Shown here: positions 1 through 64,000 of the stretch, piece by piece
How the letters are laid out: every line of letters begins with the position of its first letter
Numbering within the stretch: position 1 is the first letter of the stretch
Assembly: GCF_019633745.1 (NCBI RefSeq)
Contig: NZ_CP037968.1
Location: forward strand, 2,362,789-2,426,788
Length of the DNA: 64,000 bases
Reading direction: 5' to 3'
From: Methanofollis formosanus
GTDB taxonomy: Archaea; Halobacteriota; Methanomicrobia; Methanomicrobiales; Methanofollaceae
Notes under the pieces: model-generated
Databases searched by the model: none
What the model was told of the DNA's origin: nothing
Seen by the model: the letters and a program-made list of their open reading frames with translations, nothing else
Program-made: the position numbers and the translations under genes

Positions 1-391
1 ATTCGGTTAATGACATCTTGAACAACTCCTTCAACGGGTCTGCCGACGACAGCACCCGTTCCACCCCATGCAACCGATCGATCTCCTGCCTGACGGCACG
101 GCGCCGCATCTGCATGAGTCCGGCAACGACCGCGGACTCCCCCCGGTCCAGGGCGTCGAGGACGGTTCCTACTTCGTCCAGGGAGAACCCGAGGCCGGCA
201 AGGGCGCGGATCCTGACGGCCCGGTCGATCTGGGCGATCGCATAATACCGGTACCCGGAACAGAGGTCCTTTGCCACCGGCACCAGCAGGCCCTTCTGGT
301 CGTAGCAGTGCAGCGCTTTCTTCGAGAGCCTGGTCAGGTGGGAGAACTTCCCGATCGGGATCTGATCGATTGGCATGGTATGATCAATCAT
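1..391 (-). CDS. MerR-family transcriptional regulator (3' end beyond window)
   Basis: The reverse strand reads ATG at 391 and stays open to the left edge (130 residues seen), so the C terminus is missing. The N-terminal part carries a MerR-type winged helix-turn-helix: LTRLSKKALHCYDQKGLL followed by GYRYYAIAQIDRAVRIRAL is the classic HTH plus wing (MerR: T..tLRyYe..GLl, ..gYR.Y....). A helical, coiled-coil-like stretch follows (about residues 85-120), where MerR proteins dimerise. The effector domain lies outside the window, so the inducer is unknown. A second in-frame ATG at 376 is possible; neither start has a strong Shine-Dalgarno. It probably regulates its own or an adjacent promoter in the 392-530 gap. 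Confidence 0.8.
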   Translation of the reverse strand, partial: MIDHTMPIDQIPIGKFSHLTRLSKKALHCYDQKGLLVPVAKDLCSGYRYYAIAQIDRAVRIRALAGLGFSLDEVGTVLDALDRGESAVVAGLMQMRRRAVRQEIDRLHGVERVLSSADPLKELFKMSLTE

Positions 392-519
392 GGAGAGCGG
401 TGATAATAGGGCCTGGTTCTCTCCCCCGGGGGTGAGTTCGATAAAAGGAAAAGATCGGATTGTTCAGATGAGTTCGACACAGCCGAAGAGTTCTGTGTCC
501 ATCACGAATCGACAGTACC

Positions 520-527
520 AAAAAAAA
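520..527 (-). terminator. T-run terminator of valS
   Basis: On the minus strand an uninterrupted run of eight T lies about 10 nt past the valS stop codon. Oligo-T tracts without a strong stem are the usual intrinsic termination signal in euryarchaea. Confidence 0.55.
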
Positions 528-537
528 GTTGGAAGGC

Positions 538-3129
538 TCAGTCACGCCGCAGCGTAACCGTCACCTCATCGAAGTCGAGCACCTCGACCTCTTCGCCTTC
601 CACGGAGAAGGCGAACTTCGGGGCAAAGGCGTCCTCAGGCACGGCGATCTCCTCGCCGTCGACGCTCACCGTTGCCGGCGGGGTGACGATGGCCTCGGCC
701 GGCAGGGCCTCGACCGCCTGCATGAAGGCCTTCGCCTGCTTGCGCAACTTCGGCCCGATCACCGCCATATTGAACGTAACGCCGGCCACCGACTTCTCGA
801 GCTTCGGCTCGCCGGTCTTCCAGGCGACGGTGGCGTTCAGCGCCCGCGCCACATCGCCGGAGTCGTCGATCTGGTCGGGGGCGTAGATGTTCATCGTCCC
901 GAAGGGAGCGTTCAGGGCAAGCCCCGCGTCGTGCTTGTACCGGCGGAGCTCTGCCGTGAGGCCGACCACATGGTCGCCGATCCGCTCGGCCTCCGGGTCG
1001 TCGACGGCGATCTCCACCCACGGCTGCTTCAGCACCGAGTCCTCCCTGAACTGGGCCCAGCACTCCTCGGCGAAGTGCGGGGTATAGGGTGCGATCATCC
1101 GGCAGAGGGCGTCGACGGTGATGGTCAGGGCGCGGCAGGCGCTCGCACGTTCAGGGGCGTCGGAGTACAGCCGGCCCTTCACCAGTTCGATGTAGTCGTC
1201 GGCAAGGATGTTCCTGGTGAAGTCCCGGATCGCCTTGAGCCCCTGGTCGAACTGGTAGGTCTCGAGGGCGTTCGTCACCTCGGCCGCGGTCTTTGAGAGT
1301 TTCACGAGGAGCCAGCGGTCCAGGAGTTCGGTCACTTCGGCCGCCTCGTCCACCGGCTCGCGTTCGAGCTGGGTCAGCACAAAGCGGATGATGTTCCACA
1401 TCTTGGTCTGGAACCTGGACGCCGCGACGACGTCGTTCCAGTTGAACATGATGTCCTGCCCGGTGGCCGAACCCATCGCCCCCCACTGCCGGAAGGCGTC
1501 GGCGCCGTACTCGCTGAGGATGTCCTCGGGCGGGATGATGTTGTTGCGGCTCTTGGACATCTTGTATCCGTCCTCGCCGAGCACCATCCCGTTGACCAGG
1601 ATCCCGTCCCACGGCCGCTCGCCGGTGAGGGCCACCGAGCGGAGGATGGTGTAGAAGGCCCAGGTCCTGATGATGTCGTGCCCCTGGGGCCGCAGCTGCG
1701 CCGGGAAGATCTCGGGCGTCTCGCTCCCGTCCCACCCGGTGATATTCAGGACCGAGATCGAGGAGTCCATCCAGGTGTCCAGGACGTCGTCCTCGCCCAC
1801 AAACTCCTCTGACCCGCACGTCGGGCAGGGGTGATTGGGCTTTGTGACCGTCGGGTCGATGGGCAGGTCGGCCTCGTCGGGTAGGACCATCTCGCCGCAC
1901 TTCGCGCAGAACCAGACCGGGATCGGCGTGGCGAAGATCCGCTGGCGCGAGATGCACCAGTCCCACTCCATCTGCTCGACCCAGTTCTCCAGGCGCATCT
2001 GCATGTGCTCGGGGTACCACTTGACCTGCCGGGCGGCCTTCAGGATCTCCTCGGGTTTGATCCGCACGAACCACTGCCGCTCGGAAAGGATCTCGATCGG
2101 CGTCTTGCACCGCCAGCAGGTCCCGACCCGCTGCTCGAGTTTCTCCTGCCTCTTGAGGATGCCGGCCGCTTCCATGTCGCCGAGGATCGCCGTGCGGCAC
2201 TCTTCTGCTTTCATGCCCTCGTACCGGCCGCAGAGTGCCGTCATCCTGCCCTTGCGGTCGATCGCCTTTCTGAGGGGAAGGTCGTATTTCTTCCACCAGT
2301 GAACGTCCTGCTTGTCGCCGAAGGTACAGATCATCACGGCGCCGGACCCGAAGGAGGGGTCGACGTCCTCGTCCTTGATCACGGCGACCTCATGGCCGAA
2401 GAGCGGGACGGTCAGGTGCTTGCCGACGAGGTCGGTGTAGCGCTCGTCTTCGGGGTGGACGGCGACCGCCACACAGGCCGCAAGGAGTTCGGGCCTGGTC
2501 GTCGCGATCTCCAGCCCGTCGAAGTCGAAGAAGTTGAGCTTCGTCTCCCGGCCCTCGTGGCTCACCTCGGCGAAGGCGATCGCCGTCTCGCACCGGGTGC
2601 AGAAGTTCACCGGGTGCTCGCTCTGGTAGATGTAGCCCGCCTTGAGCATCCGCAGGAAGGAGAGTTGCGTCTTGCCGAAGTACTGCGGGAGCATCGTGAT
2701 GTACTCGTGGCTCCAGTCGGTCGAGAACCCGCACCGCCGCAGGGTGGTGCGCATCTTCGCGATGTTCTCGTGGGTGAGTTCCCGGCAGAGCCGCCGAAAT
2801 TCCTCGCGAGGAACGTCGTTTTTGGTGATGCCATGGATCTCTTCGACCTTGACCTCGGTGGGGAGGCCGTGGCAGTCCCAGCCCTGCGGGAACATGACGT
2901 TGTACCCGCGCATCCGCTTGTAGCGGGCGATGAAGTCGATATAGCACCAGTTCAGAGCGTTCCCGATATGGAAGTTGCCGGTGGGGTAGGGCGGCGGGGT
3001 ATCGATGATGAACCGCGGCTTTGTCGAGTCGGGGTCAAAGTAATTGTCCTCGTCGCGCCATGTGCGCTGCCACCGCTCCTCCACTTCCCGAAAGTCGTAG
3101 TTTTTAGGGATCGTATGCGAGGATGACAT
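538..3129 (-). CDS. valS: valyl-tRNA synthetase
   Basis: 863 aa, normal for an archaeal ValRS. It charges tRNA-Val with valine in the cytoplasm. Class I signatures are present: the HIGH box as FHIGNAL (about residues 53-59) and the KMSKS box as YKMSKSRNN near residue 525. Between them lies the CP1 editing insertion with Cys pairs of zinc-ribbon type (CTRC, CWRCKTP, CAKCGE, CPTCG), and a DALR-like anticodon-binding region follows. The ATG at 3129 is directly preceded by GGAAAGGAG; the spacing is tight. Divergent from the DUF92 gene, sharing a 100-bp AT-rich promoter gap. A tRNA-Val(UAC) gene lies elsewhere in the window, at 60.2 kb. Confidence 0.97.
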
Positions 3130-3233
3130 CTCCTTTCCTATTGTATTTTCAAGTTTTTAAAAGAATTATATGGCGCAGGAGATGCCGTGCCCTCGCCCCT
3201 CCCTACTACAAAGTTCTTTTTGGTGTACTCCCA

Positions 3234-4442
3234 ATGATCATCCGGATGACTCGGGAGATCGGGCCTGCGCTGGCTGCTGTCCTTGCGGTCTTTGGGATCC
3301 TCGTAGCCCCGCTGGTCCAGCCTGCATGGCTCCTCTCCCTGCTGGTGATCCTCTTCTCCGGCGTCCTCCTCCTCATTGAGGGGACGCGGTATGTCTCGGT
3401 TTCGATCATCGTCACCGCCCTGCTGTACGGCCTCGGCCTGCTATCACTGGCGGTCTTTGCCTCGACCCTGGCGATCGTCGTCCTCGGCGAGTTCGCCTTC
3501 AGGGTGACCGGGGGAAAGCCCAGGTCCTATATCGCCTATATCCTCACCGGAGGTATGGGGGCGCTGGCGGCCATGGCCTATCTCGGGGTCTTCTCGCCGC
3601 TCACCGTCCTCATCGGGGCGCTGGTCGCCGTCTTCCTGAGGGCCGCCCTCGTCGGCCGCGAGGACGCCCTGATGATCGAGGCCCTCGGCGTGGCCATGGC
3701 CCAGCAGCTCTTCTTCGAGATCGGGTACTCGGTCGATCTCCAGTCGCTCCTCCTGGCCCTGGTCATCGCCCTGGTCTTTGGCTACCTCTCATACCGCTTC
3801 AAGGCCGCCGACCTCTCGGGCCTCTTCTCCGGGGCGATCATCGGGCTTCTCCTCATCGTCTTCGCCGACGTCCGCTGGTTCTTCATCATGCTCGTCTTCT
3901 TCATCCTGGGTTCAGGGGCGACGAAGTTCAAGTATCGGGAGAAGAACGACCTCGGGGTGGCGCAGTCCCACGGCGGGGTGCGGGGCTACCTGAACGTCTT
4001 TGCCAACGGTCTCGTCGCCACGGTCGGCGCGGTGCTGTACGGGATCACCGGCCACCCGGCCTGTATCGCACTCTTCCTCGGGAGTGTGGCCTCGGCCGCG
4101 GCCGACACGGTGGCCTCGGAGATCGGGGTGATGGGTGGGCGGCCGTACCTGATCACCACCCTCGAGCGCGTCCCGCCCGGCACCAACGGCGGGGTGACCC
4201 TCCTCGGCGAGGCGGTGGGGCTGGGTGCGGCGGCGTTTGTCTCCCTCACCGCCTGGACCCTCGGGGTGGCCGACCCCTGGATCGCGGTCATCGGGACGGT
4301 TGCCGGGTTTGTCGGGACCAATGTGGACAGCGTCGTCGGGGCGACCCTGGAGAACCGCGGGGTCTTTGGGAACGCGGGCACCAACCTCATCGCCACGCTG
4401 GGCGGCGGGATCTGCGCCGCGGGAATGGCGTTCCTGCTCTGA
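3234..4442 (+). CDS. DUF92 family integral membrane protein
   Basis: 402 aa from the ATG at 3234 (GGTG about 10 nt upstream); an upstream ATG at 3123 overlaps valS and gives a non-hydrophobic leader, so it is rejected. About ten membrane segments. The C-terminal half holds the DUF92 core: GSGATKFKYREKNDLG, SHGGVRGYLNVFANG, SAAADTVASEIG and GFVGTNVDSVVGATLE. DUF92 includes the plant and cyanobacterial phytyl-phosphate kinase VTE6, so a polyprenyl-phosphate kinase role is conceivable for this archaeal member, but that is inference by family only. The N-terminal 200 residues are an additional hydrophobic block. No operon partner on the plus strand. Confidence 0.88.
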   Translation: MIIRMTREIGPALAAVLAVFGILVAPLVQPAWLLSLLVILFSGVLLLIEGTRYVSVSIIVTALLYGLGLLSLAVFASTLAIVVLGEFAFRVTGGKPRSYIAYILTGGMGALAAMAYLGVFSPLTVLIGALVAVFLRAALVGREDALMIEALGVAMAQQLFFEIGYSVDLQSLLLALVIALVFGYLSYRFKAADLSGLFSGAIIGLLLIVFADVRWFFIMLVFFILGSGATKFKYREKNDLGVAQSHGGVRGYLNVFANGLVATVGAVLYGITGHPACIALFLGSVASAAADTVASEIGVMGGRPYLITTLERVPPGTNGGVTLLGEAVGLGAAAFVSLTAWTLGVADPWIAVIGTVAGFVGTNVDSVVGATLENRGVFGNAGTNLIATLGGGICAAGMAFLL

Positions 4443-4484
4443 AAAAAAAGTTTGCCGACGTGTTGAAACCTTCAATTTTATGGA

Positions 4485-4840
4485 ATTGCTCATGAGGCGA
4501 AAGCATGCCTCAAGCATACGGGATGAAAATTTCTCGTCGCTTGATTGCTCTTTTTCAAGACAGGAGAATTAGTAGAGACCGTGTTCAATCGCCGCCCCCG
4601 CCCATCCTCGGTCCGTGAGGGGTCCGGGGGGTGTAACCCCCCGGCGCGAGACGGCAGTGAAGATTCTACCATATGGGCGGCACATCCGATTAGCACGCCT
4701 TCCCAAACATCGTGCCGGGGGCAGAGCCCCCGCGTGAGAAGATGGGAGAAGGCGGTTGAATCATACTCGAACCAAAAAAAGTGAAGATTTCTACGGAGCC
4801 GGTTGTCTCAAACTCCCTGACGCTCGTTCCCTCAAGATCG
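4485..4840. repeat. Dispersed intergenic repeat, copy R1
   Basis: Non-coding filler between DUF92 and the next gene. Modules in order: (a) CATGAGGCGAAAGCATGCCT with its continuation (4491-4540); (b) TTTTCAAGACAGGAGAAT (4552-4569); (c) CAATCGCCGCCCCCGCCCAT (4586 on) leading into a perfect G6/C6 hairpin at 4624-4644; (d) a GGGGGCAGAGCCCCC hairpin at 4717-4731; (e) a tail CTCAAACTCCCTGACGCTCG around 4808-4830. The same modules recur at R2-R10. Rightward to 4946 nothing else is recognisable. Confidence 0.85.
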
Positions 4841-4946
4841 GGCCGGGAAAGCCACAACAAAGATCCCGGCGAGAAAAGATCCGTTCAATCTCCAGCGGCA
4901 GCCGGGAGGGTTTCGCCCCCCTCCCGATCGATCGTCCGGGACGACC

Positions 4947-5798
4947 TCAGTACCTGTACCACCGGCCCTTCTCGTCGTACTCTCCCTCAATCGGTGCTTC
5001 GACAGCGCCGTCGGCCTGCCGGGCATAGAAGGCGGCCTTGAAGGCGAGGGCGAAGGGGACGGCGAGCACGATGAAGACCGCATAGGTGACGGCGGTGATC
5101 ATGGCGCCGTCTGGCCCGAGGAGGGCGATGAACTGGGCTTGCGTCGCGGTGGCGTTCGCGGCGTCGAAGGCGAAGGCTTCCCCGCTCTCCGCGAGTGGGG
5201 CAAGTTTCTCGTACACGAGCATGCTCCAGACGATGAGCACCCCGAAGCCCAGGGCGAAGAGAGCAAAGAGGTTGACGAGATAGAAGCCGAGCACCTGCCA
5301 GAGCCTGGTGATCACCACGGCGCCGCTCCGCTGGAGGGAGGCGAAGACCCCGAGTTCTTCGGTGACCGCCGCCACGTCGTAGAAGTAGGCGAAGAAGGCG
5401 AGGGAGAGTATGACTCCAAGTGCGGTCGACCCGGCGACGGCAAGGGCGCTCTCGCCGAGGATGAGGGTGATCGGGATCGCAAGGAGGAAGAGGGTCACCA
5501 TTGCCACAAAGAAGAGGACGATCCCCGGGAGGAGGACTCTGAAGTAGCCCTTCTTTCCTTCTTCGAGGAAGACTGCCATGCTCCGGTCCTCGCGGTGCGC
5601 AGTGCCGTACGCCCCGGCCGCAAAGAAGGGGACCAGGAGCATTCCGAGCAGCAGGACCTTGCTGGCGAAGAAGACCTCTCCCGAGAACTCGAGGAGGAGG
5701 TCGAGGCCGAAGGCCGCGCCGGCGACGATCCCGGCCGCCCAGAATGCCGGGTATTTCCTGAGGAGGCCGAAAGCGTCCTGGAGGGATGCGAGTACCAT
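4947..5798 (-). CDS. Conserved integral membrane protein (DUF7847-like)
   Basis: 283 aa. The ATG at 5798 is preceded by GGTGA at ideal spacing, and that RBS overlaps the stop codon of the upstream gene, so the pair is translationally coupled; a longer ORF from 5900 lies inside the upstream gene and is rejected. Six or so hydrophobic segments are spread through the protein (for example around residues 20-60, 75-110, 120-150, 165-200, 235-260), with a charged tail ending YDEKGRWYRY. It resembles the archaeal multi-pass membrane proteins of unknown function placed in DUF7847/DUF4013-like families. No catalytic motif is visible, so no function is assigned. Confidence 0.7.
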   Translation of the reverse strand: MVLASLQDAFGLLRKYPAFWAAGIVAGAAFGLDLLLEFSGEVFFASKVLLLGMLLVPFFAAGAYGTAHREDRSMAVFLEEGKKGYFRVLLPGIVLFFVAMVTLFLLAIPITLILGESALAVAGSTALGVILSLAFFAYFYDVAAVTEELGVFASLQRSGAVVITRLWQVLGFYLVNLFALFALGFGVLIVWSMLVYEKLAPLAESGEAFAFDAANATATQAQFIALLGPDGAMITAVTYAVFIVLAVPFALAFKAAFYARQADGAVEAPIEGEYDEKGRWYRY

Positions 5799-5805
5799 AT
5801 CCTGG

Positions 5806-6396
5806 TCACCGGTTCCGCGGCATGGCGACGATCTCGCGCACCTGGAGGTCGAAGTAGGAGGCGGTGTGCGACGGCCTGATGACGCAGACCGTGTCGGCAC
5901 CGGTGGCGGTCCCGCCGACGGCGACGACCTCCTCGTCCACCCTCACCGCTCCATGGTCGGCGGCGATGAGCGAGCACTCGACGGCCACCTTCAGGCCGAC
6001 GGCCACCGTCCGCCTGAGCGCCTCGGCGATCGCCTCGGTCCTCGAAGACCCGCCGAGTTTCGGCGACCTGGAGATCGCCCGTTCCAGGCCGGAGAGGGCA
6101 TGGGTGCCGGTGACGATCTCGGCGCCGTCCGCCCGCAGCGTTGCGGCCGCATCGGCGTCGAAGTCCCAGACTCCGGGCGCTGAGAAGCCGACGACATGGG
6201 TGACGGCCACCAAACGCAGGCCGGTCCCTTCCATCGCTCTGAGGAAGGCGAGGGCGGTCTTCCCGGTGGAGGAGGCCACGACGATGGTGGTGATCCCTGC
6301 TTCCTGTGCGCGCTCGACGGCGAACCTGGCGGCGTCCTCGGTGTTCGCCTCACCGGGTTCGTCGAAATAATAGGTCTTCCGTGTAATGTAGCCCAT
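5806..6396 (-). CDS. Pyruvate kinase C-terminal-like domain protein (COG1751)
   Basis: 196 aa, matching the stand-alone archaeal PK_C-like family: a Rossmann-like alpha/beta fold resembling the regulatory C-terminal domain of pyruvate kinase without the catalytic barrel. Seen: FAVERAQEAGITTIVVASST with GKTALAFLRAM (about 25-55), LVAVTHVVGF, GAEIVTGTHALSGLERAI, and a C-terminal TADTVCVIRPSHTAS-like strand. Biochemical role unknown. Translation starts at ATG 6396, divergent from ychF 42 bp away. Its stop overlaps the RBS of the downstream membrane protein. Confidence 0.85.
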   Translation of the reverse strand: MGYITRKTYYFDEPGEANTEDAARFAVERAQEAGITTIVVASSTGKTALAFLRAMEGTGLRLVAVTHVVGFSAPGVWDFDADAAATLRADGAEIVTGTHALSGLERAISRSPKLGGSSRTEAIAEALRRTVAVGLKVAVECSLIAADHGAVRVDEEVVAVGGTATGADTVCVIRPSHTASYFDLQVREIVAMPRNR

Positions 6397-6438
6397 GGTA
6401 CCAGATTAATAAGAGTACAAAGGTAAAAGTGAATTGTT

Positions 6439-7611
6439 ATGATTACGCTTGCACTGGCCGGAAAACCGAACTGCGGCAAATCGACATTTTTCAAGGCCGC
6501 CACCATGGCGCAGGTTGAGATCGCCAATTATCCGTTCACCACCATCGACGCCAACCACGGCGTCGCCTATGTGCGGACGACGTGCCCGTGCAAAGAACTC
6601 GGCATCGAGGGCTGCACCCAGTGCCAGGACGGCGTGCGCTTTGTCCCGATCGCCTTCATCGACGTGGCGGGTCTGGTGCCCGACGCGCACAAGGGGCGGG
6701 GACTTGGCAACCAGTTCCTCGACAACCTCAGGCAGGCCGACGCCATCCTCCATGTGGTGGACGCCAGCGGCGCCACCGACGAGGAGGGCAACCCGGTCGA
6801 TCCGGGGAGCCACGACCCCAGGGAGGACATCAAGTTCCTGGGCGTCGAGATGACGATGTGGGTTCACGGTATCCTTGCCAAGCACTGGCCCCGTATCCAG
6901 CGGCAGGCCCAGTCGAAGAACTACGACATCCACGACGGCGTGGCCGACGTGCTCGCGGGCCTCGGGATCACCTACGAGGACTCGCTACACGCGGCGACCG
7001 AACTCGGGATCGACCTGCAGCGCTCGGAGATCAAGGACCTCGTTCCCTTCTGCGAACTGCTGCTTGCAAAGAACAAACCGGTCCTCTTTGTCGCAAACAA
7101 GATGGACACCGCAGATAAGGCTCTGCTCGCCGAACTTGCCGAGATGGACGGCGTGGTCAGCAGCGCCGCCGCCGAACTCGCCCTGCGGATGGCCGCGGAT
7201 GGCGGGTTCATCCACTATATCCCGGGCGACCCCTCGTTTACGATCAACGAAGACGCCAACCTCTCCGCCCAGCAGCGTGCCGGGCTCGAACACCTCGCGG
7301 CCCTGATGGCCGAACACGGCGGGACCGGCGTCCAGCAGGCGATCGACCGCACGGTCTTCGAACTCCTGGACCAGATCGTTGTCTACCCCGTGGAGGATGA
7401 GCGCCACTTCACCGACAAGCAGGGCCGCGTCCTCCCCGACGCCTTCCTGATGCCGAAGGGCTCCACCCCCAAAGACCTTGCCTTCCGCGTCCACACCGAT
7501 ATCGGCGAAGGCTTCCTGTACGCCGTCGACGCCAGGACCGATATGCGGATCAAGGAGAGCACCGAACTGAAGCACGGCGACATCATCAAGATCGTAAGCG
7601 CCAAGAAGTGA
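6439..7611 (+). CDS. ychF: YchF/Obg-related P-loop nucleotide-binding protein
   Basis: 390 aa translation-factor-class (TRAFAC) GTPase/ATPase. G1 is GKPNCGKST at residues 8-16, G3 is DVAGLVPDAHKGRGLGNQFL, and G4 is NKMD within FVANKMDTADKA. The C-terminal part ends in a TGS-like domain (KDLAFRVHTDIGEGFLYAVD, ELKHGDIIKIVSA). The archaeal branch carries a Cys-rich insert after switch I (CPCKELGIEGCTQC), a possible metal or redox site. Members associate with ribosomes; the exact role is unsettled. The ATG at 6439 lies close to the divergent promoter; a T6 run at 7637-7643 follows the gene. Confidence 0.93.
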   Translation: MITLALAGKPNCGKSTFFKAATMAQVEIANYPFTTIDANHGVAYVRTTCPCKELGIEGCTQCQDGVRFVPIAFIDVAGLVPDAHKGRGLGNQFLDNLRQADAILHVVDASGATDEEGNPVDPGSHDPREDIKFLGVEMTMWVHGILAKHWPRIQRQAQSKNYDIHDGVADVLAGLGITYEDSLHAATELGIDLQRSEIKDLVPFCELLLAKNKPVLFVANKMDTADKALLAELAEMDGVVSSAAAELALRMAADGGFIHYIPGDPSFTINEDANLSAQQRAGLEHLAALMAEHGGTGVQQAIDRTVFELLDQIVVYPVEDERHFTDKQGRVLPDAFLMPKGSTPKDLAFRVHTDIGEGFLYAVDARTDMRIKESTELKHGDIIKIVSAKK

Positions 7612-7668
7612 GCGGGGCCCCGGCACCAAACCGCTATCTTTTTTACCCTCCAGGGATGATCTTCACCC

Positions 7669-7989
7669 ATGGGTGGCGAGGTCTACCAGGCGCAGGTGCT
7701 CAAGAACTTTTTTGAGACGATCACCGGACCTGACCGGAACCTCTCCAGGATCTTCATGTGCGTCCTCTCCCTCGCGAAGCTCAGGATGGAACCGCCCGAG
7801 ACGGTGGCGCACCTCACCGATCAACTCCGCAAGAGCCGCCAGCACCGCGAGCTCTCCATCGATATTCTGGACTATATGTGCTCGTGCGCGAGCGAACTCG
7901 ACCTGGTCCCGGTCCAAACGGCCTTCGGGGTCAAGGACGTCAGGGAGATCGCCGAGACGTTTGAGGGGATCTCGATCGACTCGTTCTGA
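7669..7989 (+). CDS. Conserved hypothetical protein (methanogen-type)
   Basis: 106 aa, acidic and helical, with no signal peptide or membrane segment. Sequence features: KNFFETITGPDRNLSRIF, then a Cys-containing centre (LDYMCSCASEL). I do not recognise the family. Third-position GC bias matches the neighbours, which supports real coding. It starts 57 bp after ychF, beyond a T-run, so it probably has its own promoter (the TATCTTTTTT region near 7635-7645). Confidence 0.6.
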   Translation: MGGEVYQAQVLKNFFETITGPDRNLSRIFMCVLSLAKLRMEPPETVAHLTDQLRKSRQHRELSIDILDYMCSCASELDLVPVQTAFGVKDVREIAETFEGISIDSF

Positions 7990-8247
7990 TCCGGCGCTGT
8001 TCTGGCACCGGTTTTGGGTTTTGGGCCTCTGATCCCGGGCCAGATCGGCCTTTTTTTGAGACCTTCCCAGAATACGCTCAGTTCGCGAAATGCGGAAAAA
8101 AGCAAGGTTTCTCCCCGGCCCTGAATGCCCCGTATGAGCCGGAGGGATATCAGGGGCCCTGAACTCCAGGGACGCCGGTCTATGAGCGGGGAGTCTGCCC
8201 GGAATGCGGCGCGATTGGGTGGCAGAATAGGGTTGTTTTTCGCGCTC
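7990..8247. other. Intergenic stretch without recognised content
   Basis: Between the 106-aa ORF and repeat R2 I see a short T7 tract near 8051 (possible terminator) and no convincing coding frame or RNA gene. Confidence 0.5.
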
Positions 8248-8470
8248 TGGAGAGTTCAACATACAGGGTGAAAATTTCTCGTTCCTTGATCACTCATTTT
8301 CAAGATAGGAGAATCGGTGGGGTGCAACCCCCCGGCACGAGACGTTGGGGAAGAATCTGTGATTGGGGGCAGCACATCCGATCAGCATGCCTTCCCACAT
8401 CTTCGCGCGGGGGCTCTGCCCCCGGACCCCCGGGATGGCGATAGGGGCAGGAAGGCAGAGGACTGATCAT
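8248..8470. repeat. Dispersed intergenic repeat, copy R2
   Basis: Modules a (CAACATACAGGGTGAAAATT), b (TTTTCAAGATAGGAGAAT), a shortened G/C hairpin (GTGGGGTGCAACCCCCC, about 8316-8333), the spacer with GCATGCCTTCCCACATC, and hairpin GGGGGCTCTGCCCCC at 8409-8423 followed by GGACCCCCGGGATGGCGATA. Same orientation and order as R1. Confidence 0.85.
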
Positions 8471-8579
8471 TACGGAGGAACTTTTATCCTCTGTGTATCG
8501 GTTTCAATGGCATTTGGTGAGTTCAAATCCTCGTGTAAACCAGAAGAGATGATCTTCTGGATCATTTTCAGAGTGATTC

Positions 8580-8970
8580 GGCATGAACCCCAGGCTCAAG
8601 CATAGTGATGAAAATATTCTGAGCAGCGCTTCAGCGTGTGGACGGATCTCTATCCTGGCGACAGGGGGATCACTCAATCGCCGCCCCTCGGCTATCTTCG
8701 GTCCGTGGGGGGTCCGGGGGGTGCAACCCCCCGGCGCGAGATTTCAGGAAAGATTCTACGATTGGGGGCGGCATGCTGATCATCACGCCTTCCCACACCA
8801 TCGGCCGGGGGCTCTGCCCCCGGACCCCCGGGATGGCGATAAGGCCGGGAAGGCATAATCGGAGGACTTGAAGAGAGATATGCCGTCCACCCATCCCTCC
8901 TGCTTTCATGCCTTCCCGCACGCTCGTGCTGGAGAGTTCAGGGATGGCCTTGCGTATCTCTGAGGCGTGT
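8580..8970. repeat. Dispersed intergenic repeat, copy R3 (plus partial inverted tail)
   Basis: Carries a diverged module a at 8582-8625, module c with CAATCGCCGCC at 8675, the hairpin CCGGGGGGTGCAACCCCCCG at 8714-8734, and GGGGGCTCTGCCCCC at 8807-8821. Near 8910-8970 a further piece reads TGCCTTCCCGCACGCTCGTG and then CTGAGGCGTGTTCTCGACTC, the reverse complement of module a, so the unit is bounded by inverted copies of module a. 8470-8580 between R2 and R3 holds nothing recognisable. Confidence 0.8.
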
Positions 8971-8983
8971 TCTCGACTCGTAC

Positions 8984-9463
8984 CTAAAACCGCAACTGTT
9001 TCCGGTATGAGGTGAGGATCTGGATAGGAAGGCCCCGGTGTTCGTCGAGCGCCTGCTCGTCGTCGGGGGAGGCGATCGCGCCCACTGCATACAGGAGGAG
9101 GAGGGCGTTGTCCAGGGTGTAGGTGGCCTCGTCCTCCACCTCGCCGGCCGGGAGGTCCATCGCCAGCAATGGGCGGTCTTCCTCGGAGAAGCGGGGGAGG
9201 TCGGTGGAGACCAGGACCGAGGCCTTGAGGTCGTTTGCCCTCCGCTGCAGGATCTGCAGGGCGGTTTTCAGGGCCGCTGGCGCCTCCTCCTTCTCCAGGC
9301 GCGCGAGGGCCGCTTCCGCCTTTGCGGCCGCGTTCCCATAGAGCCCGAACTTGAACCTGAGGAGTGCCGAGGTGACGGCGTGCGCCGTCTCCTCGTCCAG
9401 GTTCTCGAACGCGGGCCTGACCCGTTCGATATATGCCTCGAGATAGGTGTCTGCGCGTCCCAT
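8984..9463 (-). CDS. Hypothetical soluble helical protein
   Basis: 159 aa from the ATG at 9463, which has GAGGTAG just upstream; the longer ORF from 9535 runs into the neighbouring membrane-protein gene and is rejected. The protein is almost entirely helical and acidic, with ARLEKEEAPAALKTALQILQ in the centre. The N-terminal half (YIERVRPAFENLDEETAH) resembles TPR-like helices, but I cannot assign a family. It starts 19 bp after the stop of the upstream membrane protein, probably co-transcribed. Confidence 0.6.
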   Translation of the reverse strand: MGRADTYLEAYIERVRPAFENLDEETAHAVTSALLRFKFGLYGNAAAKAEAALARLEKEEAPAALKTALQILQRRANDLKASVLVSTDLPRFSEEDRPLLAMDLPAGEVEDEATYTLDNALLLLYAVGAIASPDDEQALDEHRGLPIQILTSYRKQLRF

Positions 9464-9482
9464 ACCCTCTACCTCTCTGCCC

Positions 9483-9827
9483 TCACTCAAATCTTTTTTC
9501 AAGCCGCACGGCGAGGATCGTGATCGTCGCGGCATAGACCGTCTGCATGATCGGCCCGCCCGAGAAGTCGCCGGTGAGGAGGATGAGCACCGCGTACAGC
9601 GGGGCGAGAAGAGAGACGAGGTCTTTTCTCTTCTTCTGGTAGGCGACGTAGGCGAGGATGACGGAAGCCGCCACGCACGCCCATTTGCCTATCGCCCAGT
9701 ACGGGTGGTAGACATTCATGATCGATTCGCCTGAGACGAGAAGCGCCACCGCCGAGACGAGTATCCCGCCAAACGCCACCGCCGGGACGGCTGCCCACAG
9801 CCTCCTGTTCATATCCTGCAGTTCCAT
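9483..9827 (-). CDS. Small four-helix membrane protein
   Basis: 114 aa from ATG 9827 (ATG 9812, MNRRLW, is an alternative). Four hydrophobic segments separated by short polar turns: about residues 10-32 (AAVPAVAFGGILVSAVALLV), 42-60 (WACVAASVILAYVAY), 68-85 (LVSLLAPLYAVLILL) and 92-108. The loop YQKKRKD is positively charged and likely cytoplasmic. Function unknown. Divergent from the phosphoesterase gene with 57 bp between starts. A longer ORF to 10169 is the antisense of the phosphoesterase. Confidence 0.65.
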   Translation of the reverse strand: MELQDMNRRLWAAVPAVAFGGILVSAVALLVSGESIMNVYHPYWAIGKWACVAASVILAYVAYQKKRKDLVSLLAPLYAVLILLTGDFSGGPIMQTVYAATITILAVRLEKRFE

Positions 9828-9884
9828 AGTTCTGAGAGAGAGATGGGGGTGCACATTTATTGGAGGTTGTGGTGAGATCATGGT

Positions 9885-10619
9885 GTGGCGACGCTCATCT
9901 TCTCCGACGTCCATGCCGACGCCCCGACCCTCCTGAGCGTGCTCGCTCTCCTGAAGAACCCGGCATTCCATGCATATTTCGGGGAGATCGACCGGGCGGT
10001 CAACCTCGGCGATCTCCTGGGCCGGGGGTACACCCCGGCGGAGACCCTCGAGGCCGTGGAACAGTTCGGGCAGGAAGTGCCGCTCGTCTCGCTCATCGGC
10101 AACCACGACCACGCCTTTCTCCACGGGATCCCGGTGAGCGGGAGCGACGCCGCGAGTATGGCCGCCCACCGCGCCCTTGAGGGTTCACCCCTCCTGGAGG
10201 TGATCCGCGACCTCCCTGAGGAGGCGGTGCTCGAAGCCATGCTCTTTGTGCACGGAGGCCCCCTCCGTCTCGGCGACGCCCTCACTGACAGATCTTTCTG
10301 GCAGCGCCTCGCTGCGCGGCCCGGCCCTTCCTTTGCCGGGTATCACTACACTCCGGAGATGGCCTTTGCCGAACTCGAACGCCGTGGGCTCTCCCATCTC
10401 TGTTGTGGACACCAGCACACGCCGCTCTGTTATCAGAAAAGAGGGGGAGCGATCGTACCCCGGCCGCTGACATTCGAGCCTGTCCCCGGCCTCCCACTCA
10501 GGGGCACCGCGGTCGACCTGGACGCCCCGTCCATCCTCAGGGTGGGGGCCTGCCGTGGGGTGCACCCGGAGTTTGCGGTCACCGATTTTGTCAGGTTCTG
10601 GTTTCTGCAGCGATGGTGA
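9885..10619 (+). CDS. Calcineurin-like metallophosphoesterase
   Basis: 244 aa; GTG start at 9885 chosen because GGTGA lies 9 nt upstream and the next codons give the catalytic motif FSDVHAD at once. All five metallophosphoesterase motifs are visible: DVH (about residue 8), NLGDLLGRG (40-48), GNHDHA (about 72-77), FVHGG (about 120) and CGHQHTP (about 173). Such enzymes hydrolyse phosphoesters using two metal ions; the YfcE/ApaH-like layout suggests a nucleotide or protein-phosphatase substrate, which cannot be named from sequence. Its 3' end overlaps the convergent coiled-coil gene by 29 bp. Confidence 0.88.
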   Translation: MATLIFSDVHADAPTLLSVLALLKNPAFHAYFGEIDRAVNLGDLLGRGYTPAETLEAVEQFGQEVPLVSLIGNHDHAFLHGIPVSGSDAASMAAHRALEGSPLLEVIRDLPEEAVLEAMLFVHGGPLRLGDALTDRSFWQRLAARPGPSFAGYHYTPEMAFAELERRGLSHLCCGHQHTPLCYQKRGGAIVPRPLTFEPVPGLPLRGTAVDLDAPSILRVGACRGVHPEFAVTDFVRFWFLQRW

Positions 10620-11898
10620 ACCCCTCTCCCTCCAGGGTCACCGGGACCCCTGCAATTGGTGCAAGGGCGTCTCTGAGTCGGCGAGCCCGTTCGGGGATGC
10701 GTTCCGTCTCTGCGGCCACCTGCTCTGTTGCCTCTGCTTGGGCCGCCCGGTCGGCCTCCGTCCCGGCCTTCAGATCTTCGATCTCCTGTTCAAGGTCCGC
10801 CGCCTCGCGGAGGGCCGTGTACGAACGCGCCCGTGCCAGGGCCTCTTCCTCCTCGCGTCGCATCGCGGCGAGGTGGGCGAAGGCGTCGGTGAAGGCGCCC
10901 TCGATCTTTCCTCCCTCAGAGAAGAGGGTCCGGTCCTCCTTGCTCTTCAGGGGCAGGTCGCCGCGTTCGATCTGGCCCCTGACAGTCCTGATAACCGGGG
11001 CGAGGGCGGCCTCGACCTCACCGGCCCCCGCGCTCACCGGCTGATCGAGGACGCGGATGCATGCCTGCAACATCTTTGCCTCCTCCTTTCCGCCGGCCCT
11101 GGCCGCGACCCGTTCGGCCTTCCTGATGATCCGGGCGGCCTGGGCCCCCAGGTTCTGCACCGCGCGTTCGGCCTCCTCTCTCCGGTCAAGACACGTTTTC
11201 GCCTCTTCCTCGGACCGGGCGGCCTCCCGGTAGGCATCCCCATTTTTGAGGTTTTGAAGAGCCGCGGTCTTCTCCTGCAGATCCTGTTCGGCCGCCGTGA
11301 TCTCGGTCTTCAGGTCTACCGCACGTTCGCCGGCCCTGACGATATCGATCTGTGCCGCCTGGAAGGTGCGGAGGGCATCGCGGGCGGCGTCGATCTGCTT
11401 CTGGGCCGCCTGCGCCTCCTTGACCACGGCCGTGAGGTCGTTGACGGCGTTGCCGATGGCGCTGGTGACCTGCCTGAACTCCTTCATCTCCTCAGGGAAG
11501 GCCCCGGCGAGGTACCGCCCCTGCCCGCGCTGCACCTTGAGGATCCCGGTGATCAGGTCGGCCGCGGCGGCGTAGAACCCGTCCGGGTCCTCAGGGAGGG
11601 GCCGGGCGATCTGCTGTTCCATCGCCGCGAGAAAAGAGGGGAGTGAACGGTCGGTGACGGTCTTCAGCCGCGACGGGATGTCCTCCCGCCCCTCCGCATC
11701 GCCCAGCACCGCGAGGACGCCCCTGAGGTCCTGGAGCGAGGCGACGACCGTTTCCCGGGTCTCCCCGGTCTGGGCCTTCAGTCGCTCCTCCAGTTCCCCC
11801 TCGCGCGCCTCCAGCCACCCGTCGACGTCTTCGACGGCAAGAGTAAGAGTTTCTTCCTCGTTCTTCCCGAAAAGACCCTTGAGAAACCTGAACATCAC
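10591..11898 (-). CDS. Long coiled-coil protein of unknown function
   Basis: 435 aa (or 434, from the ATG at 11895). It begins MMFRFLKGLFGKNEEE, a short amphipathic hydrophobic-basic helix, followed by almost uninterrupted heptad-rich helix: LKAQTGETRETVVASLQDL, then about 150-270 (QKQIDAARDALRTFQAAQID) and 330-410. A short C-terminal beta strand (PVTLEGEGFTIAAETRT) ends it. The general shape (amphipathic start plus coiled coil) recalls PspA/IM30-like or RmuC-like proteins, but no family motif is clear. No membrane span. Upstream lies the separately transcribed nadM-larB pair, 38 bp away. Confidence 0.72.
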   Translation of the reverse strand: MMFRFLKGLFGKNEEETLTLAVEDVDGWLEAREGELEERLKAQTGETRETVVASLQDLRGVLAVLGDAEGREDIPSRLKTVTDRSLPSFLAAMEQQIARPLPEDPDGFYAAAADLITGILKVQRGQGRYLAGAFPEEMKEFRQVTSAIGNAVNDLTAVVKEAQAAQKQIDAARDALRTFQAAQIDIVRAGERAVDLKTEITAAEQDLQEKTAALQNLKNGDAYREAARSEEEAKTCLDRREEAERAVQNLGAQAARIIRKAERVAARAGGKEEAKMLQACIRVLDQPVSAGAGEVEAALAPVIRTVRGQIERGDLPLKSKEDRTLFSEGGKIEGAFTDAFAHLAAMRREEEEALARARSYTALREAADLEQEIEDLKAGTEADRAAQAEATEQVAAETERIPERARRLRDALAPIAGVPVTLEGEGFTIAAETRT

Positions 11899-11936
11899 CG
11901 ATCTATCGGTGGCGGGGTATATAGGGTTTGAGGGGC

Positions 11937-12449
11937 TCAGACCACATCGGACGAGGCGATCTGCTTCATCCGATCGACCCCCTGGATCTGGTCGATCACC
12001 CCGGCGACCGCCCCGGGCACCAGTTCCCGCCAGTCCTCGCCGGTGACCATCCGGCGGCGGATCTCGGTTCCCGAGAGGGTCTTTCTCATCACCATCGGCA
12101 TCGTCCGCACCTTCATTCCCATCTCCGAGAAAAGGCGGATGACCAGCGGGTTGTTGGAGTAGACCACGTCGAAGTACGGGGTCATCGAGTAGACATGCGA
12201 GACCCAGAGGGCGTTTCTGCGCAGGTCCTCGATCGGGATGGCATAGAAGGGGATCCCGATCTCCTCCATGGCCGCCGAGATCATCATCACCCGCTCGCCC
12301 GCGGTGAACGGGTTCTCGAGCTCGTGGGAGAACTGGGCGCTCCCGACCCCGATCACGAGTTCGTCCACCTCATGGGAGATCTGCTCGATCACCGTGTGGT
12401 GGCCGAGGTGGTAGGGCTGGAACCGCCCGATGTAAAACCCGCGGGTCAT
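11937..12449 (-). CDS. nadM: Nicotinamide-nucleotide adenylyltransferase, archaeal NadM type
   Basis: 170 aa, the usual size of archaeal NMN adenylyltransferase, which joins NMN (or nicotinate mononucleotide) to AMP from ATP, forming NAD or NaAD. The nucleotidyltransferase motif is at the N terminus, GRFQPYHLGHH (residues 8-18, the (H/T)xGH signature), and the second motif is SGTEIRRRM near residue 130. The ATG at 12449 overlaps the larB stop by 4 nt (ATGA), so the two are translationally coupled with larB first. The long overlapping ORF extending to 13076 is an out-of-frame shadow of larB. Confidence 0.95.
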   Translation of the reverse strand: MTRGFYIGRFQPYHLGHHTVIEQISHEVDELVIGVGSAQFSHELENPFTAGERVMMISAAMEEIGIPFYAIPIEDLRRNALWVSHVYSMTPYFDVVYSNNPLVIRLFSEMGMKVRTMPMVMRKTLSGTEIRRRMVTGEDWRELVPGAVAGVIDQIQGVDRMKQIASSDVV

Positions 12450-13222
12450 GCACGCCTCGCCAGGGCCGCGATCTGTGCGGCATGCGCCCCGGCCACAAAC
12501 CCGGCATCGATATTCACGACCGTCAGCACCGAGCAGGACTGGAGCATGCTGGCAAGCGCCGCCTCGCCCCCGCCCATGTAGCCGTATCCGGTCGAGACCG
12601 GCACCCCGATCACCGGTTTGTCCACGAGCCCCGCGACGACCGCGGGGAGCGTCCCCTCCCGTCCGGCGGCCACCACATAGACGTGCGCCCCGGCCAGGTC
12701 CTGGAGGGCCGGGAAGAGACGGTGGACGCCCGCCGCCCCGACGTCGTAGGCCGTCTTCACCGTGCAGCCCATCTCCTCGGCGATGACCCGCGCTTCCTCG
12801 GCGACCCTGATGTCGGCCGTCCCTGCGGTGAGCACGGCGACGACCCCCTCGTGCTTCTCGGGTGCACCACCCTTTGAGAGGACAATGATCTTCGCCCGCT
12901 CCTCGTGGCGGGACAAGAGCCCTGCCTTCCCTGCGGCCGCTTCCACCGCCGCAGCCTGTGCCGGACTCACCCGCGTCGCCAGACAGCGCCCGGCCACTTC
13001 GGTGTGGCGGAGCATGATCGCGACGAGGTCGTCGGTCTCCTTCCCCTCGGCAAGGACGACCTCCGGGATCCCGCACCGCATCTCGCGGCCCAGATCGATC
13101 CGTGCGAGCTCGCCGATCTTCGCGATCCTGAGCCCTGATATTCTCTCTATCGTATCGTCGAGGGAGAGTTTCCCGGCGGCATAGGCGTCGAGCACCTCCC
13201 TCAGGTCTCGGTCAGACGACAT
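12446..13222 (-). CDS. larB: LarB, pyridinium-3,5-biscarboxylate mononucleotide synthase (nickel-pincer cofactor)
   Basis: 258 aa. LarB carboxylates and hydrolyses nicotinic acid adenine dinucleotide in the first step of nickel-pincer nucleotide synthesis (cofactor of the lactate racemase LarA family). Seen: an N-terminal helical part (SSDRDLREVLDAYAAGKLSL), then the PurE/AIR-carboxylase-like domain with VLTAGTADIRVAEEA, YDVGAAGVHRLF, VVAAGREGTLPAVVAGL, PVIGVPVSTGYG and GGGEAALASMLQSC. ATG 13222 is chosen over 13237 because GAGGGG lies just before it. nadM, which can make the LarB substrate, follows with ATGA overlap. larE is found separately at 40.4 kb; larC is not in this window. Confidence 0.93.
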   Translation of the reverse strand: MSSDRDLREVLDAYAAGKLSLDDTIERISGLRIAKIGELARIDLGREMRCGIPEVVLAEGKETDDLVAIMLRHTEVAGRCLATRVSPAQAAAVEAAAGKAGLLSRHEERAKIIVLSKGGAPEKHEGVVAVLTAGTADIRVAEEARVIAEEMGCTVKTAYDVGAAGVHRLFPALQDLAGAHVYVVAAGREGTLPAVVAGLVDKPVIGVPVSTGYGYMGGGEAALASMLQSCSVLTVVNIDAGFVAGAHAAQIAALARRA

Positions 13223-13311
13223 ATTCCCCTCGTACATTAGATGGGATCCCGCCCTATATCATGCTCCCTCTGTCGACAGACATAAACCGGTGCGCAGACC
13301 ACCTCTCGGCA

Positions 13312-13620
13312 ATGACCTATCTCCTCTATGTGGCCGGCTTCGGGATGGCCGCCACCTTCTTCCTCTGGCTTCGGGACGCCCGGATCTTCTGGCGCACCGC
13401 CCTCCCCGGGTACCGGGAGGCGGCGTACCGGGGCGTCCTGTACTCGGCCCTCTCGCTCTTCGGATTTCTGATGGCCTATACCTCCGAAGACCTCGAGTTC
13501 CTCGCCCTCGGTGCGGTCCTGCTCGCCCTCTATCTGCAGGGCCGACAGAAGCGGGAAAAGGTCTGGAAGGGCGGCGAGAGCGCCGTGGATCGGTTCCTCG
13601 GCAGCGCCGGACGCAGGTAA
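13312..13620 (+). CDS. Small conserved membrane protein
   Basis: 102 aa from ATG 13312; the longer ORF from 13261 would start on top of the TATA-like CTATAT at 13252-13258. Three hydrophobic segments: residues 3-19 (YLLYVAGFGMAATFFLW), 41-57 (GVLYSALSLFGFLMAY) and 61-76 (EDLEFLALGAVLLALYL). The tail is basic (RQKREKVWKGGES). No known family recognised. It ends 41 bp upstream of hisS on the same strand and could be the first gene of the hisS-top6B operon. Confidence 0.6.
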   Translation: MTYLLYVAGFGMAATFFLWLRDARIFWRTALPGYREAAYRGVLYSALSLFGFLMAYTSEDLEFLALGAVLLALYLQGRQKREKVWKGGESAVDRFLGSAGRR

Positions 13621-13661
13621 GATAAGGCCATGACCGAAATAGATAGAGAGGAGACGTAGTG

Positions 13662-14894
13662 ATGCTTCAGAAACCACGTGGAACCAGGGACTTTCTGCCC
13701 GGCGAGATGGCGCGCCGGCGGGCCGCGGAAGCGAAGATGCGCGAGGCCGTCGCCAGATGGGGGTACGGCGAGGTCTGCACCCCGACCTTCGAGGAGGTGG
13801 AACTCTTCACCATACGCTCGGGCGAGAATATCAAGAAAGAGATGTACACCTTCGAGGACAAGGGCGGCCGGCAGATGACCCTCCGCCCCGAGGTGACCGC
13901 CTCGGTGGCGCGGATGTACGTCAACGAGGGACGCTCCATCCCCAAGCCCCTCAGGTGGTTCTATGTGGCCGACTGTTTCCGGTACGAGCGGCCGCAGAAG
14001 GGACGGTACCGCCAGTTCTGGCAGTTCGGCGTGGAACTGATCGGGGCTGACTCGGCCGCGGCCGACGCCGAGGTGGTGATGGTTGCCGACGACCTTCTCA
14101 GGTCGGTGGGCCTTGAGTACGACCTCAAGGTCGGGTTCCTTGCCCCGATGAAGCATCTCCTCGCAGGGATCGAGCCCGGCCTCCAGCGGCAGGTGATGGG
14201 GCTCCTGGACAAGCGCGACTTCGAGGGGCTTGCAAACTGTCTCCAGACCTGCGGCCAGGACGAACTCGAAGACGCCCTCACCGGCCTGGTCTCCTGCCGG
14301 ACTCCCGATGAGGCCTTCGAGATCTGCGGTGATATCCCGGAGAAGGAGCGGATCCAGGAGATCTTCTCCATCCTCGACGGCTCGGAGACCGAGTACACCC
14401 TCAACTTCGGGATCGTCAGGGGCCTGGACTATTACACCGGGATGGTCTTCGAGGGCTTTGCCCCCAACCTCGGCGCCGAGAGCCAGGTCGTCGGCGGCGG
14501 CAACTACCGTCTGGCCAAACTTTTTGGCGGGGACGACGCCGCCAGCTGCGGGTTTGCCATCGGGTTCGACCGGGTGATGGTCGCCCTCGGCGAGACCCCG
14601 ATGCCTCGCCCGCCCCTGGTCGCCGTCCTCTCCCAGCCAGGGCTCCAGGCCGCGGCCTTCAGGACCGCCCGCGCCCTGCGGGCGGCTGGGGTCACCGCCG
14701 AACTGAACCTGCTCGACCGCGGGATCGGGGCGCAACTCTCCCATGCGGCGAAGACTGCCGACTTCGCCTGTATCATCGGCCAGCGCGAGGCCGAGGCCGG
14801 GACCGTCACCCTCAAGGACCTGCACACCGGCGAGCAGCGGGAGATGGGTCTCTCTGAGGTTGTTGCCGGGGTGAAGGGCGTTGGGGATCGCTGA
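13662..14894 (+). CDS. hisS: Histidyl-tRNA synthetase
   Basis: 410 aa class II synthetase. Motif 1 region is [20 protein letters not shown], motif 2 is [18 protein letters not shown] (about 107-124), the histidine-specific HisA motif is [11 protein letters not shown] (about 255-265), and motif 3 is [13 protein letters not shown]-terminal anticodon-binding alpha/beta domain begins at LVAVLSQPG. The start is ATG 13662 rather than the GTG one codon upstream; AGAGGAG lies upstream. The last 14 nt overlap top6B. Confidence 0.96.
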
Positions 14895-16683
14895 AGACCT
14901 GGCCAAACAGCAGCGCAGCATCTCGGTTGCCGAGTTCTTCGAGAAGAACAAGCATCTGCTTGGCTTCGACTCCCCGACCCGCGGGATCATCACCACCATC
15001 AAGGAGGCGGTGGACAATGCCCTGGACGCCTGCGAGGAGGCCGAGGTCCTCCCCGACATCTATGTGAGCATCAGGAAGGGCGGGCAGGGTGCGTACCGCG
15101 TGGCGGTCGAGGACAACGGGCCGGGGATCGTCCCGGAGAATGTCCCGAACGTCTTTGGCAAACTCCTGTACGGCTCGCGCTTCCACCAGATCCGGCAGAG
15201 CCGCGGTCAGCAGGGGATCGGGATCTCGGCCGCGGTGCTGTATGCGCAGCTCACCACCGGGACGCCGGCGGTCGTGACCTCACGGACCTCGGCGAAGGTC
15301 CCGGCGCACCGCTTTTCCCTGATGATCAGGACCGAGACGAACGAGCCCCAGGTGCTCGCCCACGAGGAGGTCGTCTGGGACCGGACCCATGGGACCAGGA
15401 TCGAACTCGAGTTCACCTCCAGCCTCGCGGCCAGAAAACGCCTCCTCGAATATCTCAAATATACCTCGGTCGTCAACCCGCACGCGCGGATCCGGGTGGA
15501 GATCGACGGCGAGGCCGAGACTTTCGAGCGGGTCTCGGCCGAAGCGATCCGGCCGCCGCAGTCGATCAAGCCCCACCCGCACGGCACCGAACTCGGTACC
15601 CTCAAGCGGATGGCGGCGGCCGATCCCGACCGGCCGCTGGTCGAGTTCCTGGTCGACTCCTTCTCAAAAGTCGGGCAGAAGACGGCGGTCGCCATCGCGG
15701 AGGCGGCCGGACTCGCGCCCGAGACCCGGATGGGCACCCTCGGCGCCGCGGAGCTGAAGGCCCTCCATACCGCGATGCAGGAGGTCCATGTCCCGCCGCC
15801 GCCGACGAGCGTCTGTCTCTCCCCCATCGGCGAGGAACTCATCGCACGCGGGCTTGAAAAGGAGTTCCAGCTCGACTTTGTCAAGGCCCGCACCAGACCG
15901 GCCGCGGTCTTCTCAGGCCACCCCTTCGTGGTCGAGGCGGCGATCGGATACGGGGGCCGCCTTGAGGCCGAGGGTTCGGCGCAGTTGATGCGGTTTGCAA
16001 ACCGCGTCCCGCTCATCTACCAGCAGGGGGCGTGCGCGATCACCGGGGCGGTGGCCGGGGTGAACTGGAAGAACTACAACCTCTCCCAGTCCGGCCTCCC
16101 GACCGGTCCGGTGCTCATCCTCGTGCACGTGGCCTCCACCAACGTCCCCTTCACCTCGGAGAGCAAGGACGCCGTCGCCTCGATCCCCGAGATCGAGCGG
16201 GAGGTCACCCTGGTCCTCCAGGAGCTGGGACGTGAACTGAAGGCCTGGATTGCCCGCCGCGAGAGGAACAAGCAGCGCCAGGACCGGGCGCGGGCGGTCT
16301 GTGCGGTGATGCCCGCGATCGCCGAGAAAGTCGCGGAGATCGTGGACAAACCGGTCCCCGACATCTCGGCCCTGGAAGGGCGGATCATGCGCAAGGTCGT
16401 CGCACGGAAACGGGCCCATGACGGCCGGGTCGTCATCGAGGTGAGAAACCACACCGACCAGGTGGTCGACCTCACAATCTACGACCTCTCCCCCGACGCC
16501 GGCGAGGACGCCGTCCCGGCGCCGTCGTTTGCGAGCGGGACCGACGGGGAGTACACCCGCGTCTGGAACTGCAGCCTGCCGGCCGGCGAGCGGTGGCAGG
16601 CGGCGTACGCGGGGACGGGCGGCGGGTTCGTCGACCTCAAGGGCGTGGACGACAGGAAAAAAGTGGTCCTTCCGTTTGTGTAG
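14881..16683 (+). CDS. top6B: DNA topoisomerase VI subunit B
   Basis: 600 aa ATPase subunit of the type IIB topoisomerase, which relaxes and decatenates DNA together with the Spo11-like A subunit. GHKL motifs: N box [13 protein letters not shown] (42-54), G1 VEDNGPGI (76-83), [15 protein letters not shown]-type lid (108-120); the switch lysine region and the transducer domain follow ([20 protein letters not shown]). A C-terminal Ig-like extension ([19 protein letters not shown]) is present, as in methanogen Top6B. Start is TTG 14881, with GGTGA 7 nt upstream inside hisS. top6A is not adjacent: an FkbM gene and a repeat intervene. Confidence 0.96.
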
Positions 16684-16684
16684 G

Positions 16685-16708
16685 GGCCGTCTTTCTTTTT
16701 TTGACGGC
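16685..16708 (+). terminator. Terminator after top6B
   Basis: GCCGTC and GACGGC arms flank a T-rich loop that includes a T7 tract (16696-16702), directly behind the top6B stop. This is a plausible end of the hisS-top6B transcript. Confidence 0.5.
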
Positions 16709-16714
16709 GTCGGT

Positions 16715-16965
16715 TCAGAGATGAGTCGAGCGTGCGCCCCGGGATTCTGATCGACGTGCCTTCCCACATCCCCGGCGCAAGGGTTGGGGAAGGCGTGATG
16801 ATCCGACGTGCCGCCCTCATCGCAGACTCTTCACCGCCGCCTCGCGCCGGGGGGCCGACTCGAAGACCTTCGGTCTTCTCGAACTCGCTGTCACTCGTTC
16901 CCCCCGAACCCCCCACGGAAAGAGGATGGGCGGGGGCGGCAGATTGCTCGATTTTGGTTCGCTCC
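16715..16965. repeat. Dispersed intergenic repeat, copy R4 (reverse orientation)
   Basis: Reads as the reverse of R1-R3: GGTTCAGAGATGAGTCGAGC, then ACGTGCCTTCCCACATCCCC, GGGGAAGGCGTGATGATC, CATCGCAGACTCTTC, CGCGCCGGGGGGCC, the module-e palindrome around GAAGACCTTCGGTCTTC (16861-16877), CCCCCCACGG and GATGGGCGGGGGCGGC near 16940. It lies between top6B and the fkbM-top6A unit. Confidence 0.8.
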
Positions 16966-17005
16966 CCTGTTGGGAGGAGAGTGATCAAGGTTTTCCCCAG
17001 ACCCA

Positions 17006-17014
17006 TATTTTTAT
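17006..17014 (+). promoter_or_regulatory. TATA box of fkbM-top6A
   Basis: ATTTTTATA lies about 27-34 nt before the ATG at 17041, with no Shine-Dalgarno between them. This geometry puts transcription start at or within a few nt of the ATG, so the message is probably leaderless. Confidence 0.6.
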
Positions 17015-17040
17015 ACCTTCCACGCTCCCCCCACAAGACA

Positions 17041-17724
17041 ATGGACATCCCCTTCCTGATCAAGGACCTGATCCGGACCAGAGACCTCCAGACCTGGGTG
17101 AACCGGCGGTTCAAGGACGAGCACCGCGTCCCGGTGGACCACCGCGTATTCAGGACGGTCTCGACCCATGACGGCATGGTGTACATGCTCTCCCCAGAGG
17201 TCCGGACGGTCGGCGATGCGGCGGCGCGGTACCGTCTCGCTGAGATCAAGAAAGACGATATCGTCATCGACATCGGGGCCAATGTGGGGGGCTTCTGCAT
17301 CCCGGCCGCCCGGCGCTCGGCGCATGTCTATGCCGTCGAACCGATGACCGCCGATGAATTGCGCCGGAACATCGCTCTCAACGGTGCCGAAGTCACGGTG
17401 ATCGAGGCGGCCCTCGGCGACAGGAGCGAAAAGGAGATCGCCTGGGGGGATGAGGTCCGAAGGGTGCCGACGATGACGCTTGATCAGCTCAAGGAGGTCT
17501 GCGGCGGGTGCGACGTCCTGAAGTGCCACTGTGAAGGGGCGGAGTGGTCCATCAGGCCCGAAGAACTGGACGGGATCCGCCGGATCGAACTGGCCTATCA
17601 TCCACAGAAGCAGAGCGGCGTGGACCCTGAGGTGCTGCTTGGATCCATCAGGTCGCACTATGTCGTTGAGTGGGAGGTGGTCGACGGTCATGCCCTCCTC
17701 CATGCTCGATTGATGGAGAAATGA
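17041..17724 (+). CDS. FkbM-family SAM-dependent methyltransferase
   Basis: 227 aa. Methyltransferase motif I is [15 protein letters not shown] (74-88), the acidic loop [11 protein letters not shown] comes next, and the FkbM signature is near the C terminus as [12 protein letters not shown] (usually K-D-E/C-EG-E). FkbM proteins O-methylate sugars or polyketides; in archaeal glycan loci they usually methylate a glycan, which would suit the genes downstream. The ORF extends upstream to 16732 through repeat R4, which is not coding; ATG 17041 is right after the TATA box. Its stop region overlaps a possible upstream ATG of top6A (17721). Confidence 0.85.
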
Positions 17725-17783
17725 ATGGATTAATCCGTACCGGGGCGCAAACACTGAGGGTAGAAGAGGCCGGTGACGTGGCG

Positions 17784-18875
17784 ATGAGAGGTCAGGTGGA
17801 GACAGAACAGAAGGCTGCAGAACGGCTCTATGCGATCGCGGAGCGGTGGTACGGGCAACTCAGCGAGGGGCAGATCCCCTCCATCGCCCTCCCGACCAGG
17901 ACCAAGCAGAATATCGAGTACGACGAGGGGAGCGGGGTCTGGAAGTACGGCGACCGCGAGAGTGTGCGGTCGGCCCAGACGGCGAAAGGGGCGGTCCACC
18001 TCCTGAAGATGGCATATGTGGTCGGTTTCCTGAAGCAGCAGCTCGCAGAGAACCGTTCCTCCACGTTGAGGGAGATGTACTACATCTCGGAGGGCTGGAA
18101 GCAGGCGAAGTTCGCGGCGCAGGATGAGTCCAACAGACTCGTCGAGGATCTGGAGATCCTCACCGACATCCAGCGCGAGGTCTACCACCTCCGCCCCGAG
18201 GAGGACGGCGCCTCGCTCTTCGGGCCGATCCGGGTGCGCGAGCAGACCCGACGGGGGATGCGCGAGATCCACTGCCAGGACGACGTCGGCGAGACCGGAT
18301 ACCAGATCCCCAACAACGTCGACGCCCTGGAGTTCGTGGACCATGACGCCAACTTCGTCATCGCCCTGGAGACCGGCGGTATGTATGCGAGGCTCATCGA
18401 GAACGGGTTTGACGAAGAGTACGGCGCCGCCCTCGTCCACCTGAAGGGCCAGCCCGCCCGTTCCACCCGCCGGCTCCTCAAACGCATCCACGAGGAGTTC
18501 AAGCTCCCGGTGATCGTCTTCACCGACGGCGACCCCTGGTCGTACCGGATCTATGCCTCGGTGGCGTACGGCTCGATCAAGGCGGCGCATATGTCAGAAC
18601 TGCTCGCCACCCCGCAGGCGCAGTTCGTTGGGGTGCAGCCCTCTGATATCCGGGACTATGACCTGCCTGCCGATCATCTCTCCGACCAGGACGTGGCGGC
18701 GCTGAAGGCGGAGCTGACCGATCCCAGGTTTGCGAGTGACTACTGGCGGGAGCAGATCGGGCTGCAGCTGGAGATGGGGTTGAAGGCGGAGCAGCAGGCG
18801 TTTGCAAGTCAGGGGTTGGATTTTGTGACGCGGGAGTATTTGCCGGCGCGGTTGAGTGAGATGGGGGTGCTGTAG
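17784..18875 (+). CDS. top6A: DNA topoisomerase VI subunit A (Spo11-like)
   Basis: 363 aa catalytic subunit that cleaves DNA through a tyrosine. The 5Y-CAP/winged-helix domain has [10 protein letters not shown] (Tyr 99-100, the active-site position). The Toprim domain has [14 protein letters not shown] (Glu196), [12 protein letters not shown] (Asp248 and Asp250) and [18 protein letters not shown] 17784 is chosen for the GGTGA 7 nt upstream and normal family length; ATG 17721 would add 21 unusual residues. It sits 59 bp behind fkbM and 4 bp before the deacetylase, so it is embedded in a glycan transcript instead of following top6B. Confidence 0.96.
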
Positions 18876-18879
18876 GGCC

Positions 18880-20298
18880 TTGGCCGAGCAGCGGGCGCTG
18901 ATCGGGGTGAAGTATGACGACCCATACGCGGTTGAGGAGACCTTCCAGCTTTTCAAGATCCCGTGGGAATGGTACGATCCGTCGCACGCCTATGACGTGG
19001 TCATCGCCCGCAGAGGGGAGGTCGAAACAGCCGGTGCCTTCCTTGTCGACCTCTTGGAGAAGGACTATTTTGCCGAGATCGCACGGATTTTGAACGAAGG
19101 TCTCCCCCACTGCCACGAACCGGTGGTCGAGATCCTCATCGACGAACTGCGCCAGGTACTAAAGGAGCACACCCTCCTCGTGGAGATCCCACCGGTGCCC
19201 TGGGGCTACTCGTACATCGTCGCACTTACGCATGACGTGGACATCACCTCGGTGCGGGAGCGGCGCTGGGTCTCGGTCGGGTATGCAGTGTATCAGTGCC
19301 TGCGGAAGGGCATGGTGAAGGACGCCACGTGTATCCTCGGTGCGAAGTGCGGGATCGGGGAGGATCCCTGGCGTTGCTTTGAGGAGTGGATGCGGCTTGA
19401 GGAGGACTTTGGGGTGCGCTCGACCTGGTTCTTCCTGCCTGAGAAGGGAATGGCCGGGGAGGGTGCACCCGCGATCCGGGCTGGGTACTATGACCTCGAT
19501 CCTGCGTTGATCAAGACGTTGACCGACGGCGGCTGGGAGGTCGGGGTGCATGGACTCGACAACTGGTGGGACGCTGGTGCGGCGCAGGATGAGTTGCGGC
19601 GCGTGTCAGACCTCACCGGTGCGGAGGTGGGGACGCGTGTTCACTGGTTGCTCTTTGATGCGGGCTCCTGGAAGAAACTCGATGAGGCAGGGTATGCCTA
19701 TGACTCGACCTTTGGGTACAACGACGATGTGGGTTTCAGGGCCGGGACGATGCAGCCCTATCGGCCGCGGGGGTGCGAGCGTTTGCTGGAGGTGCCCTTG
19801 ATCATCCAGGATGGCGGTCTGTTTGGGGGGAAGACCTGGAACTCCTCTGACGATGGAGGACGGGGTGCATGCCTCCGCCTCTCTGAAGAGGAGGCGATGG
19901 AGCGGTGCGATGAGGTGCTGGCGTATGCGAAGCAGTATGGTGGGGTCGTCACTCTTCTGTGGCACCAGGTGAGCATGGCGGCGCCGAAGAAGTGGGGGGA
20001 GTTTTATCGGGTGCTGGTGGAGAGGGCAATCGCTGATGAGGTGTGGGTGGCGTCGGTTGAGGATGTTACGCGATGGTTTGAGAGAAGACGAAAGATTACA
20101 CTTTATTTTGACATTCGTGAAAATGGGTTTGTGATCCAGTTGAATGGAGCGGAAGAGGGCAGCGATATGGCGAACCTCAAGATATTTGTCCCTCTACATG
20201 GTTCATCCATCCAGAATATCGGTACTGAATATCAACTAGGAAATACCATAGTGAAAATAACCGGCGAAAATGATAAGATGTCGGTGTATCTCCAATGA
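18880..20298 (+). CDS. NodB-like polysaccharide deacetylase
   Basis: About 472 aa (TTG 18880; ATG 18856 and GTG 18907 are alternatives). Carbohydrate esterase family 4 features: ALTHDVDITSV (TxDD-like metal site, DVD), the His motif GWEVGVHGLDNWW, STWFFLP, SGWKKLDEAGYAYDSTFGYND-like strand, and TLLWHQVSM. Predicted to remove N-acetyl groups from a sugar or sugar nucleotide. The first 400 codons are GC-rich like the core genome, but from about 20090 (ERRRKITLYFDIRENG onward) codon use turns AT-rich; the last 65 residues look like a separate small beta domain (GNTIVKITGENDKMSVYLQ). It overlaps the acyltransferase by 4 nt. Confidence 0.82.
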   Translation: MAEQRALIGVKYDDPYAVEETFQLFKIPWEWYDPSHAYDVVIARRGEVETAGAFLVDLLEKDYFAEIARILNEGLPHCHEPVVEILIDELRQVLKEHTLLVEIPPVPWGYSYIVALTHDVDITSVRERRWVSVGYAVYQCLRKGMVKDATCILGAKCGIGEDPWRCFEEWMRLEEDFGVRSTWFFLPEKGMAGEGAPAIRAGYYDLDPALIKTLTDGGWEVGVHGLDNWWDAGAAQDELRRVSDLTGAEVGTRVHWLLFDAGSWKKLDEAGYAYDSTFGYNDDVGFRAGTMQPYRPRGCERLLEVPLIIQDGGLFGGKTWNSSDDGGRGACLRLSEEEAMERCDEVLAYAKQYGGVVTLLWHQVSMAAPKKWGEFYRVLVERAIADEVWVASVEDVTRWFERRRKITLYFDIRENGFVIQLNGAEEGSDMANLKIFVPLHGSSIQNIGTEYQLGNTIVKITGENDKMSVYLQ

Positions 20299-21653
20299 AA
20301 TCATCAGGCATATTCCCATCTATCGTTAAGACGATTAAAAAAAATGACAGATTAAATCAAAATCCACTTATACGGACGCTTGCAAGGAATTATTACCGAC
20401 TCCACAATATTGCTGCGATTTTTTCCTATAAGCGTCTTCCCGCGAGTGTTACGGGAACAGACTGTGTTATCGATCCAGGGGCATATATTGCAGAACGTGG
20501 AGTGATAATTGGAAATAACTGCAGAATTGAAGATGCTACGGTTATACTGGAAAATTCTGTTATTGGAGATAACGTTACTATCGAAGCCGGTTCTGTGATA
20601 GGGTCGGAAGGTTTTCAATTCCGCCGTTTTCATGATGAGATTACACCTATTGTTCATGCTGGAGGGGTTCGTATTCTCAATGGGGTACATATCGGACCCC
20701 GAAGTTGTATAGATAAGGCGACTTTTGGAGGTTTTACCGAGATCGGCGATTATTCATCTGTAGGTGCTGAAACCCATGTTGCACATGATGTTGTCATCGG
20801 GGAGAATTGTCAGATCAATCCATCATTGATCTCAGGTCATACACATGTTGGAGACGGTGTTTTTGTTGGCTCCGGTGCTGCTATCTCAAATGCGCTTACA
20901 ATAGGCAGCCATGCATGGATCGCTCCGGGGGCAGTCGTGACTAAAGATGTGCCGGACGGTTACCGGATAGAACCTGGAAAAACTCACAATAGATTTATAA
21001 AAATCTTCTGTGTTCTTGGTGAGCATCCAGAAAGAAATGAAACCCTTCGATATGCTAATATGAAAACAGAGGTATCAGAGAGTTCGATCATTCATCCTAC
21101 GGCATATGTTGCTGATACCAGTGTCCGAATAGGGGATAAGTGTGTGATCGGACCCAATGTCTCTATTCTCGAGGGATCCGTCCTTGGTAGAGGTGTAAAA
21201 ATCGGCCCTGGATCTGTTGTAGGAGGAGGCTGTTGTCGACTCTGTCCTCAGGGTGATGAGAATATATCGTCCTGTCCATCAGGAGGGGTTGTGATCCATA
21301 ATTATGTGGATATACAGGCCAATACCCATATTGATAGATCAACAACAGGAAAATTTACAGAAATAGGGGAATATTCAAAGATCGACAACCTTGTTCATAT
21401 TGGGGCGGATGTTGTCATAGGGAAGAGATCCTTGATTGTTGCATCTTCTATGATCGGAGGCGGGACGAAGATTGGTGATGATGTGTGGGTCGGCCCCGGT
21501 ACGGTCATATCAAATAATGTAACAGTCGGTGATCAGGCATACATTACGCTGGGTTCTGTCATTACAAAAAAAGTTAAAGAGGGGAAGGTAATGATCGGCG
21601 ATTGTGCCATTGATCGCAGAAAATTCTTTTCATTTATAATGGCTGAACATTGA
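20295..21653 (+). CDS. Tandem left-handed beta-helix (LpxD/hexapeptide) acyltransferase
   Basis: 452 aa with two hexapeptide-repeat domains in tandem, each like LpxD/FdtC-type acyltransferases: repeat 1 about 55-235 (VIIGNNCRIED, VIGDNVTIEAGSVIGSEGFQ, SCIDKATFGGFTEIGDYSSV, ETHVAHDVVIGENCQIN) and repeat 2 about 265-440 (VRIGDKCVIGPNVSIL, DIQANTHIDRSTTGKFTEIG, NLVHIGADVVIGKRSLIVA). The catalytic-type His occurs in both (THVAHDV, NLVHIG). LpxD transfers 3-hydroxyacyl groups from ACP to a sugar amine in lipid A synthesis; archaea have no lipid A, so another amino sugar is likely. ATGA overlap with the deacetylase. Confidence 0.85.
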   Translation: MKSSGIFPSIVKTIKKNDRLNQNPLIRTLARNYYRLHNIAAIFSYKRLPASVTGTDCVIDPGAYIAERGVIIGNNCRIEDATVILENSVIGDNVTIEAGSVIGSEGFQFRRFHDEITPIVHAGGVRILNGVHIGPRSCIDKATFGGFTEIGDYSSVGAETHVAHDVVIGENCQINPSLISGHTHVGDGVFVGSGAAISNALTIGSHAWIAPGAVVTKDVPDGYRIEPGKTHNRFIKIFCVLGEHPERNETLRYANMKTEVSESSIIHPTAYVADTSVRIGDKCVIGPNVSILEGSVLGRGVKIGPGSVVGGGCCRLCPQGDENISSCPSGGVVIHNYVDIQANTHIDRSTTGKFTEIGEYSKIDNLVHIGADVVIGKRSLIVASSMIGGGTKIGDDVWVGPGTVISNNVTVGDQAYITLGSVITKKVKEGKVMIGDCAIDRRKFFSFIMAEH

Positions 21654-21931
21654 TTTCTTCTTTACATTATCTGACAGATTTTGGGGTAATATTTTAGATC
21701 TTGAGTTCATCCGAAAACTCTCCTGCCCCACCCTCAGCAGAAGGTAGAAATAGAGGGCGTTGGAGAGACCCTTATCATTTTGGAACGTGAATCACTATAC
21801 GTCGTCTTCTCTATTCCCGCGCCGGGGTGCTCTCAAAGATCAACGATCTTCTTAAGTTCGCTATCACTCACAGCTCCCGATACATGCCTGAAGTGTGCGT
21901 TCGCTTCATCAGTTATTTTACACAGCCTGAT
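21654..21931. other. Convergent intergenic gap with a partial repeat module
   Basis: Between the acyltransferase stop and the convergent fabG-like stop. Near 21829-21869 TCAAAGATCAACGATCTTCT followed by AAGTTCGCTATCACTCAC matches the module-e palindrome of R4 (CTCGAAGACCTTCGGTCTTC then GAACTCGCTGTCACTCG), in AT-shifted form. TTTACATTATCTGACAG near 21660 is AT-rich. No gene seen. Confidence 0.55.
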
Positions 21932-22675
21932 TTACATCACCTGACAACCATCCACACCAATAACCTGCCCACTCACATAATCCGCAAGGGGGGACGCCAG
22001 GAACAGGACGACCTTTGCAACATCTTCCGGGGTGCCGATACGCGCGAGTGCCACATTGTCGATCAACTCTGCCCTGACTTCTTCCTTCAAGTCTTTCGTC
22101 ATGTCGGTGGCTATCAGGCCAGGAGCGATCGCATTCACGGTGATGTTATAGCGACCGAGTTCTTTTGCAGTCGATGTGGTAAACCCGACGATAAACGACT
22201 TGCTGGCTGAATACGCACTCTGACCATTGTTTCCATGGGTTCCGACAATGGATGAAACATTTACGATCTTCCCGGAGTTCTGTTTCATCATCATCTTTGC
22301 GGCACTTTGCGAGCATAAGAACGTGCCTTTGCAGTTGATGTCGTACATACTGTTGAGTTCATCAACCCTGGTCATCATCAGAAGATTGTTGCGCATTATC
22401 CCTGCATTGTTCACAAGAATGTCGAGACGACCAAATTGTGATTTTATCTCCTTGAACATTCTCTTTACTTCGTCTTCCTTTGATACATCGGCCCTGATCT
22501 TAACGGCGGCATTATATCCTTTCTCTGCGATGAGGGCAAGCAGTTCATCGGCAGCGTCCTCGCTGTTATTGTAGTTTACAATGACCTGTGCATGATTTTC
22601 TGCGGCGAGAAGCGCCGTTGCTCTGCCGATACCCCTGCCTGCTCCGGTAATGAGCATAACCTTACCCTGTAACAT
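21932..22675 (-). CDS. fabG: FabG-like 3-oxoacyl-ACP reductase (SDR)
   Basis: 247 aa short-chain dehydrogenase of FabG length. Cofactor motif TGAGRGIG at 10-17 (NADP-type, Arg at 14), NNAG at 89-92, catalytic tetrad Asn114, Ser142 (NVSSIVG), Tyr155 and Lys159 (YSASK), and the FabG-type C-terminal end (SGQVIGVDGCQVM). In context with an acyl carrier protein two to four genes upstream it most likely reduces a 3-oxoacyl or similar thioester, but SDR substrate range is wide. Last gene of the six-gene operon, 12 nt after luxC. No ketosynthase is present. Confidence 0.88.
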   Translation of the reverse strand: MLQGKVMLITGAGRGIGRATALLAAENHAQVIVNYNNSEDAADELLALIAEKGYNAAVKIRADVSKEDEVKRMFKEIKSQFGRLDILVNNAGIMRNNLLMMTRVDELNSMYDINCKGTFLCSQSAAKMMMKQNSGKIVNVSSIVGTHGNNGQSAYSASKSFIVGFTTSTAKELGRYNITVNAIAPGLIATDMTKDLKEEVRAELIDNVALARIGTPEDVAKVVLFLASPLADYVSGQVIGVDGCQVM

Positions 22676-22687
22676 ACGTTCTCCACC

Positions 22688-23980
22688 TCATGATTCACTC
22701 TTGAGAATGACCCATCGAACAAGACGGCTCAAAGGAAGAATGCCGTCCCATGGTTGATCATAGTCATGTGTCGCCCCTGGAACGACGATGCGGTCGACAC
22801 CCCGGTACGTCGCCTCTCGGGCGAAGGAACATCGTTTTTCTTCGTCGCCAATGCACACCGTGACTGCCTGGATCTTTCTGGTGATTAAATCGAAAACATT
22901 GTTCACCGACTCAATCTCTTTGATGAAGATACATTTTCCATGAATGGGATCTTCCAGTCTGGTGGTCGTGTCCATCAGGATCGTCCAGCCCAGGTCATCA
23001 GGTACGATGATGTTCTGATGATCCGAGAGCAAGAATCTGGATCTCATATTGATGGTATTGGCCAGGATCGCCGAATCGGTATCCTGGTGCCGAAGGAGAG
23101 GAGGGAGTTGCTCAAAGTAACCTTTCATCTTCGATCCGATCTCCTCCAGCGAGTATCTGCTCTTCTCGAAGAAGAGCACCTGCGGCGACGAACAGGCCAT
23201 CTGATTGAAGACTGCAATATCTTTGACGGAGTTTTCCAGCGCCTTCTCAAAACGTTCGCTCTCGATGTATGCCCTGTCAAAAACGCTGAACGAATACTTC
23301 GGGCCAAAGACGATCGTTTCGCAGTGATCCTTTTGAGGGAGAGCAAGAATCGAACGTATCGCCTCCGATCCCCCGTAGATCACCTTACAGTCTGCGATGA
23401 GGGAGAACATTCTGCTGATCTCAGGGTTTCTCCCCTCAAATGATACCAGAGAGATGGCCCTGACAATATCTCTCCCATGGTAGGTGACCCCATTGGAGGA
23501 AGTGGAGATAGTACTCAATTCTTTCAGGAGTGCAAGAATAAATGCACTGTTTTCTTCAGGAACCTTAGCAATACTCCCGTTTTTTGAGAGGATCGCCTGG
23601 GCAAGCGAAAAAAATGCAAGGGTCGGGACATTGGTGGCGACCCACTGGCAGACTACCCCGCGTGGCTGGGCCGACAGGGCAACATGGTTGTCGACTGGAA
23701 CGAAAGTATCGAGGTACCTGCAGTCTCCATAATTTGTTTTACCGATCTGCTCAAGGTTTTTGCGGCGTAACCAGAGGGAGATATAACTGACTCCCTGCAG
23801 GGTATTGATCTCCGGGTTCTGGATGATCTTCCTCCCAAGTTTTACGAGGAGATCGATGACGGCATCAAACGGCATCTCCTGGAGGGCTCGCCTGTTCTGG
23901 TTGATGACATCGACAATGGGGGTAAAATCATCGAACTCCTCTTTGCTAAATTCTCCGTTTAACAGATGACAGGTGATCAT
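22688..23980 (-). CDS. luxC: LuxC-like acyl (thioester) reductase
   Basis: 430 aa from ATG 23980 (GGGAG 8 nt upstream); the longer ORF from 24082 overlaps luxE and is rejected. LuxC proteins are aldehyde-dehydrogenase-fold enzymes that reduce an acyl group, held as thioester on an active Cys, to the aldehyde with NADPH. The Cys motif is FNQMACSSPQ (Cys263), as in LuxC. Further family features: GVVCQWVATNVPTLAFFSL, KVPEENSAF, IYGGSEAIRSI and FGPKYSFSVF. It follows luxE by 4 nt, the usual LuxC-LuxE partnership. No luciferase genes are nearby, so the aldehyde serves something other than light. Confidence 0.87.
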   Translation of the reverse strand: MITCHLLNGEFSKEEFDDFTPIVDVINQNRRALQEMPFDAVIDLLVKLGRKIIQNPEINTLQGVSYISLWLRRKNLEQIGKTNYGDCRYLDTFVPVDNHVALSAQPRGVVCQWVATNVPTLAFFSLAQAILSKNGSIAKVPEENSAFILALLKELSTISTSSNGVTYHGRDIVRAISLVSFEGRNPEISRMFSLIADCKVIYGGSEAIRSILALPQKDHCETIVFGPKYSFSVFDRAYIESERFEKALENSVKDIAVFNQMACSSPQVLFFEKSRYSLEEIGSKMKGYFEQLPPLLRHQDTDSAILANTINMRSRFLLSDHQNIIVPDDLGWTILMDTTTRLEDPIHGKCIFIKEIESVNNVFDLITRKIQAVTVCIGDEEKRCSFAREATYRGVDRIVVPGATHDYDQPWDGILPLSRLVRWVILKSES

Positions 23981-23984
23981 AACT

Positions 23985-25091
23985 TTACTCCCTGAAGGTA
24001 TCTCCGCAGCCCCGGACCTCGACCTTCTCGATTCTCGACTGGAACCTGAAGTAGACTCCTTTGCGACCGCACGGGCAGTCATCGATGCCGATGGTATACC
24101 CCAGGTCTTCGGTCAGGATGGCCTGACTGTAATAACTGTCCGAGAGAACGCTCAACACTTCGATCATACCCACTTCATTATGGGAACAGGGCTTGAGGGT
24201 ATAGGGATCCCTGATGATCACCTGGGCGAAGTTCGGGACATGTTTATTCCCGCATTCACAGTCGACGAAGATGATACCGGTCTGCTCGGCCATACCGTAA
24301 AAATCAAGAATGTTTTCTCTCTCGGTGCCAAATACCCCGGCAATTTCGTCGGAGAAATATTCCTTCGATACCTGTTCGGCCTTCAATTTTTTCCAGCCGC
24401 CGCTGTGGAAGACCTTGACGTCCTTGAAGGTGAACCGGATGTTTTTCTCCTGTATTTGTTTATAAAATGTCGACCAGACGATGTACGTAAAACCGAATAC
24501 ATAGACTTCTTCGTCCTGGTACTGCGAGAGCACTTCTTCGATTATCGGCAGGTTGAGCACCAGTTCACCATTTTCCTCTCGCATCAGGTAGAAGATCTTC
24601 TTCGCATAGATGCTCAGGCCACGAACCCCTGCCGTTCGTGCAGAGAACTCAAGCGTCGGGTCGTTGATGCCTTCATGGTCGATGACGAGAAATATTCTCC
24701 GTCTCCCGCCCAGGTGATCTTTCAAAATACTCTTCAGCGCTTTGATCTGGTTAATGATGGTATTCTTGCTGAGTGGAACTCTGCTGGTAACACCGGTCGT
24801 TGTCCCGCTCGACCGCAGTACCTTTTCAATCCTGTCTTCCGAGCATGTCTTCAAGTCGAAGTATTTGAACATCTGAACCGGAATGGCCGGGACATCTTCC
24901 AGACGCCGGATATCATCTGGAGAGAGATCCAATTTTGAGAAGAGGTTGGCGAGATGATGATTATTTTTTATCGCCCCGGTCAGTTGAGTCCTCACAATCG
25001 GTAGCAGGAGCTGGTTCTTCTCATCATTCGGAATAGAGTACGGAGGGTTCAGGAGCAGATCGTTGAGATCATATGCTGGACCCGCCGTCAT
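23985..25091 (-). CDS. luxE: LuxE/PaaK-family acyl-protein synthetase
   Basis: 368 aa adenylate-forming enzyme of the LuxE family, which activates an acid with ATP, holds it on its own Cys and passes it to LuxC. Seen: AIPVQMFKYFDL, the nucleotide motif RSSGTTTGVTSRVPL (about 91-105), DFYGMAEQTGIIFVDCECG, ILTEDLGYTIGIDDCPCGR (zinc-like Cys pair) and a Cys six residues from the C terminus (Cys362 in VEVRGCGDTFRE), the position of the acyl-accepting Cys in luminous-bacterial LuxE. ATG 25091 overlaps the ligase stop by 4 nt. Confidence 0.88.
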   Translation of the reverse strand: MTAGPAYDLNDLLLNPPYSIPNDEKNQLLLPIVRTQLTGAIKNNHHLANLFSKLDLSPDDIRRLEDVPAIPVQMFKYFDLKTCSEDRIEKVLRSSGTTTGVTSRVPLSKNTIINQIKALKSILKDHLGGRRRIFLVIDHEGINDPTLEFSARTAGVRGLSIYAKKIFYLMREENGELVLNLPIIEEVLSQYQDEEVYVFGFTYIVWSTFYKQIQEKNIRFTFKDVKVFHSGGWKKLKAEQVSKEYFSDEIAGVFGTERENILDFYGMAEQTGIIFVDCECGNKHVPNFAQVIIRDPYTLKPCSHNEVGMIEVLSVLSDSYYSQAILTEDLGYTIGIDDCPCGRKGVYFRFQSRIEKVEVRGCGDTFRE

Positions 25092-26572
25092 TCTTGTAAC
25101 CCCCTTTCTTCCATAATCCTCGCTTTCAGCCGATTTCTGTCGACTTTATTCGAGGAATTCAGGGGGTACTCATCGACAAACTCGACGCTCATCGGGACTT
25201 TGTACGAGGGAAGAGAGGTGTTGCAGAGGGAGAGGATTTTCGTCGATACCTCTTCTGTCTCAGCACACCCGGCCTGCACCACTGCAGTGACCGCCTCTCC
25301 CATCATGTCATCAGGTATCCCGACGACGACACATCCTGAAACCTCTTCGAGTGAGAGAATAAGATCTTCAATTTCGTTTGGTGAAATCCGGTATCCACCT
25401 GACTTAATAATATTTTTCGAGCGGCCGACAACATAGATGTACCCCTCGTCGTCAATGGTCGCGAGATCCCCGGTAAAATACCTGCCGTCCCGTATCGCTA
25501 CGGCCGTTCCCTCGGGATCATTATAATAGCCCTTCATAATGTTCTCTCCAATGGCGGTGATCTCACCGATCTCACCGGGGTGAACCGGGTTGCCATGGGA
25601 GTCCACCACTTCAAGCGTAACGCCGGGGATGCCCTTGCCGATCGATCCCATCTTCTCTCTGACAAGATGGGGTGGGAGGTACGAGAGTCGCGCCGTCGCT
25701 TCCGTAGCGCCGTACATCACAAAAAATGCTTTTTCCGGGAATGCATCGATAAGCATCCGGATATACTTGTTCGGCAGATGACCCCCTGCCTGCGTGAAGT
25801 ACCGGAGGCTTGGGAGTTCTTCTCTGAGGAAGTGCGTCCGATGAATGAGGATCTGGAAGGTGCTGGGCACGCCTGAAAATCCCGTGCACTGGTACCGGTT
25901 GATGTCTAGAATGACAGATCCAAGAAAGATCTTGTTATTCAGTACGAGACTTCCACCGACGCGGATATGGGTGTGGAGCAATGATGCACCATAGCAGTAG
26001 AAGAAAGGAAGGGCAATACAGATCCGATCTGATCCGGTCAGGTGAAGATATCCAAGTATTGAGTCTGTATTGGCGATAAGGTTCTTATGAGTGAGCATCA
26101 CGCCTTTTTTTGTCCCCGTGCTCCCGGAGGTGAAGATGATGACCGCAACATCCTCCGGGTGGTCTGAGGAGGTAAATTCAGACTGTTCCTGTGAGAGGAC
26201 TCCGAGATCATCTTCGATATAAATGTCCGCAGCGGTATCATCAAAAAGATCAAGGAACTGTTTTTGAACAAAATATGCCGTCAAGGAGCAGTTCTTCAAT
26301 ACCTGTGCTAAATCTCTCTCCCCAATACTTGTTTCTATAAGTACGGCGGTGTTTCCGCTCTTGATGATTGAAAGGTAGCTGACGATAAAGAAATAATTGT
26401 TCTCTGACACCAGGAGCATCCGTTTTCCAGACCCATAGCGTTCAAACAGAGCCGAGGCGACACGATTCACATCATTGTACAATGATGCATAGGTGATTAC
26501 TCCATCTGATCCTACAAGAAAGGGGTTGTCGGAGAACCCAGAATTCTCAAATAAGTAATCAACAAAGTTCAT
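25088..26572 (-). CDS. AMP-forming acyl-CoA/acyl-ACP ligase
   Basis: 494 aa ANL-superfamily ligase from ATG 26572 (GGTAA upstream); a start at 26605 would overlap acp. Core motifs: A3 IIFTSGSTGTKKGVMLTH (about 150-167), A5 YGATEATARLSYLP, A7 YFTGDLATIDDEGYIYVVGR, A8 NIIKSGGYRISPNEIE, and A10 NSSNKVDRNRL with the catalytic Lys. Its placement 4 nt behind an acyl carrier protein suggests it loads an acid onto holo-ACP, as FadD32- or DltA-like ligases do; CoA as acceptor is not excluded. Acid identity cannot be read from sequence. Confidence 0.9.
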   Translation of the reverse strand: MNFVDYLFENSGFSDNPFLVGSDGVITYASLYNDVNRVASALFERYGSGKRMLLVSENNYFFIVSYLSIIKSGNTAVLIETSIGERDLAQVLKNCSLTAYFVQKQFLDLFDDTAADIYIEDDLGVLSQEQSEFTSSDHPEDVAVIIFTSGSTGTKKGVMLTHKNLIANTDSILGYLHLTGSDRICIALPFFYCYGASLLHTHIRVGGSLVLNNKIFLGSVILDINRYQCTGFSGVPSTFQILIHRTHFLREELPSLRYFTQAGGHLPNKYIRMLIDAFPEKAFFVMYGATEATARLSYLPPHLVREKMGSIGKGIPGVTLEVVDSHGNPVHPGEIGEITAIGENIMKGYYNDPEGTAVAIRDGRYFTGDLATIDDEGYIYVVGRSKNIIKSGGYRISPNEIEDLILSLEEVSGCVVVGIPDDMMGEAVTAVVQAGCAETEEVSTKILSLCNTSLPSYKVPMSVEFVDEYPLNSSNKVDRNRLKARIMEERGLQE

Positions 26573-26576
26573 GATG

Positions 26577-26822
26577 TTACCTTTCACGGATATATCTCGT
26601 GACAATTTCCTTTACTAGGGCGAAATTTTCCATCGCAATGATATCGTCCACCTCAAACTCAATGTCAAATTCATCTTCAAAGTTCGAAATGAGTTGGAGG
26701 TGTTTTAATGAGTCCCAGGGCCGGAAAGAATTGTACGACGTTGAATCATCAACTTCAGATTCGTCTACACCAAGTACTTCACAAAAGATCCTTTTTATTA
26801 CTGCATTCTGGTCGTCTGACAT
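26577..26822 (-). CDS. acp: Acyl carrier protein
   Basis: 81 aa, acidic, four-helix ACP fold. The phosphopantetheine site is WDSLKHL with Ser38; helix II continues HLQLISNFEDEFDIEFE as in bacterial and polyketide ACPs. ATG 26822 has GGAG 9 nt upstream; the TTG at 26837 would overlap acpS. Activated by the AcpS-type transferase encoded immediately upstream (1-nt gap). ACPs are rare in archaea, which make isoprenoid membrane lipids, so this is a probable acquisition. Confidence 0.92.
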   Translation of the reverse strand: MSDDQNAVIKRIFCEVLGVDESEVDDSTSYNSFRPWDSLKHLQLISNFEDEFDIEFEVDDIIAMENFALVKEIVTRYIRER

Positions 26823-26823
26823 C

Positions 26824-27189
26824 TTAATCGTCTCCAAGAATTACTACAAACGCAAGCGCTTTATCTTCACAATGAGCAAGACTTATCTCTAATTTCAGGT
26901 CTTTATACATTTCTTTTTTTAGTTTTACAAAAGGAACTCCATCATGTCTATTTAAAATTTCAATATCTGTATACCATACATCGGAGATACCTCGAGAATA
27001 GAGTGCTTTTATCGTTGCCTCTTTCCCGGCGAATCGTGCGGCAAGATGAGGCTCAACTGCATCTTTTGCAAAACAATAGTCTAACTCATTTTGTGTGAAT
27101 ATTTTCTTAAGTACTGGATGATTGGTATCTTGAGCAAATTCATGAAATCTATGGATGCTGACTATGTCTGTTCCGATCGTCATGCTCAT
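26824..27189 (-). CDS. acpS: Holo-ACP synthase (AcpS-type 4'-phosphopantetheinyl transferase)
   Basis: 121 aa, normal for AcpS trimers. Mg2+-binding motifs are GTDIVSI (Asp8) and RFAGKEATIKAL (Glu57, Lys56); the end has EISLAHCEDKALAFVVI, the usual SLSH strand. It transfers phosphopantetheine from CoA to Ser38 of the ACP next door. First gene of the operon; GGAG is 8 nt before ATG 27189. The upstream sequence to 27240 is AT-rich (ATTAAATTACCG on the minus strand) and is the likely promoter. Confidence 0.93.
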   Translation of the reverse strand: MSMTIGTDIVSIHRFHEFAQDTNHPVLKKIFTQNELDYCFAKDAVEPHLAARFAGKEATIKALYSRGISDVWYTDIEILNRHDGVPFVKLKKEMYKDLKLEISLAHCEDKALAFVVILGDD

Positions 27190-27233
27190 GACAGTTACTC
27201 CAGAATTTCTCTAATTGGTTTTATCACGGTAAT

Positions 27234-27540
27234 TTAATCTTTTGGCACCCAAATATTTACCTTTATTTCTACCTCTGTAGAGTCAGGCTTGAGTCGAGAA
27301 CATGCTTCAAGCATAGTGTATGATAATTGTTCAGAGTAGATCTTTGGGGTACAAAGGATCCTTGCTCTCGCTTCCCGGAACAGGACAACAGATGGGGGAC
27401 ACAGATCATCCCCACTCCTCAAAGCACATCATGCATTTAAGAAAAAACACCAGGTAAACATGTCAATCACCTTCATGGAGGCAATACACTGTCCTCCCTC
27501 CTATCCTATGTCAACTCCAACGCCCGTAGGATCAGATTTT
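27234..27540. repeat. Intergenic gap with partial repeat modules
   Basis: Contains module a in AT-shifted form (TTGAGTCGAGAACATGCTTC and AAGCATAGTGTATGATAATT, 27289-27331), then GGATCCTTGCTCTCGCTTCC (27356-27375), which recurs in R7 (GGATCCTTGCTCCCTCTC, 42727) and R8. A 62-codon minus ORF here (YTMLEACSRLKPDS) is only a translation of module a and is not called as a gene. Confidence 0.65.
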
Positions 27541-27543
27541 ATT

Positions 27544-28437
27544 TTAGTTTTTATTTTTTATTATTAAATAATCTTTAAGTTGTTGTTTCCAGTATTGTGT
27601 GATCTCTTCATCCTGGATTTGGGGTTCTCTTTTTATCATCGATGATAAATAGCCAATTAAATAGGGGATACCCTGAAAATATGGTTTATTCATAGAAAAA
27701 TACACTCCTCCCCCCAATACTAAAAGAAATGGTCTGCTTAGATAATGCGCTGTTCGACCTTTACTTAAATATCCTTTCCAAACTCCCTCTGCTCCGCTAG
27801 TTGCTCTTAATTGGAGGGCCCGGATCTGATCAAACTGTGCAATTTTCCAACCCCTGTTCACTGCCTTGATGTTGGATAGGGTATCACATGCTGGCTCAAG
27901 AGGACAACCCCCGGTTTCATAATAACATTTTTTTCGCCATAACCTCCCAGAACCCCGCGGTGTATTCCTATTTGGACTATTTACTTCTAATGATCCCCAG
28001 TATTCTTCACGTATTTGATCGCATTCTTCTGTCCAATCTATGAGGCACCCACTTGCAATACCCAGAGCTGGTTCTTTTTCAAATTCAGAGATCAGGTTTT
28101 CATAATAATCTCTTTGCAGAAGCGTGTCTGCATCGAGGAGCCCTATATATTCGTACGTGATAGAATTCTGGGTACAATAGTCAATAGCAAAGTCGATCCC
28201 GGATTTGCAAACGTATGAATAATGAAAGGTAAGATCTCTTGGGTGCTCAGGTAAGCGGATACTTTTGATCCATGTGTATTCCTTTTCTAACTCCTTGATG
28301 ATATTTGGACTCTGGTCAGTACTCCCATCGTCGACAATAAGCCAGAGGAGTGGTTTTTTTGTCTGAGCGATGACTGTAGATGCAGTTTTTTTAATAAATT
28401 TTTCTTCATTTTTTACGGGGGTAATCAAGATGAACAT
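27544..28437 (-). CDS. Family 2 glycosyltransferase
   Basis: 297 aa from ATG 28437, which overlaps the stop of the fragment upstream (TGATG) and has GTGAT just ahead; ATG 28449 is possible. GT-A fold: ILITPVKNEEKFIKKTASTV (nucleotide-sugar site start), WLIVDDGSTDQSPNII (first Asp pair), IGLLDADTLLQRDYYENLI (DxD), RNTPRGSGRLWRKKCYYETG acceptor region. Likely adds a sugar to a lipid-linked glycan. AT-rich coding, typical of the island. One weakly hydrophobic C-terminal region (FLLVLGGGVYFSM). Confidence 0.87.
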   Translation of the reverse strand: MFILITPVKNEEKFIKKTASTVIAQTKKPLLWLIVDDGSTDQSPNIIKELEKEYTWIKSIRLPEHPRDLTFHYSYVCKSGIDFAIDYCTQNSITYEYIGLLDADTLLQRDYYENLISEFEKEPALGIASGCLIDWTEECDQIREEYWGSLEVNSPNRNTPRGSGRLWRKKCYYETGGCPLEPACDTLSNIKAVNRGWKIAQFDQIRALQLRATSGAEGVWKGYLSKGRTAHYLSRPFLLVLGGGVYFSMNKPYFQGIPYLIGYLSSMIKREPQIQDEEITQYWKQQLKDYLIIKNKN

Positions 28438-28690
28438 CAGATCACGCATAGTATTGTTGTCGATAGAATTATTTTACCATTGTGGGAAAAATATCCCGAA
28501 TAGATTGTAACAGTTGGACATATCATATCTGGATCTCTATTTGTGAGAGGCAGTTTGTTTATCTGAATATTTTGAGGGAGGTCATCCCAATACTCTCTGC
28601 ACGGCAAAAGTCTATATAAATCGTTGTTCCTTGCGTATGTGACTAAACAAAATCTCAGGAGCATAGTTTGTACAACGAACGGCTCTTTAG
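28437..28690 (-). pseudogene. 3' remnant of an unidentified gene truncated by an insertion sequence
   Basis: The open frame (residues LRFCLVTYARNNDLYRLLPC through NGKIILSTTILCVI) ends in TGA overlapping the glycosyltransferase ATG, as true operon genes do here. Its upstream end runs into the C-terminal coding end of a decayed transposase at about 28690, so its own 5' part is missing. No family recognised. It may be the tail of another glycan enzyme. Confidence 0.45.
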
Positions 28691-29313
28691 AATCCCTTTC
28701 TGACAACGCCGCTAGATCCGTTTTGTATCGCCTTGATGATGTTGTTGAGTATGATTTTGATCTTGATCTCTTTGATCTGTGAGTATAACTTTCTCGCCTT
28801 CAGACTCTCTCCAAATCTTCTTTTGAGAACTAAAAACGCTGTTTCGACCTTATTTCTCTGATGATATTTCTCTCGATCAAACCTGTCGAACATCTCCTGT
28901 CGATAGTGTCCGAATATATCTTTCCCTTCCATTTTCTGACCTGGATCAGAGAATCCGCTCCGATTTCTCCTCTGATCTTTTGATGAAGTGTTTCGGAATC
29001 ATATCCCCGATCCATGCAGTAACATTTAGTTCTCCTCGTTCTGGTACATTGATTCAAGAGTTTTTCTGCATGTTTTATGTCATGTACTGGTAGCCCCCTC
29101 CAGATCTCATGCCTCTGCCAACCTCTGTAATTGGTTTTTCTGGTTAACGCCCGCTGTAAATGCCGCCCCCAGCAAAAGTACATTCAATGCAACGAACTTT
29201 GTGACTGAAATCTCCGAATATCTGTGTGATTTTTGGTAGTGCTCCATCCCTGTGCCGATAATACTTCTTCTAAATCTCTTCAAATTTCGTGTTAAATTAC
29301 TTTTATTAGGCAT
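28687..29313 (-). pseudogene. Decayed IS5-like transposase
   Basis: Three minus-strand frames give one broken transposase: N-terminal part MPNKSNLTRNLKRFRRSI (29107-29313), middle PVHDIKHAEKLLNQC and MDRGYDSETLHQKIRGEI (28830-29183), C-terminal RNKVETAFLVLKRRFGESL (28687-28932). The C-terminal Y-(2)-R-(3)-E-(6)-K-like signature (HQRNKVETAFLVLK) is typical of IS4/IS5-group DDE enzymes. At least two frameshifts separate the pieces, so it is inactive. Its end truncates the gene fragment at 28437-28690. Confidence 0.75.
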
Positions 29314-29330
29314 TCTGTTCAGTGGGGTTT

Positions 29331-30249
29331 ATGCCCCGTCCTCGCAGTCACATTCCGATCACCTGCCAGAACTCGGCGTGTCGCTTTTATCTGGTCGAGG
29401 AAGGTAAGGATATCGTCAAGAATGGAACAACCTCTTGTGGACACCAGCAGTATTTCTGCAAACACTGCCGAACATACTTCGTTGAGACAAAAAACACTCC
29501 ATTTTATCGCTCTCATCTAGAATATTGTCAGATTGAGACGATCTGCCGACATGGTGCAGAGAAGATTTCAATCCGAGGGGTGAGTCGGATCACCGGCCAT
29601 CATCAAGATACCATTTCTCGGTATTACAAGTTGTTCGGTGAGCATGCTGAGGTCTTGAATGAGTTCTTTCTCCAGGATCTTACCCCTGATCGGATTGAAG
29701 CAGATGAAATCTGGACTTTCATTCAAAAAAAACAAAAATTGCAGAGAACCGGATGACTCTAATTGTGGGGATTATTGGACCTATACCGCTATCGCACGTG
29801 ATTCTGGACTGATGATCGCTCATTATGGAGGAAAACGAACAGATACAACCTGCGAGAACTTCCTCAACCTGGTTTTTGAGAGAATCAGATTACCATTCCC
29901 TTCAATGAAGATTACCATCACAACCGACGGAAATCCCCAATACATCGATGCATTGGCAGAGTTGTACTGTGAAACCTGCATTGAGTATGGTCAACTGCTC
30001 AAACACAGGGAGAAGAACAAAATCGTCGCGATCAACCCAAAAAAAATCTTTGGAGATCCCGAAATATCAAAAATTTCTACGTCAGTGGTAGAAGGCTATA
30101 ACAATAAGATTAGACCGCGAATCAGCAAGTTTGGGAGGAAAACAGCATCATTTTCAAAGAAGATTGTTTCGTATATAGGAGCACTGAATCTTTTTCAGTT
30201 TATGAACAACTTCATTGATGCAAAAAAAAAGGCAGAACGCCAGCGATGA
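29331..30249 (+). mobile_element. IS1-like transposase, frameshifted at an A8 tract
   Basis: Frame 1 (29331-29756) has an N-terminal zinc ribbon (CQNSAC and CKHC, residues about 12-45), an HTH (KISIRGVSRITGHHQDTISR) and the first DDE Asp (RIEADEIWTFI). Frame 2 (to 30249) continues YWTYTAIARDSG, the second Asp (TTDGNPQY) and Glu (SVVEGYNNKIRPR). The frames join at A8 (29725-29732) and need a +1 (or -2) shift. IS1 makes its transposase by -1 shifting on an A-run, so this is either a different recoding mode or a one-base mutation. Terminal inverted repeats were not resolved. Confidence 0.72.
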
Positions 30250-30629
30250 AAGAGGGTATTACGGATCATGTCTGGACATGGAGGGAGTTTTTAACATTCC
30301 ATATTCAGTTGTAGAGGAGGGCACTACCGTTTTCCGGGAGTATTTACAGGAATAGAGAGGGATATGAGCATGTCTGATCACGCTGAGAGTGGTCTCAAGA
30401 AGGTTGATATAGCTGTTCGTTGACACTGATTACTGCTCCTTGCGGTTGGTTTTGTCACTTACACAAGGAGCAACGATTTTATTGATCTTTCCCTTCAGGA
30501 GTCATCACTAGACGGGAGGGTTTCTACAGAGCCTTTGGATGTACTTTTGCAGGGGGAGAATATTTCAACAATGAGATGAGACATTGGCGCATCGTAGAGA
30601 CATAAAGAGAGGGGAGATTTTGGAGGGGG
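30250..30629. mobile_element. IS debris including a 5' fragment of a transposase gene
   Basis: 30330-30530 matches 31034-31235 in the same orientation (shared GGAATAGAGAGGGATATGAG and TCAAGAAGGTTGATATAG, CACTGATTACTGCTCCTTGC). On the minus strand it encodes the same transposase N terminus (LLETTLSVIRHAHIPLYS), so it is a truncated second copy of the element that follows. 30531-30629 holds nothing recognisable. Confidence 0.6.
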
Positions 30630-31130
30630 CTAATGTACTTGTTTTTGTGAGATTTTACAGAAGATAATGATCTGTTTTGCTATATCGACTGCAATCGAGG
30701 TCTTCAGGAAGTTTTTCCGCGTTTTTCCCGTCCTCCAGGAATAATAATGACTTGCGTACGAACTGGTGAACCCTTATGAGTCGATCGCGGTCATGGGGAT
30801 TATGTCTCTCCTAGAATAAAAGATATCCAAAGTTTTCTTGAGGGTCTTGGTGAAGATTATTGAGGGTACTCTGTGGCTAAATTTATGGAGGGTCGTGTAG
30901 TGTGGAACCTGATCTAGCTGGAGAATCTCTTTGATTCTGTCCATCAGATCGACGAGTTGAACCGTATCCCGGTAGTCCTCTCCGATGATCTCACGGAAGA
31001 TGGTAAGAGACATCAACTGAGGTTGAGTATAGGTTTTCCTGGAGAATTTACCGGAATAGAGAGGGATATGAGCAGTTCTGATGACGGTGAGCGTAGTCTC
31101 AAGAAGGTTGATATAGCCGTTCGTTGACAC
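30630..31130 (-). pseudogene. Truncated transposase with in-frame stop
   Basis: The minus frame from ATG 31130 gives an N-terminal transposase part (KTYTQPQLMSLTIFREIIGE, DQVPHYTTLHKFSHRVPS) ending MTAIDS, then TAA at 30774-30776, then in the same frame [20 protein letters not shown] and [17 protein letters not shown] to a TAG at 30630. Archaeal relatives read AIDSSGF across this point, so the TAA replaces a sense codon at the first catalytic Asp region. The rest of the DDE domain is missing. Confidence 0.72.
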
Positions 31131-31610
31131 TGATTACTGCTCCTTGCGGTTGGTTTCGTCACTTACACAAGGCAACCATTTTATCGATCTTTCCCTTCAG
31201 GAGTGATCACCCTACGGGAGGGTTTCCTATGAAAAACTAAAATGAAGGGATAGAAAAGCTTCGCTCTGTAAATCTGCCACCCCGCCATTGGGTTGGGGAA
31301 CGGGTCTGAATTTTACAATTCATTTCCTATAAGCGTTCTAAGACGCATGTCTGCCTTCAAGAGACACTTGGTTCATTTCTACAACGGGCTCGAAGCCCAA
31401 AAATGCTTCAACCTTTGCTCCTTGGGGCACCTATTTGGAACAAAACATAATACGTTTTTCATGGTGTCGGCTTGAAAGCCCCTTTCATGTGCGTTTCTAC
31501 AGGGTCCAATATCAGGAAACACCTATAGGCTAATTTTATGTATTTCACCCTACGATTGATAATAATTATCAAATATCAAAAAAAGCGAAACTAAAAAGTA
31601 GGGTAATCAA
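31131..31610. other. Non-coding flank with IS end
   Basis: 31131-31235 is the upstream end of the transposase element (terminal-looking GAAACCCTCCCGT on the minus strand, also at 30515-30530 in copy 1). 31236-31600 has no convincing gene; a 60-codon plus ORF at 31293 has no supporting features. AT-rich sequence with ATAATTATCAAATATC near 31560-31580 is a plausible promoter of the glycosyltransferase. Confidence 0.5.
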
Positions 31611-32768
31611 ATGAAAGTCGCATTAGTATGTTTACAACCATTAGATAACTTGGGGGGGATGCAAACACGAATAAAAGTATTATCATCTGCTTTAGTGTCG
31701 AAGGGCATAGAAGTTGTCATAGTTCAACCTAAAGATGCGTATATAAACTCAAAAAAATTTTATGATAATGCACTGCACTCATTTGACCACATAATTTTAC
31801 CTAAGACTGCAAGTACAAATCCGCTTATGAGAATCAGACTATTTTCTTCGATAAATAGAGATAATATTATGTGCTCGATGGATAAAATGGGTGTTGATAT
31901 AATCGACACATATTATCCCCAAATAGGAATAAAAAAAGAAAATCCAATCCCAATTGTCTATACAAGCGTAAGCGGTATTGATTATACGATAGAATTATTA
32001 AAACTAAGGCAATTCAGATATTCCTCATTATTTTTGTTGAATAACATTGTGGAACATTGTTATATAAATTCAGTAGACCACTTTATTATTGAAAATACAA
32101 TCCAAAAGGATCGACTAATACATACCTATGGTATCCCAGAAAGCAAAGTTACAATTGCTCCGACAGGCATTAATGAAAATCATGTAGAAAAATCCCAAAT
32201 GAGCAGAATAAAAGATAAAGAAAAGATAACATTAATGTATTCGGGGAGATTGTCATATTATAAAGGCATGAATGAACTATTAACAGCATACAGGAGCATC
32301 TCCAGATTATGTAAAAGATGCGAATTATGGATTTTTGGAGATGGACCCATGATGAATGAAATGATTACATATTGCAAAAAAAACAATTTGAACTCTGTAC
32401 ATTTTGGAGGGAGAATATCACAAGAGGAAAACATAAAACAAGTCTCTCAGTGTGACATCTTTATTCACCCAAGCTATATCGAATCGTTACCCTCTGCAAT
32501 AATAGAAGCAATGGCACTTAAAAAACCAGTCATCTCAACATCAGTAGGAGCAATATCAAGAGACCTGATAGTAAATGATTACAATGGAATATTGATTCCA
32601 CCAAAAAATGCTGATAAACTAGTTAGTGCGGTATTAGACCTCATAGATCAACCAGAGAAACAAGAAATTATCGGAAAAAATGCAGGGAAATCAGTACTCC
32701 ATTACACACATAAAAATATGATAAATCAAACAATTGGTGTATACAAAAAAGTACTGAGTGAATTCTAA
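31611..32768 (+). CDS. Family 4 (GT-B) glycosyltransferase
   Basis: 385 aa. N-terminal Rossmann part MKVALVCLQPLDNLGGMQTR (GGM loop), C-terminal donor domain with VTIAPTGINENH, LMYSGRLSYYKGMNELLTAY, FGDGPMMNEM and the E-x7-E motif IHPSYIESLPSAIIEAMALK with KPVISTSVGAI. It uses a nucleotide-sugar to extend a glycan at the inner membrane face. Strongly AT-rich codon use (many ATA, AAA, TTA) unlike the genome core, a sign of recent transfer. Stands alone on the plus strand, convergent with the flippase operon. Confidence 0.92.
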   Translation: MKVALVCLQPLDNLGGMQTRIKVLSSALVSKGIEVVIVQPKDAYINSKKFYDNALHSFDHIILPKTASTNPLMRIRLFSSINRDNIMCSMDKMGVDIIDTYYPQIGIKKENPIPIVYTSVSGIDYTIELLKLRQFRYSSLFLLNNIVEHCYINSVDHFIIENTIQKDRLIHTYGIPESKVTIAPTGINENHVEKSQMSRIKDKEKITLMYSGRLSYYKGMNELLTAYRSISRLCKRCELWIFGDGPMMNEMITYCKKNNLNSVHFGGRISQEENIKQVSQCDIFIHPSYIESLPSAIIEAMALKKPVISTSVGAISRDLIVNDYNGILIPPKNADKLVSAVLDLIDQPEKQEIIGKNAGKSVLHYTHKNMINQTIGVYKKVLSEF

Positions 32769-32779
32769 TAATGGGCCCT

Positions 32780-33020
32780 GTAGAATCAATTATGAACCGA
32801 GAGCATGTCTCTGGCATGCCGGATAAAAGTTATTTTATAATGAGCATATCCCAAAACTCCCTGAGGCTTGAACATCCCCTCGAACCGAAACGCTTCCTTC
32901 CAGGAATTATGGATCCTATCACCCAATGAGGGGGGGCTGGCTGCCCCCCGACCATATCTTCATCCCGGGGTCCGGGGGCAGCGCCCCCGGCGTGAGCATG
33001 AGGGAAGGCGATGGATTCAA
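32780..33020. repeat. Dispersed intergenic repeat, copy R5
   Basis: Starts with a module-a-like palindrome (GAGCATGTCTCTGGCATGCC, about 32801-32820), then the second family unit CATATCCCAAAACTCCCTGA with CCCCTCGAACCGAAACGC (32844-32890), then G7 and C6 arms around GGCTGGCTGCC (32931-32949) and hairpin GGGGGCAGCGCCCCC at 32974-32988. The unit at 32844-32890 is nearly identical to R6. Confidence 0.8.
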
Positions 33021-33123
33021 GTTCACAGGGGGTTGTGGTGATGAATAGAGGATGTTTTTTACAGAGCCAGAATTACAGAGGTTGACAGAGGCATGAGATC
33101 GCAAGGGGGCTATTGAGATTACC

Positions 33124-34146
33124 TCATTCAATTTTGTTGTGTGTTCTCCAATTCTTGAATATATTCAAGCAATTCTCTCGTGCTTTATACATGGTGTCTG
33201 TGAAGATCCGCCTTGTAGCACTTGACATTTCATAGACACTGGGCGGTACATATGCCCAAAAAAGGGCCCAATATTTCTCTCTAATTAATTTACTCGTAAC
33301 ACAATTATTTAAATGATCTCGTGCAAGTTCTGGCCTCTTTGCGCGGATATTGCCCCAGGCTCTCTTTATCTGTATCTGAGCGATGTACTCTCCTAGGTCT
33401 TCTTGCATCGCAGGAGGTACTTTTCCTGCATCTATCGCCTCCTTGGCAGTGCGAATGAAAACAGCCTCTCCGAGAGGTTCAACTCTATTGCATGCTCTGT
33501 TTGAAGCCTCGGTATGATAGATTCCTTTGCTGTCCCAGCTGAAAGCGATGGGATATTTCAGAGCTATTCGCCCCCAAAGATCAATGTCTTCCCCCATCCA
33601 CTCCTCAGTGTTGAACCCGTCCATCTCTTTTAGGATACATCTTGGGATGGCAACTGTTGATGCTGATAGCGGTGGATCACCGAAGGTAGCGGCCTTAAAA
33701 TAACTAGGGAGCAGACCTTCCCATGGTTCCCGAGGTACCTCACTTAATGATGCGACATGGGCTTTTGAATCCTTTTCTTTTATAAAATATGTTGTCCCAT
33801 ATGCCCCAGCTTCAGGATACTTGTCTTGTAACTTCAACAGCGTCCTGAGGTGGTTTGGCATCCACTCATCATCTGCATCCAAAAATGCGATCAGCTCCGC
33901 GCGGGTCGCCTCAATCCCCCTGTTCCTCGCCGACGAGACTCCTGCATTCTTCTGCTGGATCAAACTTATCCTTGGATCATCAAATCCCCTAACAATCTCC
34001 GCCCCGTTGTCAGTAGATCCATCGTCCACCACGATCACCTCAAAGTTTTGGAAGGTCTGAACGAAGACCGAGTTCAGGGCACGGGCGATATAGGAGCCTT
34101 TGTTGTAAAGGGGGATAACGACTGAGACTGCTGGTGTATCTGCCAT
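33124..34146 (-). CDS. Family 2 glycosyltransferase
   Basis: 340 aa. GT-A motifs: SVVIPLYNKGSYIARALNSV at 8-27, VIVVDDGSTDNGAEIV (about 37-52), AELIAFLDADDEWMPNHL with DAD-D (about 83-100), and WMGEDIDLWGRIA (catalytic ED region, about 187). Transfers a sugar from a nucleotide donor to the repeat unit handled by the flippase of this operon. Fourth gene, 1 nt after the pyruvyltransferase. Composition is intermediate between island and core. Confidence 0.93.
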   Translation of the reverse strand: MADTPAVSVVIPLYNKGSYIARALNSVFVQTFQNFEVIVVDDGSTDNGAEIVRGFDDPRISLIQQKNAGVSSARNRGIEATRAELIAFLDADDEWMPNHLRTLLKLQDKYPEAGAYGTTYFIKEKDSKAHVASLSEVPREPWEGLLPSYFKAATFGDPPLSASTVAIPRCILKEMDGFNTEEWMGEDIDLWGRIALKYPIAFSWDSKGIYHTEASNRACNRVEPLGEAVFIRTAKEAIDAGKVPPAMQEDLGEYIAQIQIKRAWGNIRAKRPELARDHLNNCVTSKLIREKYWALFWAYVPPSVYEMSSATRRIFTDTMYKARENCLNIFKNWRTHNKIE

Positions 34147-34147
34147 A

Positions 34148-35401
34148 TCAATGCTCTCCGAGAAGGCGTTTCAGTTCTATTCCTGCATTCAATGCAGACT
34201 TCTGGACGCTTGGGATCCGCTCAGCTAGATATTTCCTGATCGTGGCGCTCTCATCGAACATGGAGGTGATCCGATCGGCAACCGCTTCAGCATTCAGATC
34301 CCTTGGCTCCATACAATAGTTAGTATGCTCAAAGATGTCACGGTTGATCCCCTGAGCCTTGATGCTGTAAGCAAAACTCAAGGTCGGGATACAGGACGAG
34401 AGGGCGGCAATGGTCGAGTGTGTCCGGGCCCCGGCAAAGAAGGCCATCTGACTGATGATCCACTTTGTCTCAGCAGCGTTGTACCCCGGCGAAACCAGGG
34501 TTATATCTCCGTTTTGGTTCTTGATGAGGGAGAGGGCTTTTTGCATAAACGCATGGTCATTTGAGGTTGGGGTGGTCACATGGGGGATCAGGTAGACCTG
34601 TCTCCCGGTCTTTTTCGCCACACCTTCAATGATCGATGCCGCAATGCCGATCCACGCTTCGAGATCGCTACCTGTGACATACCCCGCCATCAGAGGACTG
34701 AGGTTCAGGCCAATCGCGTCCTCGTCGATGGGGAACACATCCTCGATCCCCTTTGGTTTGACCGGGTCCATGAGGAAAGCGGGGTCCGCCACAGGGTAGA
34801 TGTTCTCGGTTACCCCAATGCCTTTGAGGTAGTCGATCGTGACAGATTCCCTGGCGAAGATCCCGGTGACTTTCTTGAGGTGGTGGCTCGTATACTGTTC
34901 ATAGTCGGGCATCGCACTGAAAGGGCCAACCGAAGCACCCCAGAGGATAATGGGCTTTCCCTTTTGTATAGCGATGTCATCAAGATCAGTGAAGAGTGTT
35001 GGCACCCCATAATCGAGGGAGTAGTTGTCCCCGCCGACGGAGAGGACTGCAACCGCATCATCGAGGTAGGGGAGCATCTGCCTGTAGATCCTGTACTTTA
35101 AAGCTTTGGGGTGACAGAGGTAGTCGTAGGCATAGCCCAGATAGAACGGTTTCCAGAAGTTTTGAGCAAATTTTCTTTTATTCAAGCGAAATGAATGCAA
35201 ATGAATGATCGCTTCATCTGTTTCTTTTAGACATTGTTGTTGGTATTGGTTCTCGTTCTGAAAATGGCTGAGGCAGAGGAAACGGGGATCCCTGAAGTAC
35301 TCTCTGAGAATCTTTGTCGTCCCCCGCACGATCGCTTCACAACCCCGGTTCTCATACGGGCCATTCCCAGCCATAATAAATAGCGGTCTCTTTTCATCCA
35401 T
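34148..35401 (-). CDS. Polysaccharide pyruvyltransferase family protein
   Basis: 417 aa from ATG 35401 (the 35458 start overlaps the upstream gene). Features of the CsaB/WcaK family: GPYENRGCEAIVRGT near the N terminus (GN.GD-like), VLSVGGDNYSLDYG (about 115), LWGASVGPF, GIFARESVTIDYLKGIGV, YPVADPAFLM, IGLNLSPLMAGY, VYLIPHVT, GARTHSTIAALSSCIPTLSFAYSIK. Such enzymes put pyruvate ketals (from PEP) on glycans, adding negative charge. One nt after the FrhB-like gene, its usual partner. Confidence 0.9.
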   Translation of the reverse strand: MDEKRPLFIMAGNGPYENRGCEAIVRGTTKILREYFRDPRFLCLSHFQNENQYQQQCLKETDEAIIHLHSFRLNKRKFAQNFWKPFYLGYAYDYLCHPKALKYRIYRQMLPYLDDAVAVLSVGGDNYSLDYGVPTLFTDLDDIAIQKGKPIILWGASVGPFSAMPDYEQYTSHHLKKVTGIFARESVTIDYLKGIGVTENIYPVADPAFLMDPVKPKGIEDVFPIDEDAIGLNLSPLMAGYVTGSDLEAWIGIAASIIEGVAKKTGRQVYLIPHVTTPTSNDHAFMQKALSLIKNQNGDITLVSPGYNAAETKWIISQMAFFAGARTHSTIAALSSCIPTLSFAYSIKAQGINRDIFEHTNYCMEPRDLNAEAVADRITSMFDESATIRKYLAERIPSVQKSALNAGIELKRLLGEH

Positions 35402-35402
35402 G

Positions 35403-36773
35403 CTAATTGCTCTGTACCTTCCTCTGAATATACCGTAGAATTCCAACCGGGAACGCAATAATCTTTGATATCTGTCTCCCAGTTGCCAGCCATCTCAGAT
35501 CTGGTTGCATTACATCTCGGAGGTGTGCCCTGTCCTGTTCTCCATTGATCCAGAGGTCACGGCTTGCAACCCGCATCCTCTCCTTTACGACGACTTCCTG
35601 TCTTAGGAAGGGGTTCTTCGCCCTCTCCGGCTTTACTCGTTTTTCCGGTACCTTTTTTTCCTTCATCCGATCAAGATCCAGCTGGTACGCCAAATGACGC
35701 CTCTTAATAGCCACAACACCTGCTTGGCTCTGCACTACCTCCTCAACAGCGATAGGATCGAGGCAGATCCCCTCCCCCCGCTTGATCACCTCCTGTATCA
35801 GCGGCGATCGCACCAGTACAAGACTCGTCCCCCGACTATCCTTCGAGAATTCAGGCAACCAGGCATCCATGCAGGTGACGTCCGCACACTCGGCAAAGAC
35901 ATCGTCGCAGTAGTTGCAGGCGTTCGGCGTGAACCACCGGTTCGTCCAAGCCTCGGCGATCCCCTCATTCCAGAAGATCCTCCGCTCTTCGCCGTCTGTA
36001 CTTGTGAAAGAAAAGTAGAAATTACTCGCCGGTTGATCGGGGCTCTTCCCACGGTATCGCACCGCTGTCACCTCTCCCTGCACCCCGGCGAGGGCGGCGA
36101 TGTAGTCGGTGAAGTGCCTGCTCTTCAACTGCCCGCAGGTGAGGCCGACGGTGACGACGATCCGCTCCCGAAGTTTTTTGTTCCGCTGTTGGGCAAGTCG
36201 GATCGCCTTGAGGAAGCACGGCAGGCCGGTGATGGCGTAGCGCCCCGGCACGTCGAGGATATGCCTGATCACCCCAGACATCTCCACCGGGTAGTAGGCG
36301 GAACCGGCCCCGGTGCGCACGTCCTCCGCGGTGTCGAAGACGCAGAAGGCGAAGAGTTTGTCGGGACCGCCGGTGGGGGCGACGCAGACGACGTGTTCGA
36401 CGACACCCTGGGTGAGCAACGTCTCTAGGAGCCAGGTGGCCATACCGCCTGATGCTGAAGTCGGGCGGTGTCTCTCCGAGTAGCCAACGTAGGTGGCAAG
36501 GTAGTAGCCGGTCTCTGAGCGGTGCTGGATGCCTGGTACACCGCCATAGAGTTCTCTCCCGATCGTGTCCTCGTTCTCTTCGTGGTCGGCGAAGGGACAG
36601 GTCTTCAGGCAGAGGCCACACTCGGTGGTGCAGGGCGAGACTTCGATGGGGCTGTACTCGCCGTACCGATTCCATTGCATCGCCAGTGTTCCTGCAGGAC
36701 AGAGGGCGGCGCAGAGGCCGCAGCCTATGCAGAGGTCGTGCTCGACGACATTGGTAATAACAGATGGCTTCAT
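35403..36773 (-). CDS. FrhB/FpoF-like Fe-S flavoprotein (F420 hydrogenase/dehydrogenase beta family)
   Basis: 456 aa. Two 4Fe-4S ferredoxin motifs open the protein: CIGCGLCAALCPAG (15-28) and CTTECGLCLKTCPF (about 48-61). The FrhB domain follows: SASGGMATWLLETLL, AGSAYYPVEMSGVI, YAITGLPCFLKAIRLA, LTCGQLKSRHFTDYI, and a second Cys cluster NACNYCDDVFAECADVTCMD. These proteins bind FAD and oxidise or reduce F420; in glycan loci they recur beside pyruvyltransferases and flippases, with unproven redox roles. A basic tail (KEKKVPEKRVKPERAK) follows residue 370. ATGA overlap with the flippase gene. Confidence 0.9.
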   Translation of the reverse strand: MKPSVITNVVEHDLCIGCGLCAALCPAGTLAMQWNRYGEYSPIEVSPCTTECGLCLKTCPFADHEENEDTIGRELYGGVPGIQHRSETGYYLATYVGYSERHRPTSASGGMATWLLETLLTQGVVEHVVCVAPTGGPDKLFAFCVFDTAEDVRTGAGSAYYPVEMSGVIRHILDVPGRYAITGLPCFLKAIRLAQQRNKKLRERIVVTVGLTCGQLKSRHFTDYIAALAGVQGEVTAVRYRGKSPDQPASNFYFSFTSTDGEERRIFWNEGIAEAWTNRWFTPNACNYCDDVFAECADVTCMDAWLPEFSKDSRGTSLVLVRSPLIQEVIKRGEGICLDPIAVEEVVQSQAGVVAIKRRHLAYQLDLDRMKEKKVPEKRVKPERAKNPFLRQEVVVKERMRVASRDLWINGEQDRAHLRDVMQPDLRWLATGRQISKIIAFPVGILRYIQRKVQSN

Positions 36774-38323
36774 ACAATCATTCTCCTGAACGCCGGGGGG
36801 AGGTAGGACACAAAGAGCCCGCGTTCAAATCCGTTGAGAGCGAATGCCCAGGTTCCCACAAGATAGATGAGGGTGATGGCCGCGCCGGCGACGACAAGCG
36901 TCACCATGGTGGGAAGTTGGAGGACAACGCCCATGGTTCCTGCCGCGACCCCAATGAGGACAGCCGCCGCGATCCCAGGGATCAGTGACCGGGTGAAGGT
37001 GTGTATGTCCACCCCAAGGATCCGGGTCGCGTACCAGGGGGTGAAGAAGGTGTTCTTCAGGGTGAGGACGATCGCCCCCGCGGCTGCGACTCCGTAATAT
37101 CCCCAACCTGTGAGGAGGGCCAGGGCGATCGCAAGGCTGAAGTTCCCAATTCCCATGACAAAGGTCACGATCCCCGGCACCCGCACCTGGTTATAGGCAA
37201 CATTGATCGAGAAGAGGGGCAGTACCGCGAGGTTGACTGCGAGGTGTATGGTCAGGAGGATCATTAACGGCCCAAGAGAAGCGAACTCTTCCCCCACCCA
37301 GACGGTGAGGAGTTGGGAGCCAAGCCCGCAGACGAGACCGATCGGGAGTGCCATGGCAAGCCCCATCAATTTGACGGCGCTTTTTGAGACCTTGATCAGG
37401 GTCTCGGTCTGGTTCCTGGCATAGCAGGAGAGGATGGTCGGGGTGAGCACCCCAGAGAGCACCCCGGCGACTGCACGGAGAAGAATGACCCACTGCAAAG
37501 CGATCGCGTATTCTCCTGCAGACGTCGCCCCGAAAAGCATGTTCACGACGATGAGATCGATCTGGAGGAAGAGGAGGGATCCGATCTGGTTAATGACTAC
37601 CCACCACCCCATCTCTCCGAGGTCCTTCACTCTCGTGCGATCGAATGCACGGAGCGAGAGATGGAGGTGTGGGCAGACCTGACGAGCGAGAATAATAGAC
37701 ACCACCGAGGCCACGACCGCCCCGGCGAGGTATGCTCCGCCGATGAGGGCGAGGTCTGGGCCGATGAGGGCAAAGAGGAGGACGATCAGTCCGGTCTGGA
37801 CGATGAGGTTGGTGAGGTTGACGAGGTTCTGGAGGTCGAGGCGGTTGTAGGCGAAGAGCTGGACCGTGAAGTTCCCGCTCCAGGAGCGGATCAGGAAGGC
37901 GGTGGAGACCCCGAGGAAGAGGAGGATCGCACCGGTCTCCTCCCCTGCCGGGACATGGAAGATTGCTGGGGCAAAGTACGCAACCGCAAGGGCGACTGGG
38001 ACCATCAGGAGGATGACCGCGGTGAGCCCGAAGAGGGCGGTGTTGAAGGTGCGGTTCGCAGCCGCATAGTCTTCACGCTGGAGGTCGACAGTAAGAAACC
38101 GGGAGACCGCGGTGTTCAGAGACTGGACGACGATCGCCACGTACCCGGTGACCGAGGTCGCGAGGGGGATGAGCCCGTAGGCTGCGACCCCGAGGGTATT
38201 GATGAAGTACGGGACCAGCAGCACCCCGATGACGACGTTTGCCAGGAAGTAGGCGATGTTTGCCGCGAGGTTTTTAGGGAGTTGGGCCGCAAACCCCTTT
38301 TCCGGGCTATTTTCTATATTCAA
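36770..38323 (-). CDS. Oligosaccharide flippase (Wzx/MATE-like, polysaccharide transport)
   Basis: 517 aa, about 14 membrane helices of the MOP superfamily; N-terminal ANIAYFLANVVIGVLLVPYF and INTLGVAAYGLIPLATSVTG match Wzx/RfbX proteins (.lG...yGl...). It moves lipid-linked oligosaccharides to the outer membrane face, where they are joined to proteins or polymers. First gene of the four-gene operon (flippase, FrhB-like, pyruvyltransferase, GT2). The start ATG 38323 lies at the edge of an AT-rich promoter area at 38330-38420. Confidence 0.93.
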   Translation of the reverse strand: MNIENSPEKGFAAQLPKNLAANIAYFLANVVIGVLLVPYFINTLGVAAYGLIPLATSVTGYVAIVVQSLNTAVSRFLTVDLQREDYAAANRTFNTALFGLTAVILLMVPVALAVAYFAPAIFHVPAGEETGAILLFLGVSTAFLIRSWSGNFTVQLFAYNRLDLQNLVNLTNLIVQTGLIVLLFALIGPDLALIGGAYLAGAVVASVVSIILARQVCPHLHLSLRAFDRTRVKDLGEMGWWVVINQIGSLLFLQIDLIVVNMLFGATSAGEYAIALQWVILLRAVAGVLSGVLTPTILSCYARNQTETLIKVSKSAVKLMGLAMALPIGLVCGLGSQLLTVWVGEEFASLGPLMILLTIHLAVNLAVLPLFSINVAYNQVRVPGIVTFVMGIGNFSLAIALALLTGWGYYGVAAAGAIVLTLKNTFFTPWYATRILGVDIHTFTRSLIPGIAAAVLIGVAAGTMGVVLQLPTMVTLVVAGAAITLIYLVGTWAFALNGFERGLFVSYLPPAFRRMIV

Positions 38324-38820
38324 TCTTCTTACTCCAAGACCTGCTGATCTGAATAAATCTCTGTCAAAATATGATTATTGTATTTATTGTATCATTTTTT
38401 AGGTTTGTATTTCTCAAATATTTTTGGATATCACAACCATGGACATCATATTATGATGTGTGGGCATATTATTGGAGCATATCCCAAAACTCCCTAAGGT
38501 CTGAACACCCCCTCGAACCGAAGCGTTTCCTTCTAAGAATTCTGAACTCTATCCTCCACTGGGATGCAAGCCACCCCCCCGTCCCCCGCATCAGGATAGG
38601 ACTGGGGACGGCAACCCCTCTTCATGATCTCCTCTCTGCCTTCCTGTCCCAATCGCAATCTCAGAAGATAGGGGCGAATGCCCTGGGGCGTATGGTATGG
38701 AAAGGCACGTCAACCAGATGCCCCCCCACCCTGTGAAAGAAGCGTTGCTCTGGATAATGTTCGTGTTGTGGGCCTGAGGCCTCAGTTCATGGTTAATTCA
38801 AAGAGTTTCTAAAAAGAGAT
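38324..38820. repeat. Promoter area and dispersed repeat, copy R6
   Basis: 38330-38460 is AT-rich (TATTTATTGTATCATTTTTT on the plus strand) and probably contains the flippase promoter. 38474-38530 repeats the R5 unit (CATATCCCAAAACTCCCTAA, CCCCTCGAACCGAAGCGT); 38570-38740 is a decayed version of the hairpin modules (CACCCCCCCGTCCCCCGCAT). No gene supported. Confidence 0.7.
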
Positions 38821-38830
38821 TGTGAGCGCC

Positions 38831-39283
38831 TTACCGCTCAACAGCCCTGATATGGTCGTCGGTCTTCTTGACCAGGTCTGTCTTCCCCTCGATCCGTGCG
38901 ACCTCGCGCACCACCTCGAGGGCGTGGACCGTCTCCTCCAGGAAACCAAGAATATCCGCCGGGAAGACCTCGATCCCGTACTCCTCCAGAAGCGCCTCGC
39001 TGATCTGGCGGTGATCGAGCCCGGTCTCCCGGTATTCGAGGATCGTCTTCGCGAATTTTCGCTCAGGACAGCCACAGTTGGGGTTGTCTTTGCACTTACA
39101 GGCGAGGAAGTCGTGGTGGATATTGAGGAGTTGCTCCCTGATACGCTGAGGGAGGGAGCGGTTGGTCATCGCCGGCGGGACCACCTCAAGAAACGCCGAG
39201 TTGAAGACACGGTCGGGGATGCGGACCCCGATCGCCCGCTCGATCTTTCTGGCCGAGCGGAACCTCGCCTTCTCAGCGATCAC
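38831..39283 (-). CDS. DUF5814-type methanogen protein
   Basis: 150 aa from GTG 39283 (VIAEKARFRSAR), which overlaps the DUF2150 stop by 4 nt (GTGA); the longer ORF from 39412 is out of frame with that gene and is rejected. Conserved features: RKIERAIGVRIPDRVFNSAF, NIHHDFLACKCKDNPNCGCP (a Cys-rich, possibly zinc-binding knuckle, four Cys in twelve residues) and RQISEALLEEYGIEVFPADI, a helix-turn-helix-like stretch. Related domains are attached to archaeal helicases, which points to a nucleic-acid role; otherwise unknown. Confidence 0.75.
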   Translation of the reverse strand: MIAEKARFRSARKIERAIGVRIPDRVFNSAFLEVVPPAMTNRSLPQRIREQLLNIHHDFLACKCKDNPNCGCPERKFAKTILEYRETGLDHRQISEALLEEYGIEVFPADILGFLEETVHALEVVREVARIEGKTDLVKKTDDHIRAVER

Positions 39284-39873
39284 GACGCGTCTCCGGGCTC
39301 TTCGTCGAACTTCTTGAGCGACTTCACTGCATCGACCATCGTCTCGATCTCGGCAAGCCACTCGTCGAAGATCGTCGGTTCGGTCTTGCTCTTCAGGAAG
39401 GTCGCGCTCCACTTGCCGCCGTCGATGATCTGGGCACCGATCCGGCCAGTGATCTCGAGCGCGGCCTCGGGGTCCTCTGCGGCGACCTCCCGCCCTTCTT
39501 TCACCAGGGCTTTCGTCTCGCCTTCGAACGCGCCCTCAAGGAAGGTCTTGCACGAGGCGAAGAGGGCGATCAGGGAGAGCTGCACGCCGTCGACGATCTC
39601 GGCGATCTCGTCATCCTCGGGGAGCGGCTGCATCACGATGACCTCGACGCCTTCCAGTTTTTCGAGCGTCTCTTCCTTCGTGAACCGGCCGTTCTGATAC
39701 AGTTTGACGATCTTGAGCACCGAGATCGTGATGTCCTCGACGAAACTCTTGAGCACCTGGAAACCCTCGGGCATCTCCTCGCCCTCTGTGTCTCCCTCGA
39801 AGTCGGATTCCCTGAGCGTTGCGAGCCAGTTATTCCAGCGCTCTTCGCTGTAGAAAATGTAGAATAACTTCAT
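39280..39873 (-). CDS. DUF2150 family protein
   Basis: 197 aa from ATG 39873, preceded by AGGAG; an in-frame ATG at 39906 would add 11 residues without an RBS. Conserved opening FYSEERWNNWLATLRESDFE; the rest is acidic and helical (DDEIAEIVDGVQLSLIALFA, TGRIGAQIIDGGKWSATFL). The family is nearly confined to methanogens and haloarchaea and has no known function. Co-transcribed with the DUF5814 protein (4-nt overlap). Its promoter faces that of the NifX-like gene. Confidence 0.85.
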   Translation of the reverse strand: MKLFYIFYSEERWNNWLATLRESDFEGDTEGEEMPEGFQVLKSFVEDITISVLKIVKLYQNGRFTKEETLEKLEGVEVIVMQPLPEDDEIAEIVDGVQLSLIALFASCKTFLEGAFEGETKALVKEGREVAAEDPEAALEITGRIGAQIIDGGKWSATFLKSKTEPTIFDEWLAEIETMVDAVKSLKKFDEEPGDAS

Positions 39874-40025
39874 TGGCTCCTGATTCTGTCCCCTCTTCTT
39901 GGCCATTGCAATAGAGGTAGAATACCCCGAATTAAAGAACTTTCTATAAGTGAAGAGCGGTCCGGGGTTCTTTCCCTTCGGTCGGTGGAAAAGTGCTTTA
40001 TCTGATGTGGAGGATAGAGGCCTGC

Positions 40026-40364
40026 ATGGAAATTGTTGTCGCAACTGACGGGGCAGGGGGGCTTGATGCGATCGCTGCCACCGACTTCGGGCGGGGCGAG
40101 ACCTTCACCATCGTCTCGACCGAAAATCATGCGATCGGCGCGGTCAGGGTCGTCGAGAACACCGGGCGCCGGGCGGCGCAGGGCGCCGGGATCGTCGCGG
40201 CCGAGCAGGTGGCCGACGAGGGCGTCGACGTGGCGGCCGCCGGTCACTTCGGCCCCCATGCCGAGGAGATCCTCGGCGAGGCCGGGATCGTGATCGCCCT
40301 CGTCCCGAAGGTGACGGTGCGCGAGGCGGTCGAGCGCATCCTGACCCGCCTGGAAGAGGAGTGA
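40026..40364 (+). CDS. NifX/NifB-like dinitrogenase Fe-Mo cofactor domain protein
   Basis: 112 aa, the stand-alone NifX/NafY fold (COG1433). Seen: MEIVVATDGAGGLDAIAATD (strand with DFGR following), GAVRVVENTGRRAAQGAGIV, and AAAGHFGPHAEEILGEAGI where the family has a conserved GxxGP loop. In methanogens these small proteins are common without nitrogenase and may carry Fe-S or Fe-Mo-type clusters. GAGG lies 5 nt before ATG 40026. 42 bp upstream of larE, same strand. Confidence 0.88.
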   Translation: MEIVVATDGAGGLDAIAATDFGRGETFTIVSTENHAIGAVRVVENTGRRAAQGAGIVAAEQVADEGVDVAAAGHFGPHAEEILGEAGIVIALVPKVTVREAVERILTRLEEE

Positions 40365-40406
40365 TCTCCCCAATCTTCATCACCTCAAAACGCCCACCCT
40401 CAGGGC

Positions 40407-41135
40407 ATGCTTCCCGACTGTCTCCTGACGTATCTGAGGACGCACGCCCCGCTCGTCGTCGCGCTCTCGGGCGGGACCGACAGCGCCGTCCTTCTGGCCG
40501 CGGCGGTGAGGGCCGGTGTGGAGGTGGCGGCGGTGACCGTGGACACCGGGCTTGTCCCGCCCGAGGAGGTGGCGGTGGCGGCCAGGGTCGCCCGGACGCT
40601 CAGGGTGAGGCACGAGACGCTCGCTGTCGAGATGCTCGCGCGGGAGGCCGTGCGCGAGAACACTCCTGAGCGCTGCTATGTCTGCAAGAGGGTGATGATG
40701 GAGCGGGTCATCGCGTGGGCAGAGGCGCATGGCTACCGGTACGTCGTCGACGGCACCCATGCCGGCGACGACCCGGCCGGCCGTCCCGGGGTGCGGGCCC
40801 TTGCCGAACTCGGGGTGCTCAGCCCGTTTGCGGCCTGCGACATCGGCCGCGAGGAGCTCCTTGCGCTCGCCGACGCATGGGGGGTCGAGGTGCGGCCTTC
40901 CTCCTCGTGCATGGCCACGCGCATCCCGACCGGGACCGTCGTCACTGTCGAGGCGATGCGCCGGGCGCATGAGGCCGAGGAGTTCCTGCGGCGCGCCGGG
41001 ATCCCGGGCCGGATCCGGGTGCGGGTCGCCGGGCGGTCGGCGAAGGTCGAGGTGCCCGCCGGCTACGAGGAGCAGGCGCGGACCCTTGTTGCCGGGGTGC
41101 GGGCCGTCGGATTCGATGAAGTAGAGGTGGTCTGA
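40407..41135 (+). CDS. larE: LarE, sulfur-insertion enzyme for the nickel-pincer cofactor
   Basis: 242 aa. PP-loop ATPase motif ALSGGTDSAV (19-28), VDTGLVPPEE, and the LarE motif RPSSSCMATRIPTG with Cys168. LarE adenylates the pyridinium mononucleotide and inserts sulfur. Three cysteines, Cys90 and Cys93 (ERCYVCKRVMM) plus Cys168, match the LarE subgroup reported to hold a [4Fe-4S] cluster, as opposed to the single sacrificial Cys of Lactobacillus LarE. ATG 40407 follows the NifX-like gene; thiI begins 1 nt after its stop. Confidence 0.93.
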   Translation: MLPDCLLTYLRTHAPLVVALSGGTDSAVLLAAAVRAGVEVAAVTVDTGLVPPEEVAVAARVARTLRVRHETLAVEMLAREAVRENTPERCYVCKRVMMERVIAWAEAHGYRYVVDGTHAGDDPAGRPGVRALAELGVLSPFAACDIGREELLALADAWGVEVRPSSSCMATRIPTGTVVTVEAMRRAHEAEEFLRRAGIPGRIRVRVAGRSAKVEVPAGYEEQARTLVAGVRAVGFDEVEVV

Positions 41136-41136
41136 G

Positions 41137-42324
41137 ATGGGAACGGTGCTTGTACGTTTTGGCGAACTTTTTCTGAAAAGCGAGAATGTGCGCCGGCTGT
41201 ATCTGCGAAAACTCCAGCATAATATGGACCTGGCCCTCACCGCCTCTGGGGTCGAGCACGAGTTCGAGGTGCACCGGGACCGTCTCCTGGTCCATGGTCC
41301 GGACGCCGCGGCGATCGCGCGGGTGGCGGCGCGGACCTTCGGGCTCGTCGACGTCGCGGTCTGCACCCAGACTGGGCCCACCATTCCCCAGATGGGCGCG
41401 GCGGCCTTTGCCCTGGCGAGAAGACATCTGCGGGCCGGGATGAGTTTTGCGGTGCGGGCCAGGCGCCAGGATGTGGAGGGGATGACGAGCCAGCAGATCG
41501 GGGCCGAGGTCGGGTCGGTGATCTATGATGCGATCCCCGGGCTGAGAGTCGATCTTTCCTATCCTGACTATGAGGTCTTTGTCGAGGCGCGACCGTACGG
41601 GGGCCTGGTGTACGACGAGCGGGTTCCGGCGCCCGGGGGTCTTCCCTTCGGGACGCAGGAACGGGTGCTCTCCCTCCTCTCCGCGGGGATCGACTCGCCG
41701 GTGGCGACCTGGCAGGTGATGCGGCGCGGGTGCCTGGTCACCCACCTCACCTTCGACGGCGGGCGGTGGCAGGGAGCGGACGTCCGCGACGCCGTCCGCC
41801 GCCACCATGCCGCCCTCTCGACCTGGTGCATGGGCCATCCCCTCGACCTCCTGGTCGCCGACATGGAGCCCTTCTTCGAGGCGATGACCGCCGCCGCCGA
41901 CCCCCACTACCGCTGCCTCCTCTGCAAACGTTTCATGTTCAGGGTGGCAAGCGGCGTCGCCGGGCGCGAGGGCGCCCTCGCGCTGGTCACCGGCGACAAC
42001 CTCGGCCAGGTCGCCTCCCAGACCCTCGCCAACCTGGGCGTGATCGAGGCGGCGGCCGACCTCCCGGTCCTCCGCCCGCTTCTCACCTACGAGAAGAACG
42101 AGGCGGTCGCCCTCGCGCGCCGGATCGGTACTTTCGACGAGGACGCCGGCGACCTCTCCTGTGCGGCCGTGCCGAAGCGGCCGGCGACCCAGGCGAAGCT
42201 CGCGATGATCGAGAAAGAGGAGGCGAAGTTCGATCTCGACGGGCTGGTGGAGGAGGCCGTCGCCGGGGTGAGAAGGGTCAGGGCGAAGAACGGGGTGATC
42301 GTCAGGGAAGACAAGCGGGCCTGA
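41137..42324 (+). CDS. thiI: tRNA 4-thiouridine synthase ThiI
   Basis: 395 aa: N-terminal ferredoxin-like and THUMP region (about 1-165; VLVRFGELFLKSENVR), then the PP-loop SAGIDSP (182-188). No rhodanese domain. Cys260 and Cys263 (YRCLLCKRFM) and Cys342 (DLSCAAVP) lie almost exactly where the methanococcal ThiI coordinates a [3Fe-4S] cluster used for direct sulfide-dependent thiolation. Modifies U8 of tRNA. RBS GAGGTGG lies over the end of larE; probable operon nifX-like, larE, thiI. Confidence 0.94.
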   Translation: MGTVLVRFGELFLKSENVRRLYLRKLQHNMDLALTASGVEHEFEVHRDRLLVHGPDAAAIARVAARTFGLVDVAVCTQTGPTIPQMGAAAFALARRHLRAGMSFAVRARRQDVEGMTSQQIGAEVGSVIYDAIPGLRVDLSYPDYEVFVEARPYGGLVYDERVPAPGGLPFGTQERVLSLLSAGIDSPVATWQVMRRGCLVTHLTFDGGRWQGADVRDAVRRHHAALSTWCMGHPLDLLVADMEPFFEAMTAAADPHYRCLLCKRFMFRVASGVAGREGALALVTGDNLGQVASQTLANLGVIEAAADLPVLRPLLTYEKNEAVALARRIGTFDEDAGDLSCAAVPKRPATQAKLAMIEKEEAKFDLDGLVEEAVAGVRRVRAKNGVIVREDKRA

Positions 42325-42654
42325 TCCAGATCTGGATCGTTCTCCGGGGGGGTGGGGCCCCGGCTCCTTGGGGGGTGATGGGCCGCATGGAGAGGAGGGG
42401 CATTCACCCTCAAATACGGCCAGATTGGTCCTCTTTTCAGGATCGCCCCTCAAATTCCGGGCCGGATCGGGCTTCTTTTTCGATCTTGCCATAGAGACGC
42501 TTTCTCGTGCAACGCTGGGAGGGAACCGGGTCTCTCAAGGTCCCAGAATGGTCCCTATGATTGGCAGTAATGTTGACCCTCAGGGCCAGTTGGTACGCCC
42601 CTGGAAGGGGTGGAAGAGGAGGCAGGATTGGGATGGGATTTCAAGGAGGTGGGG
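42325..42654. other. Intergenic stretch after thiI
   Basis: Contains two near-copies of a short motif (CCTCAAATACGGCCAGATTGG at 42409-42429 shortened here, and CCTCAAATTCCGGGCCGGATCG near 42449) and a T-rich TTCTTTTTCGATCTTG at 42473-42488 that could end thiI transcripts. No gene or RNA recognised. Confidence 0.4.
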
Positions 42655-43050
42655 GGGTGTAGAGTTCAACGTGAACCTGCGTTTCAAGCATACGCGGTTG
42701 AATATTCTCGTTGGTATCTGGCGTGTGGATCCTTGCTCCCTCTCTGGAGCAGGACGCCACATGGGACCATCACGTCATTGCCGCCCCCGCCTATCCTCAC
42801 CGCGGGGTGCAACCCCCCGGCACGAGCTTGCCGGAAGGCACGTCGATCAGACAGGCCGCCCGCATCGCAGACTCTTCTCCGCAGTCTCGCACCGGGGGGT
42901 TGCACCCCCCGGACCCCCCACGACGAGGATAGGTGGGGGCGGCGATTGAACAAGGTCTCCACCAGTTCTCCTGTCTTGAAACGAGAGAGCAAGCGACGAT
43001 AAATTATCATCCGGTATTCTTGAGGCGTGCTTTCGTCTCATGCGCGATTC
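42655..43050. repeat. Dispersed intergenic repeat, copy R7: two units in inverted arrangement
   Basis: Left unit forward: module a (GTTTCAAGCATACGCGGTTG), GGATCCTTGCTCCCTCTCTG at 42727, GCCGCCCCCGCCTATCCTCA, GGGGTGCAACCCCCCGGCAC. Right unit reversed: CACCGGGGGGTTGCACCCCC (about 42890-42909), GACGAGGATAGGTGGGGGCG, TTCTCCTGTCTTGAAACG, ATTCTTGAGGCGTGCTTTCG. Together 42780-42960 form a large imperfect palindrome. The right unit is the reverse complement of R1. Confidence 0.85.
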
Positions 43051-43075
43051 TATAGGGTCTGCGAATCTTTTCCAG

Positions 43076-43082
43076 AAAAAAA
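43076..43082 (-). terminator. T-run terminator of sepCysS
   Basis: A7 on the plus strand (T7 on the minus), 45 nt past the sepCysS stop codon; oligo-T termination signal. Confidence 0.45.
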
Positions 43083-43126
43083 GAGAATCTGCACCGTTCC
43101 CATCAGGGCCGGCACATATGGTGCGC

Positions 43127-44311
43127 TTACGGCGAGACGATCGAGAGACCGTTCTCCTCGGCGATCTCCGTATAGGCCTCTGCCACATACTCGGCCTGGG
43201 CGCGGGAGATCCCGTAGGTATTGAACTTCCAGACCTTCGTCGCCCCCGGAATCACGCCCATGATCCCCTTCTTCTTCAGGGCGGAGGAGAGGAAGAACCC
43301 CCGCTTTTTGTGGGTCTCCGCGACCTTGTCGAAGGAGCCGGAGGTGTCGACCCTGGTGAGGGTGTGCCGGCGCGGCATCTCCGACCTGATCTCGGTACCC
43401 TCGATGGACCTGAGGGCATCGACGACGAGACGGCTGTTTTCGAGGTGCTCGTCCCAGTGCTGCACCCGCTCCTGCACATGCGGGAACGAGGCCATCATCC
43501 CCATGAGGGTGACGCCCATCAGGGTGCAGCCCATCATCTCCACCTCCTTGATCCCGAAGGTCCGGCCGGTGAGGTCGCCCTTGATCTGCGTGGTCCTGAA
43601 GACCTCCTCGGCCCGCTCTGAGGTGGTCGCCAGGACGCCGGACGGCGCGGGTGCGGCCATGCTCTTGTGGCCCGACCCGACCACGAAGTCGGCGCCCAGG
43701 ACCTTGCCGTCCACCGGCATGATCCCGACCGTGTAGGCCCCGTTGACCAGCACCGGGATGTCGTGGCTATGGGCGACGCGGGCGATCTCCTTCACCTCAT
43801 GGAGGTTGCCGTACTGGTAGTCGACCTGGTCGATGAAGAGGAGGACCGGCGAGCGGCCGAAGGTCTGTTCCGCCTCCTCGATCCTGGCCGCTGCGGCCTC
43901 GGCGGTGATGATGTTCTGATCGTTCTTCGGGATCTCCAGCGGCACCCCCCCGGCATTCTCCACCGCGATGAACTCGGTGTAGTGGGAGAGCCCGGTGAGC
44001 ATCACGGGATCGCCCTTCTGCACATATGTCCCTGCGACCGCCTGGAAACCGCGGCGGGCCCCGGGCACCACCCGCGCCTCGTCCATCCCGACAAACTTTG
44101 CGAGGTCCTGGTGGAAGTCGGCGATCGGTGGTTTCTGGATATAGTCGAGCCTGAATGGTTTTCTGCAGTTGTCGCAGACCGAATAGCCGTCGCCATAGGC
44201 GATGACCGCCTTCATTGCGTCGGCGGTCAGGCGTCCCCCGGCCTGGATGGGATCGATGTTGATGTACATCTCCTCCACATCGCGCAGGTCGATCGCGGCG
44301 GTGCACTTCAC
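43127..44311 (-). CDS. pscS: O-phosphoseryl-tRNA:Cys-tRNA synthase (SepCysS)
   Basis: 394 aa PLP enzyme that converts phosphoseryl-tRNA(Cys) to Cys-tRNA(Cys) in methanogens. PLP lysine in VVGSGHKSMAAP (Lys216); RLTADAMKAVIAYGDGYSVC N terminus; FIDQVDYQYGNLHEV around the PLP-ring Asp. Cys46, Cys49 (CDNCR) and Cys262 (MMGCTLMG) correspond to the three conserved cysteines that bind a [3Fe-4S] cluster in characterised members. Start ATG 44311 overlaps the stop of the small upstream gene (ATGA). SepRS is not in the window. Confidence 0.95.
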   Translation of the reverse strand: MKCTAAIDLRDVEEMYINIDPIQAGGRLTADAMKAVIAYGDGYSVCDNCRKPFRLDYIQKPPIADFHQDLAKFVGMDEARVVPGARRGFQAVAGTYVQKGDPVMLTGLSHYTEFIAVENAGGVPLEIPKNDQNIITAEAAAARIEEAEQTFGRSPVLLFIDQVDYQYGNLHEVKEIARVAHSHDIPVLVNGAYTVGIMPVDGKVLGADFVVGSGHKSMAAPAPSGVLATTSERAEEVFRTTQIKGDLTGRTFGIKEVEMMGCTLMGVTLMGMMASFPHVQERVQHWDEHLENSRLVVDALRSIEGTEIRSEMPRRHTLTRVDTSGSFDKVAETHKKRGFFLSSALKKKGIMGVIPGATKVWKFNTYGISRAQAEYVAEAYTEIAEENGLSIVSP

Positions 44312-44490
44312 CTGACCAGCTCCTGCTCGATGATCTTCACCTGCTTCTGCAGTTTTTCCACCTTTTTGGCGACAGATGCCTGCTGCTCCTCGTCGAGGTC
44401 GTGCGTCGGCGCGGTCTCCCGCATCAGCGCCCGCAGGTCGGTGAGGAGGAACATGGCCTGAAAGATTGCGTCCACGGCCCGCTGCGTCAT
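44308..44490 (-). CDS. Small helical protein coupled to sepCysS
   Basis: 60 aa from ATG 44490 (GGTGA 7 nt upstream; the longer ORF from 44634 crosses the promoter of mre11). Two helices: AVDAIFQAMFLLTDLRALMR and a coiled-coil tail VAKKVEKLQKQVKIIEQELV. Translationally coupled to sepCysS. Its helical character and position recall the SepCysE adaptor that bridges SepRS and SepCysS in class I methanogens, but the sequence is far shorter and I cannot show homology. It could also be an unrelated helical regulator. Confidence 0.6.
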   Translation of the reverse strand: MTQRAVDAIFQAMFLLTDLRALMRETAPTHDLDEEQQASVAKKVEKLQKQVKIIEQELVR

Positions 44491-44606
44491 AGAATCACCA
44501 CCCTCATATTGTGCCCCCGCCATAAATAGTGGTGACGCTCTCCCCTTTACTTTCGGGGTGCGGAGATCACTCCTATATATGACGGCAGAACGAGGGATCA
44601 GTGGGC

Positions 44607-45755
44607 ATGAAATGCGTTCATATCGCCGATACACACCTGGGCCTTGCGGCCTTCCATACGATCGACCCTGATACCGGGATGAACCTGCGGGAGCGGTTGG
44701 TCTACGAGAATTTTCTGGCGGCCGTCGACGCGATCATCCGCGTTCGCCCCGACGCCGTCGTCCATGCCGGCGACCTCTTTCACCAGGTCAGGCCCAAGAC
44801 CCGGGCCTACACCACCGCCCTGGAGGGGCTTGAGCGTCTGGCCGCGGCCGGGATCCCGCTCCTCGTCATCGCCGGCAACCACTCGATGGCGAAGACGCGG
44901 TATACCCAGTCCCCCTTCGCCGTCCTGGAGTATCATGGCGCCGAGGTGCATGCCGCCTACAAATATCGGTACGAGGCGGTGGAACTGGGCGACACCCTCT
45001 TTCACCTCATCCCGAACATGCTCGAGGCGGGCGACTACCGGCGGGCCTTCGACGAGATCGCCCTCTCCCCGTCAGGCCCCAACCTCATGGTCACCCATGG
45101 ACTGGCGAGCATGGTCGCCGAGAAGAAACTCCACACCATCGCCGAGCACGAGATCGACAGCACCATGATCTCGGACGCCTTCGAGTACATCGCCCTCGGC
45201 CACTACCACGGGCAGATCTCGGTCGGGGCGAATGCATGGTACAGCGGCTCCATCGAGCACTGTACCTATGGAGAACTCAGAGACCGGAAAGGGGGTCTGG
45301 TGGTCGACACGCAGAGCGGCGAGGTGACGCATCTCGACCTCCCGAAAACTCCCATGTACGACCTCGGCACCGTGGAGGGCGCGGGGCTCTCGGCCCGCGA
45401 GATCGTCGATGCCGTGGCCGGGAAGGTGGAACAGGTCGGCGAACCTCACGCGATGTGCCAGGTCACGATCGCCGGGGTGGACCGGGAGACCCTCCGTGCG
45501 GTCGGCAGGATCGGCACCGGCGACTGTGCCGGGCACCTCCTCGACCTGAAGGTCAGGGCCGAATGTGCCGAGGAGGACCGGCCCCGCCTGGGCTCCGAGG
45601 ACCTCGCGGGCGTCGACTATGTCGCCGAGTTCGGGCGGTTTCTTGCAGAGAAACATCTTCCCGGACCAAAACACGACTACGCCCTCAAAAAGGGAGAAGA
45701 AGTGTTGAAGCGGGTGATCAGGGAGCACGCGGAGGGCGACGATGCTTCTGCATAG
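44607..45755 (+). CDS. mre11: Mre11 DNA-repair nuclease
   Basis: 382 aa (ATG 44607; GTG 44601 also fits the GAGGGA RBS). Phosphoesterase motifs: HIADTHLG (4-11), VVHAGDLFH (about 52-60), VIAGNHS (about 88), LMVTHG (about 166) and ALGHYHGQ (about 200). With Rad50 it processes DNA double-strand ends using two Mn ions. C-terminal helical part binds Rad50 coiled coils. 14-nt overlap with rad50. Divergent from the sepCysS pair; promoter in 44500-44595. Confidence 0.95.
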   Translation: MKCVHIADTHLGLAAFHTIDPDTGMNLRERLVYENFLAAVDAIIRVRPDAVVHAGDLFHQVRPKTRAYTTALEGLERLAAAGIPLLVIAGNHSMAKTRYTQSPFAVLEYHGAEVHAAYKYRYEAVELGDTLFHLIPNMLEAGDYRRAFDEIALSPSGPNLMVTHGLASMVAEKKLHTIAEHEIDSTMISDAFEYIALGHYHGQISVGANAWYSGSIEHCTYGELRDRKGGLVVDTQSGEVTHLDLPKTPMYDLGTVEGAGLSAREIVDAVAGKVEQVGEPHAMCQVTIAGVDRETLRAVGRIGTGDCAGHLLDLKVRAECAEEDRPRLGSEDLAGVDYVAEFGRFLAEKHLPGPKHDYALKKGEEVLKRVIREHAEGDDASA

Positions 45756-48700
45756 ACTGGTCCTCCGCAACTTCAAGCGGTACCGCGAGGAGGAGATCGG
45801 GTTCCGCGACGGGATCACCGGGATCGTGGGGAACAATGGGGCAGGAAAAAGTTCCATCACTGACGCGGTCCTCTTTGCGCTGTATGGGGTCCAGGGCGGG
45901 GTGGACGCCGAGTACGTCGTCTCGTCCTTTGCCGGTCCCAAGGACCGTTGCGAGGTGCGGCTTGAGTTTGCGGCCGGCGGCGAGGAGTACGTCGTCCAGC
46001 GTACCTTCAGGAAGACGGCCGGGTCGACGCAGCATAAGGCCTCGCTCTTCATGCTCGGCGGCGAGAAGCAGTTGGCCGAGGGGGTGAGCGCCGTCGCCGC
46101 CGAGGTGCAGCGAGTCCTCGGGATGGGGCCTGCAGACTTCAGGAGCACGGTCTTCGCGGCGCAGAAGGACCTGCTCGCTCTCCTGGACGAGCGCCCGGCG
46201 GCGCGGAAGGAATGGTTCATGAAGATGCTCGGGATCGACTACCTCAAGGAGGAGGGGCAGGCGGTCCTGAAGGCCGAACTGGACAGTGTCGAGGCCGAGA
46301 TCGTGAAGGCCGGCGGCGCCCTCTCGGTCATCGACGAGGAGAGCGTTCAGGAGGGCCTTGAGGCATGTCGGGCCGCGGTGGCCGGGGCCGGAGAGCAGGT
46401 GAAGGCCTGTCATGAGGCCCTCTCGGCCCTTCGTGCTGAGGCCAAAGAGGCGGGTGCCGAAGTCGAGACCCTCGAGGCGGCCGAGCGGGAGGCGATCAGG
46501 CTTGCAGAGACGGAGGGTGCCGGCAGGAGCGAGATCGACCGCCTGAGGTCGAAATCGGCGGCGCTGGAACGCGAGGTGGAAGCGGTCTCGAAGAACCTCG
46601 GCGATTACGAAGCCCTCGCCGCCGCGGAGACGGAGTATGAGGCGATCGTCTCCACCTACGAGGAGTGGAGAGGGCGCAAGCACGACCACGACCTCCTTGT
46701 GGAACGCCAGAACGCTCTCCAGGCCGAGAAGGTGCGGGAGGTTGAACGGCTCGACGCGCTCTCGGCCGCCCTCGGGCGACTCGACGCCGACGCCGCCCGG
46801 TGCCGGGAACTCGAGCCCTCGGTCACGCGGCGTGAAGAGGTGCGAGGAGAACTGGAGACGCTGAAGGCCGACGAGGAGCGGCACCGTCGCCTCTGTGAGG
46901 CTCTTCGTCTGGCAGAACAACATTTTTCCGGGGTCGAGAGGAGGGCGGCCGGGCTTGGTCGGGAGGTGTCGACGCTCAGGCAGAAGGACACCGAGCGCGC
47001 CGCCCTCGAACCCGAGGTCGCGAGGTACGACGAGCGTCGCCGTCTCAAGGAGGTGCTTGATGCGGCGGCGGTCCACCACCGCGAGGCCTCCCGCCTCCGT
47101 GAGGAGGCCCGGTCGGTGAGGGCTGAGCATGCCACGCTGGAAGACCTCATCCGGAACCTCCGCCGCGATGCAGCGGCACTCGGCGACCCGGCCATGGCCC
47201 TTGAAGAGGCAGAACAGCGGCGTGCGACGCTCGCCTCGGCCCTCGCCACCGCCAGGGCCGGCCGCGAGGCCGCAGCCGACCGGGATGCATCGGCACGGGC
47301 GCACCTGCAGGAGATCGAGGCGCTCGGCCCGGAGTCGTGCTGTCCCACCTGCCACCAGCCCCTCAGGACGCACTATCCCGACCTGGTCGCCGGCCTGGAG
47401 GAGGAGGCCGCCGCGGCCGAACAGGAGGTCGTCGCCCTGGACGTCGAGATCGCCGGGACCGAACGTGAGCGAGTAGCGGTTGAGGAGGAGATCGCCGACA
47501 TCGCCGGGCGGTGCCGCACTCTCCAGGGGCTTCAGGTCGAGATCGCTGCTCGAGAAGAAGCCCTCGCCGAACGGGCCCGCCGGTGCGACCTCCTTATGGC
47601 CCGGTGCGAGGCCGAGGACCAGGCGGTCGCCGCCCTCGGCATCGGTGCCTACGATCCCGAGCGTCATGAAGAGGTCGTCAGGGACCTCGCGTCCCTATCA
47701 GAACTCAGGGCCCGGTATGACCGGCTGTCAGGAGAAGCCGCGGCCCTGCCCGGGAAATTCGAGGCCCTTGACGCCCTTGACGCCGAGGGGAGCACGGCCC
47801 TCCTTGCCGTCGAGGTGGCGCGGGCCGACTGTGCGGCACACCCCTATGACCCGACCAGGAAGGCCGGGCTCGAGGAGGAGGCCGGGCGCCTGGAGGCGCT
47901 CTGGCAGGAGTACGTCGCGGCGAGGGCCAGGGGGGAGGGCCGGCAGAAGGTGGAGGAAGAGTACGCCGCGGTGAAGACGGGCCTCGACCGTCTGGACGGG
48001 GCACTGGCAGGATGCACTGCGGAGATGAAGGTCCTGGACTTCGATCCTGAGACCTATGCCCGGCTCGGTGAGGAACGGCGGGCGGCCGAAGAGCGGCACC
48101 GCAGTTATCTTTCCCTGGCCAGGGAGGCGGCCCGCCTCCCTGACCTGAAGAACCGGCTCTCGACGCTTGCGTCGGAGACCGGTGCGGCCGAAACGCATCT
48201 CGCCGGGGTGCTGGCGGCCCAGGAAACTCTGGGCTTCGACCCCGACCGTCTCGCCGGCGTGCGTGCCCGGGCCCGCACCATCGCCGAAGCGGCCCAGGCA
48301 CAGCGGGAAGAGGTGAGCAGACTCCAGGCTGAGGTCAGGCATCTGAAGGAGCGCGAGGAAGAGCTGAAGACAAAAGTGCAGCAGGCCCGTGCGATCAGGG
48401 CCGCGATCACCGGCTTCGAAGAAGAACAGGAGAACCTGAAACTGACCCGCACCCTCCTCTCCGAGTACACCACCTATCTCCTCGGGGTCGTGCGCGGGCA
48501 CCTGGAAGGCGTCGTCGGCGAGGTGCTCGGCGAGATCACCGACGGCCGCTACGACACCGTCACCTTCGACGACGACTTCACCCTCATGGTCAACGACATG
48601 GGCGCCGACTACCCGGCCGCACGCTTCTCAGGCGGCGAGCAGGACGACATCGCTATCGCCCTGCGCATCGCCCTCTCCAGGTACCTGGCGGCCATGCGCG

Positions 48701-48921
48701 GGATGGGCGACCCGGCGGTCCTGATCTTCGACGAGATCTTCGGGAGCCAGGACGAGGAGCGGCGGACCAACCTGGTCCGGGCCCTCAGAACCCAGGAGGC
48801 CCACTTCCCCCAGATCTTTTTGATCTCGCATATCGCCGAGGTCCATGAGGAGTTCGAGACGACCCTCCGGGTCGAACCCGGTCCTGGCCCGGAGAGCCAT
48901 ATCGAGGAGGCGTCCCGGTGA
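45742..48921 (+). CDS. rad50: Rad50 SMC-like ATPase
   Basis: 1059 aa. Walker A GNNGAGKSS at 30-38; long antiparallel coiled coil; zinc hook CPTC at 534-537 (within ESCCPTCHQPL) almost exactly mid-protein; ABC signature RFSGGEQDDIAIALR and Walker B VLIFDEIFGSQDEERR near the C terminus, with the switch His in LISHIAEVHEEF. Tethers DNA ends and controls Mre11. Its stop overlaps the GTG of nurA (GTGA). Confidence 0.97.
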   Translation: MLLHRLVLRNFKRYREEEIGFRDGITGIVGNNGAGKSSITDAVLFALYGVQGGVDAEYVVSSFAGPKDRCEVRLEFAAGGEEYVVQRTFRKTAGSTQHKASLFMLGGEKQLAEGVSAVAAEVQRVLGMGPADFRSTVFAAQKDLLALLDERPAARKEWFMKMLGIDYLKEEGQAVLKAELDSVEAEIVKAGGALSVIDEESVQEGLEACRAAVAGAGEQVKACHEALSALRAEAKEAGAEVETLEAAEREAIRLAETEGAGRSEIDRLRSKSAALEREVEAVSKNLGDYEALAAAETEYEAIVSTYEEWRGRKHDHDLLVERQNALQAEKVREVERLDALSAALGRLDADAARCRELEPSVTRREEVRGELETLKADEERHRRLCEALRLAEQHFSGVERRAAGLGREVSTLRQKDTERAALEPEVARYDERRRLKEVLDAAAVHHREASRLREEARSVRAEHATLEDLIRNLRRDAAALGDPAMALEEAEQRRATLASALATARAGREAAADRDASARAHLQEIEALGPESCCPTCHQPLRTHYPDLVAGLEEEAAAAEQEVVALDVEIAGTERERVAVEEEIADIAGRCRTLQGLQVEIAAREEALAERARRCDLLMARCEAEDQAVAALGIGAYDPERHEEVVRDLASLSELRARYDRLSGEAAALPGKFEALDALDAEGSTALLAVEVARADCAAHPYDPTRKAGLEEEAGRLEALWQEYVAARARGEGRQKVEEEYAAVKTGLDRLDGALAGCTAEMKVLDFDPETYARLGEERRAAEERHRSYLSLAREAARLPDLKNRLSTLASETGAAETHLAGVLAAQETLGFDPDRLAGVRARARTIAEAAQAQREEVSRLQAEVRHLKEREEELKTKVQQARAIRAAITGFEEEQENLKLTRTLLSEYTTYLLGVVRGHLEGVVGEVLGEITDGRYDTVTFDDDFTLMVNDMGADYPAARFSGGEQDDIAIALRIALSRYLAAMRGMGDPAVLIFDEIFGSQDEERRTNLVRALRTQEAHFPQIFLISHIAEVHEEFETTLRVEPGPGPESHIEEASR

Positions 48922-49943
48922 TCCCCCTCGACGAGCGCGACCTCGCTGGGGTGCTCGGGTATCTCGGGCACATTCGTCCCGCCGACCTCTCCTCCAGGTT
49001 TGCGCGGGCCGGGGGATATGACGTCTCGTCCTTCACCCCCTGCGGTGAGGAATGGGACGGCTACCTCTCGGCGGTGGACGGGAGCAACGCCATGGTGCTT
49101 GAGAGCGGCAGTTTCTCGGTCGCGCTGGCCCGGGCCGTCGAGACGACCTTCTCGGGCGGGCGGCGGGTCCATGCCGGGGAGACGTCCCTGCGGGCCTTCA
49201 GGATCGGCCCGGAGGCCGAGAACCCGGCCTATGGCGATCTCTATGCCGAATGTTTTGAGGACGCACCACTCAAGTCCCTCGAGAACGAGGACCGCTCCCG
49301 CGCCGCGGCGGTCTTCAGGGACACCCTCGAGTACGCCACCGCCCTCCGTCTGGCCTCGAACCTCGATGCCGGCGACGTCCTTCTCCTGGACGGTGCACTC
49401 AGGGTCGACCACGAGAGTCTCCGCCCGGTCCTCCTCAGGATCCTGAGAGAAGCCAGACGGCGGGGCGTCCTCGTCGCCGCGGTGACCAAGATGGCGGCGT
49501 CCACCTGGGGCGGCGGCGTCCCCCTCGTCCCGGCCGCCGCGGCCCTTGCCCGCGACCTGGGGGTGCGGGGGCCGTGGTACCTGGAGGTGCCCCCGGAGGT
49601 CATGGACGCCGAGCGTTACCAGGAATGGCACTTTGGCGACACCTATGTCGCCTCCCTCCACCAGAAGGCGCCCCTGGCCTTCAAGGTGGAGGTCCCGGAG
49701 GGTGCGTCGTCTCGATCGGTCGAGGCCACCTTTGCCGCCCTCGCCGCCTATGCCGACGACGGCAGGGTCACCGGCTACCCCTTCCCCCTCTTCGACGCCC
49801 ACCGCCTCGTGACCATCGGCCTCGACCAGGTGGAGCAGGTCAGGCAGACCCTCATCGGGGCGATGAGCCGGCAGGGGATGACCGGGAACGAATTCCAGGC
49901 CTATTTTGGTGATATCCATGACAGATTTGCATCCTATCGATAA
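48918..49943 (+). CDS. nurA: NurA 5'-3' nuclease
   Basis: 341 aa. NurA domain acidic residues: Asp54 in SAVDGSN and Asp158 in VLLLDGALR, the metal-binding positions of the RNase H-like core; later VAAVTKMAAST and FPLFDAHRLVTI. NurA works with the HerA hexamer to resect DNA ends to 3' single strands after Mre11-Rad50. GTG start 48918 overlaps the rad50 stop; the 3' end overlaps herA by 26 nt. Confidence 0.94.
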   Translation: MIPLDERDLAGVLGYLGHIRPADLSSRFARAGGYDVSSFTPCGEEWDGYLSAVDGSNAMVLESGSFSVALARAVETTFSGGRRVHAGETSLRAFRIGPEAENPAYGDLYAECFEDAPLKSLENEDRSRAAAVFRDTLEYATALRLASNLDAGDVLLLDGALRVDHESLRPVLLRILREARRRGVLVAAVTKMAASTWGGGVPLVPAAAALARDLGVRGPWYLEVPPEVMDAERYQEWHFGDTYVASLHQKAPLAFKVEVPEGASSRSVEATFAALAAYADDGRVTGYPFPLFDAHRLVTIGLDQVEQVRQTLIGAMSRQGMTGNEFQAYFGDIHDRFASYR

Positions 49944-51516
49944 CGACGACTCGGCGAAGTACCGGCTCATCGGCGAGAGTGTCCTCTCGTATCAATTCAT
50001 CGTCCCGCACGACGCCAGGATCTATCTCGGCGACCTGCTCAAGATCGCCGACGAGACCAAGGGCCTCACCTTCTATGCCAAGGTGAGCGAGATCTGCCAT
50101 GCCTGCAACTTCGCCGATCCCCGGTGGGACACCCGGGCCTATGCTGGCCGGTTCTATGTGATGGGCGAGGACGTCTTCCTGGGGGTGAAGGCGGCGCCGC
50201 TCGGCTACCTCGACGAGGGCGGGAAGTTCAGGAAGCCGAACACTCTCCCTTCCAAGTTCTCCCGGGTGGTCGCCGACCCCGATGCCGCGGACTTCGCCTT
50301 CCTCAGGAAGGAGATGGGCGAGATCGAGGTCGGGCTTCTCAAAAACGGTCTCGGCGTCGTCGAGGGCGTTCCGGTCGCCCTCCATGCGAAGGTGATGGCC
50401 CAGCACATGGGCGTCTTTGCGACCACCGGCATGGGCAAGAGCAACTTCATGAAGGTCTTCTCCGCCTCCTGCATGAAGGCGCGGGAGTTCGGGATGCTCA
50501 TCGTCGATCCCCACGGCGAGTACGCCACCGGCGGACGTTCGTCCACCGGCGACCCCACGAAGGGGCTTCTCCACTACACGGCGGGCCGCGACGGGCTTGC
50601 GGTCTTCACCATCGACCGGAAGAAACTGGAAAAGTACCACCTCAACCATCTGTGGCTCGAGTACGACGACATCAGGGCCTCCGACCTGAACATCCTCTTC
50701 GACCATTCCGGGCCGCAGCACGACGTCCTCGAACTCCTCGGCGACGTGCGGGGATCCGACCTGATCGCGTTCTTCGAAGAGACCGACTTTGCGAACTTCG
50801 ACGCCGGGACGTACGAGGGCCGTTTCAAATGGATCGCAGAGCAACTGCGCACCTCCCATCCGGGACCGCTCAACGTCCTCAAGCGCCACTTCGAGATCCT
50901 GACCCGGAGCAACGCCCCCTTCTTCAGGAAGGAAGGGTCGTCCATCCCCGAGATCGTCAGGGCCCTCGATGAGAACAAGGTCGTCCTCATCGACATCCCG
51001 ACGATGGGAGAGAGAAGCGAACTTTTCGTTCTTTCGGTGATCACCCGCCAGATCATGGGGCGCCACCGCGAATGGGGGGTCGACAAGGAGGAGAGGCCGC
51101 CCCAGGTGCTCATCGCGATCGAGGAAGCGCAGCGGGTCCTCGGCACCGGAGGCAGGCAGACCCAGATCTTTCGCGAGGCGGCGATGGAGGGGAGGAAGTT
51201 CGGGGTCGGGCTCTGCGTGGTCACCCAGCAGCCCAAAAACATCGACCCGCGGGTCCTCGCCCAGCTCAACACCTTCGTGGTGATGGGGCTCGGCGACCGG
51301 GGCGACCGCGACATCATCGCGAGCAGCGCGAAGCAGGACCTCTCCCAGATGGACACCGAGATCCAGACCCTGGATACCGGCGAAGCGGTCATCTCCACCC
51401 TGAAGATTCCCTTCCCGGTGAGCACGAAGATCCACGCCTTCGACGGATATATCGGGACGTTGAACCGGGAGGCCAGGCGCCCGATCGACGACGGACTGAA
51501 ACGGGGTTTTTTCTGA
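49918..51516 (+). CDS. herA: HerA bipolar DNA translocase
   Basis: 532 aa from ATG 49918 with GGTGA 7 nt upstream (GTG 49906 is the longer alternative). N-terminal HAS-barrel (about 25-140; YQFIVPHDARIYLGDLLKI), Walker A TTGMGKS (169-175), Walker B VLIAIEEAQRVLG (about 397-409), arginine-finger region and VTQQPKNIDPRVLAQ. It forms the hexameric motor partner of NurA. Last gene of mre11-rad50-nurA-herA, the canonical archaeal order. Confidence 0.96.
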   Translation: MTDLHPIDNDDSAKYRLIGESVLSYQFIVPHDARIYLGDLLKIADETKGLTFYAKVSEICHACNFADPRWDTRAYAGRFYVMGEDVFLGVKAAPLGYLDEGGKFRKPNTLPSKFSRVVADPDAADFAFLRKEMGEIEVGLLKNGLGVVEGVPVALHAKVMAQHMGVFATTGMGKSNFMKVFSASCMKAREFGMLIVDPHGEYATGGRSSTGDPTKGLLHYTAGRDGLAVFTIDRKKLEKYHLNHLWLEYDDIRASDLNILFDHSGPQHDVLELLGDVRGSDLIAFFEETDFANFDAGTYEGRFKWIAEQLRTSHPGPLNVLKRHFEILTRSNAPFFRKEGSSIPEIVRALDENKVVLIDIPTMGERSELFVLSVITRQIMGRHREWGVDKEERPPQVLIAIEEAQRVLGTGGRQTQIFREAAMEGRKFGVGLCVVTQQPKNIDPRVLAQLNTFVVMGLGDRGDRDIIASSAKQDLSQMDTEIQTLDTGEAVISTLKIPFPVSTKIHAFDGYIGTLNREARRPIDDGLKRGFF

Positions 51517-51539
51517 AGAAGTTACTGTCAGTGTGAAGT

Positions 51540-52150
51540 CTCTGAATCCCGGGGAGGGCGTGGATCAGTTGCCCATGCTCTCGCGCTTTGTTGAGGGTGG
51601 CAACAAGTTCTTCGGAATCTTTGATGGTGCCTTCCATGTCTTATCATGAGGTCATCCCAAAACTCTCCAGCCTTGATATGTGACCGGAAGAATTTTTTGA
51701 AGTACGGTGTAGTTCGAGAGATTGCTGCCGCCCTGGTCCTATCTTCTTCGGAAGGGGGTCCGGGGGCAGTGCCCCCGGCATGAGGGTGCGGGGAGGCGTG
51801 ATGATCTGAACGTGCCGCCCCCCATCGCAGAATCTTCATCCCAATCTTGCGCCGGGGGGTTGCACCCCCCGGACCCCCCAAGACGAAGATAACCGGGGGG
51901 CGGCAACAAAGGGGTGGTCCCGGGGGCCTCCCGCTCAGAAGACAGAGCAAGGATCCCTGCTCCCTCCAGAGATCCACGATTATTTTCATCGCGTATGCTT
52001 GAGCCGCAGAATCATGTTGAATTCTACACAACTTTCCCACATCCAGGGGATTAACCTCTGAATTCTCCCGGGAAAGCAATGGACCCACCCCCATCTCACG
52101 GGATCAAGGAAGTCGTTCCGACAAAAGAGTGAAATTTTTTCCAGAACCTG
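51540..52150. repeat. Dispersed intergenic repeat, copy R8 (compound)
   Basis: Contains the CATCCCAAAACTCTCCAGCC unit with AATTTTTTGAAGTACGGTGT (51655-51705), then TCCTATCTTCTTCGGAAGGG, GGGGGCAGTGCCCCC (51764-51778), GGGAGGCGTGATGATCTG, CATCGCAGAATCTTCATCC, the hairpin CCGGGGGGTTGCACCCCCCG (51855-51874), AGACGAAGATAACCGGGGGG, the GCAAGGATCCCTGCTCCC palindrome at 51948, and reversed module a (TTTCATCGCGTATGCTTGAG). No gene supported in this 660-bp gap. Confidence 0.8.
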
Positions 52151-52183
52151 AAGAAGTGAGACCCAATTCCAGAGGGGACAGGG

Positions 52184-52693
52184 TCACTTCTTCTTTTCTG
52201 CTTCGATCTTTCTGATCGAGACGCAGTTGATCACCGGTTCTCCGGCCACCACAAAGCGGCGGATCACCATGCCGAGCACCTCGACGACGTCGTCCTTGTT
52301 GATGTCCTCCTGGGGAGAAGTGAACATCTTCACCGAGATCTCACCGGTCCGGTCGGCAACCGAGAACTGAGGCCTGTTGAGGTACTTGAATGAGGCCCGT
52401 TCCACGACTCCCTTGATCCTGACCGGTTTGTTGAGCAGGGTCTCGTTGATCATCCTGACCCGATACTCCTTTGCCTCACGCTCATAGACCGGGATGAGGT
52501 CGATGTACTGGCTCTGGCTCATGTAGTTGAGTGCACCAGGGATGATGAGGAGGAGGACCAGCGTCGGGATACCCCAGAGAAGGATCGAAGTGTCTCCGGT
52601 AACCACAACACTTGCGATGACCACAAGGGAAAAAAAGGCGAATGCGGCCAATGGAAGGGCCGAGATTCGCACATTTACTCTACCGATATCCAT
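52184..52693 (-). CDS. Membrane-anchored OB-fold protein
   Basis: 169 aa. Two membrane helices at residues about 13-33 (PLAAFAFFSLVVIASVVVTG) and 37-56 (ILLWGIPTLVLLLIIPGAL), then a soluble OB-fold: KPVRIKGVVERASFKYLNRP, QFSVADRTGEISVKMFTSPQ, VVEVLGMVIRRFVVAG. This arrangement of an OB domain on a membrane anchor is known in archaea but its ligand is unknown. Start ATG 52693 is 25 nt after the fdhC stop, so it is likely co-transcribed with the formate transporter. Confidence 0.78.
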   Translation of the reverse strand: MDIGRVNVRISALPLAAFAFFSLVVIASVVVTGDTSILLWGIPTLVLLLIIPGALNYMSQSQYIDLIPVYEREAKEYRVRMINETLLNKPVRIKGVVERASFKYLNRPQFSVADRTGEISVKMFTSPQEDINKDDVVEVLGMVIRRFVVAGEPVINCVSIRKIEAEKKK

Positions 52694-52718
52694 TGTACGG
52701 TACTCTTACGCGCTGCAC

Positions 52719-53588
52719 TCACTTGAGTGCTGCGATCTCCTTCTTGAAGGCGACCCAGTAGATGACGCCCACGAAGAGCAGACCACCGATGATGTTGCCG
52801 ATGGTGACGAGGATGATGTTGTTCGTCCACATCGTCACCCAGCTCAGACCCTGGAGCTTTGCGCCCACAACTGCCGCCTGTTCAGCGGTGAGGTACGGGG
52901 CGGTCAGGATGCCTGCCGGGATGAAGTACATGTTTGCGACACAGTGCTCGAACCCGGTGGAGACGAAAGCCATGATCGGGAACCAGATCCCGAAGAACTT
53001 GCCTACGGCGTCGTCGGCGCAGATCCCGAGGAGGATGGCCAGGTTGACGAGCCAGTTACAGCCGATAGCCTTGAGGAGAAGCGACCACATCGCTGCTCCA
53101 CCGACATAAGCAGTCTTACCTGCGGCAATGTTCACCGCGGTGACACCGAAGGCGGTTGCCGTGCCGGCACCGGCGGCCGTCCAGGAGGTCAGGGGGCCGT
53201 ATGCCATGAGGTAGGCGTAGACCACAGAGCCGATGAGGTTGCCAATGTAGACCCAGACCCAGAGATTAAGCACACTGGCCCATGAGATCTTGTGGATGAA
53301 CGCGGCCATGGGGGCGAGCATCGCGTCGCCGGTGAAGAGCTCGGCACCGGTCAAAACGGTGATGATAAGCCCGACGGGGAAGACGGACCCCAGGATCAAC
53401 TTTGCGAAACCAGCACCCAGGAAAGGTGCGACGCCTGTGCTACAGACGGTTGCAAGCCCGGCACCCATGGCAATGTAGGCACCAGACATGAACCCCCTCA
53501 CGAGCATGTTCCAGGCGGGGAGGGAAACTTTGTATTTCCCCGTGTCGCCTGCCTTTGCGACAATCGCTACTGGAGGATGGAACACCAT
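52719..53588 (-). CDS. fdhC: Formate transporter FdhC (FNT family)
   Basis: 289 aa, six membrane helices. FNT signatures: LVRGFMSGAYIAMGAGLATV (first helix pair), LTGAELFTGDAMLAPM (the L2/omega-loop region), GNLIGSVVYAYLM, LGICADDAVGKFFGIWFPIM, FVSTGFEHCVANMYFIPAGI with the pore-related E-H-xANM motif. It imports formate for F420-dependent oxidation, as in formate-using Methanomicrobiales. GAGGTG at 53596-53601 and a TATA box precede it. No fdhA/fdhB beside it; the partner downstream is the OB-fold protein. Confidence 0.95.
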   Translation of the reverse strand: MVFHPPVAIVAKAGDTGKYKVSLPAWNMLVRGFMSGAYIAMGAGLATVCSTGVAPFLGAGFAKLILGSVFPVGLIITVLTGAELFTGDAMLAPMAAFIHKISWASVLNLWVWVYIGNLIGSVVYAYLMAYGPLTSWTAAGAGTATAFGVTAVNIAAGKTAYVGGAAMWSLLLKAIGCNWLVNLAILLGICADDAVGKFFGIWFPIMAFVSTGFEHCVANMYFIPAGILTAPYLTAEQAAVVGAKLQGLSWVTMWTNNIILVTIGNIIGGLLFVGVIYWVAFKKEIAALK

Positions 53589-53623
53589 TACTTTACACCT
53601 CTTAAACGTCCAACCTATACCGC

Positions 53624-53633
53624 ACTATAAAGT
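53624..53633 (-). promoter_or_regulatory. TATA box of fdhC
   Basis: Minus-strand ACTTTATAGT centred 40 nt before the ATG, implying a short leader of about 12-15 nt that carries the GAGGTG Shine-Dalgarno. Confidence 0.6.
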
Positions 53634-53972
53634 CTTTCTGTATAGGTCATTCTACACTCTCTTGAGATATTATTAAAGACTTTCTAAATAATCCTGTGAA
53701 CGGGTGCATCTCACGTTTTCTAGCCCCCATGGGGCCTTTTCTTTGGTTAAATTCTATTGGTTGATATTAAGTGGGAGTAAACGAGATCTTCCCTCTGATC
53801 CTGGAAAATCGTGCCTGTTGTGGAGAATTTTTCCGGCCCTTCCATCTTCCTCTCACCGTGGCGCGCAGATCGCCTCCTCTGGCGCATGCAGGTCGTACGG
53901 TCTGATCCCGGTGATTTCCTTGGATATCGGGATATCCTTTTTCTTCTTTCTCCGGCAAATACTATCTGCATT
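53634..53972. other. Divergent intergenic region fdhC / clc
   Basis: AT-rich near 53640-53770 (promoter-like), then GC-rich to 53972. An in-frame extension of the chloride-transporter ORF to 53811 reads as non-hydrophobic sequence and is not supported. No RNA or repeat recognised. Confidence 0.45.
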
Positions 53973-55766
53973 ATGTCGGAAGGCGCCACCCCCTCACAAC
54001 GGATCTTTCTGATCGCCGTGATCGTCGGAGTTATATCAGGTATAGGGGCTCTCGTCTTCTTCGAGGCCCTTAAAATCGGAACCCGCTTTTGTATGGGAAC
54101 CCTTGTTGGGTTTCATCTCCCCGAGGAGGGGCAGAGCATGGCCGAGATCGCCCTCTGGTCCGCGCCCCCCAACCCCTGGATGATCCTCCCGGTGATCTGT
54201 CTGGGCGGTCTTCTCTCCGGTCTTCTGGTCTATACCTATGCCCCTGAGGCCGAAGGGCATGGGACCGATGCCGCGATCAAGGCCTTTCATGGGGAAGGGC
54301 GGATCCGGCGCCGCATCCCTCTTCTCAAGGCACTCACTGCCGTCATCACCATCTCCACCGGCGGGAGTGCCGGGCGGGAGGGGCCGACCGCCCAGATGTC
54401 GGCGGGGTTCGGCTCGATGGTCGCCGACTTCCTGGGGCTGTCAGAGCGCGAGCGGCGGATCGCCCTTGCCACCGGCATCGGCGCCGGGATCGGAACGATC
54501 TTCAAGGCACCGCTCGGCGGGGCGATCCTTGCGGCCGAGGTGCTGTACACCCGTGACTTCGAGGCGGAGGCGATCATCCCCGGTTTCCTGGCCTCGGTCA
54601 TCGGGTATGCGATCTTCGGGAGTGTCGAGGGTTTTGAACCGGTCTTTTCTCCGGTCGCCGTCGAGTGGACGGTCACCCAGATCCCGCTCTTTCTGCTCCT
54701 CGGCGTGGTCTGTGCCGGGATGGGCCTGCTGTACATCAGGACATTTTATGGGACAAAACAGGTCTTTGCAACCTTTTTCGAGCGTCACCACCTTCCAAAG
54801 CATATCAAACCCGTTGCCGGCGCCTTCCTCACCGGCCTGCTCGTCGTCGCCCTCATCTATCTCTCCCCCGAGACGGCGATCGTCGGGCTTGCCGGACTGG
54901 GCACCGGGTATGGCTTCATTCAACTTGCCCTGTACTCAATGCTCCCCCTCTCGGTCCTCCTCTTCATCCCGCTCGTCAAGATCCTCACCACCTCGCTGAC
55001 CATCGGCTCGGGGGGGAGCGGAGGGGTCTTTGCGCCGGGACTGGTCATCGGCGCCGCAACCGGCGGTGCGGTCGGGACGGCGCTCCATCTGCTGGCCCCT
55101 GCATATGTGCCCGCAGGGTTGCTGCCCGGGTTCGTGGTGGTCGGGATGATCGCGTTCTTCGGCGCCATCTCCAACGCCCCCATCGCCGTGATGATCATGG
55201 TGGTGGAGATGACCGGGAACTTCTCGCTCTTCGTCCCGGCGATGGGTGCGGTGGCGGTCGCCTATGTCCTCACCGGGGAATCGACGATCTTCGTCGAGCA
55301 GGTCCGCACCAGGGCCCAGTCCCGCGCCCACCGCGGCGAGTATGAGGTGGATATCCTGGAAGGGATCAGGGTGAAGGAGGTGATGGTCCCGCGCTCCTCG
55401 GTCATCGCCCTCGCCCCGGAGGACGGGTGCGGGACGGTCCTCGACCTCGTCAGGTCGACCGAACATACCGGCTATCCGGTCCTTGAAGGAGACGAGATCG
55501 TCGGGATCATCACGACCAGAGACGTCCGCGCCCTCCTTGCCGCCGGCGACCTCTCCTCTCCGGTGCGCGAGGTGATGACCGCACCGGTGGTGACCGTCGC
55601 CGAGCACCGGAGCCTGGAGGAGGCATTGCAGCTCATGATGGAGCGGGATATTCACCACCTCCCGGTGGTCGCAGAGGAAACCCCCGGACGGCTGGTCGGC
55701 TTCATCACCAGGACCGATCTGATGCTTGCCCATACCAGACGCCTCGCGTCGGGAGGGGATCCCTGA
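53973..55766 (+). CDS. ClC-type chloride transporter with tandem CBS domains
   Basis: 597 aa from ATG 53973. ClC core of about ten helices: anion motif region EAEGHGTDAAIKAFHGE (GHGTD where E. coli ClcA has GSGIP), the gating glutamate in GSAGREGPTAQM, and GGSGGVFAPGLVIGAATGG for the third motif. Gating Glu suggests a Cl-/H+ exchanger or gated channel. Two C-terminal CBS domains follow (about 470-590; VKEVMVPRSSVIAL, VREVMTAPVVTVAEH), which usually sense adenine nucleotides. Single gene, with own promoter. Confidence 0.92.
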   Translation: MSEGATPSQRIFLIAVIVGVISGIGALVFFEALKIGTRFCMGTLVGFHLPEEGQSMAEIALWSAPPNPWMILPVICLGGLLSGLLVYTYAPEAEGHGTDAAIKAFHGEGRIRRRIPLLKALTAVITISTGGSAGREGPTAQMSAGFGSMVADFLGLSERERRIALATGIGAGIGTIFKAPLGGAILAAEVLYTRDFEAEAIIPGFLASVIGYAIFGSVEGFEPVFSPVAVEWTVTQIPLFLLLGVVCAGMGLLYIRTFYGTKQVFATFFERHHLPKHIKPVAGAFLTGLLVVALIYLSPETAIVGLAGLGTGYGFIQLALYSMLPLSVLLFIPLVKILTTSLTIGSGGSGGVFAPGLVIGAATGGAVGTALHLLAPAYVPAGLLPGFVVVGMIAFFGAISNAPIAVMIMVVEMTGNFSLFVPAMGAVAVAYVLTGESTIFVEQVRTRAQSRAHRGEYEVDILEGIRVKEVMVPRSSVIALAPEDGCGTVLDLVRSTEHTGYPVLEGDEIVGIITTRDVRALLAAGDLSSPVREVMTAPVVTVAEHRSLEEALQLMMERDIHHLPVVAEETPGRLVGFITRTDLMLAHTRRLASGGDP

Positions 55767-55883
55767 GGTCTGGATTTCTCGGATGGGGTTGCTTCAATCT
55801 TTTTCTGAGTGAATGGGAATTTCTCAAATATTATCTCTTTGATTTTGATAAAACGAATAAATCTAGCTCTGATTCTGACGACA

Positions 55884-55893
55884 TATTATATAG
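55884..55893 (+). promoter_or_regulatory. TATA box of the PAS kinase gene
   Basis: TATTATATAG about 25-30 nt before the TTG (55912) / GTG (55918) start codons, with no Shine-Dalgarno between, indicating a leaderless transcript. Confidence 0.6.
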
Positions 55894-55911
55894 GTACGAA
55901 AGCGACTTTTC

Positions 55912-58900
55912 TTGGACGTGAACCTCTCTGATCCCCCTGGCCATGAGAGCACGTTCCCCCTCCTGTCCGGGCCCAACACCGCCTGGGTCAGGCTGCATGA
56001 ATATGGGAACGACCTCTTCTTTTGTTTCTCTCCAGACGGCCAGATCCTTCATTTCAACCATGCTGCAAGGGAGACGCTCGGGTACACAGATAGGACAGCC
56101 CCTCGAACCGTCGACTCCCTTGTCGCCACCCCTGACCGCGGCCGCTTCTCCAGGCTCCTGATCCAGGCGGCAGCGGGTGAAGAGCCCGGTGAGATCAGGG
56201 TATCTTTCATAGACACGGGAGGAAAGAAGATTCCGATCGCCGGCAGACTCCTTTGCTGCTGCGGCGGGGGAGAGGAGGTTGTCGGGGGATTGTTCTCCCC
56301 GGTCAAGGGTGATCAGTTCGATGACGGCGTCTTCAGAGAAGTTTTTTATGCCAGTCCGGCAGCCATGGCGGTCACCAGTGGAGAGGACGACCGGTGCGTC
56401 ATGATCAACGCGGCCTTCTGCACGCTCCTCGGTTGTCACCCGGCGGCACTTCTCGGGAAGACTCCGGCCGGGTCCGGGGTCTGGACCGATCCTGGCGATT
56501 ATGACCGTCTCGTCTGCGGTATGGATGGGTCGGGTGCGTCCCGGGAGATCGGGGTGCGCCTCCTGCGCAGCGATGGTGCCCCTCTGGAATGCGTTGTTTC
56601 GGCGAAGGATCTGAAACTCTGGGGTCTGCCGCACCGACTTCTGGTCGTCCGCACCACTGGTCAGAGCCGTTTCCATGCCTTCCTCGACCGGGTCAATGAC
56701 GCCGTTGTGCTCCATGAGGTCGGGGGAGACGGTCTCCCAGGTCGGATCCTCGATCTCAACAGGGGTGCCTGCTCCTTGTTTGAGTATTCGTGGGAGGATC
56801 TGCTAGGTCGTCTTTTCAGGGACTTTATCCCACTCTTGGAATGGGAAAGAGTCGCCTCACTGGTCTGTGCTCTCAGGGACGAGGGACAGATCACCGCCGA
56901 GATCCCTCTTGTCAGACAGGACGGGAGAGAGGTGCCCGTCGAGATCAGTGCCCATCTTTATGAGCAGAATGGGTCAGAGATCGTCCTTTTGGTCATGCGT
57001 GATATCAGCGAGCGGGTGGAGAGTGAGAAGAAGATCAGGGAGGCGAACCAGCGTCTCAACCTCCTCATCGACGCTCTCCCGGAGTCGGTGTACTTCAAGG
57101 ACCGGGAGAGGCGGTGTCTCATCGTGAACAATACCCTTGCTGAGCTTGCAGGGATGCAAAAGGAGGAGATTGTCGGAAAGAAGAATGACGACGTTTTCCC
57201 TCCTGCATTTGCTGTTCAGTGTGACCTGACCGACTTCCGTATCCTTGAGGAACGGACCCCCATCCACTCGCTGGAGTCGGTGGAGGGTGAAGATGGGAGT
57301 ATCTTTTGTTTTGATACGACGAAGGTGCCGGTCCTCGACGAGGACGGAGAGGTCAGGTACTTTGTCGGGGTCAGCCGCGATATCACCGAACAGAAAAGGG
57401 CTGAGGAGGCGCTCCGTCATTCGGAAGCAAAATATCGGATGCTCTTTGAGGCGGCAAGCGACGCGATCTTCATCTTCGACCGGGAAGGACGGTTTCTCGA
57501 GGTGAACCGGGTTGCATGTGAGCGGCTGGGGTACCGGAGGGACGAACTGCTCGCCATGACCCGGGCTGAGATCAGCAGTCCGGTCCTGCGGGACGAGGTG
57601 TCCGAGCGGATCAGGATGCTCTTTGAGCGCGGGCAGGTCATCTACGAGACCGATCATATTACCCGGGACGGCCGGGTGATCCCGACCGAGGTGAATGGGC
57701 ATCTCATCGAGTACGAAGGCAGGCAGGCTGTCCTCTCGATCGCGCGTGATATCACCGAGCGCAAGAGTCTGGAGGAAGAGCTCAGGCGATCGGTGGAGGT
57801 CTACCGGACGATCTTCGAGAACACCGGAACAGGGATGGTCCTGATCGATGAGGACGCCACCCTTCTCCTGGTCAACTCGGAGCTGGAACAACTCTTCGGT
57901 TACCGGCGGGAAGAGGTGGAGGGCCGGATGCGGTGGACCGATCTGGTCGCGGAGGAAGACCTGGAGCAGATGCTGGAGTACCATGCCGGGAGGCGAGACA
58001 CCCAGGCATCGGTTCCCGGGAGTTATGAATGCACCGCGATCGCCCGGGGCGGCCGCCGTCTCTGTCTCCTCCTGACGGTCTCGGTGATCCCGGGGACAAA
58101 GCAGAGCATCGCTTCGGTGATCGATGTCACCGAGCAGAACGAGGTGGAACTGGCGCTCAAAGAGCGGGAAGAGCGTCTCCAACTCGTCGTGACCGGTGCG
58201 GACCTCGGGATCTGGGACTGGGATATGGAGTCCGGGCATTTTGTCCTGAACGAACGATGGGCCGGGATGCTCGGGTACTCGCTATCTGAGGTGGAAGCGA
58301 GTTTTGCTGCATGGAAAGCGATGATCCACCCTGATGACCGGCCGAAGGTTCTCTCGGCCCTTGCCTCCTATCTTGCCGGGGATCTCCCCCAGTACCATGC
58401 GGAGTATCGGATGCAGGCAAAGGATGGACACTGGGTCTGGGTGCTCTCGGTCGGCGAGGTGGCGGCCAGGGACGCCGGGGGGCGGGCGCTCAGGATGGCC
58501 GGGATCCATCAGGACATCACCGGCTTCAAGCGGAGTCAGGAGGCGTTGAAGGAGGCGAACAAGAAACTGACAATCCTCTCGAGTGTCACGCGTCACGACA
58601 TCCTCAACCAGGTGCAGGGTCTGCTCTGGTTTGCGTCCGAGATCGAGGGGCAGACCGGAAAATATCCCGGCCTGTGCGAGGCGGCGCAGCGGATCGGGCG
58701 CATCGCCGAACTGATCCAGTACCAGATCTCGTTCACCCGCGACTATGAGGAGATGGGGGTGAAGGCCCCTGAGTGGCAACGGGTCAGGAAGGTCGCGGAA
58801 GGAGCGGCCCTGGCCGCTCTCCCCCGGGGAGTCCGCCTGGAAGTGAAGACCGGGGAACTGGAGGTCTATGCCGACTCCATGCTCAGCAAGGTCTTCTACA

Positions 58901-59202
58901 ACCTCTTTGAGAACGCCGTCAGGCACGGTGAGGGGATCACCAGAGTCACCGTCTCGTTCAAAACTGAAGAGGGTCGAGGAGTTCTCATCGTCGAGGACGA
59001 CGGTGTAGGTGTCCCTGAGGCCAAAAAATCGTATATCTTCAAGCGCGGCTACGGGCAGCACTCTGGCCTCGGGCTCTTCCTGGTCAGCGAGATCCTGGAG
59101 ATCACCGGGATGACGGTCCGCGAGACGGGAGCCGAGGGAGAGGGGGCCAGGTTTGAGGTTGCTCTTCCCTGGGGAACCTATCGGTGCGAAGAGGGCATCT
59201 GA
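55912..59202 (+). CDS. Multi-PAS sensor histidine kinase
   Basis: 1096 aa (TTG 55912; GTG 55918 is equally possible). No membrane span: a cytoplasmic sensor. About seven PAS units in line, roughly 25-130, 140-250, 256-368, 376-495, 500-622, 626-750 and 755-880, recognisable by repeated S-box or PAC ends such as VVMRDISERVESEKKIREAN, FVGVSRDITEQKRAEEAL, LSIARDITERKSLEEEL and GIHQDITGFKRSQEAL. The kinase core has an H-box SSVTRHDILNQVQG (archaeal type), N-box NLFENAVRHGE, VEDDGVGVP and GLGLFLVSEI. No receiver domain, and no response regulator gene adjacent. Signal unknown. Confidence 0.92.
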   Translation: MDVNLSDPPGHESTFPLLSGPNTAWVRLHEYGNDLFFCFSPDGQILHFNHAARETLGYTDRTAPRTVDSLVATPDRGRFSRLLIQAAAGEEPGEIRVSFIDTGGKKIPIAGRLLCCCGGGEEVVGGLFSPVKGDQFDDGVFREVFYASPAAMAVTSGEDDRCVMINAAFCTLLGCHPAALLGKTPAGSGVWTDPGDYDRLVCGMDGSGASREIGVRLLRSDGAPLECVVSAKDLKLWGLPHRLLVVRTTGQSRFHAFLDRVNDAVVLHEVGGDGLPGRILDLNRGACSLFEYSWEDLLGRLFRDFIPLLEWERVASLVCALRDEGQITAEIPLVRQDGREVPVEISAHLYEQNGSEIVLLVMRDISERVESEKKIREANQRLNLLIDALPESVYFKDRERRCLIVNNTLAELAGMQKEEIVGKKNDDVFPPAFAVQCDLTDFRILEERTPIHSLESVEGEDGSIFCFDTTKVPVLDEDGEVRYFVGVSRDITEQKRAEEALRHSEAKYRMLFEAASDAIFIFDREGRFLEVNRVACERLGYRRDELLAMTRAEISSPVLRDEVSERIRMLFERGQVIYETDHITRDGRVIPTEVNGHLIEYEGRQAVLSIARDITERKSLEEELRRSVEVYRTIFENTGTGMVLIDEDATLLLVNSELEQLFGYRREEVEGRMRWTDLVAEEDLEQMLEYHAGRRDTQASVPGSYECTAIARGGRRLCLLLTVSVIPGTKQSIASVIDVTEQNEVELALKEREERLQLVVTGADLGIWDWDMESGHFVLNERWAGMLGYSLSEVEASFAAWKAMIHPDDRPKVLSALASYLAGDLPQYHAEYRMQAKDGHWVWVLSVGEVAARDAGGRALRMAGIHQDITGFKRSQEALKEANKKLTILSSVTRHDILNQVQGLLWFASEIEGQTGKYPGLCEAAQRIGRIAELIQYQISFTRDYEEMGVKAPEWQRVRKVAEGAALAALPRGVRLEVKTGELEVYADSMLSKVFYNLFENAVRHGEGITRVTVSFKTEEGRGVLIVEDDGVGVPEAKKSYIFKRGYGQHSGLGLFLVSEILEITGMTVRETGAEGEGARFEVALPWGTYRCEEGI

Positions 59203-59243
59203 GAATACCTCTGAGAGCCGAAAAAAGAGTTTCTGGTAGTGGT

Positions 59244-59411
59244 TCAGTGGATGGCCTTCTTGATCTGCATCCACTCCTCTGCAGAGAGATTTTCTTTGCC
59301 GTGCACCTCGCGGGCGTGGTCGGCGATCTTCTGCTCGAGGTCGAACTCGTTCTCGGCCGTGGTCTCGAATTCACATTTCATCCCGATGTCTTTGCACTTA
59401 AACGACGGCAT
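59244..59411 (-). CDS. DUF1059 small protein
   Basis: 55 aa from ATG 59411 (GGTGA 5 nt upstream). PSFKCKDIGMKCEFETTAEN then KIADHAREVHGKENLS: DUF1059 with CxxxxxxC and HA-REVHG pattern, a zinc-ribbon-like small domain of unknown function found across archaea. Convergent with the PAS kinase, 41 bp apart. The longer 81-codon ORF lacks an RBS and is not preferred. Confidence 0.8.
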   Translation of the reverse strand: MPSFKCKDIGMKCEFETTAENEFDLEQKIADHAREVHGKENLSAEEWMQIKKAIH

Positions 59412-59520
59412 GGCCATCACCGGGGGCGGATACTCGGGCTTCTTATATATAGGTGATCCCGGTCCTGATTTTTGGGGAGAATTCCCCACCCCTGTCTCGT
59501 CCGGGCGGAAAGGATCCCGA

Positions 59521-59961
59521 TCACTCCGGCGGTGGCGAATGCCCGCCGTCTTTCTTCTCAGGATGGATTTCTTTCGCCAGTTTTTCCACCTCTTCGGCTT
59601 TTATCTCCTCGGCGCGTCCTCCGAAGTAGAATCCAACGATTGTTGCAAGGGCTCCTGTCAGGACTCCCAGGGTGTTCTTTAAGAGATCGGAGCATATGTC
59701 TTTCTCAGCAAGATAGAGCACTGCCGCTCCGACGATTAAAACAACCGCAAGCATCATCGAATATCTTGACAGCCCCTTCCGTGACGGGGGCTGAGACAGG
59801 AGTTCCTGCACTACTGTGATCCGTTCATCTTCGGGAAGATCCTCCAGACGTAGGTTTTTGAGGATCTTTCTTTTCATCAGATAATGCATGGAGATGTTTA
59901 GAATCCACGGTAACACGACGAGAATTCCGATAATTATGAAAACGAGGATCCATGATTCCAT
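59521..59961 (-). CDS. Small membrane protein with cytoplasmic tail
   Basis: 146 aa. Membrane helices at residues about 4-24 (WILVFIIIGILVVLPWILNI), 68-86 (YSMMLAVVLIVGAAVLYLA) and 95-112 (LLKNTLGVLTGALATIVGFY). The N-terminal loop is charged (KRKILKNLRLEDLPEDERIT), the C terminus is lysine/glutamate rich (GGRAEEIKAEEVEKLAKEIH). Family not recognised. 109 bp separate it from the DUF1059 gene. Confidence 0.6.
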   Translation of the reverse strand: MESWILVFIIIGILVVLPWILNISMHYLMKRKILKNLRLEDLPEDERITVVQELLSQPPSRKGLSRYSMMLAVVLIVGAAVLYLAEKDICSDLLKNTLGVLTGALATIVGFYFGGRAEEIKAEEVEKLAKEIHPEKKDGGHSPPPE

Positions 59962-60192
59962 ACTGCGCCTCTCAGGGAGAGGAGGTGATATATTCGGAGG
60001 GATATATCTGCCGTTTTGAATGAGATGGTCTATGCAATGGTGGTGTGGGTTTTCCGGGAGGATTGGATCTAAAATCCGGGTGCAGTTCTCTGGAGAGATA
60101 GGTCTCTCGATACTCCTTGGAACAGACGTTGAGAAGAAATCTTCTAAAGGAACATCTTTGCGTTGTATCGGGGATTATCTTTTGAAAATGGA

Positions 60193-60266
60193 TGGGCCTG
60201 TCCGGATTCGAACCGGAGATCTTCGCCGTGTAAGGGCGACGTCATAACCGACTAGACCACAGGCCC
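60193..60266 (-). tRNA. tRNA-Val (UAC)
   Basis: 74 nt without encoded CCA. Acceptor stem GGGCCTG/CAGGCCC, D-stem GTCT...TGAC pattern, anticodon stem TCGCC/GGCGA with loop CTTACAC giving anticodon UAC (codon GUA), T-arm TCCGG-TTCGAAT-CCGGA, discriminator A. No intron. A TATA-like TTTAATACC lies about 30 nt upstream (60295-60303). Confidence 0.96.
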
Positions 60267-60441
60267 GGTGTTCATAAATGTTTCTCATTGGTCGGTATTA
60301 AACGTGTTGCTGCTCTCCGGCCGCGACGGGCCATGCTGGAGAGACAGGTCTGGTTGGGAGGGACGGACCGGCCTCCATGCGCCCGCTCTTCCTCTTCGTC
60401 GTGATCCTCCCTTCAGGCGGTGGGAAAAAAGATCGTGCCGG

Positions 60442-61047
60442 TCACCTGCCGGCCATCTTCTCGAGCAGTTCCCGGATCGCCCGCAGTTCGGCGACGACCG
60501 CATCCTGCCCCGCCCCGACAGGGGCCGGTGCGGTCTCTTCCTCCTCGCCGCCGGTCACCGCCGCCACCGGCGGGCGGCCGCGCACCTGCGCCATGATCAG
60601 TTCTCTGAGGGGTTCAGGATCCTCGATCCCCAGGATCCTGATCTCGGCCTGGGCCTGCGCCGAGTAGCCGGCCGTCTGGATGCGGAGGTTGGAGATGCCG
60701 AAGAGACGCATCACCGGGCCCTGGATGATATCGACATTGGTGATCCGGTTGTACGGGACGATCCCGGTGCTCCTGAACCAGACCCCTCGTTTCCAGGTCA
60801 TCTCGGTCTCAGTGAGATGGTAGACGATGCTCCGGTAGTACAACGGGATCCAGACGGCGACGAAGATGAGGAGGGCGAGCATGCCCCCTCCGAAGAGCAG
60901 GATGAGCAGCCCCTCTCCGGTGAGGGATACCGGGAGCACGATGAAGAAGGCTCCGAGAACGGCCAGGATGACGAGGGAAAGGAAATAATATCTCTTGAAC
61001 TGGGGGGCGGGCTTGAAGTCTTCCCCTATTCTGATCAAGTATGTCAT
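60442..61047 (-). CDS. bPH2 (YdbS-like) membrane protein
   Basis: 201 aa. Two helices at about 21-40 (YFLSLVILAVLGAFFIVLPV) and 46-70 (LLILLFGGGMLALLIFVAVW), followed by a bacterial-type PH domain: YHLTETEMTWKRGVWFRSTG, VPYNRITNVDIIQGPVMRLF, GISNLRIQTAGYSAQAQAEI. The tail (after residue 155) is flexible, ending in a helix VVAELRAIRELLEKMAGR. Such proteins occur in pairs in bacteria; function unknown. GAGAGG lies upstream of ATG 61047. Confidence 0.86.
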   Translation of the reverse strand: MTYLIRIGEDFKPAPQFKRYYFLSLVILAVLGAFFIVLPVSLTGEGLLILLFGGGMLALLIFVAVWIPLYYRSIVYHLTETEMTWKRGVWFRSTGIVPYNRITNVDIIQGPVMRLFGISNLRIQTAGYSAQAQAEIRILGIEDPEPLRELIMAQVRGRPPVAAVTGGEEEETAPAPVGAGQDAVVAELRAIRELLEKMAGR

Positions 61048-61171
61048 GGACGATACCTCTCAGCCATACTCCTCGGTGTGGAAGGATAAAGATATGCCCG
61101 GCCCCGTGTTTCTCCAGAGGTTGCCATATTCCGGATCCCGATCACGGGGCGGACCTGGACCTGACAAACCC

Positions 61172-61178
61172 TTATAAA
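61172..61178 (+). promoter_or_regulatory. TATA box of the nitroreductase gene
   Basis: TTATAAA lies 23 nt before the ATG at 61201 with no Shine-Dalgarno in between; a leaderless transcript is expected. Confidence 0.6.
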
Positions 61179-61200
61179 TCGCGGTGCGGCAGGGCGACCC

Positions 61201-61779
61201 ATGCCGACTGAGGTTGAGATGGTCCTTGCGGCCATCAGGGGACGGCGGAGCATCAGGGCGTACGAGGAGCGGCCCCTCGACGAAGAGACCGTCACCACGA
61301 TCATCGACGCGGGGATCCACGCCCCGACGGCCATGGGGCTCCAGCCCTGGCGTTTTATCGTCGTCAGGGACCGCGGGCTGATGAAGCAGATCTCCGACTA
61401 CTGCAAACCGGTCCTCCGCACGATGCTGGAGGGGGCCACCGACGAGACAGCCACCGTATTTCGAGAACTTCTCTCCAGGGAGAACTTCGAGATCTTCTAC
61501 GGTGCCCCGGTGCTCGTCCTTGTCCTTGGTGACAGGAAGAACCCGTACAGTACCTATGACTGCACCCTCTGTGCCGGGACCATGATGCTCGCCGCCCATG
61601 CGATGGGGATCGGGAGCTGCTGGATCGGTGCGGCCGGACCGGTCGCCGGGAGTCATGAACTGATGAAGATGCTGGAGGTGCCGGCAGGCTATGAGATCAT
61701 CGCCCCGCTGATCTTCGGCTATCCTGGAGAGCATCCGGGGATGCCGGCGCGGGCCGAGCCGAGGATCACCTGGGTCTGA
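61201..61779 (+). CDS. Nitroreductase-family FMN oxidoreductase
   Basis: 192 aa. FMN-binding pattern RGRRSIRAYEERPLDEET (13-30), APTAMGLQPWRFIVVRD (about 41-57), and GIGSCWIGAAGPVAGSHELM near the C terminus with LGYP-like IFGYPGEHPG. Homodimeric NAD(P)H oxidoreductase; physiological substrate not predictable. Monocistronic, followed directly by repeat R9. Confidence 0.92.
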   Translation: MPTEVEMVLAAIRGRRSIRAYEERPLDEETVTTIIDAGIHAPTAMGLQPWRFIVVRDRGLMKQISDYCKPVLRTMLEGATDETATVFRELLSRENFEIFYGAPVLVLVLGDRKNPYSTYDCTLCAGTMMLAAHAMGIGSCWIGAAGPVAGSHELMKMLEVPAGYEIIAPLIFGYPGEHPGMPARAEPRITWV

Positions 61780-61794
61780 GGGAGTGGCTAAAAA

Positions 61795-62415
61795 TTTGAC
61801 TTTGTGAAATAGGATATGAGGCAAAAGCATGCCTCAGACGTGCCGCATGAAAATGTCTCGTCGCAGATCGCCGGGGTGTGGAAGGTTTCTTGATCCTGAT
61901 CCGTCTCCCTGCGAAAAGGGGACGGCCAGAAAACGATCTGCGTGCCACCCCCTCTTATCCTCAGTTCGTGGGGGAACGAACGGTGACGAGTTTGAGAATA
62001 CGGAAAATGCGGCCCTGTAGAATCGGGCGTGATCCTCGGGGCTCAGGCATACACGGAGGTCATCCCAAAACTCTCCGGCCTTGCTATGTGATGGGAAGAC
62101 GTTTCTGAAGTATGGTGTCGTTCAAGAGCGTGCCGCCGCCCCGTCCCTATCTTCGTCGTGGGGGGTTCCGGGGGTTTCCCCCGGCGGGAGAGAGCAAGGA
62201 AACACGCTTTCTTCTCTCGGTGGGCGGCACGGCTGATCAGTCCAGATACTTTTGGGATATGCTCACGATGAAAATTTCTCATCACAGATCTCTGGGGTGT
62301 GGAAGGATCTTTGATCCTTCTTATCGCTCCATGACAGGTAGTGTGAGCATTCCATCATCGCCGCCCCCACCCAATCCTCCTTGCGGCGGGTCGTCCCCCG
62401 GGCCGAGAGTTTGAG
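61795..62415. repeat. Dispersed intergenic repeat, copy R9 (compound)
   Basis: Module a (ATGAGGCAAAAGCATGCCTC at 61815), the module-e sequence reversed (GAACGAACGGTGACGAGTTT, 61975-61994), the CATCCCAAAACTCTCCGGCC unit with GTTTCTGAAGTATGGTGTCG (62062-62125), GTCCCTATCTTCGTCGTGGG, a G/C hairpin (GGGGGTTTCCCCC, 62169-62183 region), a second module-a tail (GATGAAAATTTCTCATCACA at 62267) and CATCGCCGCCCCCACCCAAT. Confidence 0.8.
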
Positions 62416-62559
62416 AGGCGACAACCCTCCCGCACAAAGATCACTACAAAAAAATTACCCTGAAAATGATCCTGACATTCAATTCTGGAGTTGAGGATAG
62501 GAATTTGAACACACAGATTCCCCCTATAACTGATATACGGAGAACAAAACTATCCTCTG

Positions 62560-62885
62560 AACGTTCAGGCACCCTGCCTTCCTCGTCCTATCTTCATCCC
62601 GGGGGTCCGGGGGCAGCGCCCCCGGCGCAAGGGTGCGGGAAGGCGTGGTGATCAGGCGTGCCGCCCTCATCGTAGAATCTTTCCTGGGATCTCGCACCGG
62701 TTTTTTCACCCCCCCGGACCCTCCACGACGAAGATAGCCGAGGGGCGGCATGATGCTCGGCATCGATTCACTCCTCGAACGCAAGGATGAGGATCAAGAA
62801 TCAATCCAGTTCCGGGATGATATTTTCATCCCGTATGCTTGAGGCATGCTCTCGCCTCATGTCCAATTCTACACAACCGTGTTCA
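62560..62885. repeat. Dispersed intergenic repeat, copy R10
   Basis: TCGTCCTATCTTCATCCCGG, hairpin GGGGGCAGCGCCCCC (62608-62622), GCGGGAAGGCGTGGTGATCA, CATCGTAGAATCTTTCCTGG, a decayed hairpin (CCGGTTTTTTCACCCCCCCG), CGACGAAGATAGCCGAGGGG, and reversed module a CCCGTATGCTTGAGGCATGC with TCTCGCCTCATGTCC at 62829-62862. Ends next to the mch terminator. Confidence 0.85.
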
Positions 62886-62891
62886 AAAAAA
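62885..62891 (-). terminator. T-run terminator of mch
   Basis: T7 on the minus strand starts 3 nt past the mch stop codon. Confidence 0.5.
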
Positions 62892-62894
62892 GTA

Positions 62895-63839
62895 TTACTG
62901 GAGCCCGAAGGACTGCAGGGTCACGTCGGGGTTCACTTCGCCGACATGGTAGACCACACCCTTGGAGAGCTCGTTGATGATGACCTCGGCCGGAGAGAAG
63001 AGCGAGGTATCGATCTTGTAGAAATCATATCCTGCCTCCTTGAAGATCTCGTTGAAAGGCTTGCCGTAGCCCTGTGATTTGTTGGACGGGATCTTCTCGA
63101 GGTACTCGGTGATCTCAGGGGCGTCCATCGTCAGGGTGATCTGGCCGTGATAGATGGTGGCGTCGTTGGTGACACCCATGGCCAGCTTCGGACCGCGGAC
63201 CGGCGGGATCGGGGCCGTGCCCATACCGGCGATGATCTTCCTGGTGTCGAACCCGAGTTCGTTGAGTTTGTAGACCGCGGTTTCGACACACCGGCCGGCG
63301 ACCTGGATGGACCCGGTGATCGAGGAGGTCGGGGCGACGATCGCACAGGTGTTGGCGACGTCCACCTTGCAGGCGTCGGCGACGGACTGCATGACCTCGC
63401 CGTTCGGGAGGTGGTCGCTCTCCAGGCAGATCACCGCAGACTCGCACTCGTCCTGATAGTCGATCACCTCATAGGTGTGCTTGGGCTTGAGGGAGAGTGC
63501 CCGTGCAGGGCCTGAACCCATCGCGAAGTAGTTCCCGACTTTGACGGTCCACCCAGCCTTCTGTGCGCCGAGGCACGCGATCGACGGGTAGTCGGTCGAG
63601 ACCTCGATGAAGGGCATCGGGATCCCCTTGATCTGGCCCATCGTGAAGTTCACGTCGGCCAGACCGCCGAGACAGATCTCGGTGAAGACCCGTCCCGCCT
63701 GGTAACCGCCGGCTACCGAGACGCCGGCATCGACGATCCTGGCACCATTGTCCAGCTCGTGTGCCGCGACGTTGTAGTCTTCAGGGTACTCGAAAATATC
63801 GTTGAAAATGTCAAGGGCCTGTTCATTCACGCTCAGCAT
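62895..63839 (-). CDS. mch: Methenyltetrahydromethanopterin cyclohydrolase
   Basis: 314 aa, normal Mch length. It interconverts methenyl- and formyl-H4MPT in the C1 pathway of methanogenesis from CO2 or formate, in the cytoplasm. Conserved stretches: GARIVDAGVSVAGGYQAGRV, EICLGGLADVNF, VSTDYPSIACLGAQKAGWTV, AMGSGPARALS, CAIVAPTSSITGSIQVAGRC and GTAPIPPVRG. ATG 63839 has GGTGA 7 nt upstream; the ATG at 63893 gives an uncharacteristic leader. A key marker that the organism is a methanogen (or methanopterin user). Confidence 0.97.
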   Translation of the reverse strand: MLSVNEQALDIFNDIFEYPEDYNVAAHELDNGARIVDAGVSVAGGYQAGRVFTEICLGGLADVNFTMGQIKGIPMPFIEVSTDYPSIACLGAQKAGWTVKVGNYFAMGSGPARALSLKPKHTYEVIDYQDECESAVICLESDHLPNGEVMQSVADACKVDVANTCAIVAPTSSITGSIQVAGRCVETAVYKLNELGFDTRKIIAGMGTAPIPPVRGPKLAMGVTNDATIYHGQITLTMDAPEITEYLEKIPSNKSQGYGKPFNEIFKEAGYDFYKIDTSLFSPAEVIINELSKGVVYHVGEVNPDVTLQSFGLQ

Positions 63840-63901
63840 GGAAATCTCACCGTTCACATAAAGAACGCGGAGAGAATAGATAAGACTTGTCAATCGATCC
63901 C

Positions 63902-64000
63902 TCAGACCAGGAGTTTGAGGATCCGATTGGGGTCGTATCTGAGGGATATGACCCGCGTCCGGCCCCGTCCCTGGCGATAATTGAGATTGATGAGGCGCAT
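63902..64000 (-). CDS. Fragment of a gene entering from the right edge
   Basis: The minus strand is open from the window edge to TGA at 63902-63904, 32 codons: ...NYRQGRGRTRVISLRYDPNR then ILKLLV. It happens to begin with ATG at the edge, but that need not be the start. Too short to identify. 62 nt before mch, so it could belong to the same transcript. Confidence 0.35.
   Translation of the reverse strand: MRLINLNYRQGRGRTRVISLRYDPNRILKLLV

Follow-up and report, generated by a model that had tools for sequence, protein, structure and literature searches.

An AcpS-equipped gene cassette, probably for acylation of surface amino-sugars, in Methanofollis formosanus and other archaea

The window, a stretch of 64,000 nucleotides from the methanogen Methanofollis formosanus (contig NZ_CP037968.1, positions 2,362,789 to 2,426,788), contains a minus-strand operon with the order acpS-acp-ANL ligase-luxE-luxC-SDR, in which all six frames are open, the catalytic residues are intact and the successive gaps from acpS to the SDR gene are 1, 4, -4, 4 and 12 nt. 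The original prediction had described six tightly spaced minus-strand genes with intact motifs, and both the coordinates and the Pfam matches agree with it, each of the six proteins scoring above the Pfam cut-offs. The first gene, acpS (26824-27189), encodes a holo-ACP synthase, which puts phosphopantetheine on ACP (Pfam ACPS, 53.4 bits; TIGR00516, 65 bits against a cut-off of 59.8), with the motifs GTDIV and FAGKEA. It is followed by acp (26577-26822; PP-binding, 35.2 bits), whose product carries the predicted modifiable serine, Ser38, within DSL; as a start codon, the ATG at 26822 is favoured over a TTG at 26837. The AMP-forming acyl-ACP ligase of the ANL type (25088-26572) matches AMP-binding with 222.7 bits and AMP-binding_C with 47.5, its top NCBIfam match being TIGR03098, an exopolysaccharide-associated acyl ligase, with a score under the cut-off.

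The next two genes encode an acyl-protein synthetase, LuxE (23985-25091; Pfam LuxE, 197 bits), and an aldehyde-forming acyl-thioester reductase, LuxC (22688-23980; Pfam LuxC, 203 bits). Both are homologous to the fatty-acid reductase of luminous bacteria (7xc6): LuxE can be aligned to chain E through the C-terminal cysteine, Cys362 pairing with its counterpart there (KGC), and LuxC to chain A through the catalytic cysteine, Cys263 likewise pairing with its counterpart (QAC). The operon ends with a short-chain dehydrogenase/reductase of the FabG type, called here SDR-A (21932-22675; adh_short_C2, 219.8 bits), in which the N-S-Y-K residues are present, and which is proposed as the reductase of the LuxC aldehyde or of a keto-acyl group. 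Roughly 1.1 Mb from the operon, the same genome carries another acpS-acp-ligase locus, not mentioned in the original prediction, without luxE or luxC and with a polysaccharide deacetylase gene nearby.

Two plus-strand genes, also passed over in that prediction, lie convergent with the operon, and they suggest where its product goes. The first (20295-21653) encodes a fused pair of LpxD-like left-handed-helix acyltransferases, which matches PRK00892, the LpxD subfamily, with 243 bits (cut-off 207) but misses the stricter equivalog TIGR01853 (232.3 of 242.5 bits). It matches the solved LpxD 2iu8 (E 2e-16) and also solved LpxA; its LpxD relatives in the PDB and NCBIfam are acyl-ACP-dependent enzymes. 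Unlike LpxD and LpxA, it consists of two fused helices, and alignment of its halves to Methanoregulaceae proteins, where the two are separate, indicates that the LpxD-type active-site histidine is kept in the N-half (VAHD) and lost in the C-half (GAD). The host is not known to have a lipid A pathway. The second gene (18856-20298) encodes a putative sugar N-deacetylase with an HDVD motif, for which VimE-like is a working label, its NCBIfam VimE score of 45.7 bits (E 3e-12) being far under the cut-off of 440. A Pfam scan and a PDB sequence search with this protein gave no match, and structure prediction from four input sequences reached a pLDDT of 33; the motifs LTHDVD and WH are, in turn, invariant among four relatives. 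The enzyme is proposed to free a sugar amine.

On the other side, acpS adjoins a family 2 glycosyltransferase gene (27544-28449, minus strand; Glycos_transf_2, 62 bits), beyond which Pfam matches identify further surface-glycan genes between 31611 and 38323, encoding GT4 and GT2 glycosyltransferases, a polysaccharide pyruvyl transferase, an FrhB-like protein and a flippase. The link to surface glycans that had been predicted is supported by the location of the operon inside a surface-glycan cluster. Remnants of insertion sequences are found at 28687-31130. These remnants, together with a sporadic distribution and a low G+C content of 36-50% versus 63-67% in the adjoining TopoVI and hisS genes, would be expected of a functionless import from bacteria in the course of decay; this explanation is hardly credible, because all frames and catalytic residues are intact, and the frames of relatives, at no more than about 50-85% identity, are likewise unbroken.

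Regarding the use of the operon, de novo type II fatty-acid synthesis was rejected, malonyl transferase (MCAT, PF00698) having no match anywhere in the genome. Of the absences originally claimed, that of MCAT holds for the whole genome and that of luciferase for the neighbouring proteins scanned, among which no luxA/luxB family was found, while for ketosynthase the genome gives one marginal match of 52 residues to PF00109, a family that also matches in ordinary archaea. Bioluminescence was also rejected. It could still be argued from the homology to 7xc6 that a fatty aldehyde or alcohol is made in the manner of LuxCE for a lipid or wax-like product instead of a glycan. We consider this very improbable, taking into account that the NCBIfam long-chain equivalogs are missed by far (84.7 of 550 bits for LuxE and 94.7 of 750 for LuxC), that MCAT is lacking, that no luciferase was found among the annotated neighbours, and that every cassette examined adjoins glycan genes. 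The setting differs from that of the lux genes, and the analogy with luminous bacteria drawn in the original prediction is not the nearest one, since the same gene set minus acpS has already been recognised in bacteria as a cassette for glycan acylation.

Among these bacterial systems, the genes VC0248-VC0252 (wbeKLMNO/rfbKLMNO) of V. cholerae O1 are taken here to encode an ACP, an acyl ligase, a LuxE/LuxC-type reductase and an acyltransferase, presumably with LuxE and LuxC fused, an iron alcohol dehydrogenase in place of the SDR, and no acpS. The likeness of these genes, in a bacterial host, to those of the window is one of gene description, not of sequence comparison. VC0248-0252 have been assigned to the synthesis of tetronate, which N-acylates the perosamine of the O antigen, and wbeL is required for a normal O antigen (PMC3441752). 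The group II island of Aeromonas contains acp, a 3-oxoacyl-ACP reductase, an AMP-synthetase, luxE and luxC (PMC7874193), and a similar gene set occurs in flagellin-glycan islands of Enterobacteriaceae (PMC4875605). The Aeromonas island shares five functions with the window and is likewise clustered with glycan genes, but acpS is not listed in it, its context is pseudaminic acid and its target is bacterial flagellin. In Dickeya zeae EC1, an insert (W909_12275-12315) encodes LuxC, LuxE, FadD, TktA, TktB, two FabG, ACP and a maltose O-acetyltransferase (PMC4522980); this is a transketolase variant with two SDRs, as in other archaeal cassettes, whereas the window has acpS and lacks transketolase. 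As in the bacterial glycan-acylation cassettes, acp, ligase, luxE and luxC are clustered in the window with a dedicated reductase gene and an acyltransferase gene within a surface-glycan cluster. The gene set itself is, then, already known in bacteria, and the archaeal, acpS-bearing form is a variant of it; no archaeal description was found in the literature searched, which consisted mainly of open-access papers.

Within the Methanomicrobiales, 15 LuxE loci were found in 14 of 232 species, and further ones exist in other archaea. The six-gene order is kept in 20 archaeal loci (the SDR gene following luxC in 18), which rules out chance clustering; the predicted operon is thus recurrent in the Methanomicrobiales, the order to which the host belongs, and not unique. 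In Methanoregulaceae, the genes deac-lpxD-lpxD-acpS-acp-lig-luxE-luxC-sdr run in a single direction, with deac and lpxD upstream of acpS, the order deac-lpxD-lpxD-acpS being conserved across L051-L053, and the site is flanked by TopoVI, as in the window. The cassettes closest to that of the window (L054 and L055) have different neighbours, deac29 and a WbbJ-like hexapeptide protein, and in other loci DegT aminotransferases or polysaccharide deacetylases, together with hexapeptide acyltransferases, replace the pair of deacetylase and LpxD-like genes. An amine-making enzyme is encoded within 9 kb in 17 of the 20 archaeal cassettes and an LpxD or hexapeptide acyltransferase in 16, leaving three and four loci, respectively, without a recognised one, while the same neighbours occur in none of five LuxE/LuxC loci lacking ACP genes; these counts are descriptive, the profiles having been built from those very loci.

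The cassette recurs across five archaeal groups. All 20 archaeal cassettes examined include acpS, which is absent from most bacterial ones; when its association with archaeal hosts was tested on the tree, four independent pairs were available, of which two were informative (p 0.5), which is suggestive only. The gene acpS was recruited into the cassette independently, at least twice, and such joining, together with the recurrence, supports the portability through AcpS that had been predicted. In trees that included C. tyrobutyricum, Myxococcales and Rhodospirillales and left out Aeromonas and Vibrio sequences, LuxE and the ligase share ancestry with the bacterial cassettes, and the groupings of both trees are broadly concordant. 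Most likely, the cassette was borrowed from bacteria. Plasmid matches to LuxE appear in Rhizobium, Priestia and Ponticoccus, with at most 38% identity.

With a probability of roughly 0.7, we interpret the locus as a horizontally spread cassette for the acyl decoration of surface amino-sugars, through which a small acid would be activated, reduced, held on ACP and linked as an amide. Thus, AcpS would produce holo-ACP, and LuxE would adenylate a small carboxylic acid, probably a C4 hydroxy- or dicarboxylic acid (malate, for example) at one of its carboxyl groups, and pass the thioester to LuxC. LuxC would reduce it to the aldehyde with NAD(P)H, and the SDR could convert the aldehyde to an alcohol, giving a hydroxy-acid, favoured to be of the dihydroxybutanoyl type, that the ANL ligase would load on ACP. 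The LpxD-like enzyme is the candidate for transfer of the acyl group to a nucleotide-sugar, at an amine that would be freed by the adjoining deacetylase, or made by a DegT aminotransferase in other loci, and the N-acylated sugar would then enter the surface glycan. Some points count against this interpretation: the acyltransferase and deacetylase genes of the window are on the other strand, the deacetylase match is under threshold, the neighbours in L054 and L055 differ, a few of the 20 loci have no recognised amine-maker or hexapeptide acyltransferase, and the SDR belongs to a type with other substrate habits, FabG-type enzymes usually acting on 3-oxoacyl groups and not on aldehydes.

An ACP-loading and acyl-reduction operon with its own AcpS in a methanogen, as originally put forward, is supported, although the proposed order, loading followed by reduction, has a rival of at least equal likelihood: since LuxE has its own adenylation domain, the free acid may be reduced first and loaded afterwards. 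Reduction of the ACP-bound acyl group, the ligase loading the acid before LuxE and LuxC act on it, would suit both the gene order acp-ligase-luxE-luxC and a FabG-type reductase, which fits ACP substrates. Enzymes of the LuxE family act on free acids, which they adenylate and then pass to their own cysteine, as established for LuxE, so the ACP thioester would first need hydrolysis, or the attack would have to occur at a second carboxyl; we regard this route as unlikely. It might also be that two small pathways share the operon, with the ligase and ACP activating the acid of the amide, be it an amino acid or another one, and LuxE-LuxC-SDR making a reduced unit of their own, such as a portion of the sugar itself. 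The adenylation domain of LuxE would allow this, and the second acpS-acp-ligase locus indicates that an ACP module can work alone; nevertheless, the six-gene order is maintained across large distances, bacteria included, and the concordance of the ligase and LuxE groupings suggests one pathway, making a double function decidedly improbable.

If the cassette does decorate amino-sugars, it represents a concrete, testable use of ACP in archaea, in the form of a portable, AcpS-equipped kit that has spread among methanogens and extends to other archaea. Phylogenomic analysis had concluded that archaea lack ACP, save for a few transfers without an assigned use (PMC3533463). The kit predicts specific glycan masses that could be sought in cultured methanogens. 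In the glycan of A. piscicola AH-3, an unexplained moiety of 102 Da and a pseudaminic derivative of 376.14 Da have been described; a dihydroxybutanoyl residue has a computed mass of 102.03 Da and, when swapped for one acetyl of Pse5Ac7Ac, leads to 376.15 Da. The published masses are therefore compatible with a dihydroxybutanoyl product, and the 102 Da mass of the Aeromonas glycans would be tied to a candidate enzyme set.

The aldehyde may have more than one fate among the cassettes. Among the loci examined, SDR-A is present in 16, none of them with transketolase, and a split transketolase in seven, none with SDR-A, the transketolase type being that of Methanogenium marinum, for example; this mutual exclusion suggests that they are alternative means of processing the LuxC aldehyde. 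A two-way module can be imagined, if with some doubt, in which the aldehyde is reduced by SDR-A or, where SDR-A is missing, extended by two carbons through the split transketolase, with one or two other SDRs completing the product, in a ketosynthase-free route to polyhydroxy-acyl groups for ACP. Switches between SDR-A and transketolase are seen among close relatives (L062 versus L063; L051 and L053 versus L052), and on the tree the exclusion is represented by three pairs, all opposite (p 0.25), which is suggestive only.

The six genes of the cassette (acpS-acp-ligase-luxE-luxC-SDR; minus strand, 21932-27189) were borne out exactly where the original prediction had placed them, with intact reading frames and catalytic residues and intergenic gaps of 1, 4, -4, 4 and 12 nt, and all six proteins passed the Pfam profile cut-offs. 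The cassette has a G+C content of 36-50%, far lower than the 63-67% of hisS and the TopoVI genes next to it, consistent with acquisition of this segment. The whole genome consists of a single contig of 2.97 Mb.

A profile search of 232 species of Methanomicrobiales yielded 15 LuxE loci in 14 genomes, two of them in the genus of the window (its own and a distant type in another genome, G027). Others were found in Candidatus Methanoculleus thermohydrogenotrophicum, Methanogenium marinum, Methanoregula sp. and Methanocalculus sp. Scanning of genome contigs extended the distribution beyond this order to Methanohalophilus profundi, three Methanomassiliicoccales MAGs, a Thermoplasmata MAG and a nanohaloarchaeal MAG, and gave bacterial matches in a KSB1 MAG, an Omnitrophota MAG, Clostridium tyrobutyricum, Myxococcales and Rhodospirillales, among others. 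A survey of gene neighbourhoods, as had been proposed, revealed that the six-gene order is retained in the archaeal loci, with the exceptions of the nanohaloarchaeal one, where acpS comes after both a hexapeptide gene and the SDR, and of two Methanogenium loci (L056, L057) lacking the SDR. The order is also kept in the KSB1 and Omnitrophota MAGs, which may be true recipients or binning errors. Both the individual enzymes and the bacterial cassette have been described before, and the sporadic presence of ACP and AcpS in archaea through transfer is on record (PMC3533463); no description of the archaeal acpS-equipped form, its conserved order or its association with amine-making and LpxD-like enzymes was found in the literature searched.

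Some individual loci show further peculiarities. In L060 (11900-16110), an insertion of about 3.4 kb with two large ORFs splits the SDR gene, leaving the remaining cassette intact. One continuous frame comprises ligase and LuxE in Methanohalophilus (L090, 8519-11104), and LuxE and LuxC in the nanohaloarchaeal MAG (L097, 4491-6953). In three loci from other members of the phylum (L064, L067, L068), LuxE and LuxC are paired but ACP, ligase and AcpS are all missing, and the surrounding genes differ; the LuxC frame of L064 has 837 aa.

Among the loci with ligase, luxE and luxC, acpS is present in 20 of 20 archaeal versus 2 of 7 bacterial ones. In the LuxE tree, the archaeal cassettes form two separate groups: the window belongs to the large one, and L058, L062 and L063 make up the small one, next to sequences of Rhodospirillales type. 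The AcpS proteins of the two groups likewise cluster separately. So acpS was recruited to the cassette at least twice, as would be predicted for hosts that have no general AcpS and require one in cis. The independent contrasts are too few for a claim of significance. Upstream of the L062 cassette, two divergent acpS genes are adjacent (6929-7222 and 7324-7698).

Past the SDR position, six fully read archaeal cassettes (L051, 12834-14668; L053, L056, L057, L058, L062) and the partial L103 are adjoined by transketolase genes split into an N and a C half (by Pfam). The window-type SDR (21932-22675 and relatives 52-100% identical) occurs in none of these seven loci, and transketolase in none of the 16 cassettes carrying that SDR. 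The SDRs of the transketolase loci are 34-43% identical to the window type, except in L056 and L057, where none was recognised, L057 showing only a weak possible remnant. Some four switches are needed to explain the tree, and two of these lie between close relatives; the exclusion comprises three independent pairs (p 0.25). The same transketolase variant is found in Dickeya zeae EC1, with LuxC, LuxE, FadD, two Tkt, two FabG, ACP and an acetyltransferase (PMC4522980). The simplest reading, for which more loci are needed, has the aldehyde undergo either reduction or a two-carbon extension.

The window's cassette is part of a surface-glycan cluster that reaches 38323 and includes GT2, GT4, GT2, polysaccharide pyruvyl transferase, FrhB-like protein and flippase. 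Between the operon and the other genes of this cluster, at 28687-31130, are several short remnants of transposases (IS1-type DDE and others). A putative deacetylase (18856-20298) and an LpxD-like double acyltransferase (20295-21653) are convergent with the operon. In three Methanoregulaceae loci, at the same hisS-TopoVI-B-TopoVI-A site, the deacetylase and two separate lpxD genes directly precede acpS on the same strand; this arrangement is the best evidence that both enzymes belong with the cassette. The window's cassette is reversed relative to these genes, and its nearest relatives (L054, L055) have another deacetylase (Polysacc_deac_1) and a short hexapeptide protein in their place, so the cassette may have been exchanged at this site. 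Between TopoVI B and A, the window carries a methyltransferase-like gene (16732-17724; TRM5/TYW2 domain, weak similarity to V. cholerae RfbT), absent from the Methanoregulaceae loci L051 and L052, where both subunit genes are adjacent.

In the LpxD-like pair (ACYLTRANSFERASE), His occupies the LpxD active-site position in the N-half of the window's protein and in the separate proteins that correspond to it (VAHD, IGHG, VGHG, IGHN), but not in the C-half and its counterparts (GAD, IGQG, IGPG, VGQG, IRQG). This pattern suggests that an active subunit has an inactive partner, the two being joined in a single protein in the window. In the remaining loci, acpS is flanked by DegT aminotransferases, RmlA-like nucleotidyltransferases and sugar dehydratases. 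Within 9 kb, 17 of 20 archaeal cassettes have an amine-making enzyme and 16 of 20 a hexapeptide/LpxD protein, neither being found in five LuxE loci without ACP genes; these counts are descriptive and no independent test, the profiles having been built from the same loci.

LuxE and LuxC of the window are homologous to the lux enzymes, which convert an acid to an aldehyde, and the ligase and ACP families keep an acyl group as a thioester. In V. cholerae O1, genes assigned to tetronate synthesis serve the N-acylation of perosamine, and normal O antigen is no longer formed once wbeL is lost (PMC3441752). Aeromonas group II strains contain acp, 3-oxoacyl-ACP reductase, AMP-synthetase, luxE and luxC (PMC7874193). 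Among these strains, A. piscicola AH-3 has a glycan with a 102 Da unit of unknown nature and a pseudaminic derivative of 376.14 Da; a dihydroxybutanoyl residue is computed at 102.03 Da, and Pse5Ac7Ac with one acetyl exchanged for it at 376.15 Da. This match is our own arithmetic, absent from the literature searched, and other C4H6O3 groups would fit as well; it favours a small acid of tetronate type over a fatty acid. Taking into account this match and the bacterial parallels, it is proposed that a free acid would be taken by LuxE and then LuxC, followed by the SDR, after which the ligase would act and ACP be loaded, and an acyltransferase would move the acyl group from ACP to an amino-sugar.

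The same genome has a second acpS-acp-ligase set (G000:C1:1,273,963-1,274,513 onward; 8429-10523 of L073, G000:C1:1264000-1283999), shared with several species of the genus (loci L075, L076 and L084). It lacks luxE and luxC and has a polysaccharide deacetylase about 3 kb away, which suggests that ACP acid-loading beside a deacetylase is a wider habit in the group and that neither of the two AcpS proteins is the sole supplier.
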